From positions 1 to 42,461 of the forward strand of contig NZ_SNUQ01000007.1 of the NCBI RefSeq assembly GCF_012027555.1: a DNA stretch of 42,461 nucleotides. The letters are read 5' to 3'. The position numbers and the translations under genes were made by a program. The stretch's first letter is position 1; each line of letters starts with the position of its first letter. The notes under the pieces are model-generated. The model had not been told where the DNA came from. It did not search any database and worked only from the letters and a program-made list of their open reading frames with translations. The DNA is from Thermococcus sp. CX2. GTDB lineage: Archaea; Methanobacteriota_B; Thermococci; Thermococcales; Thermococcaceae. Of the stretch, positions 1 to 42,461 are shown in pieces.

Positions 1-127
1 ACTCGTCCTCGAGGCCATGAAAATGGAAAATGAAATCCCCGCGCCAAAGGACGGCGTAGTAAAGAAAATCCTCGTCAAAGAAGGCCAAACCGTCGACACA
101 GGACAAGCACTCATAGAAATAGGGTGA
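1..127 (+). CDS. Biotin carboxyl carrier subunit of a sodium-pumping decarboxylase (3' end only)
   Basis: Only the last 41 codons lie in the window, read from base 2 to the TGA at 125-127. They form the second half of a biotinyl domain: the biotin attachment motif EAMKM is visible, with the acceptor lysine at 20-22, followed by the usual PxDGVVKKILVKEGQTV stretch. In this family the carrier shuttles the carboxyl group between the carboxyltransferase and the membrane decarboxylase. The beta subunit starts 6 bases downstream, which supports a methylmalonyl-CoA (or oxaloacetate) decarboxylase operon; the gamma subunit label follows from that context. The substrate cannot be decided from this fragment. 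Confidence 0.9.
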   Translation, partial: LVLEAMKMENEIPAPKDGVVKKILVKEGQTVDTGQALIEIG

Positions 128-133
128 TGTGCA

Positions 134-1261
134 ATGAGTGGACTGGAGCAGGCGATAATCGAGTTCATAGAGAGCATGGGGCTCTTCCACCTGACAATCG
201 GGAACGTGATAATGATACTCGTCGGTCTCACCCTCGTGTATCTTGCCATACGCTACGAGATGGAGCCGCTGCTTCTCCTGCCGATAGGCATAAGCGCAGT
301 CATTGTCAACCTGCCGCTCACTGGAATAGCTGAGGAACCTCACGGGCTGTTATATCTCATTCACCATTACCTCATAAGCACCGAGATAGTCCCGCTCCTG
401 ATATTCTTCGGGCTGGGAGCGATGACCGACTTCGGACCGATGATAGCAGACCCCAAGACGGCTCTGCTCGGTGCTGCTGCTCAGATAGGTGTGTTCATAG
501 CGATGCTCAGTGCAGTTCTCCTCGGGTTCACCCTCCCTGAGGCGGCATCGATAGGAATCATCGGCGGTGCCGACGGGCCCACGACCATATACCTCACCAC
601 AAAGCTCGCACCACACCTCCTCGGTGCCACAGCTGTGGCTGCCTACTCCTACATGAGCCTGGTTCCGCTCATCCAGCCGCCGATAATCAAGGCCCTGACG
701 AATAAGGAGGAAAGAAGAATCAGAATGGAGCAGCTCAGGCCGGTTTCAAAGAGAGAGAAGATAATGTTCCCCATTATCACAGCCATCGTCATCAGCCTCC
801 TCGTCCCGAGCGCCGGGCCGCTGATAGGCATGCTCATGATAGGCAACCTCTTCAGGGAGAGCGGTGTCGTAGAGAGGCTCAGCAAAGCCGCCCAGGAGGA
901 GCTGATGAACATAGTCACCATATTCCTCGGACTCGGCGTCGGTTCCACCATGAAGGCTGAGAGCTTCCTGACGATGCAGACCCTCATGATACTCGGCCTC
1001 GGTGTGGTTGCCTTCGCCTCAGCAACCGCAGGGGGAGTGCTCCTCGGAAAGCTCATGATGAAGCTCTCCGGCGGAAAGATAAACCCGATGATTGGAGCGG
1101 CTGGGGTTTCAGCAGTTCCGATGAGCGCAAGGGTCGTTCAGCGCTTGGCGAGCGAAGAGGACCCCGGTAACTTCATCCTCATGCATGCCATGGGTCCGAA
1201 CGTTGCCGGAGTCATAGGCACGGCCGTTGCCGCAGGAGTTCTGCTCTCTGTCCTCGGATGA
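134..1261 (+). CDS. Sodium ion-translocating decarboxylase beta subunit (methylmalonyl-CoA decarboxylase type)
   Basis: This 375-residue protein is almost wholly hydrophobic segments joined by short loops, as expected for the membrane subunit that couples decarboxylation of carboxybiotin to export of Na+. Family landmarks visible are the glycine-rich stretch [14 protein letters not shown] (around residues 137-150), [11 protein letters not shown] near 275, and the C-terminal [16 protein letters not shown]. The length is normal for the family. The ATG at 134 follows the carrier gene by 6 bases, with a GGTG upstream as ribosome site, so the two genes are one operon. Methylmalonyl-CoA is the likely substrate in Thermococcales, by analogy only. 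Confidence 0.92.
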
Positions 1262-1291
1262 CCTTTTCTTCAAATTTTTGACCGTCCTAAT

Positions 1292-1306
1292 GAAAACCTT
1301 AAATAG
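1292..1306 (+). promoter_or_regulatory. TATA/BRE promoter of the four-CBS gene
   Basis: The sequence GAAAACCTTAAATAG matches an archaeal BRE plus TATA box and lies about 40 bases before the preferred start codon at 1344. The preceding T-rich run (1263-1279) can end transcription of the decarboxylase operon. Confidence 0.6.
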
Positions 1307-1343
1307 TAGAAGGGTGCTTTAACTTAAAGCGGTGGTGAAGAAA

Positions 1344-2189
1344 ATGCGCGTAAAAACTTTGATGACTCCTGACCCGGTGGTGATAGAACTTCCCGCAACG
1401 AGGGAATACGCTATTGATCTGTTTAGAAAGCATAAGGTCAGATCTTTTCCAGTCATTAACAAAAACACAAAGGCTCTTGTTGGAATAATAAGCATAAAGA
1501 GGGTTCTCCTCCACCCTGACGAGGAACAGTTAGCGATGCTCGTTAAGAGGGACGTGCCTACTGTCAAGCCAAACGACGACCTAAAGAAAGCAGTTCGCCT
1601 AATGGTCGAGTATGACTACAGGCGTGTCATAGTGGTCGACGAGGAGAACCATGTCCTCGGAATACTCACCGTTGGCGACATAGTGCGCAGATACCTCTCC
1701 AAGAACGAGAAGCTCAAGGAAACCACCATAGAGGACTACTACCAGAAGAACGTCGGCGTTGTCTGGCGTGGAACACCGCTCAAGGCAGCCCTCAAGGCAC
1801 TCTTGCTATGCAACGCCATGGCTATACCAGTCATAGACGACGATGGCAACCTCGTGGGAATGGTTGACGAGACCGACCTCCTCAAGGACAGCGAGGTTGT
1901 AAGGGTCATGAAGAGCACGGCCCTGGCCGCTTCCAGCGAGGAGGACTGGATACTTGAGAGCCACCCCACGCTCCTCTTCGAGAAAGCCGAGCTCCAGCTG
2001 CCGAAGAAACCCGTTGAGGACATAATGAACCGCGAGGTGGTCATAGCGACGCCCCACATGAGCGTCTACGAAGTCGCCCAGAAGATGGTCCAGTACCACA
2101 TCGAGCAGCTGCCCGTCATAAGAGGCGAGGGCGAGCTCGTTGGAATCGTCAGGGACATGGACATAATCAAGGTCATCCTCAACAAGTGA
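1344..2189 (+). CDS. Protein with four CBS domains
   Basis: The protein is 281 residues and consists of four consecutive CBS units (two Bateman modules). Each begins with a V-x-x-x-MT/IMN-type motif followed by a V-G-I-V/I strand: MTPDPVVIEL at the N-terminus, RDVPTVKPNDDLKKAV in the second, KNVGVVWRGTPLKAAL in the third and IMNREVVIATPHMSVYE in the fourth. CBS pairs bind adenosine nucleotides such as AMP, ATP or SAM and act as energy or cofactor sensors. No catalytic domain is fused, so the partner is unknown. I chose the ATG at 1344 because GGTGGTGA sits just upstream; a GTG at 1332 would add four residues and destroy that spacing. Confidence 0.88.
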   Translation: MRVKTLMTPDPVVIELPATREYAIDLFRKHKVRSFPVINKNTKALVGIISIKRVLLHPDEEQLAMLVKRDVPTVKPNDDLKKAVRLMVEYDYRRVIVVDEENHVLGILTVGDIVRRYLSKNEKLKETTIEDYYQKNVGVVWRGTPLKAALKALLLCNAMAIPVIDDDGNLVGMVDETDLLKDSEVVRVMKSTALAASSEEDWILESHPTLLFEKAELQLPKKPVEDIMNREVVIATPHMSVYEVAQKMVQYHIEQLPVIRGEGELVGIVRDMDIIKVILNK

Positions 2190-2226
2190 GCTCTTCTCTT
2201 TTCCCAACATCTTAGCGGGTGTTTCT

Positions 2227-3225
2227 ATGGAAGTAAAGCTCTCCCTCTTCGGTTTTGGCAACGTTGGAAAGGCCGTCGCGAGGGTTCTTCTTGAGAAGGA
2301 AGCCTTCTTCCGCGAGCGCTATGGAGTCGAGTTCAAGGTGGTGAGCATAGCCGACACGAGCGGAACGGTGTGGCTCCCGGAGGGCATCGACCTGAGGGAA
2401 GCGCTCACCGTGAAGGAGACCTTCGGAAAGCTCTCGGCATGGACTAACGACTACGAGGTTTACAACTTCACACCGAAGGAGGCGGTTCAGGAGATAGACG
2501 CAGACATCGTTATCGACGTGACGAACGACAAGAACGCCCACGAGTGGCATCTAACCGCTTTAAGGGACGGAAAGGCCATCGTTACAAGCAACAAGCCGCC
2601 GCTGGCCTTCCACTACGCCGAGCTTAGGGAGGAGGCCGAAAAGAGGAACATCCCCTACCTCTTTGAGGCGACGGTGATGGCAGGAACGCCGATAATAACG
2701 CTCCTCCGCGAGGGACTGAGAGGAGACACCATTGAGAGAATTGAAGCCGTCCTCAACGCCATAACAACCTTCATCCTGAGCGAGATGGAGCACGGCCTTG
2801 ACTTCGAGGATGCGCTCAGAAAGGCCCAGAAGCTGGGCATAGCGGAGCGTGATCCGAGCGGCGATATATTGGGCATCGACGCCGGCTATAAGGCGACCAT
2901 CCTTCACTGCCTCTCCTTCGAGCCGATAACGTTTGATAGGGCGAGCGTTAAGGGCATCGTGGAGGTAACGCCCGGGGAGATCGAGAGGGCAGTGAAAAAG
3001 GGCAAGACTATAAGGCTCGTCGCGACTGTGGAAGAAGGAAAAGTTACCGTAGAGCCGAAGGAGGTGCCGAAGGCCTCGCCACTCGCAGTTGAGAGCCACG
3101 AGAACGCTGCGGTGATAAAAACTGATCTCCTCGGCGAGCTGGTGATAAAAGGCGCTGGAGCCGGACTGAAGGAAACCGCCAGCGGCGTGGTGAGCGATAT
3201 AATCACCGCCGCACTGAGGCTTTAG
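2227..3225 (+). CDS. hom: Homoserine dehydrogenase
   Basis: This 332-residue enzyme reduces aspartate semialdehyde to homoserine with NAD(P)H, at the branch to threonine, methionine and isoleucine. The Rossmann motif GFGNVGKAVARVL is at residues 9-21, and the conserved homoserine dehydrogenase core is clear: VTSNKPPLAFHY, then EATVMAGTPII, and the NAITTFILSEME and ERDPSGDILGIDAGYKATIL stretches around residues 175-230, which include the catalytic lysine region. No ACT regulatory domain follows, so this is the short monofunctional type common in archaea. The ATG at 2227 has GGGTG upstream. No other threonine genes are adjacent. Confidence 0.93.
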   Translation: MEVKLSLFGFGNVGKAVARVLLEKEAFFRERYGVEFKVVSIADTSGTVWLPEGIDLREALTVKETFGKLSAWTNDYEVYNFTPKEAVQEIDADIVIDVTNDKNAHEWHLTALRDGKAIVTSNKPPLAFHYAELREEAEKRNIPYLFEATVMAGTPIITLLREGLRGDTIERIEAVLNAITTFILSEMEHGLDFEDALRKAQKLGIAERDPSGDILGIDAGYKATILHCLSFEPITFDRASVKGIVEVTPGEIERAVKKGKTIRLVATVEEGKVTVEPKEVPKASPLAVESHENAAVIKTDLLGELVIKGAGAGLKETASGVVSDIITAALRL

Positions 3226-3255
3226 GGGAGCTTTCAATCTTATGCTCAACCTCCC

Positions 3256-3275
3256 AACCCAAAGGGTTTTAACTC
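3256..3275 (+). promoter_or_regulatory. TATA box of the ASCH gene
   Basis: An AAAGGGTTTTAACTCTT stretch about 35 bases before the start at 3304 fits an archaeal TATA box with upstream BRE. Confidence 0.5.
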
Positions 3276-3303
3276 TTTTCTCCCCCACAATCTCGGTGAG
3301 CCC

Positions 3304-3828
3304 ATGGAGCACGTGATAGCGCTCCACCAGGTCTACGCGGAGCTTATATTCAGGGGGCTTAAGACGGTCGAGCTGAGGAAGAGCAGAGCCTTCCAAGAAG
3401 GGGACCTGGTTTTCCTCTACGTGGCCAGGGGCAACCCCTATGAGCTTCGCGATACCCTCAGAAGGCTCGGCCTCCACGAGGAGCAGACGCTGACGAAGAG
3501 AGGCACTATAGCTGGAGGCTTCGAAGTGGGAGAGGTCATAAAGGCCGACCTCGATACGCTCTGGGAGATGACGAAAGACACAAGCGGCCTAACCCTCGTC
3601 CACGGCGAGAACGGGAAGAAGTGGCTCGGTGAATACATCAAGGACTACGGCTACGCCTTCACCATAGAGAGGCCATTCCTCTTCAAGGAGCCGATGAGCA
3701 GAGAAGAAATGAAGGAGCGCTACGGCATTCACGTGGAGGGCATAATCCACCTCTCCAGGAAAACGAGAAAGCCATGGGTAAAAGCCCTAATCGAGGACCT
3801 CCTGGCGAGGGAGGCGGTTTATCTGTAA
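3304..3828 (+). CDS. ASCH domain protein
   Basis: The 174-residue product starts with an ASCH-type beta-barrel: HVIALHQVYAELIFRGLKTVELRKS, where the KTVELRK motif is the family signature. This fold is related to the PUA domain and is thought to bind RNA. A GGTGAGCCC precedes the ATG. The middle (HGENGKKWLGEYIKDYGYAFTI) and the C-terminal helix after residue 140 look like the longer Thermococcales version. The precise RNA substrate or enzymatic role is unknown; some ASCH proteins are nucleases or deacetylases, but no catalytic set can be confirmed here. Confidence 0.8.
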   Translation: MEHVIALHQVYAELIFRGLKTVELRKSRAFQEGDLVFLYVARGNPYELRDTLRRLGLHEEQTLTKRGTIAGGFEVGEVIKADLDTLWEMTKDTSGLTLVHGENGKKWLGEYIKDYGYAFTIERPFLFKEPMSREEMKERYGIHVEGIIHLSRKTRKPWVKALIEDLLAREAVYL

Positions 3829-3837
3829 AATGGAAAA

Positions 3838-4473
3838 TCACTCGGGGTTTTCCTCGCCCCCTTCCGCCGTGGGATCATAGACAATGTATGGCCCGGTGCT
3901 GAGCTTCTTAATTTCCTCCTGGGTCAAAAGCCTGCTCTTGACCTTTTCCCCTATGAGCGCGCTGTTCCCAAAGGGATCCATGATCTTGACGGTGAGAGGC
4001 TTTTTACCGTTCTTGACTTCCTCAATGTACTGGAGTATCTCGTCGGCCCTCTTCACCGCCTCCTCGTCACCTTCCTGCTTCCTGAAGTCCCTCGCCATGA
4101 GGAGGGTCTCCCTCACCCTCTCAAGGACGCCCTCGACGTTGCTGACAAAGCCTTCCGCGGCCGGGCCGGGCTCTATCTTGACGCCTATCTCGTCGAGCTC
4201 TATGGTCCCGCTCTTGCTCCTGACGACGCGCGTGAAGAGGTCCTTCTCGTTCTCCACCTTCACAGTGTAGAGCTTCGGCGGCCTGTCCTCGAGTATCATA
4301 ACGTCGGCGTTTCTGTAGCCGCAGCGCTCGCAGATTATCGTCGACTCCATGACCTTGCCGAAGTAAGGGATCTCATGAACGTACTGCAGGGCCTTGAGGG
4401 TGCCCTTGCCCCCACAGATCGGGCAATCTCCGAGACGAATCTCCTGAATCTCTCCCTCAGGCTTCTCACTCAT
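3838..4473 (-). CDS. ZPR1-type zinc finger protein
   Basis: The 211-residue protein has a C4 zinc finger at its N-terminus, CPIC at residues 18-21 and CERC about 30 residues later, followed by the ZPR1 core with RVVRSKSGTIELDEIGVKIEPGP. The family label is secure (archaeal single-ZPR1 proteins carry one copy, the eukaryotic ZPR1 two). In eukaryotes ZPR1 assists folding or assembly of translation factor eEF1A; in archaea the role is inferred only. The start ATG is preceded by GGTGGTG. The gene stands alone, tail to tail with the ASCH gene with a 9-base gap. Confidence 0.88.
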   Translation of the reverse strand: MSEKPEGEIQEIRLGDCPICGGKGTLKALQYVHEIPYFGKVMESTIICERCGYRNADVMILEDRPPKLYTVKVENEKDLFTRVVRSKSGTIELDEIGVKIEPGPAAEGFVSNVEGVLERVRETLLMARDFRKQEGDEEAVKRADEILQYIEEVKNGKKPLTVKIMDPFGNSALIGEKVKSRLLTQEEIKKLSTGPYIVYDPTAEGGEENPE

Positions 4474-4503
4474 CTCACACCACCGAAGAATAGAACCCCT
4501 AAG

Positions 4504-4518
4504 CCCTTTATAAAATCA
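4504..4518 (-). promoter_or_regulatory. TATA box of the ZPR1 gene
   Basis: On the minus strand GATTTTATAAAGGG lies about 35 bases upstream of the ATG at 4473, a near-consensus archaeal TATA box. Confidence 0.65.
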
Positions 4519-4542
4519 TGGTATGGGAAAAAGAAAACCCCG

Positions 4543-4941
4543 TCACTTGGCTATCTTTATGTCTGCAGGGGTTAAAATGAGCTTTATCTCGTGCTTGCAG
4601 ATTTTAGCAGCCTGACCGCCGAGGGCACTCACCATGCCCTTTATCTGCTCCGCGACCTTTTCGAGAACCTCCGGCTTGACCTCAAGTGGGGTGAGGTCAA
4701 CGAGGATTATGTTGCCGTTCTGGAGCTCCTCTGAAATCCTCTCAAGGTCGGCGTAGCTGGTGACGACTATCTTCTTGAGGTACCTTATCTGTGGCTTGAC
4801 TATCTCCTTAGCAAGAACATCCTCCTCAAGAGGTACGACATCTATGTCACGCCTAACGCCAGCAACCTCCTTCTTGACCGCGACGGGCGGCTTCCTCTTG
4901 ACCTTTTCGTCCTTCTTTTTAATGCTGTCAAACAAACCCAT
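4543..4941 (-). CDS. sepF: Archaeal SepF, cell division FtsZ membrane anchor
   Basis: This 132-residue protein has the archaeal SepF layout: a short N-terminal membrane-targeting amphipathic helix MGLFDSIKKKDEK, a basic linker, and a C-terminal SepF core domain (about residues 45-130) with the EELQNGNIILVDLTPLE motif and the glycine turn MVSALGGQAAKICKHEIKLILTP. In archaea SepF links FtsZ to the membrane and organises the division ring. FtsZ genes are not in the window. A GGGG run stands upstream of the ATG, and a good TATA box lies 50-60 bases further up. Confidence 0.9.
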   Translation of the reverse strand: MGLFDSIKKKDEKVKRKPPVAVKKEVAGVRRDIDVVPLEEDVLAKEIVKPQIRYLKKIVVTSYADLERISEELQNGNIILVDLTPLEVKPEVLEKVAEQIKGMVSALGGQAAKICKHEIKLILTPADIKIAK

Positions 4942-4989
4942 AACCGTTCCCCCCAGTTAATCATAAGGCTGGATTAATTTGGGACATTG

Positions 4990-5010
4990 GTGTTTATATC
5001 TCTTTCTGAA
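4990..5010 (-). promoter_or_regulatory. TATA box of sepF
   Basis: The minus strand reads TTCAGAAAGAGATATAAACA here, a BRE/TATA arrangement about 50-60 bases upstream of the sepF start, leaving a short leader. Confidence 0.6.
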
Positions 5011-5134
5011 ACTCGCCTGACCCCCCTCTTGCCGCAGGCGATAGAGGCCAAAGCTACGAGGGAAAAACTTTCACAAGAAAAAAGCAATCTAAACTAAGAG
5101 AAAATCTTTTCGGATCCTAAAGAGCAGTGAATTC

Positions 5135-5482
5135 ATGAAGCAGGCCACATTTTTCACCCTCCTCTGCGTTGGCAGGTTCTTTTTCCCGCACTCGGAAATA
5201 GATGGGGATTTTCCAGCCAGTTTTACCAGTTGCTTACAGCCTATTTCATCATAACACTCGGGATAGTTTTCAGTTATGAGCTCCTCCATGACTTATTCTC
5301 ATCTAGGAGAGACGAATTTTCGAGGGCGACTCAAAAGGAGAAATGGGAACTGAATATCAGGCTACTTTGCGTTCCTCTTGGCAACCCCTCGGGATGAAAA
5401 ACTGACGCTCATAATTGCGCGGATACTCGGGATAATGTCTGCATACATATTCACAAAGCTTAGGATGAGGGAATTCCAGTAG
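5135..5482 (+). pseudogene. Decayed small membrane-protein gene with two frameshifts
   Basis: The 586-base stretch between sepF and rrp42 has no intact gene. On the plus strand a broken gene can be pieced together from three parts: MKQATFFTLLCVG from the ATG at 5135; then, one frame over, FYQLLTAYFIITLGIVFSYE and LLHDLFSSRRDEFSRATQKE (about 5221-5345); then back in the first frame YFAFLLATPRDEKLTLIIAR and ILGIMSAYIFTKLRMREFQ, ending at the TAG 5480-5482. The pieces alternate hydrophobic segments and basic loops, as in a two- to three-helix membrane protein. The frameshifts lie near 5175-5215 and 5345-5358. No family is identified. A 66-codon minus-strand frame over the same bases looks like a chance reading. 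No convincing promoter is seen. Confidence 0.5.
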
Positions 5483-5507
5483 GCAAAAGTAAGCACCAAC
5501 GGGCACC

Positions 5508-5526
5508 AAAGGACAAAAGAAAAAGG
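5508..5526 (-). terminator. T-rich terminator of the psmA-exosome operon
   Basis: Immediately after the rrp42 stop the minus strand reads TTTTTCTTTTGTCC, an oligo-T run of the kind that ends transcription in Thermococcales. It marks rrp42 as the last gene of the operon here. Confidence 0.55.
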
Positions 5527-5527
5527 C

Positions 5528-6337
5528 TCACTCGGCCTTAACGGCCTCGAGAACCTTCTCCCTTATCTCGGCGGCCTTCTTGAGGGCAACATCTACGGCA
5601 TACATTACCTCCTCGAGCTTAAAGGAACCGCCCTCGCTCTTCTGCACGGAGGAAATCATGCCGTTCTCGTCGGTGGTTATGGTTATCCTGCCATCCATGA
5701 CGCGCTCCTCGTCGAGGTTCGGGTCAACGAGGATGTTCTGCCCTATCTTGGCGAGGGTTACTGGAATCGGTATCTTGCTGACGGGCAGGGGCTCGTACTC
5801 GTCGAGTATCTGCACCTCCCCACTCTCCTCGTCATAGACGACCTTTGGCATCTTGGCGCTGAGCAGGGCGGCGATGGCACCGATGCCGCTCGCGTCCAGC
5901 AAGTTGCCGTCGTGGTCGAGCACGTGCACGTCTATGAAGACGACGCGGACGAGCTTGCCAGGAACTATGACGAGCTTTTCGAGTTCAACCGCTCCGCTCT
6001 CCCTTATGCCCCTGTCGACAACCCTTGCGAGCTCGATGGCTCTCTCGTCTGGCGGGCCGGGCTCGAAGCTCGGCGAAGCGAGTGGAACGAGCTCGACGTT
6101 GGTGGTTATGACTCCCTTTTCAGGGAGGTCAGGGAACGGTTCGCCCATGTCTATCTTGATTCCGACGAGAACCTGGGTGTTGCCCAGCTTTACCCAGGCG
6201 GAGCCTTCCGCCTTCTCGATGACGTTTACCTTTATCTCAAGGTCACGGTAGTCCTCCAGCGAGCGGCCGTCGACGCGCTTGCCCTCCTTGAGGAGCGCTA
6301 AGATGTGGTCCCTCATTATCGAGGCCATGACTTCCAT
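5528..6337 (-). CDS. rrp42: Exosome complex subunit Rrp42
   Basis: The protein (269 residues from the chosen start) is a RNase PH-fold exosome subunit. It shows the Rrp42 signature: KLGNTQVLVGIK, the VELVPLASPSFEPGPPDERA stretch, VDRGIRESGAVELEKLVI, FIDVHVLDHDGNLLDASG and ITTDENGMISSVQKSEGG. In archaea three Rrp41-Rrp42 pairs form the hexameric ring; Rrp42 is catalytically inactive but shapes the RNA channel. I chose the ATG at 6337, which begins one base after the rrp41 stop and has GGAGGTGA ending upstream of it; a GTG at 6352 would start inside rrp41. It is the last gene of the five-gene operon. Confidence 0.96.
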   Translation of the reverse strand: MEVMASIMRDHILALLKEGKRVDGRSLEDYRDLEIKVNVIEKAEGSAWVKLGNTQVLVGIKIDMGEPFPDLPEKGVITTNVELVPLASPSFEPGPPDERAIELARVVDRGIRESGAVELEKLVIVPGKLVRVVFIDVHVLDHDGNLLDASGIGAIAALLSAKMPKVVYDEESGEVQILDEYEPLPVSKIPIPVTLAKIGQNILVDPNLDEERVMDGRITITTDENGMISSVQKSEGGSFKLEEVMYAVDVALKKAAEIREKVLEAVKAE

Positions 6338-6338
6338 C

Positions 6339-7088
6339 TCACTCACCTCCACCGACCTCCTCTGCTATCCTGAGATACTTCTCCTTCAGTGCCTCCCTCT
6401 GCTTCTGGTAGACGGCCTTTGCACCCTTTATGGCCAGCCTTACCGCTTCCACAAACTCGTCCTTGGTAAGGTAGCCGTCCATCTGGAGGAGTGTTATGTC
6501 GTTCTTGAGGGGCATTATGGCCACTGGCACATCTGCCTCACCGTAGTTGTCCTCCTCCTTGTTGAGGTCGAGCACTATCTCACCCTCTATCTTTCCGGCA
6601 GCACAGGCGGCGACGAGGTCCCTCATTGGTATGCCTGCATCGGCGAGGGCAAGAGAAGCGGCGGTAATTCCAGCCACCCTAGTTCCCGCATCCGCCTGGA
6701 GAACCTCGATGAATATATCCACCGCAGTCCTCGGGAACATCTCGAGGATTAAAGCCGGCTCAAGGGCTCCGCGTATGACCTTGCTTATCTCGACGCTCCT
6801 CCTGTCAGGCCCGGGCTTCTTCCTCTCCTCGACGCTGAAGGGAGCCATGTTGTAGCGGACGCGAAGAATAGCCCTGTCCGGCCTCTGGAGGTGCTTTGGA
6901 TGAATCTCTCTCGGACCGTACACGGCAGCAAGAATCTTGTTCTTACCCCATTCAACGTAGGCCGAACCGTCGGCGTTCTTAAGCACGCCGACCTCCATCT
7001 TAATCGGTCTGAGTTCGTACTTCTTTCTTCCGTCTACCCTTCTGCCGTTTTCATCTATGAGCTTCAAATCCTCAGGCTTGCCCATCAT
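6339..7088 (-). CDS. rrp41: Exosome complex subunit Rrp41 (catalytic)
   Basis: The 249-residue protein is the active phosphorolytic RNase PH-type subunit of the archaeal exosome. Hallmarks are [20 protein letters not shown] near the start, [20 protein letters not shown] (with arginines that bind RNA), [40 protein letters not shown] and [20 protein letters not shown] containing the catalytic aspartates. It degrades RNA 3' to 5' with phosphate and can also add tails. Its ATG overlaps the rrp4 stop by four bases, so translation is coupled, and rrp42 follows at once. Confidence 0.97.
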
Positions 7089-7855
7089 TCTTCTTCACCC
7101 TCTCCTGTCTTGAGTTCCTCAATCTGGGGTATCTCCTCAATAACACCCTGCTCCTTTAGCTCCATGAGCCTCGACTGGAGGAACTCCTTGACCCTGTCGG
7201 TGAGCCCCTGGGTGTGGCTCTCCCTGTCCACCTTGAGGATGGCCTCTATGGCGAGCTTTTCGAGCTCCTCGTTCCTTCCGCTGACCCACACCCATCCGTT
7301 CTGACCGACGATTATCCTCGTACCTGTCAGCTTCTTGATGAGGTTTATCATCGAACCGCCCTTTCCTATAAGCCTCGGAACCTTAGAGGGCGTTATCTCG
7401 ACTATCTGGCCGCCCCTAAGCGGCCCACCCTTGAAGGGCATTCCCTTTGTGGTTAGGTCTATCTGGTTTATCTCGTTGTAGGCCTTTATTTTGGCGTAGA
7501 TTATGTCGCCTATATCGAATATCTTCCTGAGATCCGTCTTGAGGATGTCGATTCTCTCCTCCACGGCATCCTGAACGCGGAGGCTCGCCTGATACGGCGC
7601 ACCAATATCAACCGTCCAGTTGGAGAACTTCACGTCTATTATCTTGCCGATGACGTTGTCGCCGACTTCTGGAATGTAGGGCCCCTCGAGTGGGATTACC
7701 CTTATGGAGTCGTTCCTTATCTCAACGAGTCCTACAACAGTCGAGTAAATCCTGTTTCCTTCCCTGAAGGTTCCTCTACCGCTCTTAAACGGCCCCTGTG
7801 CCAAGAGCGTTCCTGGAACCACTAATTCCCTATTTTTTACAAAAATCCTCCTCAT
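7085..7855 (-). CDS. rrp4: Exosome RNA-binding subunit Rrp4
   Basis: The 256-residue protein caps the exosome ring and binds RNA. It has an N-terminal domain, a central S1 domain (around residues 60-135, [20 protein letters not shown]), and a C-terminal KH domain with [20 protein letters not shown] and GCC-less GxxG loop GKGG. This order is the standard Rrp4 layout, and the KH domain distinguishes it from Csl4. The ATG overlaps the SBDS stop as ATGA, and its own stop overlaps the rrp41 start, so the three genes are translationally linked. Confidence 0.96.
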
Positions 7856-8562
7856 AGTCCCTTCCTCTCTATAAGTTTAGTTATAGCATTGCCCTTTGTA
7901 AGGGCGTTCAGCTTTTCATAAAATTCCTCCTCAACCCCACCGGGAATCTCAATGAGGAACATCCACGAACCGTCGCTGGCCCACTCCTCGCGCTTTATGG
8001 TTCCGAACTTCCTGACTTCACCGTAGGCCTTGCCGACGTAGTCCCCTGGTATCTTAACCGCGATGACCTTCATCTCCATCTTGAGCGGCAGAATCGGTCT
8101 TATTGCCTTGATGATGTTGGGAACCTGAGCCTCTGCGTCCTTGAAGAGGTCCACGTGGACACCGGCTTCCTCCATCGCACGTAGAATCCTGTCTACGGGA
8201 TGGGGAAAACCAGTCCTTGGATCAACGGCATGCCTGTGGATTATCGTCGCTATATAGCGCCTCTTCTCTTCGAGCATCTGGCGCCTCTGCTCAGCGGTGA
8301 GCTGGACATCCCCTTTACGGAGGATTACCTTGGCTACCTCGTAGGGGTCGCTGGTGCCGAATATCTTCTCCATCTCGTGCTCACTCGCTTTGTCGCCCTT
8401 GTGGGCGTCCTTAAAAACGTAGGGTGTGGCAAGGATTTCCTCTATGGGAACGTCCTTGCCTTCCTTGAAGTCCCTCGCTAAGTAGGGGTCGACGAGTATC
8501 TCGAAGATCTCGCCGTGGGTCTTCAATCGCGCTATCACTGCCTTGTCAACGCTGATGGGCAT
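7852..8562 (-). CDS. Ribosome maturation protein SBDS homologue
   Basis: The protein is 236 residues, the usual archaeal SBDS length. It starts [20 protein letters not shown] and shows the N-terminal FYSH domain ([16 protein letters not shown]), the HKGDKAS motif, the central helical domain ([20 protein letters not shown]), and the C-terminal RRM-like domain. In eukaryotes SBDS helps release eIF6 from the 60S subunit; the archaeal protein binds 23S rRNA and associates with the exosome genes. I rejected an upstream start at 8643, which would add 27 arginine-rich residues inside psmA; the ATG at 8562 has GAGGTGAGG in front and lies 10 bases after the psmA stop. Confidence 0.95.
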
Positions 8563-8572
8563 CGCCCTCACC

Positions 8573-9355
8573 TCAGTAGTTGCTGTCGAGCTCCGAGTAA
8601 TCCTCTTCCTTTTCCTCGACTTCCTCCTCCTTGATCTCCTCAAGGATTTCGTCGAGGTACTTGGAGACTTCGTCCTTGTCGAGCTTCTTCCAGCGCTTGT
8701 CTTCCATGGTTATGTAAGCAACCTCTATGCTGTCTGGGGTTGGCTCCTCGAGGGTCTTCGCGAGGGCGAGGATGGCGAGCTTTACCGCTCCTTCCATGTC
8801 GAGGTCGTCGCTGTAGTGCTCCTCGAAGATGGCCATTGCCGTGTTCCTGCCGCTGCCTATGGCAACGGCCTTCCACTCGAAGTAGGCACCACTCGGATCG
8901 GTTTCAAAAAGCTCGGGCTTTTCATTAACCCCCGCCATAAGGAGGGCGGCACCGAATGGCCTCACACCGCCGTACTGGGTGTGGGCCTGCTTGAGGTCAC
9001 ATATCTTCTTCACCAGAACGGTAAGCGGGACTGGTTCGCCGTACGTCAGTCTGTAGACCTGAGCCTCCACGCGAGCCCTATCAACGAGAACCCTCGCGTC
9101 AGCTATTATACCGCTAGGAGCTGCCGCGATGTGGTCGTCTATCTGGAATATCTTCTCGTAGCTGCTCGGCTCTATGAGCTTGCTGGTAATCCTTTTTTCA
9201 ACGGCCAGAACGACACCATCCTTCCACTTGACACCGACCGCGGTGGCTCCTCTCTTAACTGCCTCCCTCGCATAGTTCACCTGGAAAAGCCTTCCGTCAG
9301 GGCTGAAAACGGTAATAGCCCTGTCGTAGCCTGCCTGCGGTGGCACAAACGCCAT
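8573..9355 (-). CDS. psmA: Proteasome alpha subunit
   Basis: The 260-residue protein forms the outer rings of the 20S proteasome. It shows the alpha signature at the N-terminus, [20 protein letters not shown], which includes the gating region and YAREAVKRG, then [18 protein letters not shown] and the [14 protein letters not shown] motif near residue 130. The C-terminus is a run of acidic residues, [20 protein letters not shown], typical for Thermococcales. AGAGGTGATG precedes the ATG. It leads the operon containing SBDS and three exosome genes, the conserved archaeal link between protein and RNA degradation. The beta subunits are elsewhere. Confidence 0.97.
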
Positions 9356-9432
9356 TTTACATCACCTCTATGGATTATCGCAATACCTTCCACTCTCTTG
9401 GGATAATTCTCGAACCGCCTAATTAAGCTTTT

Positions 9433-9654
9433 CTATTCTCCCCTAAGAGCCATAACCGCCATCTTTCTGGCGATCCTCTTTGCCATCTCCAGCGGGATGA
9501 AGGCAAACAGGAAGACAACGACTGCCAAGGCCAACGAAGCCGACCTGCCGAGGGGCTGGAGTATCATGAGCGCGAACGCCACGAGCATCAGCCCGAGTCC
9601 CGTGGCGAGGAACTTTTGATATGTCTTCTTTAAAGCATCGAGCCTCTCGTCCAT
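9433..9654 (-). CDS. Small membrane protein, two hydrophobic segments
   Basis: From the ATG at 9654 the product is 73 residues: a charged N-terminus MDERLDALKKTYQKF, two hydrophobic stretches (LATGLGLMLVAFALMIL and ASLALAVVVFLFAFIPL), then a basic tail. I do not recognise the family. I preferred this start because GGTGGATGAG lies upstream and a minus-strand TATA-like CTTAAAAC is about 35-40 bases away; an ATG at 9729 would extend 25 residues into the divergent HIT gene. It sits between psmA and the HIT gene. Confidence 0.65.
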   Translation of the reverse strand: MDERLDALKKTYQKFLATGLGLMLVAFALMILQPLGRSASLALAVVVFLFAFIPLEMAKRIARKMAVMALRGE

Positions 9655-9667
9655 CTCATCCACCGAG

Positions 9668-9697
9668 GGGTTTTTATTCCAAGGTGGTTTTAAGCCT
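9668..9697. promoter_or_regulatory. Divergent promoter region of the small membrane protein and HIT genes
   Basis: TTTTTATT at 9671-9678 serves as TATA box for the HIT gene (start 9710). The minus-strand CTTAAAACC at 9686-9694 serves the small membrane protein gene (start 9654). The two promoters overlap, so polymerase binding in the two directions should compete. Confidence 0.5.
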
Positions 9698-9709
9698 TTG
9701 GTGTTAGGC

Positions 9710-10162
9710 ATGGACTGTCCCTTCTGCAACCCCCAGGAGGAATTGATACTCTACGAAGACGGGCTAATCAGAATCCTGATTGACTCGTATCCAGCAAACA
9801 GGGGGCATCTCCTAGTGGTTCCAAGGAGGCACGTCGAGCGCTGGGAAGACCTGACAGAAGAAGAGAAGGCCGCACTGGTCAGGGGCATAGACCTCGCGAT
9901 GGAGAGGCTGAAGAAGGCACTCAAGCCTGATGCGTTCAACATTGGCATTAACCTTGGGAGGGCAGCGGGGCAGACGGTTCCCCACCTTCACATGCACGTG
10001 ATTCCAAGATGGGAGGGCGACTGCAACTTCCCGAGGGGCGGAGTGAGAAAAGCAGTCCTGGATCTGAAGGACGAGAATCTCAGCCTGAAGGAACGCTGGG
10101 AGAGGAACAGACTGAGCAGGGAAGAATTAGGAAAGCTTAGGGAAGCCTTCAATCACCCCTAA
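9710..10162 (+). CDS. HIT family nucleotide hydrolase
   Basis: The 150-residue protein carries the histidine triad PHLHMHVIPRWEGD near residues 88-101, where HxHxH is the nucleophile motif that attacks the alpha phosphate of a nucleotide. An N-terminal CPFC and the HLLVVPRRHVERWEDLTEEE stretch also fit the family. Such enzymes act on AMP-lysine, ADP-ribose, diadenosine polyphosphates or similar dinucleotides; the substrate cannot be told. I chose the ATG at 9710, since GTG at 9698 has no site upstream. The last 14 bases overlap tail to tail with the MazG-like gene. Confidence 0.9.
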   Translation: MDCPFCNPQEELILYEDGLIRILIDSYPANRGHLLVVPRRHVERWEDLTEEEKAALVRGIDLAMERLKKALKPDAFNIGINLGRAAGQTVPHLHMHVIPRWEGDCNFPRGGVRKAVLDLKDENLSLKERWERNRLSREELGKLREAFNHP

Positions 10163-10469
10163 CCGGATACTTCTCCTCGTTCTTTCTTAGCTTTCTCTCA
10201 ACTGCCTCGTCGAGGTCTATCTCAAGCTCGTGGGCAAGAAGGGTAAGGTAGATTATCACATCGGCTATCTCGTCCGCGACGGCTTCCTTTGCCTCCTGGT
10301 CTTTCACGTAGTTCATAATATCCTCGTCGGTCTCCCACTGGAAGTGCTCCAAAAGTTCGCCGAGCTCAACCGCTGCCGAGATGGCGAGGTTTTTCGGGGT
10401 GTGGTACCTTTTCCAGTCCCTTGCATCTCTGAAAGCCACAACCTTTCTCTCCAGCTCCCTGAAGTCCAT
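10149..10469 (-). CDS. MazG-like nucleotide pyrophosphohydrolase
   Basis: The protein (106 residues from MDFRELERKV) shows the MazG/dUTPase-like motif: SAAVELGELLEHFQWETDED with EXXE-type metal ligands, then EAVADEIADVIIYLTLLAHE with the second EXXD pair. These enzymes hydrolyse NTPs or dNTPs to the monophosphate and PPi, cleaning the nucleotide pool. I preferred the ATG at 10469, after GAGGTGGG. It lies 16 bases downstream of the 95-residue protein gene, probably in one operon. Confidence 0.88.
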   Translation of the reverse strand: MDFRELERKVVAFRDARDWKRYHTPKNLAISAAVELGELLEHFQWETDEDIMNYVKDQEAKEAVADEIADVIIYLTLLAHELEIDLDEAVERKLRKNEEKYPVRGD

Positions 10470-10485
10470 AAAACCCACCACGAGG

Positions 10486-10773
10486 TCAATACAGATGCGC
10501 GTCCACCTTCTGCAGGAGCTCAAGCAGCTCGACGAGCCTCTCGATTTCCTCCTTTGAGAAGTGCTCCTCGGCCTCGTCCTCCGGGTCGAATTTGCTCAGA
10601 TACTCCCTGACCTTCTCAAGGTCCCCCAAATCCTCCTCAAGCTCCAGGGCGCGCTGAGTGAACTCATAGCTCGTGTGCGGGCTCTCAAAGGATCTCTGCT
10701 GGTTCGCTACGAGGGCTATCTTGACGTTGGCAATGGTCTCATCAAGCAGTTCGATAAGTTCGCGTATCTTCAT
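10486..10773 (-). CDS. Uncharacterised small helical protein
   Basis: The 95-residue product, MKIRELIELLDETIANVKIA at its start, is predicted almost wholly alpha helical and acidic, with the leucine- and glutamate-rich tail EIERLVELLELLQKVD. I recognise no family. The ATG has GGGATG in front, and GTTTAAATACTC about 30-40 bases upstream is a promoter. It precedes the MazG-like gene by 16 bases, so the two are likely co-transcribed. It might act as a partner for the nucleotide hydrolase, but this is guesswork. Confidence 0.7.
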   Translation of the reverse strand: MKIRELIELLDETIANVKIALVANQQRSFESPHTSYEFTQRALELEEDLGDLEKVREYLSKFDPEDEAEEHFSKEEIERLVELLELLQKVDAHLY

Positions 10774-10800
10774 GATTCATCCCAAGGTTAATTGGCTTGA

Positions 10801-10837
10801 GAGTATTTAAACCCCTATCGGCGAAAGATTTTTATCC
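10801..10837. promoter_or_regulatory. Divergent TATA boxes of the helical-protein and small membrane-protein genes
   Basis: On the minus strand GGTTTAAATACTC (10801-10813) drives the gene starting at 10773. On the plus strand GAAAGATTTTTATCC (10823-10837) lies about 35-40 bases upstream of the start at 10869. Confidence 0.55.
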
Positions 10838-10868
10838 TTGGACGTAAAAAGTGTTTCTGGTGGTGATA

Positions 10869-11120
10869 ATGGACTTCGACCTCTTCATGGAAAGGTACGG
10901 CTACAAAATCCTCTTCGCCCTCTTCGGTCTGGTTCTGCTGGCAATCTTCGGAACCCTCGGCCTCTACGCCTACACAGTCTTTAAACTGTTCGGCTTCTTT
11001 GCTGGGGGACTGCTGCTACTCTTAGGGATTGTCTACGCATTCACCGCCGGCAGAAGGATACTTGACGCCCAGGCCAAGGCGCACGCAAAGTACTTCTATG
11101 ACGACAGGAGGAGGCGCTAA
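10869..11120 (+). CDS. Small membrane protein with two transmembrane helices
   Basis: The ATG at 10869 (with GGTGGTGA in front) gives 83 residues: a short N-terminal segment MDFDLFMERYGYK, two hydrophobic helices (ILFALFGLVLLAIFGTLGLY and FFAGGLLLLLGIVYAFTAG), and a charged tail ending in KYFYDDRRRR. The family is unknown to me. The bases right after its stop (11121-11175) look like a broken copy of its own start, described separately. Confidence 0.72.
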   Translation: MDFDLFMERYGYKILFALFGLVLLAIFGTLGLYAYTVFKLFGFFAGGLLLLLGIVYAFTAGRRILDAQAKAHAKYFYDDRRRR

Positions 11121-11180
11121 GGAGGGAAATAGATCCCGACCTTTTCATGGAGAAGTACTGATACAAACTTCCGACGGGCA
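11121..11180 (+). pseudogene. Vestigial tandem copy of the start of the preceding small membrane-protein gene
   Basis: Directly after the stop of the 83-residue protein gene, a GGAGGG is followed by ATA (11129) then GATCCCGACCTTTTCATGGA, closely matching the start ATGGACTTCGACCTCTTCAT of that gene. In protein terms IDPDLFMEKY-stop-YKL matches MDFDLFMERYGYKIL. The start codon has become ATA and the glycine codon has become TGA (11159-11161). The likeness fades after about 15 codons, so this is a remnant of duplication rather than a gene. Confidence 0.5.
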
Positions 11181-11275
11181 AAACGCCAGAAATTCCGAAA
11201 ATCCTTCGGTTTTATCCCTTCCTTTTCTGAGCATAGAGTTTTAACCATCTTCACCAATGACCTACGGTGATTACC

Positions 11276-13183
11276 GTGGAACAAGTTAAAGCTTACCCTT
11301 CTGATTCCGCTAAGTTTAACGTTCCAAGGCGCGAGAAAAAGCTTCTCATGGGCAATGAAGCCATAGCATATGGGGCTTTGGAGAGCGGAGTAAGCTTTGC
11401 CACCGGTTATCCTGGAACACCCTCTACCGAGGTCATAGAGACCATAGCCAGGCTAAAGCCGGAGGTCTTCGCCGAGTGGGCGCCCAACGAGAAGGTCGCC
11501 CTGGAGGAGGCCGCCGGGGTTGCGTACACCGGCCTAAGGGCGCTCGTAACTATGAAGTGCGTTGGCCTAAACGTCGCCGCCGACCCGCTGATGAGCCTGG
11601 CCTATTCGGGCGTTGAAGGTGGCTTAGTTATTCTCGTCGCGGACGACCCGGGACCGCATACCAGCCAGACGGAGCAGGATGACCGGTATTACGGAAAGCT
11701 CTCGCTTCTCCCGGTTCTTGAGCCTGCCGATCCTCAAGAGGCCCACGATTTAATCATCTACGCCTACGAGCTGAGTGAGCGCTATAAAGTCCCTGTCATC
11801 TTCAGAACGACCACGAGGGTGAACCACACGACGGCCAATGTCGAGGTTGGAGAATTTGTGGAGCTGAACAGGGAGCCCAAGTTCAAGAAGGACATAGAAC
11901 GCTATGTAAGGGCAAGCATGGATGGCAACAGGAGGAGGCACAAGTGGCTCAACGAGACGCTGAGAAAGATTGAGGAGGAATTCAACTCGATGCCCTTCAA
12001 CTGGGTCGAGGGCGAGGGAAGGATTGGAATAATCGTCGAAGGAGCGCCCTACAACTACGTGAGGGAGGTTCTCCCAAAGCTCGACGGCGACTTCAAGGTT
12101 CTAAAGCTCTCCACTCCCCACCCGCTGCCGAGGAAGCTCGTGGTTGATTTCCTCAAGACGGTTGATTTCGCCATAGTCATAGAGGACGGCGCTCCCTTCC
12201 TCGAGGAGGGGGTCAAAATAGCGGCCTACGAAGCTGGTCTCAACGTTCCCATCTACGGCAAGAGGACCGGCCACTTACCCCTTGAAGGTGAGCTCAACCC
12301 AAGCCTCGTCAGAAACGCTCTGCTAAGGCTCCTGGGCAGGGAAGCTGAGGAATACACCAAGCCCGAGGAAGTGGCCTACGCGGAAAGCCTCGCCCCCAAG
12401 AGGCCACCGGTGATGTGCCCTGGCTGTCCTCACAGGGGCTCATACAGGGCAGCTTTAGACGCTCTAAGGGACCTCAAGCTGGGCCGCTACTCGGTTCCAA
12501 TACATGGTGACATAGGCTGCTACGCCCTCTCGCTCCTCCCGCCGCTCGAGGCCATCTGGACAGAGTTCGTGATGGGTGCGAGCATAAGCTTAGCCAACGG
12601 CCAGAGCATAGCCATGAAGAAAAAGATAATCGCCACGATAGGAGACTCGACCTTCTTCCACAACGGAATCCAGCCGCTGGTTGATGCTGTCTACAAGAAC
12701 CTAGACGTCCTGGTCATGATACTCGACAACAGGACAACGGCAATGACCGGCCACCAGCCGCATCCGGGAACGGGGGGAAGCGAGACTGGGAGGAAGTTCA
12801 AAGAGGTAGACATAGAAGCCCTTGTCAAGGCGCTTGGAGTCCAGTACGTTAAGACCGTAGATCCCTACGACCTGAAGGCAACGAGAGAGGCCATAAAGGA
12901 GGCCATGCAGGTTAAAGGGCCGGCCGTGATAATAGCCAGGCGGGAGTGCGTCATCCCTGTGATAAGGCGCGGTGAGATAGGCGAAATTCCCGTAGTTGTG
13001 GAGGACAAGTGCACTGGCTGCAAGGCATGCATACTCCTGACGGGCTGTCCAGCTCTGGTCTACGACCCAGAGACTAACAAGGTGGAAATCGACGAGCTCC
13101 TCTGTACCGGCTGTGGAGTCTGCAACCAGCTCTGTCCGTTCGACGCGATAAAGTTCCCGAGTGAGCTGGAGAGAAAAAGTTGA
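11276..13183 (+). CDS. iorA: Indolepyruvate ferredoxin oxidoreductase alpha subunit
   Basis: The 635-residue protein (from GTG 11276) is the large subunit of an enzyme that oxidatively decarboxylates aryl pyruvates made from aromatic amino acids to acyl-CoA, reducing ferredoxin. The N-terminal pyrimidine-binding domain has FATGYPGTPSTEVIETIARL and AEWAPNEKVALEEAAGVAYT; the ThDP pyrophosphate-binding part has GDIGCYALSLLPP and GDSTFFHNGIQPL with DNRTTAMTG; the C-terminus carries two ferredoxin clusters, CTGCKAC and CTGCGVCNQLCP. GGTGA at 11266-11270 supports GTG 11276; GTG 11267 is a possible alternative. The beta subunit gene iorB, often adjacent, is not here. Confidence 0.93.
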   Translation: MEQVKAYPSDSAKFNVPRREKKLLMGNEAIAYGALESGVSFATGYPGTPSTEVIETIARLKPEVFAEWAPNEKVALEEAAGVAYTGLRALVTMKCVGLNVAADPLMSLAYSGVEGGLVILVADDPGPHTSQTEQDDRYYGKLSLLPVLEPADPQEAHDLIIYAYELSERYKVPVIFRTTTRVNHTTANVEVGEFVELNREPKFKKDIERYVRASMDGNRRRHKWLNETLRKIEEEFNSMPFNWVEGEGRIGIIVEGAPYNYVREVLPKLDGDFKVLKLSTPHPLPRKLVVDFLKTVDFAIVIEDGAPFLEEGVKIAAYEAGLNVPIYGKRTGHLPLEGELNPSLVRNALLRLLGREAEEYTKPEEVAYAESLAPKRPPVMCPGCPHRGSYRAALDALRDLKLGRYSVPIHGDIGCYALSLLPPLEAIWTEFVMGASISLANGQSIAMKKKIIATIGDSTFFHNGIQPLVDAVYKNLDVLVMILDNRTTAMTGHQPHPGTGGSETGRKFKEVDIEALVKALGVQYVKTVDPYDLKATREAIKEAMQVKGPAVIIARRECVIPVIRRGEIGEIPVVVEDKCTGCKACILLTGCPALVYDPETNKVEIDELLCTGCGVCNQLCPFDAIKFPSELERKS

Positions 13184-13211
13184 AACCTCTCTAATCCCTT
13201 TGTTTTCTTCT

Positions 13212-13895
13212 CTACTCCCTCCACACCTCGAGCACCATAAACCTCCTCACAAGAGGGTTCGGGTAGAGCTCCCAGCCGATACCCTCTGTATCCGCCTCAA
13301 TCTCCCCGTACAGCCCGCCTTCCCTCGGGTCAAGGCTCTCACCGTAGATCTTCCCAGGGCGAATTTCGACCTTCATGTATCTCGGCAGGCCAACGATAGC
13401 TTTTCCGTTCTCCCTCGCGTATTCCAGCGCCCACTTGGTTGAGTAGAGGCCCGAGAAGATCTCCGCTATCCTAACCGGAACGCTCTCCTTACCAACCGCG
13501 AGTATCTCTATTCCAGTGTCCTCCCAGAAACGCCTTGCTAAAGGCTGGAGGTCCTTCCTGAGCTCGTGCCATATCGCCTTTCCCCTGTCCGAAATCCTGA
13601 GGGCATCGATGGTCACATCATCGAGCTTCCTGATCTCGATTCCTCCGAGCGTTGAGTCTAGGTGGACAACGTCGGGCTTGACCTTTCTGGCGAGCTTCAC
13701 CGCAAGTAAGGCCTCGTCCCTTATCGCCTGCCTCCCGCCGAGGTCGTAGTTGAACGGGTTGGCGTACTTAACGATGCTCAGCGTTGCGGTTCTGTAGGGC
13801 TTCTCGACGAGCACAGCGGCGGTTGCTATAAGCCCCACCGGATTGTACTCCTCATCGAGCACTGCTCCGCCAGTGTCGGCAGCCACTATCCTCAT
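13212..13895 (-). CDS. DUF4152-type conserved archaeal protein
   Basis: From ATG 13895 the protein is 227 residues. It opens MRIVAADTGGAVLDEEYNPV and contains KPDVVHLDSTLGGIEIRKLD and GKAIVGLPRYMKVEIRPGKI. I take it for the DUF4152 family of archaeal proteins of unknown function, which has about this length; that label is from memory. The ADTG and DSTLGG patterns suggest a nucleotide- or phosphate-binding ribonuclease H-like fold, but no catalytic set is proven. GGTGATGGGT lies just upstream. It is divergent from the gene at 13962 and tail to tail with iorA. Confidence 0.7.
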   Translation of the reverse strand: MRIVAADTGGAVLDEEYNPVGLIATAAVLVEKPYRTATLSIVKYANPFNYDLGGRQAIRDEALLAVKLARKVKPDVVHLDSTLGGIEIRKLDDVTIDALRISDRGKAIWHELRKDLQPLARRFWEDTGIEILAVGKESVPVRIAEIFSGLYSTKWALEYARENGKAIVGLPRYMKVEIRPGKIYGESLDPREGGLYGEIEADTEGIGWELYPNPLVRRFMVLEVWRE

Positions 13896-13918
13896 ACCCA
13901 TCACCGGTAAGTTCCAAT

Positions 13919-13948
13919 TACCAATATATGGCGAGACTCTAAATAAGA
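13919..13948. promoter_or_regulatory. Divergent promoter between the DUF4152-type gene and the gene at 13962
   Basis: The near-palindromic CCAATATATGG (13921-13931) is about 30 bases upstream of the start at 13962 and can act as its TATA box. On the minus strand CTTATTTAGAG (about 13937-13947) fits the gene starting at 13895. Confidence 0.45.
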
Positions 13949-13961
13949 TTAGGTGGTTGTG

Positions 13962-14411
13962 TTGAGTGAATCGATCGACATAGTTTATGAAGCTTTGGGG
14001 CGCTATATCGACGGCCTCTGCGGCTCCACATACATCGGAACCGCGAGGGGAATGGTGGTCCTCTATAGAGGGGCAGAAATCCACCATCTAACGCCCCTCA
14101 AAGAGCCGCTACCGTTCCTGAACCTGTTCTACCGTAAGGGCACGGTGGAGATAGTTGGCGTATGGCGGGAGGAAAAGAGCGAGGCCTTCTTCCTGAGAGC
14201 GGCCGCGGCGGATGTCAGACTTTTCGAAGATGAAAGAACGATAAGCATCATCACATACCCCCGCACCGGGGACATGCAGGAGAGGGGAATGCTGATAATA
14301 ACGCTCCACGCCAACATGGGTATGGCCAAAACCCTAAAGAGCATAATACAAGAGGAGACCCGCTTCATAAAGAAGGAAGAGGTGGTGATTTCATCGAGGG
14401 TCAGCATCTGA
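13962..14411 (+). CDS. Uncharacterised Thermococcales protein
   Basis: The product is 149 residues from a TTG at 13962 (AGGTGG five bases upstream); GTG codons at 13959 and 13953 are alternatives. The sequence is mixed alpha/beta: MSESIDIVYEALGRYIDGLC, a central strand-rich part with GTARGMVVLYRGAEIHHL and GMLIITLHANMGMAKTLKSI. The pattern resembles small flavin-binding-type domains (DUF447-like) but I cannot name it with certainty. Its stop is followed within 6 bases by the convergent HEPN-like gene, and the C/D RNA lies across the junction on the other strand. Confidence 0.6.
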   Translation: MSESIDIVYEALGRYIDGLCGSTYIGTARGMVVLYRGAEIHHLTPLKEPLPFLNLFYRKGTVEIVGVWREEKSEAFFLRAAAADVRLFEDERTISIITYPRTGDMQERGMLIITLHANMGMAKTLKSIIQEETRFIKKEEVVISSRVSI

Positions 14412-14451
14412 AGCTCATCACTCCTCAGAACTCGGCAAACTCATCATCCCA
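14397..14451 (-). ncRNA. C/D box guide RNA overlapping the end of the HEPN-like gene
   Basis: Reading the minus strand, all four boxes occur in order: C box ATGATGA (14447-14441), 12-base guide GTTTGCCGAGTT, D' box CTGA (14428-14425), spacer GGAG, C' box TGATGA (14420-14415), 10-base guide GCTTCAGATG, and D box CTGA (14404-14401). GGG before the C box pairs with CCC after the D box (terminal stem). Such RNAs direct 2'-O-methylation at the base paired five positions before D or D'. The first guide complements AACUCGGCAAAC; its first 11 bases match a conserved 23S stretch (near E. coli 1670) that I recall. The RNA covers the last 11 codons and stop of the HEPN-like gene on the same strand; GCTTTAAGG at 14478-14486 could be its own TATA box. 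Confidence 0.85.
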
Positions 14452-14741
14452 CGAAGCCTTTCAAGGTCATCCCTTAAAGCACTTACCGTCTCTTCGTCGA
14501 AAAGGGTCATTCCGGAGTATCGCTTTATGACATCATAGACCTCCGGATGTCTGCTCTCGAGCATTCCCATAAGCTCCCTCGCCGGCAGGAGCAGACCTGT
14601 GTCGCGGTAAACGAGGTATGCCCCGATGGTGTAGAGGGCATCCATGTAGGAGTTATAGGCCATATCAAAGCGCCTCTCCTTCAGATAGTACTCTGCACGT
14701 CTTATATAAGACAGGGCCTTCTCAATGAGCTCCTCTTCCAT
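14418..14741 (-). CDS. HEPN-like helical protein
   Basis: From ATG 14741 (GGTGTGG upstream) the protein has 107 residues and is nearly all helical: MEEELIEKALSYIRRAEYYL then ERRFDMAYNSYMDALYTIGA resembles HEPN domains, which are four-helix bundles often found as RNases or nucleotide-binding partners of nucleotidyltransferases. No R-x4-H nuclease motif is visible, so it may be a non-catalytic HEPN protein. No MNT partner is nearby. The last codons double as part of a C/D box guide RNA. Confidence 0.6.
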   Translation of the reverse strand: MEEELIEKALSYIRRAEYYLKERRFDMAYNSYMDALYTIGAYLVYRDTGLLLPARELMGMLESRHPEVYDVIKRYSGMTLFDEETVSALRDDLERLRGMMSLPSSEE

Positions 14742-14755
14742 TTTCCACACCGCGT

Positions 14756-14786
14756 ATAGTTTATAAGGATAGCCCTAATAAATCTG
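14756..14786. promoter_or_regulatory. Divergent promoters of the HEPN-like gene and the AI-2E transporter
   Basis: AGTTTATAAGG (14758-14768) is a TATA box about 30 bases before the AI-2E start at 14797. On the minus strand GATTTATTAGGG (14773-14784) lies about 35 bases from the HEPN-like start. The two boxes interleave. Confidence 0.55.
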
Positions 14787-14796
14787 TCGAGGAAAA

Positions 14797-15843
14797 ATGC
14801 GAGCCGAAGTAGCTGCCTGGACCGTGACGATCCTCCTCATACTGTACACCTCATGGAGGGTAGTCAGCCCTCTGATCACGCCTATATTCTTCGGCCTTGT
14901 CTTGGCCTATGCAGTTTATCCGATCCACAGGAGGCTCATCCCAAGGTTCGGAGAGGCTAGATCAGCCCTCCTCCTGACGATCGGAATGGTGGGCCTCGGT
15001 GGAGTCATAACGGCCGACCTGATAATGATTTCCGCCCAAGTGGCATCTTCCTTCTACTACAACGTCGTGGACTTCTTCAACTGGCTCATGACCCAGCCCC
15101 TTCCGACTGGGGTTTCGGACTTCATCCAGAGCTTTTCCGAGCAGTTCGTGCCGAAGCTCTCTGAATACCTATCAACACAGGCGTTCTCACTTCCCACGTA
15201 CATCCTCCAGCTTGTTACGTTCCTGTTCGTGTTCTACTACGCGCTGGCCAACTCAACGAGTATAAGGGAGCAGATCAGGCTTTCCCTGCCAGAAAAAAAC
15301 AGACGCCTGGGTGAGGAGATACTGGAGAGCGTGAGCAGAACCCTGAGCGCGCTGGTCAGGGCGTGGCTCCTGCTCAACGTTGTGAAAGGCGTACTCATGA
15401 CGCTCGGCTTCATAATCTTCCGCGTCTCTGACATGTACACTGCCATAGTTGCCGGCTTTCTAACGTTCTTCTTCAGCTTCGTGCCACTCTTCGAGGGCTG
15501 GATGATATGGCTGATAGCTGCAGCCTACTTCGCCAAGGAGGGCATGTACCTCCACGCAGTTGGCATCTCCATCTATGGGGCAGCCTTGGTGTCGCCGCTG
15601 CCAGACTACACCATAAGGCCGCGCCTCGTGGCGAAGGACGCAGACCTCGACGAGACGCTGGTCTTCATCGGAATGGTGGGCGGAACGTGGGCGATGGGGA
15701 TCAAGGGACTCATAATAGGGCCTATAGTGCTGAACCTCCTGCTGACGCTCCTAAAAGAGTGGAAGAGACTTATAGAGAGGGAAGAAGCTTCACGCCAGCT
15801 CTCTCAAGCTCCTTCAGAGCCAGCTCCTCGTCCTCAGGCTTAA
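14797..15843 (+). CDS. AI-2E family transporter
   Basis: The 348-residue membrane protein has the AI-2E (formerly UPF0118/DUF20) layout: an N-terminal pair of helices (VTILLILYTSWRVVSPLITP, FFGLVLAYAVYPIHRRLIP), an extracellular/periplasmic-type loop, and a C-terminal bundle containing AGFLTFFFSFVPLFEGWMIW and the family motif YTIRPRLVAKDADLDETLV followed by GMKGLIIGPIVLNLL-like sequence. Bacterial members include the AI-2 exporter TqsA and Na+/H+ antiporters; the archaeal substrate is unknown. GAGG precedes the ATG. Its last 74 bases overlap the nicotinamidase gene tail to tail. Confidence 0.9.
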   Translation: MRAEVAAWTVTILLILYTSWRVVSPLITPIFFGLVLAYAVYPIHRRLIPRFGEARSALLLTIGMVGLGGVITADLIMISAQVASSFYYNVVDFFNWLMTQPLPTGVSDFIQSFSEQFVPKLSEYLSTQAFSLPTYILQLVTFLFVFYYALANSTSIREQIRLSLPEKNRRLGEEILESVSRTLSALVRAWLLLNVVKGVLMTLGFIIFRVSDMYTAIVAGFLTFFFSFVPLFEGWMIWLIAAAYFAKEGMYLHAVGISIYGAALVSPLPDYTIRPRLVAKDADLDETLVFIGMVGGTWAMGIKGLIIGPIVLNLLLTLLKEWKRLIEREEASRQLSQAPSEPAPRPQA

Positions 15844-16315
15844 TTCCCTTAACCGCGTCGAGGAGTAGGCAAGTCTCAAAGCCGTTCTTGACGGCATCCA
15901 ATGCGGTAGCTTTAACGCAGTACTCAGTTGCGACGCCGCAGACGTAGACTCTCTTTACCCCCTTCTCCCTCAGAATTTCTGCCAGGTTCGTCCCCTCGAA
16001 GCCCGAATAGGCTTCCTTGTCTGGCTCGGTTGCCTTTGAGATTATCACCGCATCCTGCGGCAGCTCAACGACGAACTCTGCCCCCGGAGTGTCCTGAACG
16101 CAGTGCCTCGGCCACGGCCCACCCTGTTCCTTAAAGCTCATGTGGTTCTCAGGGTGCCAGTCCCTTGTGGCGACTATAAGGGCGCCCCTCTCCTTGAACT
16201 TCTTGATGTACTCGTTGCACTTGGAGATAATCTTATCCCCATCGGGGACTGGCAGTGTCCCACCGGGCATGAAATCCCTCTGCATGTCCACAACGATAAG
16301 CGCCTCCTCGGGCAT
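15770..16315 (-). CDS. Nicotinamidase, isochorismatase family
   Basis: The 181-residue enzyme converts nicotinamide to nicotinate for NAD salvage. Visible active-site elements are VVDMQRDFMPGGTLPVP (catalytic Asp), TRDWHPENHMSF (metal-binding Asp/His pair), GPWPRHCVQDTPGAEF, and VYVCGVATEYCVKATALDAV with the nucleophilic Cys in GVATEYCV. This matches the Pyrococcus horikoshii nicotinamidase type. I use ATG 16315, which has GGTGATTGG upstream; the TTG at 16321 is less likely. A GGTTTTAACC at 16348-16357 may be the TATA box. The C-terminal 24 codons overlap the AI-2E gene on the other strand. Confidence 0.93.
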   Translation of the reverse strand: MPEEALIVVDMQRDFMPGGTLPVPDGDKIISKCNEYIKKFKERGALIVATRDWHPENHMSFKEQGGPWPRHCVQDTPGAEFVVELPQDAVIISKATEPDKEAYSGFEGTNLAEILREKGVKRVYVCGVATEYCVKATALDAVKNGFETCLLLDAVKGIKPEDEELALKELERAGVKLLPSL

Positions 16316-16379
16316 CTCCAATCACCATAACGAAATTGGGAAGAAAGGTTAAAACCGTTTATTGGGCGACTCCGTCCAT

Positions 16380-16778
16380 TCATACCTCAAGTCTATCCTT
16401 AAACTTCGACATGTCAACGCCCTTGTCGAGGCCAAAGAGATAAGCTAAAAGCCTCTCGTCGAGGTCGCCGTAGCGCTCGCGCATAGCTTTTATCCCCTCA
16501 AGGACATCATTCTCGTCCCAGCCAAGGGAACGGGCGAGGTACTCCACCATGGCATTGAAGAGATCCTCGCTCTCCTCCTCGCTCTCGAGCAGGGCCTCAT
16601 TGATGACCAGAATTCCGTCTTTTTCCACGAGGAGGCCGCTCTCGATCGACCTTTCAATCAGCTCTTTGGCCGACCTGACGTCCATTAATCTGAGCTTGAA
16701 GGCCAGTATTCCAACCAGCTCACTCCTCGTGAACTCAGTAGAGCCTTTGTATGTTATCGCACTTTTCAGAGGGTGCAC
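16380..16778 (-). CDS. DUF2240 family protein
   Basis: The protein is 132 residues when started at the GTG at 16778, right after AGGTGGTC. It begins MHPLKSAITYKGSTEFTRSE and contains a winged-helix-like part (LVGILAFKLRLMDVRSAKEL) then GLLVEKDGILVI. This matches the archaeal DUF2240 family (unknown function), which I assign from memory. The longer frame from ATG 16826 would cover the probable promoter TTTATTTATT (16808-16820), so it is less likely. Confidence 0.72.
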   Translation of the reverse strand: MHPLKSAITYKGSTEFTRSELVGILAFKLRLMDVRSAKELIERSIESGLLVEKDGILVINEALLESEEESEDLFNAMVEYLARSLGWDENDVLEGIKAMRERYGDLDERLLAYLFGLDKGVDMSKFKDRLEV

Positions 16779-16885
16779 ACGACCACCTAACGTTTTTAGG
16801 GTGGCGGAATAAATAAACCTTTGCATCTGGGCCTTCGGCCGATAGTGGTTTAAGCTCTTAGAGAGTAGAAAAAGCGGTGGTGGTT

Positions 16886-17272
16886 ATGGAGCAGAGAACT
16901 CACAGGCTAACCTCTGAAAGGCTCGTTGGAAAGCCCATGAAGATTGAAGACGGCTACGCTGAGGTGGTTCTTGAGACGACGGAAGAGATGGCCGTCGATG
17001 AGTACGGCCTCGTTCACGGAGGCTTCACCTTCGGGCTTGCCGATTACGCCGCTATGTTGGCGGTGAACGAGCCGACCGTCGTCCTTGGAAAGGCAGAGGT
17101 AAAGTTCCTCAAGCCGGTCAAGGCAGGCGAAAGACTACTCGCAAAGGCGAAGGTTGAGGAAGACCTGGGTAGAAAGAAGCTGGTGAAAGCCGAAGTGTTC
17201 AACGAGAAGAACGAGAAGGTCTTTGAGGGAACCTTCCACTGCTACGTCCTTGAGAAGCACGTCCTCGAGTGA
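16886..17272 (+). CDS. Hotdog-fold thioesterase (PaaI/YbgC-type)
   Basis: The 128-residue protein shows the hotdog core: DEYGLVHGGFTFGLADYAAM holds the HGGxxxGLAD motif of 4HBT thioesterases, followed by AEVKFLKPVKAGERLLAKAK and a strand-rich C-terminus. Such enzymes hydrolyse acyl-CoA or acyl carrier thioesters; the natural substrate is unknown. ATG 16886 is preceded by GCGGTGGTGG. A TATA box GGTTTAAGC lies about 35 bases upstream. The PadR-MFS operon follows about 50 bases downstream and appears to have its own promoter. Confidence 0.88.
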   Translation: MEQRTHRLTSERLVGKPMKIEDGYAEVVLETTEEMAVDEYGLVHGGFTFGLADYAAMLAVNEPTVVLGKAEVKFLKPVKAGERLLAKAKVEEDLGRKKLVKAEVFNEKNEKVFEGTFHCYVLEKHVLE

Positions 17273-17274
17273 CC

Positions 17275-17290
17275 AAAATTTTTTAAATCC
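17275..17290 (+). promoter_or_regulatory. TATA box of the padR-MFS operon
   Basis: AATTTTTTAAATCCC lies just upstream of the tandem palindromes and about 35-40 bases before the padR start. Confidence 0.6.
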
Positions 17291-17292
17291 CA

Positions 17293-17322
17293 ATATCGGA
17301 TTTCGATATCGGTGTTCGATAT
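17293..17322 (+). promoter_or_regulatory. Tandem palindromic operator overlapping the padR start
   Basis: Two copies of ATATCG-N5-CGATAT sit end to end and share two-fold symmetric half-sites: 17293-17309 and 17306-17322. The first spacer is GATTT and the second GTGTT. The second copy overlaps the ATG at 17321. The pair begins about 5 bases after the TATA box, so a bound dimer would block initiation. The PadR product encoded next is the obvious candidate to bind it and repress itself and the MFS gene; that binding is inferred. Confidence 0.7.
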
Positions 17323-17611
17323 GAAGTACCGCGACTTCCTGACTCTGCACGTCCTCCACCACGCAGAAAGGGGGCCGATAACCGGTTCTTTCATGATGGA
17401 AGAGCTCAAAAGACATGGCTATCACATCAGTCCGGGCACGATATACCCACTCCTGCACAGCATGGAAAAAAGCGGACTCTTAAAGAGCCGCTGGGAGGTC
17501 AGGGAAGGGAGGCGCGTCAGGGTCTATGAAATAACCGATCTTGGAAGAAAAGCACTGGAGGAAGGTAAGGCAAGGGTTAGAGAGCTCTGCCGAGAGCTGC
17601 TGGAGGAATGA
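17321..17611 (+). CDS. PadR family transcriptional regulator
   Basis: The 96-residue winged-helix protein has the PadR signature: DFLTLHVLHHAERGPITGSF, then HISPGTIYPLLHSMEKSGLL as recognition part, and EVREGRRVRVYEITDLGRKA as wing. It lacks the long C-terminal helix domain of large PadR proteins. ATG 17321 has GGTG five bases upstream. Its stop is 3 bases before the MFS gene, so they form an operon; PadR family proteins often sense small molecules and control efflux pumps, in line with this neighbour. Confidence 0.9.
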   Translation: MKYRDFLTLHVLHHAERGPITGSFMMEELKRHGYHISPGTIYPLLHSMEKSGLLKSRWEVREGRRVRVYEITDLGRKALEEGKARVRELCRELLEE

Positions 17612-17614
17612 GGG

Positions 17615-18793
17615 ATGGAGAAGAAAGAACAGAAAATTCTGGGAGTGAGCTGGAACGTCTTCCTGCTCGGGATTGTCAGTTTCCTCAACGACATGAGCAG
17701 CGAGATGATAGCCCCCGTTGTGCCCACCTATCTAACGGATGTGCTCGGAATAGGCAAGGCCGCGAGCGGTTCAATTATGGGGTTGATAGAGAGCCTCAGC
17801 TCGCTCTTCAAGGTGCTCTTCGGCTACTTCAGCGACCGCTTTAGAAAAAGGAAGCTCTTCGTGGCCTTCGGCTACCTCTTCTCAACCATAGCGAAGGCAG
17901 CGCTCGCCTTCGTTCACTCCTGGTGGGAGTTCATAACGCTCAGGATTCTCGACAGGGTTGGGAAGGGGATAAGGACCGCCCCGAGGGACGCACTGATAGC
18001 TGAATCGAGCGAGAAGGGAAAGACGGGCAAGTCCTTCGGCTTCCACAGGATGATGGACACCCTTGGAGCGGTGGCCGGACCGCTCACGGCGATAGCCATC
18101 CTCAAACTGCTGAAAGACATCCCAATGGAGACCGCCTACCGCTACGTTTTCCTGCTCTCGGCAGTCCCGGGAATAATCGGCGTGGTCATCGTGGTTCTCC
18201 TTGTAAAGGACAAGGGAGGGGACGTAAAAAGGAAGATAAAGGGAATATCGGCCCTCAAATCCAAGAACCTGCGCCTTTTCCTGCTTGTGGTTGCCATCGG
18301 CGCGCTCGGGAGGTACAGCTACGCCTTCACCCTCTGGAAGGCGGAAGAGCTCGGCTTCTCCGTCGTTCAGGGACTGGGCTTTTACGCGCTCTTCAACCTA
18401 ATCTACGCCCTATCAGCCTATCCTCTCGGGGCTTACTCGGACACATTCGGAAAGAAGAAGATGATAACCATCGGGTTTGGCCTGGCAGCACTCGCTTCCC
18501 TCACCTTCGCCTACGCCAGGGACATATACACGCTCATAGCGGCCTTCGTCCTCTACGGCCTCTACATAGCCATTGAGGACACTATCCCGAGGGCCTACAT
18601 GGCCGACTTAGCGAAGGAATTCGAGAAGGGCACGGTAATAGGAGCATACCACACCGTCTTCGGAGTTTTCGTCTTCCCAGCGTCCGTCATAGCGGGCTGG
18701 CTCTGGCAGAGCTATTCACTGACCTACTCGTTCACCTTCGCGGCGCTGATGAACATGCTGGCGATGGGGCTGATGGTTTTCGTGAGGGAATGA
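17615..18793 (+). CDS. MFS transporter, likely efflux
   Basis: The 392-residue protein has about 12 hydrophobic segments. FLNDMSSEMIAPVVPTYLTD near the start resembles the MFS helix-1 DMxxE motif, and FGYFSDRFRKRKLFVAFGYL is the A motif after helix 2; LRILDRVGKGIRTAPRDALI is a well conserved stretch in this subgroup of transporters. Adjacent PadR regulator and the tandem operator suggest a controlled export pump for an unknown toxic compound or metabolite. It starts 3 bases after padR with GAGGAATGAGGG. Confidence 0.88.
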   Translation: MEKKEQKILGVSWNVFLLGIVSFLNDMSSEMIAPVVPTYLTDVLGIGKAASGSIMGLIESLSSLFKVLFGYFSDRFRKRKLFVAFGYLFSTIAKAALAFVHSWWEFITLRILDRVGKGIRTAPRDALIAESSEKGKTGKSFGFHRMMDTLGAVAGPLTAIAILKLLKDIPMETAYRYVFLLSAVPGIIGVVIVVLLVKDKGGDVKRKIKGISALKSKNLRLFLLVVAIGALGRYSYAFTLWKAEELGFSVVQGLGFYALFNLIYALSAYPLGAYSDTFGKKKMITIGFGLAALASLTFAYARDIYTLIAAFVLYGLYIAIEDTIPRAYMADLAKEFEKGTVIGAYHTVFGVFVFPASVIAGWLWQSYSLTYSFTFAALMNMLAMGLMVFVRE

Positions 18794-18842
18794 CTCCCCT
18801 TTCCTATTTTACGAATCGTGACGCTCAGAGAAGAAAAGGGAA

Positions 18843-19058
18843 TTAGGCACCGAGCTTCTCAAGCTCTTCCTTTCCTATGAGTAGAGGCCTCTCAGCCTCT
18901 ATAACGTAGCTTAGCTCCCAGAGGACTTCACCTTTGTTCATGGCCTTGGCGTAGCGCTCGGCCATCTCCTCGGCCTCTTCAAGTGAGTTAGCCTCGATTA
19001 TCCTCCTGACGTACCATTTCCTATCTCCAAAGCGAAGCTTGAACTCCGCCATGTACAT
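18843..19058 (-). CDS. Uncharacterised small protein
   Basis: The product is 71 residues from ATG 19058, with alternating charged residues and a central helix (SLEEAEEMAERYAKAMNKGE). It begins with a strand-like AEFKLRFGDRKWYVRR. The pattern looks like a small alpha/beta protein typical of Thermococcales hypothetical proteins. GGTGGTG upstream and TATA-like GTTTTTATACTTCC (about 19088-19100) support expression. Another ATG two codons later cannot be excluded. No family is recognised. Confidence 0.62.
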   Translation of the reverse strand: MYMAEFKLRFGDRKWYVRRIIEANSLEEAEEMAERYAKAMNKGEVLWELSYVIEAERPLLIGKEELEKLGA

Positions 19059-19104
19059 GGGCACCACCGTAGGGAGTTCGGTCGGAAGTATAAAAACCTA
19101 AGGC

Positions 19105-19359
19105 TCACGGTTCCTCCGCGTAGTAAGCCCCGTTCCTCTCAACGGTCCCGAAGATCTTGCCCCCTTCCTTCGTGCGGAGCTCCACGAGGACCTTAGCGGG
19201 CTCGCGCTCAACTTCATCCTCCACAACTCTCTTGCTTAGAACCTGGATAAAGGCATCCCCCAGCCTCTCGAACTCGAAGACGAGAACGTCATCCTCCCAT
19301 CTGTGGCCGCGGTAAGAAACGCCGCCCATTCTAAAAGTAACCTCAACCTTAACCTTCAT
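19105..19359 (-). CDS. Uncharacterised small beta-rich protein
   Basis: The 84-residue protein, starting MKVKVEVTFRMGGVSYRGHR, has alternating polar and nonpolar residues, as in beta strands, with charged stretches. I recognise no family. GGAGG stands in the right place before the ATG at 19359; a GTTTTTATG-type TATA box lies about 30 bases further up. It lies between the small gene at 18843 and the HAN gene, and could be co-transcribed with neither. Confidence 0.6.
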   Translation of the reverse strand: MKVKVEVTFRMGGVSYRGHRWEDDVLVFEFERLGDAFIQVLSKRVVEDEVEREPAKVLVELRTKEGGKIFGTVERNGAYYAEEP

Positions 19360-19428
19360 TCGGACTCCTCCAAAAACTTGTACCATAAAAACCTTCAGCT
19401 TTCACCTTTAAAAAGGTTGGGAAAAGGG

Positions 19429-21654
19429 TCAAGAGCTCTTCTTCAGCTTGAGCACCTGCTTGGCGAACTCCTCAAGCACTTCCTTGCGCATACCCTCGAA
19501 GAACTTTATTGAGCCGGCGTAGCCGTGGCCGCCGCCCTCGATGCCAGCGCTCGGGAGGGCCTCCTGGAGCTTGGGTATTATCTCGTTGAGGTCGAAGTTG
19601 TAGGCCGCCATGCCGTCTGAAGCCCTCACCACCGCGAAGTCTGGGCCGTAGGCCAAGGTTAGTATCGGGCTGTCTTCGCCGTACTTCTCCTTGAAGTGGT
19701 CGTGGATCAGGCCGCTCAGCTTGCCGGGACTCGGGTAGCTGAACTTCGGTGCATAGAGCTCTATGTCTATGGTGTTGAACCTTATGCCGTTCGGCAGGAC
19801 GACGCTCTTAACGTGCGGCAGTGAAGCCCTAAGGGCCTTCTCCTGCTTCTCCTTGACCTCTGGATAAATTGCGTCGATAAGCATCCTGTGCCTCTGCAGG
19901 TTGCCCGTCAGGAGGAGTATCTCGTCAATTATGCCGTGCCCGTCCATGAACTTCCAGAAGTAGGCCTCGTGGTCTATAACCTCGGCTATCTTCTTGAGAT
20001 CCTCCTCGGTTAGACCCTTCGCCTTCTTGGCGATCTCAAGGTACTGGTAGAACTCCGGTGCTTTACTCCTGTCGCCGGTTCCGGCTATGGCTGGCAGGTG
20101 CTTTATCTTGTCCTCCACTGCCGGGTTTATGTAGCGGGCCACTTCAGTTGCCAGCATTCCGGCGGTCAGTTCGTAGTAGCCGCGCTTGATGTGGTGGGGG
20201 TTGACGTGGACGTCGACGTACTCATCGACGGCGGCTTTGTCCTCGCTTATCCACTCCCTCGGGTCGTGGTGGTCGATGACGACTATCGGAACGCCGTAGG
20301 CCTTGATGCGCTTGTAGGCAGGAATGTCCTCGCTCGTTCCGCCGTTGTCCACTATAACGACGAGCGGTAATGGATCGCCGAACTTCTCGTGGTCCTCGAC
20401 CATGAAGATTATGTCCTTGAGGACATCCTCAAGCTCGTAGAACGGTGCTCTGCTCGGTCTGCGCTTGAAGAGCTTCCACCTCGCGCCGGGGTCCGGGGAA
20501 ACTTCCTCGATGAGCGGGACTATTGCATATTCGAGCGCCAGACCAGAGGTATAGCCGTCGGCATCGGCGTGGTGCCTCAGCAGTATCGGCCTTCCCTCGT
20601 AGATGGCACGCCTTATCATGAAGGCGGCCTTCATTATCTTTGGCTTGAGCTTCTCCAGAACCTCGCTCTCCACGAGGAAGCCAACGTCCTCGGGCTGGGC
20701 CTTCCTGTCAAGCTCCTCCTCGATTTTCTTCTTTACCGCAGCTGCTTCCGGACCCCAGAGGCGGGCCATGTCGCTGACTTCTATCTGTATCTCGCCGGAG
20801 TGGAAGGCTATCTTTCCGATTATCTCAACGATGTCGCCGACGTTTATGTTAGGATAGGCCCTAACGCCCGGTGCCTCAAAGGCGGCCGCCCATGTTATGC
20901 CCGTTCCGTCGGTTATCGTGAAGACCGTCGGGCCGCCGGTGACCTGTATCTGAGTGACCCTACCGCGTATCCTCACGGTTTTCCCGGCCATGTCCTTCCT
21001 GAGTTCACCGATCGGCGTAACCGGAAGCTCTTTTCTAACGACGACCTCCTTGTAGTGCTTGAGGGCCGACTCTATGAGGTCAACCTCGCGCTTGTCAGGC
21101 CTCACATCGAGAACCTGAACGAGTATCTCCTGACCCGGAACGTAATCCCTGCCGCCGAGGAGGTCTTTCCTCTTGATGAGGCCCGTTACATGGGGATTGA
21201 GCTTGACAAAGACTCCGAAGCGCTCCACCCTGTCGATGGTTCCCTTATAGACGTTGCCGACCTCAACATCTTCGTAGTCGCAGGTCTTGTCGAGGATGTA
21301 GACGACCTTGTACTTCCTCATACAGTCTGGACAGACCCAGGTAGTTTCCATGCCAGGCTCCCAGGGCTCCTTCACTTTTCCGCAGATGTCGCAGGCGAGA
21401 ACCCTTCCAGTTCCGCCACAGGTGGGGCAGGTGTCGTAGACGGGAACGACGCCCTTACCATGACACTCTGGACAGGGAATCTCATCGACCTCATCATCAA
21501 CACCGAGGTAATCCAAATTCCTGTAGCCTTTGAGCTGCTTGTCGAGCTTAAAATCAGCCGGAACGTAGCCCCAGCCGTTGCACACCTCACACTCCTTCTC
21601 GCCGACCTTGACTTTACCCGTTCCGTGACACTCGGGACAGTCTCTAACGACCAT
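19429..21654 (-). CDS. DHH-family nuclease with DnaJ-type zinc fingers, Hef-associated nuclease HAN-type
   Basis: The 741-residue protein combines an N-terminal zinc-binding part (repeated CPECHGTG, CPECHGKG, CPTCGGTG, CDICGK), an S1 domain (VGNVYKGTIDRVERFGVFVK), an OB-fold part (GKTVRIRGRVTQIQVTGGPT), then a RecJ-like DHH core: RHHADADGYTSGLALEY (motif I), VVIVDNGGTSEDI, IVVIDHHDPREW (DHH) and the C-terminal DHHA1 motif GGGHGYAGSIKFF. Size and layout fit Pyrococcus PF0399 (HAN), the second RecJ-like protein, which binds Hef and acts as a 3'-5' nuclease at stalled forks; the GAN paralogue of CMG is shorter. ATG 21654 follows GGAGAG. Confidence 0.85.
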   Translation of the reverse strand: MVVRDCPECHGTGKVKVGEKECEVCNGWGYVPADFKLDKQLKGYRNLDYLGVDDEVDEIPCPECHGKGVVPVYDTCPTCGGTGRVLACDICGKVKEPWEPGMETTWVCPDCMRKYKVVYILDKTCDYEDVEVGNVYKGTIDRVERFGVFVKLNPHVTGLIKRKDLLGGRDYVPGQEILVQVLDVRPDKREVDLIESALKHYKEVVVRKELPVTPIGELRKDMAGKTVRIRGRVTQIQVTGGPTVFTITDGTGITWAAAFEAPGVRAYPNINVGDIVEIIGKIAFHSGEIQIEVSDMARLWGPEAAAVKKKIEEELDRKAQPEDVGFLVESEVLEKLKPKIMKAAFMIRRAIYEGRPILLRHHADADGYTSGLALEYAIVPLIEEVSPDPGARWKLFKRRPSRAPFYELEDVLKDIIFMVEDHEKFGDPLPLVVIVDNGGTSEDIPAYKRIKAYGVPIVVIDHHDPREWISEDKAAVDEYVDVHVNPHHIKRGYYELTAGMLATEVARYINPAVEDKIKHLPAIAGTGDRSKAPEFYQYLEIAKKAKGLTEEDLKKIAEVIDHEAYFWKFMDGHGIIDEILLLTGNLQRHRMLIDAIYPEVKEKQEKALRASLPHVKSVVLPNGIRFNTIDIELYAPKFSYPSPGKLSGLIHDHFKEKYGEDSPILTLAYGPDFAVVRASDGMAAYNFDLNEIIPKLQEALPSAGIEGGGHGYAGSIKFFEGMRKEVLEEFAKQVLKLKKSS

Positions 21655-21692
21655 GGCTCGCACTCTCCAGAAGTTTTCTCACTACGTCCCCC

Positions 21693-22871
21693 TTAGGCCG
21701 ATGGAGACTTATAACCTTTTGTCTCTGCCCCATGAAAGAATCCCCAGAAGACCGCCATGGAGAGTGCGTAGAGGAGGGCCGTTATCAGGAATGGCCAGGT
21801 GAGGGAGAAGTCGAAGATCATACCGCCGATATACTGCCCCAGCCCGAAGGTTGCCGTCCAAGAGAGGTTGTTGAGTGCCATCACCGTTGAGCGCTCCTCC
21901 TTGGAGAAGAAGCCCATCATGAAGGAGTTCCATATCGGGTTGACTATGTTCATGAGGATTGTCCTCACTGTGTAGATGACCGCCGCTATGGGGAAGGTTG
22001 GGGAGAAGGGCATGACCGCTATCAGGAAGCTGGCGCTCCCGTTGAAGGAAACTATGGTCTTAACGCTGCCGAGCCTGTCGGCTATCATTGGAAGGACGAA
22101 CATTCCAATGCCCATTATGAACTGCTGGAGGGCAAAGAGCCAGCCGATGCTTTCCAAGCTAGTGCCAAAGCGCTGGTTGAAATAGAGACCCATGTATGGG
22201 ATGGTAACACCCGCACCAAGGCCGATGAGGGCACTTGGCAATGCAAAGCGGCCGATTTTAAGGAGCAGTTTCCTGTTGAGGTCGAGCCTCTTCTCGGTGT
22301 TCGCCAACACGGACTTTACGAAGAGCACGAGCAGGAACCTTATCGGGATTATAAAGAGCACGAGGGCAAAGACCTCTCGATAACTCATGTACCTTGACAG
22401 GAAGCCAGCTAAGAGGAGACCGACTGCGGAACCAATGGTTCCCATCGCGGAGGAAAGGCTGAAGAGGTAGTGCCTCTTTTCATCACTCACCTCACCACTC
22501 AGCAGGGCCATGTAGGAGGGGCTCTCAAAGGCGAGGCCGATTCCTATGAGTACTCCACCTAACGTGAGCATTGCAATCGTCGGGTAGAAGACCTGAAAGG
22601 CTCTCCCCAGGAACATTAGTGAGACACCAAGGAGAACGGCCTTCTTATATCCTATCCTCGCCCCCAGTGGCCCCGAAAACAGTAGAACGCTCGCCTGGGC
22701 CAGCGTCGAGAGCGAGAAGACGATACCTATGTCGGCGTAATTGAAACCGAGCGATTTGAGGTAGAAGGGGAATATGAACCACGCTATGTTGCCACCCAAC
22801 CAGGATATGAACGAATACGCGACGAGCAGCCAAGCGTCCCTGCTAAAGCCCCTGTAATTCTGCAGCGACAT
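21693..22871 (-). CDS. MFS transporter
   Basis: The 392-residue protein has about 12 membrane helices. The N-terminal region AWLLVAYSFISWLGGNIAWF and FSGPLGARIGYKKAVLLGVS (A motif between helices 2 and 3) show the major facilitator superfamily; a second loop motif MIADRLGSVKTIVSF follows helix 8. It belongs to a different subgroup from the one after padR. The substrate is unknown. It stands 29 bases upstream of the HAN gene on the same strand, so HAN may be co-transcribed. GTTTATATAC lies only about 25-30 bases before the ATG and no Shine-Dalgarno is visible, which fits a leaderless start. Confidence 0.85.
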   Translation of the reverse strand: MSLQNYRGFSRDAWLLVAYSFISWLGGNIAWFIFPFYLKSLGFNYADIGIVFSLSTLAQASVLLFSGPLGARIGYKKAVLLGVSLMFLGRAFQVFYPTIAMLTLGGVLIGIGLAFESPSYMALLSGEVSDEKRHYLFSLSSAMGTIGSAVGLLLAGFLSRYMSYREVFALVLFIIPIRFLLVLFVKSVLANTEKRLDLNRKLLLKIGRFALPSALIGLGAGVTIPYMGLYFNQRFGTSLESIGWLFALQQFIMGIGMFVLPMIADRLGSVKTIVSFNGSASFLIAVMPFSPTFPIAAVIYTVRTILMNIVNPIWNSFMMGFFSKEERSTVMALNNLSWTATFGLGQYIGGMIFDFSLTWPFLITALLYALSMAVFWGFFHGAETKGYKSPSA

Positions 22872-22893
22872 GAACGTTTAGATGAAGGTTTGA

Positions 22894-22909
22894 GTATATA
22901 AACTTACCC
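22894..22909 (-). promoter_or_regulatory. TATA box, apparently leaderless MFS gene
   Basis: GTAAGTTTATATAC on the minus strand, centred near 22901, places the transcript start about 6 bases or fewer from the ATG at 22871. Confidence 0.6.
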
Positions 22910-23033
22910 CACGCACTACCGAAAAACTTATTAATTAAAAGAAGCATTACTCAGCGTTTAAATCGAAAAATATGACGATTTCCGGGCTCAAATAAAAGAT
23001 GGTAAAATTAGAGAAACGGGGTAAAATAAGATG

Positions 23034-24503
23034 TTAATTTTCTTCCATGAACTTTTCCACAGCAAGTCTAGTTTCTTCATAGGTCTTTCCGGCGAGTATT
23101 ATCACCTTGTACTGAGGATTCTCCGGGTTGTCCAGCTCCTTTATCACGTAACCATTCTGCTCTATCTCGGCCTTGATGGCGTCAATAGCCGCCTTACCGT
23201 AGACATCCTCGAGTAAAATCCAAGCCTTGTTGCTAACCCATCCACCGATGATGATGACGTTCTTGTCCGATGGCAGGCTTGTAAGGTCGGTGTCCTCGAT
23301 GATGAAGTCGTAGACGTTCCCAGTCGCTTCAACCTTCGGGGCGGTTATTGAGATCGTCCGGGTAACGGTGGCAACGCGGACAAAGCGGTAGCCTTCAACC
23401 CCGGTTATGGCGCCGTTCTCATCCCTCGTGAAAACGGCCGTTAGTTCAAGACCCCAGTCAGTGGGCAGCTTTATAGAATCTCCCTCCCCAATAAAGACCC
23501 TCGGGAAGCTCGCGAGGCTCTCGTTCACGTGGAGGTACAGGGTGTAGAGCCCGTTGGCCGGGTCTATATCCCACACCCACTGTCCCTTGTAGACCTCGCC
23601 GTCCGAGTACTGCTTGACCTTCTCGTAGTACCAGTAGTCGTAGGTAACCATCTGCACGTTGTTTATCCCCACAAAGAAGTCCGTCGGGGTGAAGAGGAAG
23701 ACGTTCCTTGCCCCAGCTTCGAGAAGCTCGTTTATTCTGGCCGATGGATAGGTATCGTACTCCTCGAAATCCTCCGCACCGTTGGCATCGACGTACATAA
23801 CGTAGTACTTGTCCTCAGTCATCGTTTTGGTCTTGATGAGGCCGCTGGGGTAGGTCAGTTCGATGAGCATCTTGGAAACGTCGAGATTTATATCCAGCAT
23901 TTTTATCTTCCATCCCCCAACGATGATAGAATCTCCAAGGCCTTTGGATTCCGAATCGGCCTCTGTGTAAAAGTAGAAGTACATAGTGTCCCTGCCGTCC
24001 ACGGTCGTTGGGACGACCTTGTAGTCTCCTCCAATGTCAAGGGGGGTGGTGTTCTCGTTGAATATTATTTCGATGCTCCTGTCGAGGAACTCCACCATCC
24101 CCTTGGTAGAGTTGAAACTAACCCGAGAGAAGTTGACCTGAACGACAACCGCATGACCAACCGGCTGGTCACTGACGTTTATCCCAACGTCGGGCATGTC
24201 AATGGGATTGAGCTTGTATGTCTGGTTGTTATCGGGAATTATAACACTGTGATACTCAACCGGGACAGAAACGGTGGCGGTGTAAGTTCCCTGAGATATG
24301 CCATTGAGAACCAGAAAAGCCCCAAGCCTCGAGCCGGTTATCGCATCTTCACCGATGTGGAGCGGCACGCCGTTCACTATCTTGGTTGTGGGAAGAACTA
24401 TTACGGAATTAGCGGAGTTAATGCCCGCAACGGCTCCCTGAACTGGCATGAAAAGTGAGCTCAGAATCGCAAGGCTCACAAACATTGCTAAAGCCTTTTT
24501 CAT
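23034..24503 (-). CDS. S-layer-like secreted protein
   Basis: The 489-residue protein starts with a typical Sec signal peptide, MKKALAMFVSLAILSSLFMP, with cleavage probably around residue 26. The body is strand rich with several possible N-glycosylation sites (NQT, NVS, NFS, NST, NTT, NES). The C-terminal 80 residues (SDKNVIIIGGWVSNKAWILL through KVIILAGKTYEETRLAVEKF) resemble the C-terminal S-layer domain of Thermococcales and other euryarchaeal S-layer proteins. It is shorter than a main S-layer protein (usually about 600), so it may be an accessory or paralogue. GGTGACG precedes the ATG. It is divergent from the C/D RNA and DUF2391 gene. Confidence 0.82.
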   Translation of the reverse strand: MKKALAMFVSLAILSSLFMPVQGAVAGINSANSVIVLPTTKIVNGVPLHIGEDAITGSRLGAFLVLNGISQGTYTATVSVPVEYHSVIIPDNNQTYKLNPIDMPDVGINVSDQPVGHAVVVQVNFSRVSFNSTKGMVEFLDRSIEIIFNENTTPLDIGGDYKVVPTTVDGRDTMYFYFYTEADSESKGLGDSIIVGGWKIKMLDINLDVSKMLIELTYPSGLIKTKTMTEDKYYVMYVDANGAEDFEEYDTYPSARINELLEAGARNVFLFTPTDFFVGINNVQMVTYDYWYYEKVKQYSDGEVYKGQWVWDIDPANGLYTLYLHVNESLASFPRVFIGEGDSIKLPTDWGLELTAVFTRDENGAITGVEGYRFVRVATVTRTISITAPKVEATGNVYDFIIEDTDLTSLPSDKNVIIIGGWVSNKAWILLEDVYGKAAIDAIKAEIEQNGYVIKELDNPENPQYKVIILAGKTYEETRLAVEKFMEEN

Positions 24504-24529
24504 TGTTCGTCACCGAATTAAAGTGAATC

Positions 24530-24546
24530 TCAAGGTTTATAACTTT
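24530..24546. promoter_or_regulatory. Bidirectional TATA box between the S-layer-like gene and the C/D RNA
   Basis: AAGGTTTATAAC (24532-24543) reads as a TATA box on both strands. In the plus direction the expected start is about 24563, matching the 5' end of the C/D RNA; in the minus direction it is about 30-40 bases from the ATG at 24503. Confidence 0.65.
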
Positions 24547-24563
24547 TCCCGAGAAGAATACTC

Positions 24564-24619
24564 CTGCGATGATGAGTGAATCCAATGCTGACGGGATGAT
24601 GAAACCCCGACCTGAGCAC
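24564..24619 (+). ncRNA. C/D box guide RNA upstream of the DUF2391 gene
   Basis: All four boxes are present in order: C box ATGATGA (24569-24575), 12-base guide GTGAATCCAATG, D' box CTGA (24588-24591), spacer CGGG, C' box ATGATGA (24596-24602), 9-base guide AACCCCGAC, and D box CTGA (24612-24615). TGC before the C box can pair with GCA after the D box. A TATA box ends about 20 bases upstream, giving a transcript start at the RNA's end. The first guide complements AUUGGAUUCA, which I recall as a conserved archaeal 16S sequence (near E. coli 962), with the methylated base predicted as the G after UU. The second guide would target GUCGGGGUU, which I cannot place. Confidence 0.88.
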
Positions 24620-24646
24620 TTACCAACGGGCGAAAGGGGAAAGGAA

Positions 24647-25108
24647 ATGGAAGATAAGCTCGACGAGATATACACCAGCCTTGAGGAGCTCCGCAGGGAG
24701 GTCGAAGAAAAGAAGGCACCCGACAGGCTCGGGTGGGACGACATAGCCCAGGAGATCATCGGAGCGGTAACCTTCGCCCTTCCATTCCTCTTCACTGGCG
24801 AACTTTGGGAAATCGCCAAGGACATATCCGTGGAGCGCTCCCTGGTAATCCTCATCATGACCCTGGCCGTTGCGTATCTCTTCATTGCGAAGTCCCGGAT
24901 AGGTAACCTCAAAAAGGAAGAGCTCTTCCACGTCCCAAAAAGACTTCTCACGGTGACCCTGATAGCGTATCTGATTTCCGCCGGGCTGATATACCTCTAC
25001 GGCATCAACGGGATAGCCGACTTTACAACGGAGCAGTACCTCAACGCGACCATACTTATAAGCACCTTTGCAGTCATCGGAGCGATAACTGTTGACATGG
25101 TGAAGTGA
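24647..25108 (+). CDS. DUF2391 family membrane protein
   Basis: The 153-residue protein has a coiled-coil-like charged start (MEDKLDEIYTSLEELRREVE) and four hydrophobic segments: EIIGAVTFALPFLFTGELWE, SLVILIMTLAVAYLFIA, LLTVTLIAYLISAGLIYLYG and ATILISTFAVIGAITVDMV. The ALPFLFTGELW pattern suggests DUF2391, whose function is unknown. I chose the ATG at 24647, which follows GGGGAAAGGA; starting at 24569 would translate the C/D RNA into 26 meaningless residues. The downstream Toprim gene starts at the very next base after the stop. Confidence 0.72.
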   Translation: MEDKLDEIYTSLEELRREVEEKKAPDRLGWDDIAQEIIGAVTFALPFLFTGELWEIAKDISVERSLVILIMTLAVAYLFIAKSRIGNLKKEELFHVPKRLLTVTLIAYLISAGLIYLYGINGIADFTTEQYLNATILISTFAVIGAITVDMVK

Positions 25109-26125
25109 ATGAAAATCGTCACTGGAAAGAGGTTTGAAGCCTTTGCGGATGAGAACGCACTGATTTTCCCGGAGTATGGGAAGAATAGAAGAGAGCTCGT
25201 TGAGATTGCTGGATCGCTCACAGGCGAGGAGACCGTGGTAACAGCGAGCCTCGAGCTCATGGACCTGATACTCAGCAGGTTCAAGGGCGAGGGACATTTC
25301 CTTATTTACTCCGACACTGGAAAGACCCTAACCACAAGGGAGGCCTATGAGCTGAGGAAATACCTCGACTTCGATCTCCGGGGTGGCTTTACCGGAGAAC
25401 CCTCCCGGGCGAGCGTCCTTTTCGTCGAGGGCAAAACCGACGCGAAGTTCTTCAAGGCCGTTTTTAAGAAGCTGTACGAGTTCAAGGAGAGCAGAGAAGT
25501 TCCAGCGAATCTAAAATTCATTGAGAGGGTCTTCGAGCGCGAGAACTTCGAGCTGTTGAGAAACGAAAATGGCTTTTTGGCAGTGATTCCGAGCGAGGGC
25601 AACTCGGGAGTCATCCGAAACCTGGGCAACTTTATCAGAGCGATGGAAGTCTTTGAATTCAGTGTTGACAAAATAGGAGTCGCCATAGATGTTGATGACA
25701 ACAGAGAGAGTGCGATGGCCTCGATAACCGGGAAGCTCTCCCGGTTCCATCCGGAAAAAACGGCCGCAGGTTTTAGGGTTGGGAAGACAGAGGTGATTCC
25801 CCTAATCATAGGCCTCCCCTTCGAGGACGAGCTAATCGAGTGGAAGAAGCCCACCGTTGAAGATTTAATGCTCCACCTCATAGCGCGGGAGGGACTTCTG
25901 GAGAGAATCAGACCGGCATTAAGAACCCTAAACGAGAGCCTGGGAAGGACGCTAAAGCCCAAAGAGGTCATGTATCTGGCCCTCTCGGCCTACGGACACT
26001 GGGGCAACCTGGAAGGCTTTTACGAGCTCTTTGTCATGCGCTCCCGCTTCAGAAACCTCAAGGCCGTCCTGAGGGAGGCGGGGCTTATGGAAGGGCTTTT
26101 CACCCTCTCAGGCAAGAACCGTTGA
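25109..26125 (+). CDS. Toprim-domain protein (OLD/DUF3226-like), stand-alone
   Basis: The 338-residue protein has the two Toprim hallmarks: SVLFVEGKTDAKFFKAVFKK near residues 105-124 (catalytic-type Glu and DAKFF), and KIGVAIDVDDNRESA near 190 (DxD). Around them are a helical N-terminal region and a C-terminal part with WKKPTVEDLMLHLIAREGLL. Toprim proteins of the OLD and DUF3226 type are nucleases of overlooked function; here no ATPase is fused or adjacent. The start abuts the stop of the DUF2391 gene with no spacer, so the two are co-translated. Nuclease activity and any defence role are inferences. Confidence 0.65.
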   Translation: MKIVTGKRFEAFADENALIFPEYGKNRRELVEIAGSLTGEETVVTASLELMDLILSRFKGEGHFLIYSDTGKTLTTREAYELRKYLDFDLRGGFTGEPSRASVLFVEGKTDAKFFKAVFKKLYEFKESREVPANLKFIERVFERENFELLRNENGFLAVIPSEGNSGVIRNLGNFIRAMEVFEFSVDKIGVAIDVDDNRESAMASITGKLSRFHPEKTAAGFRVGKTEVIPLIIGLPFEDELIEWKKPTVEDLMLHLIAREGLLERIRPALRTLNESLGRTLKPKEVMYLALSAYGHWGNLEGFYELFVMRSRFRNLKAVLREAGLMEGLFTLSGKNR

Positions 26126-26138
26126 ATTTTTATTTCCA
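26124..26138 (+). promoter_or_regulatory. TATA box of the HAD hydrolase gene
   Basis: TTGAATTTTTATTTCC about 30-40 bases before ATG 26166 matches an archaeal TATA box; it also provides a T run after the Toprim gene stop. Confidence 0.45.
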
Positions 26139-26165
26139 ACCATCAACCTGGCGTCGGTGATACGT

Positions 26166-26861
26166 ATGAAGCTCGTCTCATTTGACGTCTGGAACACCTT
26201 GCTGGACATAAACGTCATGTTTGACGCGATGGCAGTGGAGCTCTCGAAGCTAATGGGCGCCTGTATAATCGATGTGGCTGAAGGGATGCTCCTCACGAGG
26301 GAAAGAATAAAGCTGATTCGCGCGGAACAGAGGGGAAATCCACAGAGGGCCTTAGAGGAGAGCCAGGAACTTCTGGCGGAGCTCCTCGGAACAGAGGTCG
26401 AGGTCGTAAGGAGGGCAGCCGCGAGGGCCGTTCTGAAAGTTGACGATGAGATAGTCCTGCCTGGGGCCAAAGATGCCCTCAAAGGCGTGAAGAAGAAAGG
26501 CTTGAAGACCGTTGTCCTCGGCAACGTGATGTTCTGGCCGGGCTCATACACGAGGTTCCTGCTGGAGCGCTTTGGGCTAATGGAGTTCATAGACAGAACC
26601 TTCTTCTCGGATGAGGTTCTGGCGTACAAGCCAATGCCCGAGATGTTCGAAAAGCCCCTTAGGGCCTTCGGAGTTGAGCCGAGTGAAGCGATACACGTAG
26701 GGGATACCTACACGGAGGACTTCAAAGGCGCGCTGAACGCTGGAATGTGGGCGGTCTGGATTAATCCCGAGGCAGAGGAAGTGAAGAAAATCCATGAGAG
26801 GGGCTTTGAGGTGCCGGATGTTGAGGGAATCCTGGAGGTGCTGGAGGAGTTGGGAGGTTAA
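26166..26861 (+). CDS. HAD superfamily hydrolase
   Basis: The 231-residue protein carries the four HAD motifs: SFDVWNTLLDINVMF (nucleophile Asp in DVWNT), VVLGNVMFWPGSYT (motif II, with G in place of the usual S or T), SDEVLAYKPMPEMFEKP (Lys of motif III) and AIHVGDTYTEDFKGALNAGM (motif IV). The substitution in motif II is a point to check, since the hydroxyl residue normally contacts phosphate. It is a C1-cap HAD of phosphatase or dehalogenase-like type; the substrate is unknown. GGTGATACGT precedes the ATG. Confidence 0.86.
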   Translation: MKLVSFDVWNTLLDINVMFDAMAVELSKLMGACIIDVAEGMLLTRERIKLIRAEQRGNPQRALEESQELLAELLGTEVEVVRRAAARAVLKVDDEIVLPGAKDALKGVKKKGLKTVVLGNVMFWPGSYTRFLLERFGLMEFIDRTFFSDEVLAYKPMPEMFEKPLRAFGVEPSEAIHVGDTYTEDFKGALNAGMWAVWINPEAEEVKKIHERGFEVPDVEGILEVLEELGG

Positions 26862-27011
26862 ATTGGCTTTTTTAACAGTCTTATCCACCAAATCAACGCA
26901 TTTGGGTTGATACAGTGAAACATCATGGAAGTCAAAGAGCTGGAGAAACAGGGCAAAGGAAGAAAGGGCCATTCGGTTGAAATAATAGACAGGAAACACG
27001 AATCCCAGAAC

Positions 27012-29333
27012 TCATTTCTTCGGCTTCAACCACGCCCCAAGGCCGACCTGCTTTGTCTTCTGATATCTCAGGTCCTCCTTACGGTAGCCGAACGCCTCCA
27101 AAATCCTCATCACAGCCGGGAGAACCTGGTTCTCGATGTAGTAGTCAGCGTCGTACTTGTGCCTTGCTGGGTCGAACTCGTCGAAGGGTATGGCCCTGTC
27201 GCCTATCCTTCCAGAGCCTTTAAGCACGATGTAGCTTATTATCGTGCCGGGGCGGACTTTTATCCCCCTCGCAGCGAGGCGCTTGGCTATCGCTACGTGC
27301 GGGCCGGTTGCCTTGTAGTCCTTCAGCTCGCGCGTTATCTGCTCGTGGATGACGAGCTTCTCCGAGGGCACCTCGTACTTGCTCAGCTTTTCGGTTACTT
27401 CTTTAACTATCTTAACTGCCCCCTCAACGTTACCGTTCCTAAGGAGTGTCTCAAGAACCCTCGCCTGGGTCTCCTTGGCTATCTCGCTCCAGTCACGCCT
27501 CACTATCTCGAGGCCCCTCGTTATTATCTTGCCATCGTCATCGATGAGCGCGTATTTCTTCTTGGTGACGAAGAAGCCCCTCTTATAGAAGCCCTCGTAC
27601 TCAAGCTCCAGGAGGCCGGGCAGCTTGGCGTTTATGTACTTGAGGAACTCCTTGGCTTTTTTCTTGACGGTTTCGGCATCTTTTCCTGGAATCGTGGCAA
27701 AAAGGCCGTCCGTGTCAGCGTAGAGCACTTTAAAGCCGAACTTCTCCTCTATCTCCCTTATCGTCATCTCGATGTAGCTCCTACCCCAGGCGGTGATGCT
27801 CTCGGCGCACTCCTTGCAGTACCAGCGGGCCCTTGCGTAGCCGTAGTAGCCGTAATAGCTGTTCGCCAGAATCTTAATTGCCTTCTGCCTGTAATCGAGC
27901 ATTCTCCTCTCCACAGGATCAACTGAAGCCTTCATGCGCCTCTTTATGGCCTGCCTCTCCTCGAGAAGAGCTCCGAGAAGACTCGGTATGAAGCCTGGGA
28001 AATCCTTGCAGAACCTGTGTCCAACCTCAGGGGCAGTGTCGTACTCCTTACAGCCCTCCTTGTTGAGGGTGTCGGGTGAAACGTTGTGGGTGATGATGAT
28101 GGAGGGGTACAGAGAGCGGAAGTCGAGGTAGACTATGTTCTCCCACAGCCCCCTCTCTGGCTCCTTGACGTAGCCGCCAGCGTAGCTGTTCCTTCTTCTA
28201 ATGAGCTCCCTCTCATCGGGCTTGTTTGGAGCCAGCTCGTTCCTCTCGTAGGCCGCCCTCAGCAGGAACCATTCAACCAGGTTGCCCGTGCTTGAACGCG
28301 ACACATCCCAGAGGCTCTGGCCTATCAGCCTCGAAAGCTGGGCCTCCATCGGGAAGAACTCCCTTCCGAGCTCATAGGTTGCCTTTGCATCTTCCATAGA
28401 GTAGCGCGCAACACGCTCGAGCCCCTCGTCGCTCTCCCAGGCCAGGGTTATCTCCTCCGCGTATACCTTCTCCTTGGGTTTGCCAAAGACCGCCTCATAA
28501 ACAACCTCAAGGGTGTAGGTCGGCAGGTTGATGGTGCGCCTTATGACAGGATAGAGGTCAAAGTGAATCCTCCCCTTAACCTCCACGGCGAAGCGGTCGC
28601 CCATGCGGTGTATCTTCGGCTCGCTTCCGTCCCGCCCGAGGGTGAAGCTTATCCCAAGCTTCTCGCAGCGTTTTTTCAGGTAAGCAAAGTCAAAGTTGTC
28701 GCCGTTGTAGGTAATGAGAACATCAGGATCCTTCTCCTTAACAACCCTCAAAAAGCGCTTTATCATCTCCTTCTCGGTTGAGACGACATCAACGTAGGGC
28801 AGGTCGATCTTTTTCCAGGTTATAACCCTCGCCTCGTTCTCATCCGCGTAGCTTATCATGAGTATGGGCCCGCTCCCGAACTCGTCGCCCTCGTGGTAGA
28901 GCGTCTCGATGTCAAAGGCGAGCATCTTCAGTTCTTCATCGCCCTCCATGGGGACGAGGCCCTTGTCTATGAGGTAGCGCTTGGCGAAGGGGATGTCATA
29001 CTCATAGATGTCCACCACAGCGGGATGCTTCCTTATCTCATCCCTTATGGCCGGGACATCCTGCGGGTGCTCGAAGTAGAGCTTCCAGACCTCAACAGGT
29101 CGACCGAGGAACTTCTTCTTCACCTTCTTGGCACGCTTGACCTTGACAACCTTTCCGTGGCGCTCCGCGGTTATCTTCTTGACCTCCTCGATGGCAGAAT
29201 CGTCCTTGAGGAGCACATAGATGTAAGGCTCGAAGTCTCTGTCGTACTCGATTTTAAACTCTCCCTTCTCTTTCTTGAAGATTCTGATGACAGGCTTTCC
29301 GTCCTCTGTGATGTAGTCGACGTCAAGGATCAT
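27012..29333 (-). CDS. polB: DNA polymerase B (KOD/Vent-type), intein free
   Basis: The 773-residue replicative polymerase shows the exonuclease motifs ([34 protein letters not shown]) and the polymerase motifs: [20 protein letters not shown] (motif A), [20 protein letters not shown] (motif B) and [13 protein letters not shown] (motif C, DTD), then [21 protein letters not shown]. All three positions where Thermococcales polymerases often carry inteins (in [22 protein letters not shown]) are uninterrupted. The ATG at 29333 (AGGTG in front) gives the standard [12 protein letters not shown] start. Confidence 0.97.
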
Positions 29334-29362
29334 AACCAACACCTGAAGGATAATCCACTCCA

Positions 29363-29402
29363 AAGCTAATAAACTTCACCGAACCAGACAACTTTTTAAA
29401 CT
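29363..29402. promoter_or_regulatory. Divergent promoters of polB and the RNA methyltransferase
   Basis: On the minus strand GAAGTTTATTAGC (29365-29377) lies about 35 bases from the polB start. On the plus strand AACTTTTTAAACTTCC (29390-29405) is about 20-25 bases before the methyltransferase ATG at 29422, implying almost no leader. Confidence 0.55.
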
Positions 29403-29421
29403 TCCCTGCGAAGGCCCGAGC

Positions 29422-30783
29422 ATGGAGCTGTTTTACAGGGTGAGCTTTCAGGAAGTGGTGGCCGACGCCCTCATGCTCGTTGAGGAGCGCGAGCTGTCCT
29501 CAAAGCACGCCCTTGAGAGGGTCTTTAAGAAGGTCGCCGGTAAAGACCGCGAGAAGGCGCGCGGCTTAGCTCACGCATACGTCTTTGAAATCGAGAAGTG
29601 GAGGGCCAAAATTGACTTCATAATCAATTCCGTGCTCAAAGGTTCAAAGATCGAAGACCTCGACCCCTATCTGGCTAATCTCCTCCGCATAGGCACTTTT
29701 GAAATCCACTTCAGAAAGGTTCCCCCGGCAATAGCCACCGACTCTATAATCCGCGTCGTCAAGGAGCGCTTTGATTTTTCCCGCGCCAAGTTCGTTAACG
29801 CGCTGATGCACGAGATAGAGAAGTTCGACGTCGAGAGGGCCCTAAAGAGGCTCAAAGAGAGAGATAGAATCGAGTGGCTCTCCGTCCGCTTCTCGCACCC
29901 TAGGTGGTATGTGGAGTACGCAGTCGAGCTCTTCGGCTACGAGGAGGCCGTTCGCCTGCTCCTCAGCAACAACAAGGCGCAGCGTTATTACGTCAGAGCT
30001 AACACTCTCAAGACTGACGTTGATTCCCTGAGGGATTATCTCGAAGAGAACGGCGTGAGAACTGCCTTAACGCCCCTTCCCGACGTGCTCAAGATTCTTG
30101 AGTATAAAACGCCTGTCACAAGGCTCAACTGGTACAAAGAGGGTAAGTTCGTAATTCAGGATTTGGCGAGTGCCTACGTCGCCCACGTTTTAGCTCCCGA
30201 GCCGGGGGAGAGGGTTCTCGACCTGGCGGCGGCACCGGGGAGCAAGACCTTCCACGCAGCGGCGCTGATGGAGAACAAAGGGGAGATTGTAGCGGTTGAC
30301 TACTCCTACGACAGGCTCATGCGCATGAAGGAGAAGATGAAATTGCTCGGAATCAAAAACGTTAAGCTCGTCCACGCGGACGGCCAGAGCTTTAGGGATA
30401 AGGAGAAGTTTGATAAAATAATCCTCGACGCCCCCTGTTCAAGCTCGGGAACCTACAGGCAGTTCCCGGAAGTCAAGTGGCGCTTCGACGAGAAGAAGAT
30501 AAAGCGCATCATAAACGTCCAGAGGAACATGCTGAGGAACGCCTATGAGAACCTGAGAGACGGCGGCGAGATGACGTATTCGACGTGCTCTATAAGGGTT
30601 GACGAGGACGAGGAAAATGTTCTCTTCGCGATAAACCGGGTCGGGCTTGAGCTTATCGACTATCCCTTCAGCTGGGGCGATAGGGGCTTCCTTGAGATAG
30701 GGGAGAAAGTCTTCAGAGCGTGGACGCACAGGCACGACTGCAACAGCTTCTTCATTGCAAAATTAAGAAGAGAACAGGGCTAA
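29422..30783 (+). CDS. NusB-NSUN-type RNA m5C methyltransferase (RsmB/Nop2 family)
   Basis: The 453-residue enzyme has an N-terminal NusB-like helical domain (residues about 1-140, with the LRIGTFEIHFRKVPPAIATD motif), then a SAM-dependent m5C RNA methyltransferase. Landmarks: VLDLAAAPGSKTFHAAALME (SAM binding), IILDAPCSSSGTYRQFPEVK (PCxxSG motif IV catalytic Cys), and MTYSTCSIRVDEDEENVLFA (motif VI TCS, nucleophilic Cys). The target (rRNA or tRNA) is not known. Its stop overlaps the convergent secreted-protein stop by four bases. Confidence 0.93.
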   Translation: MELFYRVSFQEVVADALMLVEERELSSKHALERVFKKVAGKDREKARGLAHAYVFEIEKWRAKIDFIINSVLKGSKIEDLDPYLANLLRIGTFEIHFRKVPPAIATDSIIRVVKERFDFSRAKFVNALMHEIEKFDVERALKRLKERDRIEWLSVRFSHPRWYVEYAVELFGYEEAVRLLLSNNKAQRYYVRANTLKTDVDSLRDYLEENGVRTALTPLPDVLKILEYKTPVTRLNWYKEGKFVIQDLASAYVAHVLAPEPGERVLDLAAAPGSKTFHAAALMENKGEIVAVDYSYDRLMRMKEKMKLLGIKNVKLVHADGQSFRDKEKFDKIILDAPCSSSGTYRQFPEVKWRFDEKKIKRIINVQRNMLRNAYENLRDGGEMTYSTCSIRVDEDEENVLFAINRVGLELIDYPFSWGDRGFLEIGEKVFRAWTHRHDCNSFFIAKLRREQG

Positions 30784-31865
30784 GAGCCCTGGATGGACTT
30801 TATAGCCTCCTGGAGCATGTGGACGGCGTCTCTTTCCACTAGGTAGGCCTTTCTTACCAGATGCATCTTCGGGAACGTGGGTATCCATCCCCAAGCGCGG
30901 AGCTTGATGTCGTTGAGGTTGTCAGTGTGCCAAGCGTCCAGCATCATCTGGGTCGCGTTCTGGTGCATCTCCATAGCTAATGCGAGCGTTTCATTGTCAA
31001 CGCCTAAGGCAGTTGCGTTGGCGTAGACCTCATCGAACTCGTCGTGGAAGTTGAGGAAGTACATCGTCCAGATCCGCATTATGGCCATCATCCTGGTGTA
31101 TATGAAAGTGACGGGAACATCGAACTTTAAGTCGTCTATGAGCACTGCGGTGTCTACTATATCATCATCTGCATCGCCCACCTCAAGGACAAGGGTTATC
31201 TGCTCACCCTGATACTGGGAGACGTCCACACTGGCGGTGTAGATTGGACTCATGTCCTCTAAGACAACACCGTCCTCACCGTTGATGGGGGTGAGATAGG
31301 GATCAATGGCAGTGATGTAGGGTATAGTGCCGTTGGGAAGGGTGGCGGCGATTTTCTTTGTCCCATCGGGAAAGACAACGTAGGCGTAGAAGAAGTCGTT
31401 GTAATCTGGGTAATCGTCCGTGACCATCCTCCACTTGAACGAGAGGACCTTTGCACCATATGGGACTCTCAGGGTTATCGTCAGTTTTGCGACGTCATAG
31501 ATATCCTGACCCGTAGCAGGCTGTCCCCCCGCTATGGAAACTCCCCCAACGCTCTCAACATCGTAGGTTTCATTCCCTGTTACCACGTACCTTGCATCTC
31601 CCGAGCTGAGTATCACATACGAGTCACCCTCAATCGGAAAGCCGAGGATCGGCTTTTTGGCTATGAGAATCTGCTCCTCCACCCCAGTAAACTGGGCACT
31701 GATGAGCGAACCGTGGAATTCAGAATTCAGGATAGCGATGGCCTCATCCGCAGCATCCCGGGTGATAACACTCCCATAAGTGGCCGCAACAGAGCCTAGA
31801 GAAATAAGGCTCCCAACAATCAAAAGGATTGTAAAAAATATGGTCATTTTTCTTGGTCTAGACAT
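30780..31865 (-). CDS. Secreted protein with choice-of-anchor-type beta domain
   Basis: The 361-residue protein has an N-terminal hydrophobic signal (MTIFFTILLIVGSLISLGSV after an MSRPRK start). The middle has a beta-sandwich-like part with DYNDFFYAYVVFPDGTKKIA and SVDVSQYQGEQITLVLEVGD, resembling secreted archaeal anchor/adhesin domains. The C-terminal third is helical (MMAIMRIWTMYFLNFHDEFD, MHQNATQMMLDAWHTDNLND). There is no obvious C-terminal anchor or sorting motif. Family unknown. ATG 31865 follows GGTGAGCTT. Confidence 0.62.
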   Translation of the reverse strand: MSRPRKMTIFFTILLIVGSLISLGSVAATYGSVITRDAADEAIAILNSEFHGSLISAQFTGVEEQILIAKKPILGFPIEGDSYVILSSGDARYVVTGNETYDVESVGGVSIAGGQPATGQDIYDVAKLTITLRVPYGAKVLSFKWRMVTDDYPDYNDFFYAYVVFPDGTKKIAATLPNGTIPYITAIDPYLTPINGEDGVVLEDMSPIYTASVDVSQYQGEQITLVLEVGDADDDIVDTAVLIDDLKFDVPVTFIYTRMMAIMRIWTMYFLNFHDEFDEVYANATALGVDNETLALAMEMHQNATQMMLDAWHTDNLNDIKLRAWGWIPTFPKMHLVRKAYLVERDAVHMLQEAIKSIQGS

Positions 31866-31895
31866 AAGCTCACCCATATTGATATTTGAAATACA

Positions 31896-31912
31896 ATTAT
31901 TTAAATATTGTC
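31896..31912 (-). promoter_or_regulatory. TATA box of the secreted-protein gene
   Basis: The minus strand reads CAATATTTAAATAATTG about 35-40 bases upstream of ATG 31865, close to an ideal TATA box within an AT-rich region. Confidence 0.6.
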
Positions 31913-31965
31913 AACAGTCACGATGAAGAACTTAAAATAGAGACCTAAACATAGAGAAATCCAAC

Positions 31966-32580
31966 TTACAGTGGCTTCCTCCTCACGGGCCCCCTCGGGT
32001 ACTCCTCCTCGAATATCTCTGCTGTGAAGCGGTAGACTTTGGTGTCCTCGTCGAGCCAGCAGTCGGGGGGCAATCCAGCCTTCCAGCAGGTCTGAGCTAA
32101 AAACTCCTCCTCATCCCAGCCCCACTCTACAGGCACCTGCGGAAGGAGAAGGCCTGAATGTATCCCCTTCTCGATTATCAGGCCGTCCTGGCCCACCTTT
32201 ATCTCCCTCGGCCTCTCCTCTGGCGGGCCTTCTATGGGCTCGGGCGGAGTTAGGACGCTGACCTCCACTGTAAGCTCATCAAGTTCTTCCGGCCCGACTG
32301 GCGGAAAGCGTGGGTCATCGACGGCAGCGTAGATGGCCGCTTTTATCGTCGCCTCCACTAGGGGATAAATCGGCAATGGAAAGCCTATGCATCCCCTCAG
32401 CGCCGCCTGCAGCGGGACGTTGTGGCGGTTGAGGGTAACAAAGACTCCCATTTTCTCCCAGAGCTCTTCTGGAGTGTCTTCAGGAGGCTTTATAGTCTTC
32501 CCGTGCCTCACGTACTCCTCAATGGCCCTCCTCGCGAGCCTGACCAGAAACTCTCCCCACTCATCCTTTATTTTGTACAT
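31966..32580 (-). CDS. AMMECR1 domain protein
   Basis: The 204-residue protein is a full AMMECR1/TIGR00296-family member: MYKIKDEWGEFLVRLARRAI at the start, VTLNRHNVPLQAALRGCIGF containing the family motif LRGCIG, DDPRFPPVGPEELDELTVEV and SGLLLPQVPVEWGWDEEEFL. It resembles the Pyrococcus PH0010 protein of known structure, which has two subdomains and an unknown, possibly RNA- or redox-linked, role. AMMECR1-type proteins are sometimes fused to MEMO1 and radical SAM partners; none is adjacent. GGGGTGGG lies upstream of the paired ATGs (32583, 32580). Confidence 0.92.
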   Translation of the reverse strand: MYKIKDEWGEFLVRLARRAIEEYVRHGKTIKPPEDTPEELWEKMGVFVTLNRHNVPLQAALRGCIGFPLPIYPLVEATIKAAIYAAVDDPRFPPVGPEELDELTVEVSVLTPPEPIEGPPEERPREIKVGQDGLIIEKGIHSGLLLPQVPVEWGWDEEEFLAQTCWKAGLPPDCWLDEDTKVYRFTAEIFEEEYPRGPVRRKPL

Positions 32581-32630
32581 CATCCCACCCCTGTAGAACG
32601 TAGGCATTAGAGGTTATTTAGCTTTCCCGC

Positions 32631-32646
32631 AAAGTTTAAAAAATTG
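32631..32646. promoter_or_regulatory. Bidirectional TATA box between AMMECR1 and the MTH1187 operon
   Basis: AAAGTTTAAAAAATT (32631-32645) can serve both directions: it lies about 30-40 bases from ATG 32675 (plus) and about 55 bases from ATG 32580 (minus). Confidence 0.45.
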
Positions 32647-32674
32647 CCGAATTAAACTTAGCCAGGTGTCGAAG

Positions 32675-32977
32675 ATGGTCATCGTGGAATTCGTGATAGT
32701 ACCCCTTGGTGAGAAGAGCCTGAGCAGATACGTGGCCGCGGTGGTAAAGCTTTTAGATAAGAAAGGTGTTAAGTATCAACTGACACCGATGGCAACTATC
32801 ATCGAAGTTCCGACCGTGAAGGAGGCTTTCGATATAATCGGAGAAGCCCACGAGCTCATGTTCAAGCTCGGGGCAGATAGGGTTTCAACAATGGTGAGAA
32901 TCGATGACAGAAGGGATAAGCATGTTCACATGGAGGATAAGGTGAAATCAGTCCTCGAGAAGGCAAGGGGTGGTTGA
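32675..32977 (+). CDS. MTH1187-type thiamine-binding protein
   Basis: The 100-residue protein fits the MTH1187/YkoF-like family: MVIVEFVIVPLGEKSLSRYV, then YQLTPMATIIEVPTVKEAFD, and MFKLGADRVSTMVRIDDRRD. Members of this family bind thiamine or a related pyrimidine. Here the gene starts an operon with a DUF373 protein and a coiled-coil protein, and its stop overlaps the next start. I use ATG 32675 with AGGTG before it; a GTG at 32666 is less likely. Confidence 0.85.
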   Translation: MVIVEFVIVPLGEKSLSRYVAAVVKLLDKKGVKYQLTPMATIIEVPTVKEAFDIIGEAHELMFKLGADRVSTMVRIDDRRDKHVHMEDKVKSVLEKARGG

Positions 32978-34103
32978 TATTAGGGCTCTGATTTTGGCGA
33001 TAGATAGGGATGACGATTTTGGACAGAAGGCCGGTGTAGAGGGCCCGGTCATCGGGAGAGACGCCTGCATAGATGCGGCCTTAAAGCTCAGCCTGGCCGA
33101 TCCAGAGGACAGTGACGCCAACGTTGTCTACGCCGCTGTCAAGCTCTATGACGAGCTCAATGGGGGTGACGAGTTCGAGGAAGTTGAGGTCGCGCTTATA
33201 ACCGGCCACCCCAAAGTCGGCGTTAAGAGCGACCTGGAGCTGAGCAGACAGCTGGACGAGGTTCTCGAAAGGTTCCAGGCCGATGGAGTCATAACGGTAA
33301 CTGATGGTGCCGAAGACGAGCAGATCTTCCCTATTATAACCTCAAAGGTACCCATAATAAGCTCCCACAGGGTCGTCATCAAGCAGAGCGAGGGAATCGA
33401 GACGACCTACTACATCATATACAGATATTTGAGGGAGATACTTAGCGACCCCGAGGTGGCCAAGGTAGTCCTCGGGATACCCGGAATGATACTTCTCCTG
33501 TACGGCATCTCCAGACTCATCTCGGTTTGGTATCCCGAGAGCATCAAGATAGTCTCCGCAACGGTCACCGGGACGATCCTCCTTTTCATTGGAGGATACT
33601 TCTTCACAAAGGGCTTTAGGCTCAACGTCAGGGAAACTCTAGCGAGGCAGTTTATATTCGTGATCTCGGTAATCGCGGGCCTGCTTATTATAAGCGGCGG
33701 GGCCATAAACGCTTATCTAAGCCTGGAGGAGTACTCAAAGGAGCTGATAGGGGGCTGGCCAGGCACATCGCTACTGGCAACTCTCATTTACCTAAACGCC
33801 CTCAACTCCTCGCTTATCCTCGGAGTCTCAGTCATGATAATGGGCCGCGTTATCCAGGCTTACTTGAGGAGGGACTACCACATCTGGTACTACATCTCAA
33901 CACTACTCATAATGCCGGCCTTGTGGGTCACCATTGACCTGACGACGAGGTACGCGATGGCGATACTGACGATATCCGACATAGAGGTCTTCACGAAGCT
34001 CATATTGGCCGTCATTGACGTTGGGATTGCCGTTCTCGTTGGAATCTACCTTAGGGGAAAAGTAAGGGGATGGGAGAGAGTTGAAGCTGGAGCAGGCACT
34101 TAG
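32970..34103 (+). CDS. DUF373 family membrane protein
   Basis: The 377-residue protein has a soluble N-terminal domain (about 1-145, ALILAIDRDDDFGQKAGVEG then VALITGHPKVGVKSDLELSR and ITVTDGAEDEQIFPIITSKV) with Asp-rich patterns suggestive of a metal- or phosphate-binding fold, followed by six or so hydrophobic segments (from about residue 160). This is the archaeal DUF373 family of unknown function. The start GTG 32970 overlaps the previous gene by 8 bases; its end overlaps the coiled-coil gene by 23 bases. Confidence 0.82.
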   Translation: MVDIRALILAIDRDDDFGQKAGVEGPVIGRDACIDAALKLSLADPEDSDANVVYAAVKLYDELNGGDEFEEVEVALITGHPKVGVKSDLELSRQLDEVLERFQADGVITVTDGAEDEQIFPIITSKVPIISSHRVVIKQSEGIETTYYIIYRYLREILSDPEVAKVVLGIPGMILLLYGISRLISVWYPESIKIVSATVTGTILLFIGGYFFTKGFRLNVRETLARQFIFVISVIAGLLIISGGAINAYLSLEEYSKELIGGWPGTSLLATLIYLNALNSSLILGVSVMIMGRVIQAYLRRDYHIWYYISTLLIMPALWVTIDLTTRYAMAILTISDIEVFTKLILAVIDVGIAVLVGIYLRGKVRGWERVEAGAGT

Positions 34104-35142
34104 GGAATATGAAAAACGTAGAAAGAAGGCAGAGAGAGAAGTCGAGAAAGTCGAAAAAAAGTACAATACGCGCTTGGAAAAGAAGGTCAGGGAGATTCTA
34201 AAGAGAATAGATGCCCTCGAAAGAAAAGAGGTGCCCAAGGACGTCGATGACAGGATTAAGAAAATCGTCACGGCGGAGAAAAAGAACTATGTTATCTCCC
34301 TCAGGCGTGCCCTCGAGAGCCTTGAGACAATGGACGACCTCGGAAAGAGGCTTCCGGATCTGGCGAAGCTCCACGTGGGGCACGGAAAGTACCTCCTTCT
34401 GATATTCGAGAAGGACGTTTACGCCATCAACCGCCTCCTCAAGGAGCTGAACGAGGACTACGTGAGGTATTACGAAGAGGTGTCAAAAAAGAGCCTCGGG
34501 GAGCTGAACATAGAGGAGCTTATCGAGAACGAGAGGGAGACGAGAAGGAAGATAGAGCTCGCCGAGAGAGAACGGGACGAGCTCAGAGAAAAAGTTGAAG
34601 AGAAAAAGAAGGAGCTTGAAGAATTCCACAGGGAGCATGGTCTTGATGAGCTCGAGAAACACATCAAAGAACTCTCATCGAAAGTCAGAAGTGAGGAGCT
34701 GGAGGTAAGATCAAAGGCTTCCAAGCTCCAGAAGCCGATAAAGAGGATGAGGCTCCACGAGGAGATAGCTTCCAATTTCGTGGGGGACAGCTCCTACGCC
34801 CTGAAAAAGCCAGACGAGTTCATCTCACTTCTCCAGAGGATTTACCCGCGATTGGAGGGTAAACACAAGAAAACCGCTCAGTGGCTGATTGAGAACCTCA
34901 AGGGGAGGGCTGAGGCAATAGCAGAGGAAAGACGTCTCCTCAGAGAGCTGGAGGAAAAGAAGGACGAAATACTCGATCAGGCCAGCTCGAAGGAAAAGGA
35001 AATCTGGGAGCTCGAGAGGTTAATTGAGGAAAAGGAGTCGGAGATAAGAAAGCTAAAGCGTCAGCTAGAGCACCTCGAGAAGGAGCTGGAGAAGAGCATT
35101 AAGCGGCTCGAGGAGATACTAGGCGAAAAAATCGAACGGTAG
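34081..35142 (+). CDS. Long coiled-coil protein
   Basis: The 353-residue protein is highly charged and helical, with long heptad-like runs: LEQALREYEKRRKKAEREVE, NERETRRKIELAERERDELR, REKVEEKKKELEEFHREHGL and RKLKRQLEHLEKELEKSIKR. A central less charged region (AKLHVGHGKYLLLIFEKDVY, ASNFVGDSSYALKKPDEFIS) interrupts the coil. It begins with TTG at 34081 (GGGAGAG upstream), 23 bases inside the DUF373 gene, so they are translationally coupled. It may be a scaffold or membrane-linked partner of DUF373; that is inference. Confidence 0.72.
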   Translation: MKLEQALREYEKRRKKAEREVEKVEKKYNTRLEKKVREILKRIDALERKEVPKDVDDRIKKIVTAEKKNYVISLRRALESLETMDDLGKRLPDLAKLHVGHGKYLLLIFEKDVYAINRLLKELNEDYVRYYEEVSKKSLGELNIEELIENERETRRKIELAERERDELREKVEEKKKELEEFHREHGLDELEKHIKELSSKVRSEELEVRSKASKLQKPIKRMRLHEEIASNFVGDSSYALKKPDEFISLLQRIYPRLEGKHKKTAQWLIENLKGRAEAIAEERRLLRELEEKKDEILDQASSKEKEIWELERLIEEKESEIRKLKRQLEHLEKELEKSIKRLEEILGEKIER

Positions 35143-35153
35143 GCTTATAAGTT
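35139..35153 (+). promoter_or_regulatory. TATA box of the endonuclease IV-like gene
   Basis: GTAGGCTTATAAGTTAGG lies about 30-40 bases before ATG 35185 and matches an archaeal TATA box, directly after the coiled-coil gene stop. Confidence 0.55.
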
Positions 35154-35184
35154 AGGTTCCCCTAATTCTCTTTGGGTGGTGAGA

Positions 35185-36030
35185 ATGTTCAGGGTGAACA
35201 AGTTGCGCTTCGGAACAGCCGGAATACCGCTCTCCACTCCAAAGCGCTCAACGATAGACGGCATAATCCATGTGAGAAACCTTGGTTTAGACGCTATGGA
35301 GCTCGAATTCGTCCGCGGGATCAATCTCAAGCCCGAGCTGGCGAAGAAGATAAAGTACGTCGCCAAGAAGCACGACGTCCTTCTGACGGCCCACGCGCCT
35401 TACTACATCAACCTCAACGCGAGCGAGAAGGCCAAGATCGAGGCAAGCAAAAGGAGGATAATCCAGAGTGCAGAGAGGCTCTACGATGCTGGCGGCTGGA
35501 GCGTTGTTTTTCACGCTGGCTACTACCTCAAGCAACACCCCGAAAGGGTCTACGAGCGCATTAAAAACGAGCTGAAAGACGTAGAGCGCGAGCTGATGGA
35601 CAAAGGAGTTAGAGTCTGGCTCAGGCCAGAGCTTACAGGAAAGCCCACCCAGTTCGGAGATTTGAAGGAGATAGTCAAGTTGAGCGAGGAGCTCGAGACG
35701 GTTCTCCCGACGATAGACTTCGCCCACGCCCACGCGAGGAACGCAGGAAAGTGCAACTCAATAGATGAGTGGCACGAGATGCTGAGCTTCATCGAGGACC
35801 GCTTAGGCAGGGAAGCCCTCGACAACATGCACATCCACATGAGCGGTATAACCTACACGGAGAGGGGCGAGAGGCACCACCTCCCGCTCCAGAAGAGCGA
35901 CATGAAGTGGGAGGATTTGCTCAGAGTTCTAAAGGAGTTCCGCGTCAAGGGCGTCGTGATAAGCGAGAGTCCGAATATCGAAGAGGATGCAATCCTTATG
36001 AAGAAAAAGTACGAGGAAATCAAGATTTAG
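35185..36030 (+). CDS. Endonuclease IV-like TIM-barrel protein
   Basis: The 281-residue protein has the AP endonuclease family 2/xylose isomerase-like barrel. RFGTAGIPLSTPKRS is the start; metal ligands appear as LTAHAPYYINLNA, VVFHAGYYL, RPELTGKPTQFG, TIDFAHAHARNAGK and MHIHMSGITYTERGERHH, the usual order of His, Glu and Asp residues that hold three zinc ions. This supports cutting at abasic sites in DNA, though related sugar isomerases share the fold; endonuclease IV is the best family-level guess. GGTGGTGAGA precedes the ATG. Its end overlaps the P1 peptidase tail to tail by 11 bases. Confidence 0.85.
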   Translation: MFRVNKLRFGTAGIPLSTPKRSTIDGIIHVRNLGLDAMELEFVRGINLKPELAKKIKYVAKKHDVLLTAHAPYYINLNASEKAKIEASKRRIIQSAERLYDAGGWSVVFHAGYYLKQHPERVYERIKNELKDVERELMDKGVRVWLRPELTGKPTQFGDLKEIVKLSEELETVLPTIDFAHAHARNAGKCNSIDEWHEMLSFIEDRLGREALDNMHIHMSGITYTERGERHHLPLQKSDMKWEDLLRVLKEFRVKGVVISESPNIEEDAILMKKKYEEIKI

Positions 36031-37072
36031 CCCTTTCAAGCCTTCCGTATCTCTCCATTATCTCAAGGACCTCTTCCTTTGGCAGTGCGTACCTCACGTG
36101 GCCGTTTCTCCCCGCCGTCGTTTTCGCCTGAAGGAGGGAGTTGATTATCGCTTCCTCGGTTGCCTCCGCCGCCCCAACGAAGAGCCGGCTCAAAGCGTCG
36201 TCCGGAAGGAAGCCTATCGCATGAGTCTCCTTTCCGCGCGGAACCGTCTGTGCCGTCGAGAATGCCAGAACGATATCACCACTGCCGTTGTATGCGTAGC
36301 CGCCGGTTCTGGCGAGACCGACCACTGCCCTCCTGGCGAGTCTTCCAAGCTGCCTCGACGTTAGCGGAGCATCTGTCGCGATAACCATCGATATGCTCCC
36401 GCCGAGCGAGAGGCCCCTTCCAGGGTAATCTCTCAGCTCAAGCCCAACGGGAACGCCAGCGATGGTTAAGTCCTCTCTCTTGCCGAAATTGCTGAGAACC
36501 AGGGCAGCAACGGTGTATTCCTCGTTCCCTATCTCAACGACCCTCGATGACGAGCCTATTCCGCCCTTGAACTCGAAGGCGCTCATTCCAGTGCCCGCTC
36601 CGACGGAACCTTCCTCGAAGTCTAGGGATGCCCTCTTTACCGCCTCGAAGACATGCTCCTTCCTCACGGCGCGCCTCTTGATGTCGTTTAGGTAGCCATC
36701 GTTGCACTCCATAACGACTGGATTAACCGAGATGGCCTTGGGATTCTCCTCGGCCCAGAGGTCTATGAGAGCATCAGCCACAGTGTAAACGCTCAGCGTA
36801 TTGGTCAGGGCTATCGGTGTCTCGATGTAGCCCAGCTCGTCCACCTGGATGAAGCCTATGGGCTTCGAGTAGCCGTTCATGACGAAGGTCGCCGCGAAGA
36901 GCTTCTCCTCGTAGGGGTTCTTCACAGGCGGCAGGAGCACGGTAACGCCCGTCCTGATGTCCTCCCCCTCGATTATTGTGACGTGACCGACCCTAACGCC
37001 CAAATCGGCAATGGAGTTCCTCTTCCCGTGAGCGTAGGAGCCAATCTTTATCCCCAGCTCGGGAGCCTTCAT
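36020..37072 (-). CDS. P1 family peptidase (DmpA-type aminopeptidase)
   Basis: The 350-residue enzyme starts MKAPELGIKIGSYAHGKRNS and contains VGHVTIIEGEDIRTGVTVLL, the S58/DmpA signature with VVMECNDGYLND, GSVGAGTGMSAFEFKGGIGS, and GGSISMVIATDAPLTSRQLG, where the serine of GGS is the likely self-cleavage nucleophile (by analogy with DmpA Ser250). Such proteins are self-processing L- or D-aminopeptidases. ATG 37072 (GGTGGTACC in front) is preferred over an upstream start. The divergent ABC permease starts about 85 bases away. Confidence 0.9.
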   Translation of the reverse strand: MKAPELGIKIGSYAHGKRNSIADLGVRVGHVTIIEGEDIRTGVTVLLPPVKNPYEEKLFAATFVMNGYSKPIGFIQVDELGYIETPIALTNTLSVYTVADALIDLWAEENPKAISVNPVVMECNDGYLNDIKRRAVRKEHVFEAVKRASLDFEEGSVGAGTGMSAFEFKGGIGSSSRVVEIGNEEYTVAALVLSNFGKREDLTIAGVPVGLELRDYPGRGLSLGGSISMVIATDAPLTSRQLGRLARRAVVGLARTGGYAYNGSGDIVLAFSTAQTVPRGKETHAIGFLPDDALSRLFVGAAEATEEAIINSLLQAKTTAGRNGHVRYALPKEEVLEIMERYGRLERAKS

Positions 37073-37099
37073 GGTACCACCCCGTAAAGATTCTCGTGA

Positions 37100-37138
37100 G
37101 GAGTTTAACAACTTTGTCCAATCAAAGCTTATAAACGG
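37100..37138. promoter_or_regulatory. Divergent promoters of the P1 peptidase and the ABC permease
   Basis: AAGCTTATAAAC (37125-37136) is a TATA box about 25-30 bases before the permease ATG at 37158. On the minus strand TTGTTAAACTC (37101-37111) fits the peptidase gene. Confidence 0.55.
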
Positions 37139-37157
37139 CCAAAACCGAGTTGTGAGC

Positions 37158-38777
37158 ATGAGGCTCTCGAAGCTCGCAGTGCTGATTCCTATAGCCTTCC
37201 TCGTGTTCTTCTTCTACGTTCCCCTAATCAGCATAATAAAGACGGGCCTGTGGGACAACGGCCCGACGCTCAAATATATAGCCTCCGTTCTTTCGAACGC
37301 ATACCACAGACGGGTCATACTCTTCACGATAGCTCAGGCCGTTGCCTCCACGCTCCTCACCCTCATCCTCGGCCTCCCTGGGGCGTACATCTTCGCCAAA
37401 TATGACTTCCCCGGAAAGGGCCTGCTGAAGGCCGTCTTAACGGTTCCCTTCGTCATGCCGAGCGTCATGGTGGCCCTGGGTTACATCCTCCTCTTCGGAA
37501 AGAGCGGCTTCATAACCCAACTCATAGGCAGGGACTTGGGAATCCTTTACTCGTGGAAGGCCATACTTCTCGCCCACGCCTTCTACAACTTCCCCATAGT
37601 TATCAGGATGGTCTCATCACTGTGGCAGCGCGTTAATCCCCACTACGAAGAGATGGCCATGGCCCTCGGGGCCAAAGGCTGGAGGCTCTTCTGGAGGGTC
37701 ACCCTTCCGCTGATTTCCCCCGCTATCTTTGCCTCTGCCATGCTCACATTCGTTTTCTGCTTCCTGAGCTTCTCCATACCCCTCATCCTCGGTGGCTACC
37801 AGTACGCCACCATAGAGGTGGACATCTTCACGTCAATAATGGTGCTCCTCGACTTCAAGACCGGGTCGGCACTGGCCATAATCCAGATAGCCCTCAGCAT
37901 GCTCTTCATGTACTTCTACCTGAAAAGCCTCGACGCCTACGCGAAGCGCGAGGAGCAAAGGATTCTCCAGAAGCCGAGAAAGTTCACGAAAAAGGACATC
38001 CTCAGCGTTAAGGGCCTTCTCATCGGGCTCTACTCCATCCTCGTCCTGCTCCTGATCATCGCCCCCCTAATAGCTGTTATCTACGACTCGCTCCAGTTCA
38101 ATGGCGAGTGGAGCCTGGAGTGGTACAGGAGAATATTCTCGGCGGAGTTCAACCCGATGTTCGGTGCAACGACTCTCGATGCCATAAGGAACTCCCTCCT
38201 CTTCGGCTTTTCCACGGTGGCGCTGTCGGTTGTCATCGCCCTTCCTATCGCATACGCCCTCCACCGCTGGAACTTCCGCGGGAAGAGACTCTTCGACGTC
38301 CTCGTGATGCTTCCGCTGGCGAGCTCTGCAATAACCCTCGGACTGGGATACATCAGGGTCTTCCACAATACTGAGCTGTACTACACAGCATACCTCATCA
38401 TAGCGGCGCACACCGTCATAGCTTACCCCTTTGTTCTCCGCGCCGTTTCGACGTCCCTCAAGAAGATAAGGCCCAACCTCTGGGAGGCCGCGATGAGCCT
38501 CGGGGCCAAGGAGTGGAAGGCTTTCCTGAAGGTGGAGCTGCCCCTCGCCCTTGGCGGGATAATCGTTGGCTCGATATTTGCATTCGCAATAAGCATAGCC
38601 GAGCTTGGAGCGACCTACATGCTGGCGGCACCGGAATACACCACTATGACGGTGGCAATATACCGCTTCCTTGGAGCGAGGCAGTTCGGCTCGGCTTCCG
38701 CCCTGTCGGTTCTCCTGATGGCCATCTCGACAGCGAGCTTCATAGTGATAGAGAGGGTAGGTGAGGAAATATGGTGA
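37158..38777 (+). CDS. ABC transporter permease, two permease units fused (iron/thiamine type)
   Basis: The 539-residue protein has two copies of the binding-protein-dependent permease motif EAA: MAMALGAKGWRLFWRVTLPL (first unit, around residue 170-190) and AAMSLGAKEWKAFLKVELPL (second unit, around 440-460), each with about six helices. This fused layout occurs in ThiP and FbpB-type permeases of iron(III) and thiamine ABC systems. It overlaps the ATPase start by 7 bases. No substrate-binding protein gene lies in the window, so the substrate is undecided. Confidence 0.88.
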   Translation: MRLSKLAVLIPIAFLVFFFYVPLISIIKTGLWDNGPTLKYIASVLSNAYHRRVILFTIAQAVASTLLTLILGLPGAYIFAKYDFPGKGLLKAVLTVPFVMPSVMVALGYILLFGKSGFITQLIGRDLGILYSWKAILLAHAFYNFPIVIRMVSSLWQRVNPHYEEMAMALGAKGWRLFWRVTLPLISPAIFASAMLTFVFCFLSFSIPLILGGYQYATIEVDIFTSIMVLLDFKTGSALAIIQIALSMLFMYFYLKSLDAYAKREEQRILQKPRKFTKKDILSVKGLLIGLYSILVLLLIIAPLIAVIYDSLQFNGEWSLEWYRRIFSAEFNPMFGATTLDAIRNSLLFGFSTVALSVVIALPIAYALHRWNFRGKRLFDVLVMLPLASSAITLGLGYIRVFHNTELYYTAYLIIAAHTVIAYPFVLRAVSTSLKKIRPNLWEAAMSLGAKEWKAFLKVELPLALGGIIVGSIFAFAISIAELGATYMLAAPEYTTMTVAIYRFLGARQFGSASALSVLLMAISTASFIVIERVGEEIW

Positions 38778-39775
38778 GAGTTGAACTGAAGAATATCATC
38801 AAAGCTTGGGAAAACTTCAGGCTGGAGATTGGTTACCTCGAGGCAAAGGATGGGGAGTTTCTCACGCTCCTGGGGCCGAGCGGCTGTGGAAAGACGACCA
38901 CGTTGAGGATGATAGCGGGCTTCGAAAAGCCGGATAAGGGAGAGATACTCTTCGATGGGAATGTCGTGAACGAGCTGCCGCCTTACGAGAGGAACATAGG
39001 CATAGTCTTCCAGGATTACGCGCTGTTTCCCCACCTGACGGTCTTCGATAACATCGCTTTTGGCTTGGAGATGAAGAGACTTCCAAGGAATGAAATCGAG
39101 AGGAAGGTTAGGTGGGCCCTTGAGCTTGTAGGCTTGGAAGGACTCGAAAACCGCTATCCGGAGCAGCTAAGCGGCGGTCAGCAGCAGCGCGTGGCTTTGG
39201 CAAGGGCGCTGGTCATAGAGCCAGAGGTTCTCCTCCTCGATGAACCACTCAGCAACCTCGACGCAAAGATAAGGGAACGCCTGAGGGGGGAGATCAAGAG
39301 AATCCAGCGTGAGCTTGGGATAACGACCATCTACGTCACCCACGACCAGGAGGAGGCAATGGCGATAAGCGACCGGATAGCCGTCATGAACGTCGGCCAC
39401 GTGGAGCAGGTTGGAAAGCCGCTGGAGCTTTACTACAGGCCCAAGACCGAGTTCGTGGCGCGCTTTCTGGGGCTGAGCAACATCCTTGAGCTGAAGGCCA
39501 AGGACGGGAAGGCCTGCATCGATGGCTTCTGCTTCGATGTTGGAAGAGATGGAAAGGTCCGGGTCTTTTTCAGGCCGGAGAGCGTTTACGTGAAGCCCGG
39601 GGAGATGGCGGAGGTAGTGGACTACGAACTCCTTCCAGGGAGGATAAGGCTCAGGCTTAAAATCGGAGACGAGCTTATCTTGGCCGAGCGCTTCCTTGAC
39701 GAGCTTCCATTCTCGGTGGAAGACCTGCCAGAAAGGGTCGATTTGGAGGTTCGCTCGTTTTCTATTCTCGAATGA
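38771..39775 (+). CDS. ABC transporter ATP-binding protein
   Basis: The 334-residue ATPase has a complete nucleotide-binding domain: GPSGCGKTTTLRMIAG (Walker A), VFQDYALFPHLTVFDNIAFG (Q loop), LSGGQQQRVALARAL (signature), LLLDEPLSNLDAKIR (Walker B and D loop) and VTHDQEEAMAIS (H switch). The C-terminal 100 residues form a short TOBE-like regulatory part. It pairs with the fused permease and belongs to the Fe3+/thiamine/sulfate-type subfamily. It begins ATGGTGA, sharing its start with the permease stop. Confidence 0.92.
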   Translation: MVRVELKNIIKAWENFRLEIGYLEAKDGEFLTLLGPSGCGKTTTLRMIAGFEKPDKGEILFDGNVVNELPPYERNIGIVFQDYALFPHLTVFDNIAFGLEMKRLPRNEIERKVRWALELVGLEGLENRYPEQLSGGQQQRVALARALVIEPEVLLLDEPLSNLDAKIRERLRGEIKRIQRELGITTIYVTHDQEEAMAISDRIAVMNVGHVEQVGKPLELYYRPKTEFVARFLGLSNILELKAKDGKACIDGFCFDVGRDGKVRVFFRPESVYVKPGEMAEVVDYELLPGRIRLRLKIGDELILAERFLDELPFSVEDLPERVDLEVRSFSILE

Positions 39776-39832
39776 ACCCTCTTTTTGGTATCCTTCTAGA
39801 GTCCCCCAGAGTAAAAAGCTGCACTTCTTATT

Positions 39833-39866
39833 TACAAATTTTTGTCAAAAAAAGCTTTAAAAAACT
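39833..39866 (+). promoter_or_regulatory. Promoter with upstream palindrome of the NCS2 permease gene
   Basis: AAGCTTTAAAAAAC (39852-39865) is a TATA box 40-55 bases upstream of ATG 39907. Just before it, ACAAATTTTTGT (39834-39845) is a perfect palindrome with a two-base spacer, in the place where a regulator could compete with TFB. Confidence 0.45.
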
Positions 39867-39872
39867 AAATTA

Positions 39873-39890
39873 TTAGCAAAAATCAGCTAA
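39873..39890 (+). promoter_or_regulatory. Inverted repeat in the leader of the NCS2 gene
   Basis: TTAGC-N8-GCTAA stands near the expected transcription start, just upstream of GGGGGTG and the ATG. It may be an operator or a small hairpin; no known purine-sensing element is recognisable. Confidence 0.35.
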
Positions 39891-39906
39891 TCAAGGGGGT
39901 GCGCTC

Positions 39907-41241
39907 ATGGGATGGTTCGAGAGGTACTTTGAGTTTGATAAGTACGGCACAGACATGAGGACTGAGATATTGGCGGGCGTTACGACCTTCATGACCATGG
40001 CCTACATCCTCTTCGTTAATCCAGCGATCCTCAGCGATGCCATGGGTAAGGAGGCCTTCGACTCCCTCGTCGCCGTCACGGCTTTAGCTGCTGGCTTTGC
40101 GACGATTCTCATGGGCCTCTACGCCAAGAAGCCTTTCGCCTTGGCCCCAGGAATGGGCCTCAACGCTTACTTCGCCTACAGCGTTGTTTTGGGCATGGGC
40201 TACGACTGGAAGGTGGCTTTAGCTGCCGTCTTCGTCGAGGGCATAATCTTCATCATCCTGAGCGTCACGAAAGTTAGGAGCGCGATCATCCACGCCATCC
40301 CACTCAGCCAGAAGTACGCCGTTGGTGCTGGAATAGGCCTCTTCCTTACGCTCATAGGCCTCAACGACGTCGGACTTCTCACAGCTTTCGTCCAGGATGG
40401 GGTGCTCAAATTCACAGGCCTGAACGCCACCGCACTGGCGAGCAAGCAGATCCTGCTGTTCTTCTTCGGCCTATTCCTCACCGCGGTTCTTATTGCTCGC
40501 CGCATCAAGGGCGCTCTGCTCATCTCCATCATAACCACCAGCATCCTCGGCTGGATTACTGGAGCCGCGCCGTGGCCGGACCAGATTTTCTCAACCCCGG
40601 ACATAAGCTACACCTTCATGAAGATGGACCTCCAGGGACTGCTCAACGTTGGTGCCCTCGGCGTGATCTTTGCCTTCTTCATGGTGGACTTCTTTGATAC
40701 CCTCGGAACGGTGACTGGCCTGAGCGCCAAAGCTGGCTTCATAACCAGAGACGGAAAGATACCCGATGCAGAAAAGATACTTCTCACCGATGCCGTCGGC
40801 ACAACTGTTGGTGCGGTCCTCGGAACCTCAACTGTTACAACCTACATCGAGAGTGCAGCGGGAATAGAAGAAGGCGGCAGAACTGGAATGACTGCCCTGG
40901 TTACGGGCTTCCTGTTCTTAGCCATAGGCCTCTTCATTGCCCCGCTGGCCCAGGCCATTCCAGCCTTCGCCACCGCTCCAGCGCTGGTCATAGTGGGTTA
41001 CTACATGCTCAGCGCCATAAAGGAGGTTGACTTCAGCGACCCAACAGAGGCAATCCCAGCGTTCCTCGTGCTCATAACTATACCCTACACCTACTCAATA
41101 GCGGACGGCATAGGAATGGGCTTCATAAGCTACACACTGCTCAAGGTCTTCAGCGGCCGCTGGAAGGAGATCCACCCGCTTATGTACGTCCTCGCCCTGG
41201 TGTTCATAGCCTACTTCGCATACCTCGGTGGGGTCATCTAA
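39907..41241 (+). CDS. NCS2 family purine/nucleobase permease (AzgA-like)
   Basis: The 444-residue membrane protein begins MGWFERYFEFDKYGTDMRTE and shows the AzgA-type features: LAGVTTFMTMAYILFVNPAI, FALAPGMGLNAYFAYSVVLG and FMVDFFDTLGTVTGLSAKAG, then GTSTVTTYIESAAGIEEGGR, the motifs of guanine/hypoxanthine permeases. About 12-14 helices are expected. It likely imports purine bases with protons or sodium; the exact base is inferred. The ribosome site GGGGGTG is strong. It stands alone. Confidence 0.92.
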   Translation: MGWFERYFEFDKYGTDMRTEILAGVTTFMTMAYILFVNPAILSDAMGKEAFDSLVAVTALAAGFATILMGLYAKKPFALAPGMGLNAYFAYSVVLGMGYDWKVALAAVFVEGIIFIILSVTKVRSAIIHAIPLSQKYAVGAGIGLFLTLIGLNDVGLLTAFVQDGVLKFTGLNATALASKQILLFFFGLFLTAVLIARRIKGALLISIITTSILGWITGAAPWPDQIFSTPDISYTFMKMDLQGLLNVGALGVIFAFFMVDFFDTLGTVTGLSAKAGFITRDGKIPDAEKILLTDAVGTTVGAVLGTSTVTTYIESAAGIEEGGRTGMTALVTGFLFLAIGLFIAPLAQAIPAFATAPALVIVGYYMLSAIKEVDFSDPTEAIPAFLVLITIPYTYSIADGIGMGFISYTLLKVFSGRWKEIHPLMYVLALVFIAYFAYLGGVI

Positions 41242-41278
41242 TCCCCACACAATATTTTTTGAAAAGTACGCAGAAGAA

Positions 41279-41716
41279 TCACTCAAGAGCCTCATTCTCT
41301 GCCAGCTTTTCTTTAATGAACTGCTTGAGCACGTACGGGCACTGCTCCTGTATGAACTGGGCGAACTCCCTTATCCTCTGCACGGTTATCTCGCTCACAT
41401 AGTGCTCGAACTGGCAGGCGTCGTGCTCCGCTATCTCAGGGGGTATGCCGAGGATGTCTATGAAGAACTTGGTCAGGAGGAGATGCTTTGAATAGGTCTG
41501 TTCGGCAACTTCTTTGCCCTTCTCGGTCAGAAGAATCCTGTCGTACTTCTCATATTCGACCAGACCCTTCTCGCTGAGCTTTTTGAGGGCATCGACGACG
41601 CTTGGGGGCTTGACCCTCATCATTTTAGCGATGTCCTTGACGCGTATAACACCCTTGTTCTTGTGGAGGATGTACATGGTCTCGAGGTATTCCTCTTCCC
41701 TCTTGCTTATCTCCAA
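41279..41716 (-). CDS. DtxR/MntR-family metal-dependent regulator
   Basis: The 145-residue protein, started at TTG 41716 (MEISKREEEYLETMYILHKN), has the DtxR layout: winged helix with RVKDIAKMMRVKPPSVVDAL (recognition helix), then KGLVEYEKYDRILLTEKGKE, and a dimerisation/metal domain with HLLLTKFFIDILGIPPEIAE HDACQFEHYVS, where Cys, Glu and His can bind Fe2+ or Mn2+. It resembles Pyrococcus MDR1. GGTGAGG precedes the TTG; an upstream ATG at 41770 would span the promoter. Confidence 0.86.
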   Translation of the reverse strand: MEISKREEEYLETMYILHKNKGVIRVKDIAKMMRVKPPSVVDALKKLSEKGLVEYEKYDRILLTEKGKEVAEQTYSKHLLLTKFFIDILGIPPEIAEHDACQFEHYVSEITVQRIREFAQFIQEQCPYVLKQFIKEKLAENEALE

Positions 41717-41728
41717 CGTCCTCACCGC

Positions 41729-41756
41729 GTTAGGTTGCCCAAAAATGTTTAAGTAG
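41729..41756 (-). promoter_or_regulatory. Promoter and possible self-operator of the DtxR-type gene
   Basis: CTACTTAAACAT (41745-41756, minus) is a TATA box about 30-40 bases before the TTG. Just downstream, TTAGGTTGCCCAAA (plus, 41730-41743) resembles half of the DtxR/IdeR consensus TTAGGTTAGCC, which would allow metal-dependent repression of its own gene. Confidence 0.4.
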
Positions 41757-41769
41757 TTTTCGCTCCTCA

Positions 41770-41822
41770 CAAACTTCGCAAAGGCAAAGTTTGGCCAAAA
41801 TTAGTCAACTGTTATAAAGTTG
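41770..41822. repeat. Cluster of short inverted repeats upstream of the DtxR-type gene
   Basis: Three palindromic elements follow one another: CAAACTT-N10-AAGTTTG (41770-41793), the perfect palindrome TTTGGCCAAA (41790-41799), and CAACT-N7-AGTTG (41806-41822). They lie upstream of the promoter of the regulator gene. They may be regulator sites or remains of an insertion; no gene is seen here. Confidence 0.4.
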
Positions 41823-41907
41823 GTCTTTAACGTCGCATTCCTAGTTAAGCTACAGGTTTATTTTGGGGTCCTCATTGAAAGGACTATTGAAAGAGTTCCT
41901 CCAAAAC

Positions 41908-41926
41908 TGACGCCCTACGGGCGTCA
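41908..41926. repeat. Perfect GC-rich hairpin TGACGCCC-TAC-GGGCGTCA
   Basis: TGACGCCC pairs with GGGCGTCA around a three-base TAC loop. Read on the minus strand it is followed by AGTTTTGG, so it could be a terminator, or the end hairpin of an IS200/IS605-type element. The segment from 41827 to 42086 holds no open gene I can support. Confidence 0.65.
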
Positions 41927-42028
41927 TCTTAACTCCGAACCAGCAGGGGATGAACAGTCAAACAAGGAACCCACAAAAACATAACCAACAATTAATGAAC
42001 GCTCTCTCAAAACTCAGTCATATAAAGC

Positions 42029-42097
42029 ATTCAAAAACTTTCTGCTATCCGTCAAGGGCGCCTGAACGAAGTGAAAGCGGCGCTTTTGTCAGAAAGG
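42029..42097. repeat. Long imperfect hairpin next to tRNA-Lys
   Basis: CTTTCTG (about 42038-42044) pairs with CAGAAAG (about 42090-42096), and inside it CAAGGGCGCC pairs with GGCGCTTTTG (with two G-U pairs on the plus strand RNA) around a 16-base loop TGAACGAAGTGAAAGC. On the minus strand the stem is followed by TTTTTG, which can terminate the tRNA-Lys transcript. It may also be a structured RNA or the end of an old mobile element. Confidence 0.5.
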
Positions 42098-42102
42098 GCT
42101 GA

Positions 42103-42180
42103 TGGCGGGCCGGACGGGATTCGAACCCGCGGCCACGGGGTTAAAAGCCCCGCGCTCTAACCAGGCTGAGCTACCGGCCC
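42103..42180 (-). tRNA. tRNA-Lys (anticodon UUU)
   Basis: On the minus strand a full cloverleaf starts at 42180 with GGGCCGG, has the D-loop AGCTCAGCCTGGTTAGAGC, an anticodon loop CTTTTAA inside a CGGGG/CCCCG stem, the T-arm GCGGGTTCGAATCCCGT and ends CCGGCCCG with an encoded CCA (42103-42105). The UUU anticodon reads lysine codons. There is no intron. A TATA box of its own lies upstream at 42205-42218. Confidence 0.97.
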
Positions 42181-42203
42181 ATCCCGATGGGATAACAGGG
42201 GGA

Positions 42204-42219
42204 CATCTTAAAAACTTTA
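42204..42219 (-). promoter_or_regulatory. Promoter of tRNA-Lys
   Basis: The minus strand reads GTAAAGTTTTTAAGATG, a TATA box about 30-35 bases upstream of the tRNA-Lys 5' end at 42180. It suggests the tRNA is not only read through from the rRNA. Confidence 0.5.
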
Positions 42220-42286
42220 CCCCGGCGAGCTTAGGTTTCAAACCCAGTACCGACTGCCACAGAATTTGATGCTTAGAAACTTGGGA

Positions 42287-42364
42287 TGGCGCCCGGGTCG
42301 GGATTTGAACCCGAGTCACGGGAGTGACAGTCCCGTATGATGGGCCTGGCTACACCACCCGGGC
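42287..42364 (-). tRNA. tRNA-Asp (anticodon GUC)
   Basis: On the minus strand the cloverleaf starts GCCCGGG at 42364, has the anticodon loop CTGTCAC within a CGGGA/TCCCG stem (anticodon GUC, aspartate), the T-arm CTCGGGTTCAAATCCCGA and ends CCCGGGCG with encoded CCA (42287-42289). It begins only 8 bases after the 5S rRNA 3' end, so the two are probably one transcript, the usual Thermococcales arrangement. Confidence 0.97.
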
Positions 42365-42372
42365 ATGTGAAT

Positions 42373-42461
42373 AGTGGCCGGCGGCGTCCCCGGTTTCCCG
42401 CCCCCTCTCGGAGGGCAGTACACCCGGGATCGCTGGCGGGCTTAACTTCCGGGGTCGAAAC
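42373..42461 (-). rRNA. 5S ribosomal RNA (3' part, cut by the window end)
   Basis: Read on the minus strand, the last 89 bases match the 3' two thirds of archaeal 5S rRNA: CGACCCCGGAAGTTAAGCCC, then GCCAGCGATCCCGGGTGTAC and TGCCCTCCGAGAGGGGGCGG, ending GACGCCGCCGGCCACT. The 5' third lies beyond the window. Its closeness to tRNA-Asp is the typical 5S-tRNA-Asp linkage. Confidence 0.93.

Follow-up and report, generated by a model that had tools for sequence, protein, structure and literature searches.

What does it take for one strand of DNA to encode both the end of a protein and a small guide RNA, and which of the two functions then dictates the shared bases? This question is raised by a locus of Thermococcus sp. 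CX2, in a stretch of 42,461 nucleotides (the window), where a sequence-only reading had placed a C/D box guide RNA across the last codons and stop of a gene that it called HEPN-like. Here we examine the anatomy of this RNA, its relatives and predicted targets, and the codons that it shares with its host gene.

A C/D box guide RNA at the end of a HEPN-like gene

The minus strand from 14450 to 14398 contains a complete C/D box guide RNA, with a GGG/CCC closing stem and all four boxes (Table 1). Box C (ATGATGA; consensus RUGAUGA) and box D (CTGA; consensus CUGA) lie near the ends next to the short closing stem, and the internal D' and C' boxes are separated by a spacer within the 3-6 bases expected of C/D sRNAs (CTGA-GGAG-TGATGA). 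C/D sRNAs are further defined by one or more guides next to D or D', some 10 bases long, that can pair with rRNA or tRNA; the D' guide is of this kind, and for the D guide no convincing target was found in this species. The boxes, guide lengths (12 and 10 bases), spacer and stem described in the sequence-only reading all match the sequence, and its coordinates, 14397-14451, were correct to within one base. As it had also proposed, the RNA starts within the HEPN-like coding sequence (in GMMSLPSSEE plus stop) and crosses the stop codon of the convergent neighbour, the two ORFs ending at 14418 and 14411, respectively.

Table 1. Positions of the RNA, its parts and the overlapping genes in the window
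Feature	Position	Strand	Remarks
Predicted promoter AAGTGCTTTAAG	14473..14484	-	inside HEPN-like coding sequence; TTTAAG at 14478-14473
C/D box guide sRNA, sR11-like	14398..14450	-	includes closing stem and all four boxes; 36 + 8 genomes with homologues
5' stem strand GGG	14450-14448	-	
Box C ATGATGA	14441..14447	-	
D' guide GTTTGCCGAGTT	14429..14440	-	12 bases, core TTTGCCGAGT; pairs with 23S AACUCGGCAAA
Box D' CTGA	14425..14428	-	CCGA in one clade
Spacer GGAG between D' and C'	14424-14421	-	
Box C' TGATGA	14415..14420	-	first TGA, 14420-14418, is the stop codon of the HEPN-like gene
D guide GCTTCAGATG	14405..14414	-	10 bases, orphan here
Box D CTGA	14401..14404	-	
3' stem strand CCC	14400-14398	-	
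Host gene, HEPN-like fold	14418..14741	-	107 aa from ATG (110 aa from upstream GTG); last ten residues GMMSLPSSEE within the RNA
Convergent gene of unknown family	13953..14411	+	3' end and stop (14409-14411) lie opposite D guide and box D

A regular expression for the four boxes has two matches in the 42-kb window, the RNA described here and an Rfam sR46 RNA at 24565, and no match in 200 dinucleotide shuffles of the window. Energy folding of the RNA was uninformative (z 0.40), as expected for C/D RNAs, because their shape depends on protein-bound kink-turns. The sR46 RNA (24565-24617, plus strand; 65.9 bits) is entirely contained in an antisense ORF of 177 aa and shares bases with the 5' part of an ORF on its own strand.

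The host protein was modelled with high confidence (pLDDT 90.9) as five helices followed by a disordered end from near residue 102, this tail being the sole low-confidence stretch of the model. Foldseek aligned it to the HEPN structures 1wol and 2hsb with TM scores of 0.77 and 0.79 (query-normalised), at weak E values of 0.025-0.029. No Pfam HEPN match was found even at E up to 1, nor any PDB sequence match. The earlier name thus holds by fold and not by sequence, and we regard "HEPN-like" as a fair label for a modelled structure. On the opposite strand, the convergent ORF of three related loci (L003-L005) extends through the whole RNA, and part of the RNA there lies under two ORFs, one per strand.

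Relatives of the RNA in two genera

The general Thermococcales C/D sRNA model of Rfam, snoPyro_CD (RF00095), matches the RNA with 43.9 bits (E 2.8e-8), 1.1 bits short of its gathering cut-off of 45. The more specific family sR11 (RF01150) gives the Thermococcus sp. CX2 RNA 28.7 bits, clearly under the gathering cut-off of 39. A sequence model built from 16 sequences, namely this RNA and 15 relatives, scores the RNA at 60.6 bits, a value to be read with the RNA itself being part of the model. Of 94 genomes of the order searched with this model, 36 from the window's genus and 8 from a sister genus have strong matches; from the Rfam family, we take the two genera to be Thermococcus and Pyrococcus, respectively. 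The carriers include a genome that is presumably T. kodakarensis (G011), with the RNA on the minus strand at contig position 1446212-1446265, whereas other species, such as G012 and G088, lack the RNA. A pattern search with the boxes and guide core found a single copy per genome in 43 genomes, and the reversed control pattern had no matches.

The sister-genus copies are Rfam sR11 itself (42.7-55.1 bits against the cut-off of 39). They share with the RNA described here an identical D' guide core and 23S target, an equal box layout and a near-identical stretch from box C to box D'. In contrast, their D guide, TAAACAGTCG, is not that of Thermococcus sp. CX2 and matches 23S around C1894 (in a scan against the Thermococcus sp. 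CX2 23S). Their location differs as well: whereas the RNA described here overlaps a HEPN-like gene, the sister-genus copies lie 4-13 bases past another gene, read by us as aIF2-beta, with no coding overlap. Because the D guide and the neighbouring gene differ, we label the RNA sR11-like and do not file it as sR11.

The ten bases at the core of the D' guide are the same in all 34 distinct RNAs compared, while the flanking bases vary, an invariance that applies to RNAs found with a search pattern demanding that core. Box D is CTGA in all 34. The internal boxes are less uniform, D' being CTGA or CCGA, and C' being TGATGA, TGACGA or TGAGGA. In the kink-turn of a C/D RNA, the second base of D' should face the fourth base of C'; the pairs seen there are U/U (26 RNAs), C/C (5), C/G (2) and U/C (1). 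Of the 8 distinct RNAs in which C' or D' deviates, 7 have both boxes altered. These co-changing positions were seen in L007-L011, L045 and L086. Silent changes that destroy boxes in close relatives had been named as the observation that would tell against the RNA; what we found is mild, a single clade with D' CCGA and changes mostly paired between D' and C'.

Predicted targets of the two guides

The D' guide pairs with the organism's own 23S rRNA (AACUCGGCAAAU) through 11 Watson-Crick pairs and one G-U, a match that none of 200 shuffled guides equalled. In C/D guided methylation, the methyl group goes to the target nucleotide that faces the fifth guide base upstream of D'. This points to C1812 of the own 23S as the predicted methylation site, equivalent to A1672 of E. 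coli within AACUAGGCAAA at 1668-1678, in agreement with the position near E. coli 1670 given in the sequence-only reading. A literature search for the target sequence found no paper.

For the D guide, we scanned the organism's own 16S and 23S together with 39 tRNA strands recognised among the 44 tRNA matches of the genome, and found no convincing target in this set. Its best rRNA match, 7.5, is equalled by about half of shuffled guides, and the 39 tRNA strands gave no match. At least 23 versions of this guide occur across species, and it appears, from these comparisons, to have been re-aimed repeatedly. The version in one genome (G002; L042/L011), GACTCAACCC, has a perfect 10/10 match to positions 577-586 of the Thermococcus sp. 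CX2 23S. Orphan second guides, it has been suggested, may arise as a side effect when an RNA gene overlaps its neighbour (PMC7994747).

The protein tail follows the RNA

We compared 41 distinct HEPN orthologues, 29 with the RNA and 12 without it, a contig end truncating one of the latter. The codons of the guide core, TTG, CCG and AGT, are identical in 29 of 29 orthologues that carry the RNA. By comparison, pairs with the same amino acid in the gene body use the same codon at a mean rate of 0.48, with a maximum of 0.875 (64 columns). The check proposed with the sequence-only reading, that guide bases should be conserved at silent positions, therefore came out in its favour.

The peptide behaves in the same way as the codons. 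The tail fits the pattern G-[MK]-M-[STN]-L-P-S-[SP] in 29 of 29 RNA-bearing orthologues, and the 11 complete RNA-less orthologues have unrelated C-terminal residues and lack the tail codons. Where the RNA leaves freedom, the protein of RNA-bearing orthologues varies, its last residue being E, R, G, K or L. Three more divergent hosts carry the RNA at the same position with the tail GMKSLPSA, and two genomes (G003 and G009) have the RNA at a locus where we detected no HEPN orthologue. Along the HEPN tree, presence of the RNA changes state at least three times; tail and RNA therefore move together more than once, though the independent events are few.

Thus, the proposal that one strand serves as both codons and guide RNA gains from three sides: silent sites are locked, the RNA persists where the HEPN gene is missing, and orthologues without the RNA have neither the tail codons nor the upstream TTTAA discussed below. 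Since the disorder predicted for the host protein starts near residue 102, the protein can bear an imposed tail. Together, these comparisons support a locus in which both the RNA and its putative promoter double as codons and the protein tail goes with the RNA, such that the RNA, rather than the protein, would dictate the last codons.

Around the HEPN stop of one RNA-less orthologue, L097, and of its sister L103 stands GATGACTCAGCGGG, which resembles a decayed box C' and D guide. When RNA-less orthologues were searched for remnants, only L097 was suggestive (1 of 100 shuffles), a hint that these two species lost the RNA rather than never having had it.

A predicted promoter within the codons

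The sequence-only reading had also proposed a TATA-like element upstream of the RNA, inside the HEPN-like gene. Such an element exists: in the upstream stretch ACGGTAAGTGCTTTAAGG, TTTAAG ends 23 bases before the first G of the RNA. Start sites in T. kodakarensis lie at a median of 23 bp from the TATA box (PMC4247193). Of 29 RNA-bearing genes, 28 contain TTTAA, compared with 0 of 11 RNA-less ones (Fisher p 5e-9, relatedness ignored), a value that overstates independence because RNA presence is clustered on the tree, with three changes.

The element is held at positions where the protein leaves a choice. The leucine codon of the promoter is TTA in 28 of 29 genes, while in the gene body TTA makes up 4 of 296 leucine codons. 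The base before it is T in 29 of 29, though the residue that it belongs to is A, S or T, and the codon two before this A/S/T codon ends in A in 28 of 29. In addition, we trained a promoter motif on 20 other candidate C/D genes of the genome, leaving this RNA out. Within the HEPN-like gene, AAGTGCTTTAAG, located at -36 from box C, is the one site with a motif score of this order, and 0.13% of window positions reach its score. Taken together, the TTTAA held at silent positions and the match to a motif learned from other C/D genes make an internal promoter for the RNA likely. Neither the divergent hosts nor G003 and G009 have this TTTAAG, and the promoter claim is therefore limited to the main group.

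The RNA could alternatively be a real guide with no promoter of its own, trimmed from the 3' end of the HEPN mRNA and shielded by its bound proteins. Precedent exists, since a survey found an own promoter to be unnecessary for most archaeal C/D genes, which ride on neighbouring transcripts and show a TATA-like motif in only 20% of cases; their flanks can also be changed without loss of maturation (PMC7994747). Against it stand the TTTAA locked at silent sites with promoter spacing and missing from RNA-less orthologues, and the fit of the TTTAAG region to the motif of other C/D genes, and we consider trimming unlikely as the sole source of the RNA. Transcription from an own promoter and release from the HEPN mRNA may, however, both operate.

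Readings in which the RNA is not a trans-acting guide fare worse. The authors of the T. kodakarensis transcriptome suggested that some transcripts bearing kink-turns are perhaps cis-regulatory (PMC4247193), and the RNA might accordingly be a kink-turn at the 3' end of the HEPN mRNA that binds L7Ae and regulates that mRNA. This is hard to reconcile with an invariant ten-base guide core that matches 23S, or with RNAs that have no HEPN gene beside them (G003 and G009) or follow a different gene, as in the sister genus, and we think it very improbable. Finally, the idea that GMMSLPSSEE is simply a conserved peptide whose codons spell boxes by chance fits the conservation of the peptide in all RNA-bearing orthologues, but is already contradicted, to the point of being negligible, by the locked silent sites, the missing peptide in RNA-less orthologues, RNAs that exist without the ORF, the predicted disorder of the tail and the empty shuffles.

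Discussion

Our computations establish the anatomy of the RNA, its conservation, its target match, the lock on silent sites of guide and promoter, and the tracking of the RNA by the protein tail. We are highly confident that the locus is best read as an sR11-lineage C/D box sRNA gene that sits, together with a putative promoter of its own, within the 3' end of a gene for a HEPN-fold protein, with a D' guide for a predicted 23S methylation. In the mechanism that we propose, the TATA-like element in the A-L-R codons would make transcription begin some 23 bases further downstream, at the 5' GGG or close to it. By analogy with the known family, L7Ae would then bind the C/D and C'/D' turns, Nop5 and fibrillarin would complete the particle, and the D' guide would direct 2'-O-methylation of 23S C1812. 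Because the same strand is also coding, the RNA would fix the codons for G-M-M-S-L-P-S, and the protein may tolerate this because these codons fall in its disordered tail. It is also probable, with somewhat less assurance, that a complete guide-RNA gene, putative promoter and RNA, has been kept inside coding sequence, and that selection on the RNA wrote a C-terminal tail that is fixed where the RNA is present and divergent where it is not.

The arrangement itself is ordinary in kind, given how common such overlaps are. About 25% of archaeal C/D genes overlap the 3' end of an ORF, whose stop codon then falls within the sRNA (Tripp et al. 2017, reviewed in PMC7994747), and in our census of the genome, 4 of 25 candidate C/D genes, this RNA included, overlap the 3' end of a same-strand ORF (at least 90 aa). 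Two other candidates in the same genome, L064 (C4:50837-50896) and L053 (C2:240393-240447), share 38 and 27 bases with the 3' ends of same-strand ORFs (511 and 153 aa, respectively), and TTTAA-type boxes stand upstream of both. In T. kodakarensis, dRNA-seq detected 54 C/D RNAs; of 17 that are antisense, 16 cover the 3' end of the gene on the other strand (PMC4247193).

The dual use of the strand is thus the published arrangement. It differs here in that the stop codon lies in box C', box C being the commoner site, and in that a promoter also appears to lie inside codons (compare PMC7994747); the analysis of silent sites and tails over about 40 orthologues is an addition. What is new at this locus, judged from the sequence comparisons, is the resolution, with an RNA and a predicted promoter set in silent positions and a protein tail found only where the RNA is present.

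The predicted methylation of 23S C1812 is directly testable in T. kodakarensis. For annotators, a conserved protein tail of this kind may mislead when the real constraint is an RNA. The silent-site pattern suggests that selection can hold an archaeal promoter inside codons. More generally, the natural series found here, of host genes with and without the RNA and of RNAs with and without the host gene, reveals which of two overlapping functions shapes the codons that they share.

Follow-up and report, generated by a model that had tools for sequence, protein, structure and literature searches.

Background

Box C/D sRNAs of archaea are 50–70 nucleotides long and are bound to L7Ae, Nop5 and fibrillarin. 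A small RNA of this kind, sR46 (Rfam RF01130), is already catalogued in heat-loving archaea. Its consensus includes a D guide, CCCCAGAGUGG, with a target at U1098 of the 16S rRNA, a trait of that consensus which membership of the family does not require. The other described systems that are relevant here are C/D RNAs that lie over the 5' ends of protein-coding genes. One study of Thermococcus kodakarensis (PMC4247193) describes 54 C/D box RNAs seen in that organism. Twelve C/D RNAs overlapping the annotated 5' ends of ORFs are reported there. According to PMC7994747, which cites Tripp et al. (2017), 7% of archaeal C/D genes have such a 5' overlap, and a 5' overlap lowered the expression of a downstream reporter.

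The element described here lies in a 42,461-nucleotide stretch of DNA from Thermococcus sp. CX2 (the window; all positions are on the plus strand unless stated). The sequence at 24565–24618 is an orthologue of sR46 and, like the T. kodakarensis examples, it overlaps an ORF at its annotated 5' end; the ORF in this case encodes a DUF2391 membrane protein. An earlier note on this DNA had described a complete C/D guide RNA hidden in the apparent start of the gene. 'Hidden' is apt for the gene model but not for the RNA, which belongs to a known Rfam family. The overlap of a C/D RNA with the 5' end of an ORF is also known in kind. The comparison of start codons across relatives appears to go beyond the known 5'-overlap cases, and a putative start codon inside the RNA in some relatives would be the sole part that extends what we found recorded. 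A literature search on sR46 yielded little other than wheat stem rust genes, and one on DUF2391 yielded no papers. An RNA named 'sR46' in PMC9014305 (176,232 reads, circular junctions) was considered as expression evidence and rejected. It is a different RNA (1371729–1371790) with another sequence: the RNAs in that study are numbered by genome position, and the RF01130 gene there lies at 87729–87781.

Identity and layout of the RNA

The full RF01130 model matches positions 24565–24617 with 65.9 bits (gathering score 50, E = 3.2e-13), and the Rfam families ranked after it at this locus score below their own thresholds. The reading as a box C/D guide RNA, first made from the letters of the window, is borne out. 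Here the boxes expected of an archaeal C/D RNA occur in order, C (RUGAUGA), D' (CUGA), C' (RUGAUGA) and D (CUGA), and a short terminal stem (UGC/GCA) joins C and D. Beginning at the 5' strand of this stem (TGC, 24565–24567), the element continues with a C box, ATGATGA (AUGAUGA, 24569–24575), which has a G at 24568 ahead of it, opens the long reading frame with its ATG, and is conserved in all columns in 100% of 56 genomes. The D' guide of 12 nucleotides, GTGAATCCAATG (24576–24587; equivalently GUGAAUCCAAUG), is followed by the D' box CTGA (CUGA, 24588–24591), a four-nucleotide spacer CGGG (24592–24595) and the C' box ATGATGA (AUGAUGA, 24596–24602), which supplies a second in-frame pair of ATGs. 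A D guide of nine nucleotides, AACCCCGAC (24603–24611), the D box CTGA (CUGA, 24612–24615) and the 3' stem GCA (24616–24618) complete the RNA. Like the C box, the D', C' and D boxes are conserved across genomes. Boxes, guides, spacer and stem all lie where the earlier note had placed them. Its span of 24564–24619 does contain the RNA, but the two end letters are a single unpaired C on each side, and 24565–24618 is the better extent.

The C, D' and D boxes and the core of the D' guide (GAAUCCAAUG) are identical to those of the Rfam family, and the terminal stem is the same. However, the CX2 copy is three bases shorter in the region of the D guide (53 versus 56 nucleotides), and its D guide lacks the consensus match to U1098. 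Because the score for the whole model is above threshold even so, this absence weakens no more than the case for a second target. Simple folding of the RNA gives an unremarkable result (z −1.24), as expected for a C/D RNA, and adds nothing to the support.

A loose C-D'-C'-D pattern has two matches in the window, sR46 and a minus-strand site at 14447. In 200 first-order Markov windows it has none. The latter match belongs to a second complete C/D box RNA (14398–14451, minus strand; C ATGATGA, D' CTGA, C' GTGATGA, D CTGA). It overlaps the 3' end of a 110-amino-acid ORF, the stop codon of which falls within the C' box. Its best Rfam match is RF00095, with 43.9 bits, just below the gathering score of 45, and its D' guide pairs with the 23S rRNA around C1812 over 12 bases, including one G-U pair.

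Distribution and conservation

Matches to RF01130 were found in 89 of the 94 genomes of the taxonomic family, including all 74 that are near-complete (completeness of 90% or more, contamination of 5% or less). Elsewhere in the phylum, matches are weak and below threshold only. Across the family the boxes and the D' guide are nearly invariant. In the alignment of 56 genomes with the 53-nucleotide form, conservation per column rises from ~50% to near 100% at the second base of the RNA, and drops again immediately beyond the GC in the 3' stem. The inner two pairs of the terminal stem are invariant and the outer pair covaries, being standard in 47 of 64 distinct copies; none of 5000 shuffles reaches this count, although related sequences are not independent and the count is therefore supportive rather than a probability. 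The neighbouring genes are conserved as well, with a divergent gene of 489 amino acids upstream (23034–24503, minus strand) and genes for DUF2391 and DUF3226 downstream. Two observations had been named earlier as ones that would count against a guide RNA, namely poor conservation of the boxes among relatives and conservation that follows codons. The boxes are instead retained in the 89 genomes, and conservation follows the RNA, both in its edges and in the frozen synonymous sites described below.

A second, weaker match to RF01130 (30–34 bits) is present in seven Thermococcus genomes (G033, in L091 near 1421 on the minus strand, and G018, G019, G025, G043, G057 and G062), and probably represents a related C/D RNA whose guide differs. 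An exact copy of the C box, D' guide and D' box of sR46 also occurs, with different flanks, at 5206 in a contig assigned to Methanomassiliicoccales (L104) and at 3048 in one assigned to Methanofastidiosia (L115). Neither reaches an Rfam gathering score. These copies could reflect distant homology, independent arrival at the same 16S target, or contigs that carry the wrong label.

Guides and predicted target

The D' guide forms 10 contiguous Watson-Crick pairs with positions 908–917 of the 16S rRNA, a unique match in the 16S and 23S rRNAs of the same genome. The complementary segment, AUUGGAUUCA, occurs once in the 16S rRNA and is absent from the 23S rRNA. None of 60 shuffled guides is as good as the real one. 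The base opposite the fifth nucleotide before the D' box is G911, which from its context (AAUUGGAUUCAACGCC, compared with AAUUCGAUGCAACGCG in E. coli) we take to be E. coli position ~962. The earlier note had proposed a conserved 16S sequence near this E. coli position as the target of the D' guide, and the single occurrence and 10-bp pairing in the organism's own 16S rRNA agree with that proposal. A guide is expected to pair over ~8–10 bp or more with rRNA or tRNA, with its target nucleotide facing the fifth base ahead of D or D'. The D' guide does so; the D guide does not do so on rRNA. From this pairing, the D' guide of sR46 very probably directs 2'-O-methylation of 16S G911.

The D guide presents a different picture, and its sequence varies across the family. 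When it is compared with the organism's own 16S and 23S rRNAs, 65% of shuffled guides do as well. The corresponding guide of the 56- and 61-nucleotide forms, found in some other genera (CCCCAGAGTGG), matches 16S U1098 over 10 pairs (1.7% of shuffles are as good), and the D guides of most Thermococcus and of the 55-nucleotide forms fit rRNA no better than shuffles; these comparisons are approximate, as the guides of relatives were scored on the rRNA of CX2. In the window and in one near relative (L069) a CCCCGA block also lies one base out of register with the D box. In this lineage the ancestral 16S target of the D guide has probably been lost, and sR46 here looks like a single-target guide of which the second guide has decayed. 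A target in the T-arm of tRNA was also considered, where 10 of 11 bases match several tRNAs and 1–2% of shuffles are as good. Since GGGGUUC is generic to T-arms and the pairing contains an internal mismatch, it was retained as a weak lead only.

Promoter and transcript

A TATA box, TTTATAA (24536–24542), lies ~23 bp before the 5' end of the RNA. In the 56 genomes with the 53-nucleotide form, the columns at −32, −28, −27, −23 and −9 are 88–98% conserved, the last of these being an A in 93%. A TATA-like hexamer starts 28–29 nucleotides upstream of sR46 in 60 of the 89 loci. In published Thermococcus promoters the TATA box lies at about −30 to −20, with an A-rich element at −10 (PMC5316973, PMC4247193). 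With this geometry and the conserved spacing, transcription should start at the 5' end of sR46 or within a few bases of it, in line with the earlier placement of the start from the TATA box. Downstream, the DUF3226 gene (25109–26125) abuts that for DUF2391 (TGAATG). It is a conserved neighbour in most relatives and is probably carried on the same transcript.

Start codon of the DUF2391 gene

The frame that an automatic caller would choose begins at the ATG of the C box and runs through the sRNA, 179 amino acids in all (24569–25108), with Pfam PF09622 (DUF2391) at residues 51–172. Calling the gene from ATG 24569 would, as had been pointed out, translate the RNA. The likely true coding region, on the basis of Pfam and codon phase, begins at ATG 24647 (24647–25108), 28 nucleotides beyond sR46. 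The frame from the C-box ATG is continuous into DUF2391 in 57 of the 89 loci, and an open frame in so many genomes is also what would be seen if this were only the start of a protein, with the boxes a by-product of a conserved peptide, MMSESNAD. However, third codon positions are frozen in the RNA interior (pS 0.05, pN 0.04), against a pS of 0.37–0.79 outside it, and neither the match to the Rfam covariance model nor a guide that matches 16S rRNA at the right offset suits a purely coding origin. The survival of the RNA where the gene is gone also argues against it, and we give this explanation practically no credence. In several loci (e.g. L077, L084, L086, L087 and L089) DUF2391 has been lost and sR46 is kept, adjoining DUF3226. 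In these five a change in length breaks the frame through the RNA after nine codons.

The same loci bear on the possibility that the element is a K-turn in the 5' leader, acting as an L7Ae-binding cis-regulator and not as a guide RNA. Such a role has been raised for 5'-located C/D-like elements in T. kodakarensis (PMC4247193), and L7Ae bound here would fall on the start region. A cis-element should nevertheless not persist after the loss of DUF2391, as sR46 does, nor would it need a conserved guide complementary to 16S rRNA, and we consider the proposal very improbable.

A guide RNA that precedes the coding region is the preferred reading, and further loci are consistent with it. In L029 sR46 is out of frame and DUF2391 is intact from a downstream ATG, and in most members of one genus (g5) the protein starts three nucleotides after the RNA in a different frame. 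Among the 23 genomes that share the 179-amino-acid layout, codons 28–53 show a third-position excess of 2.19 (1.65–3.16), while in the eight codons 18–25 this excess is absent (ratio 1.09, 95% interval 0.65–1.66). All 23 retain Met27, which corresponds to ATG 24647, with ATG or GTG as its codon. Taken together, the frozen synonymous sites, the RNA outliving the gene, the broken frames and the codon phase from codon 28 make ATG 24647 the more likely translation start in this species. What a call from ATG 24569 gives as the first 26 codons is then probably guide RNA and leader, not protein. In one further locus (L049, genome G058) the frame through sR46 runs into an ORF of 427 amino acids that by eye resembles the TnpB of IS200/IS605, as if such an element had inserted just behind the RNA.

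An RNA with both functions has also to be weighed, in which the guide doubles as the translated 5' end of DUF2391 and near-leaderless initiation takes place at the C-box AUG in this species too. Consistent with this, the loci with the open frame all have an RNA of 53 or 56 nucleotides, whereas those without it also include 52, 55, 57, 61 and 62 nucleotides; this pattern is partly circular, however, as the loci were chosen by an in-frame domain. The predicted leader of ~4–5 nucleotides would count as leaderless under the rule of 8 nucleotides or fewer given in PMC4247193. Six genomes without a downstream start codon, described below, also favour it, in that they show that this gene family can accommodate a start within the RNA. 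The lack of codon phase in codons 18–25, the retention of Met27 in the window's own group, and the starts after the RNA in another frame in L029 and in most of genus g5 all speak against a dual role, which we regard as unlikely in CX2.

The situation appears to differ in six genomes of three lineages (L064/L076, L075/L080 and L085/L088), where there is no ATG, GTG or TTG between sR46 and the conserved LGWDD motif of the protein. The few substitutions between the pairs are concentrated at third codon positions, in L064/L076 and L075/L080 at any rate. The absence of a downstream candidate suggests that the DUF2391 start codon in these genomes is probably in the C or C' box, inside the RNA, with non-standard start codons as the other possibility. 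The warning of a gene-calling trap thus holds for this species but not for these six relatives, in which translation probably begins inside the RNA. A more speculative extension is that in some Thermococcus lineages sR46 is both a working guide and a translated, nearly leaderless start of DUF2391, so that each transcript would end up as guide RNA or as message, with the level of the membrane protein set by guide assembly. We offer this tentatively, and think it doubtful.

Conclusions

We hold with high confidence the joint account, in which the locus is an orthologue of sR46 with its own TATA promoter, a D' guide directed at G911, a D guide that has lost its target, and a DUF2391 protein translated most likely from ATG 24647. 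The promoter would give rise to a transcript with sR46 at its front that probably continues into DUF2391 and DUF3226. By analogy with established C/D biology, L7Ae, Nop5 and fibrillarin would associate with the C/D and C'/D' motifs, and trimming would release the RNA. Its D' guide, which pairs with 16S 908–917, is predicted to direct the methylation of G911. DUF2391 would be translated from uncut transcripts, here most likely from ATG 24647, and in a few relatives probably from a start inside the RNA.

For the organism, this yields a corrected gene model at the 5' end of DUF2391 and a clear prediction of methylation by sR46, at G911 of the 16S rRNA. Across the family, sR46 offers a natural set of comparisons: of the two guides in this double-guide RNA, one decays and the other stays frozen. 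The reading frame through this structured RNA is kept in some members and broken in others, and may be of use in studying how a guide RNA and an mRNA share one 5' end.
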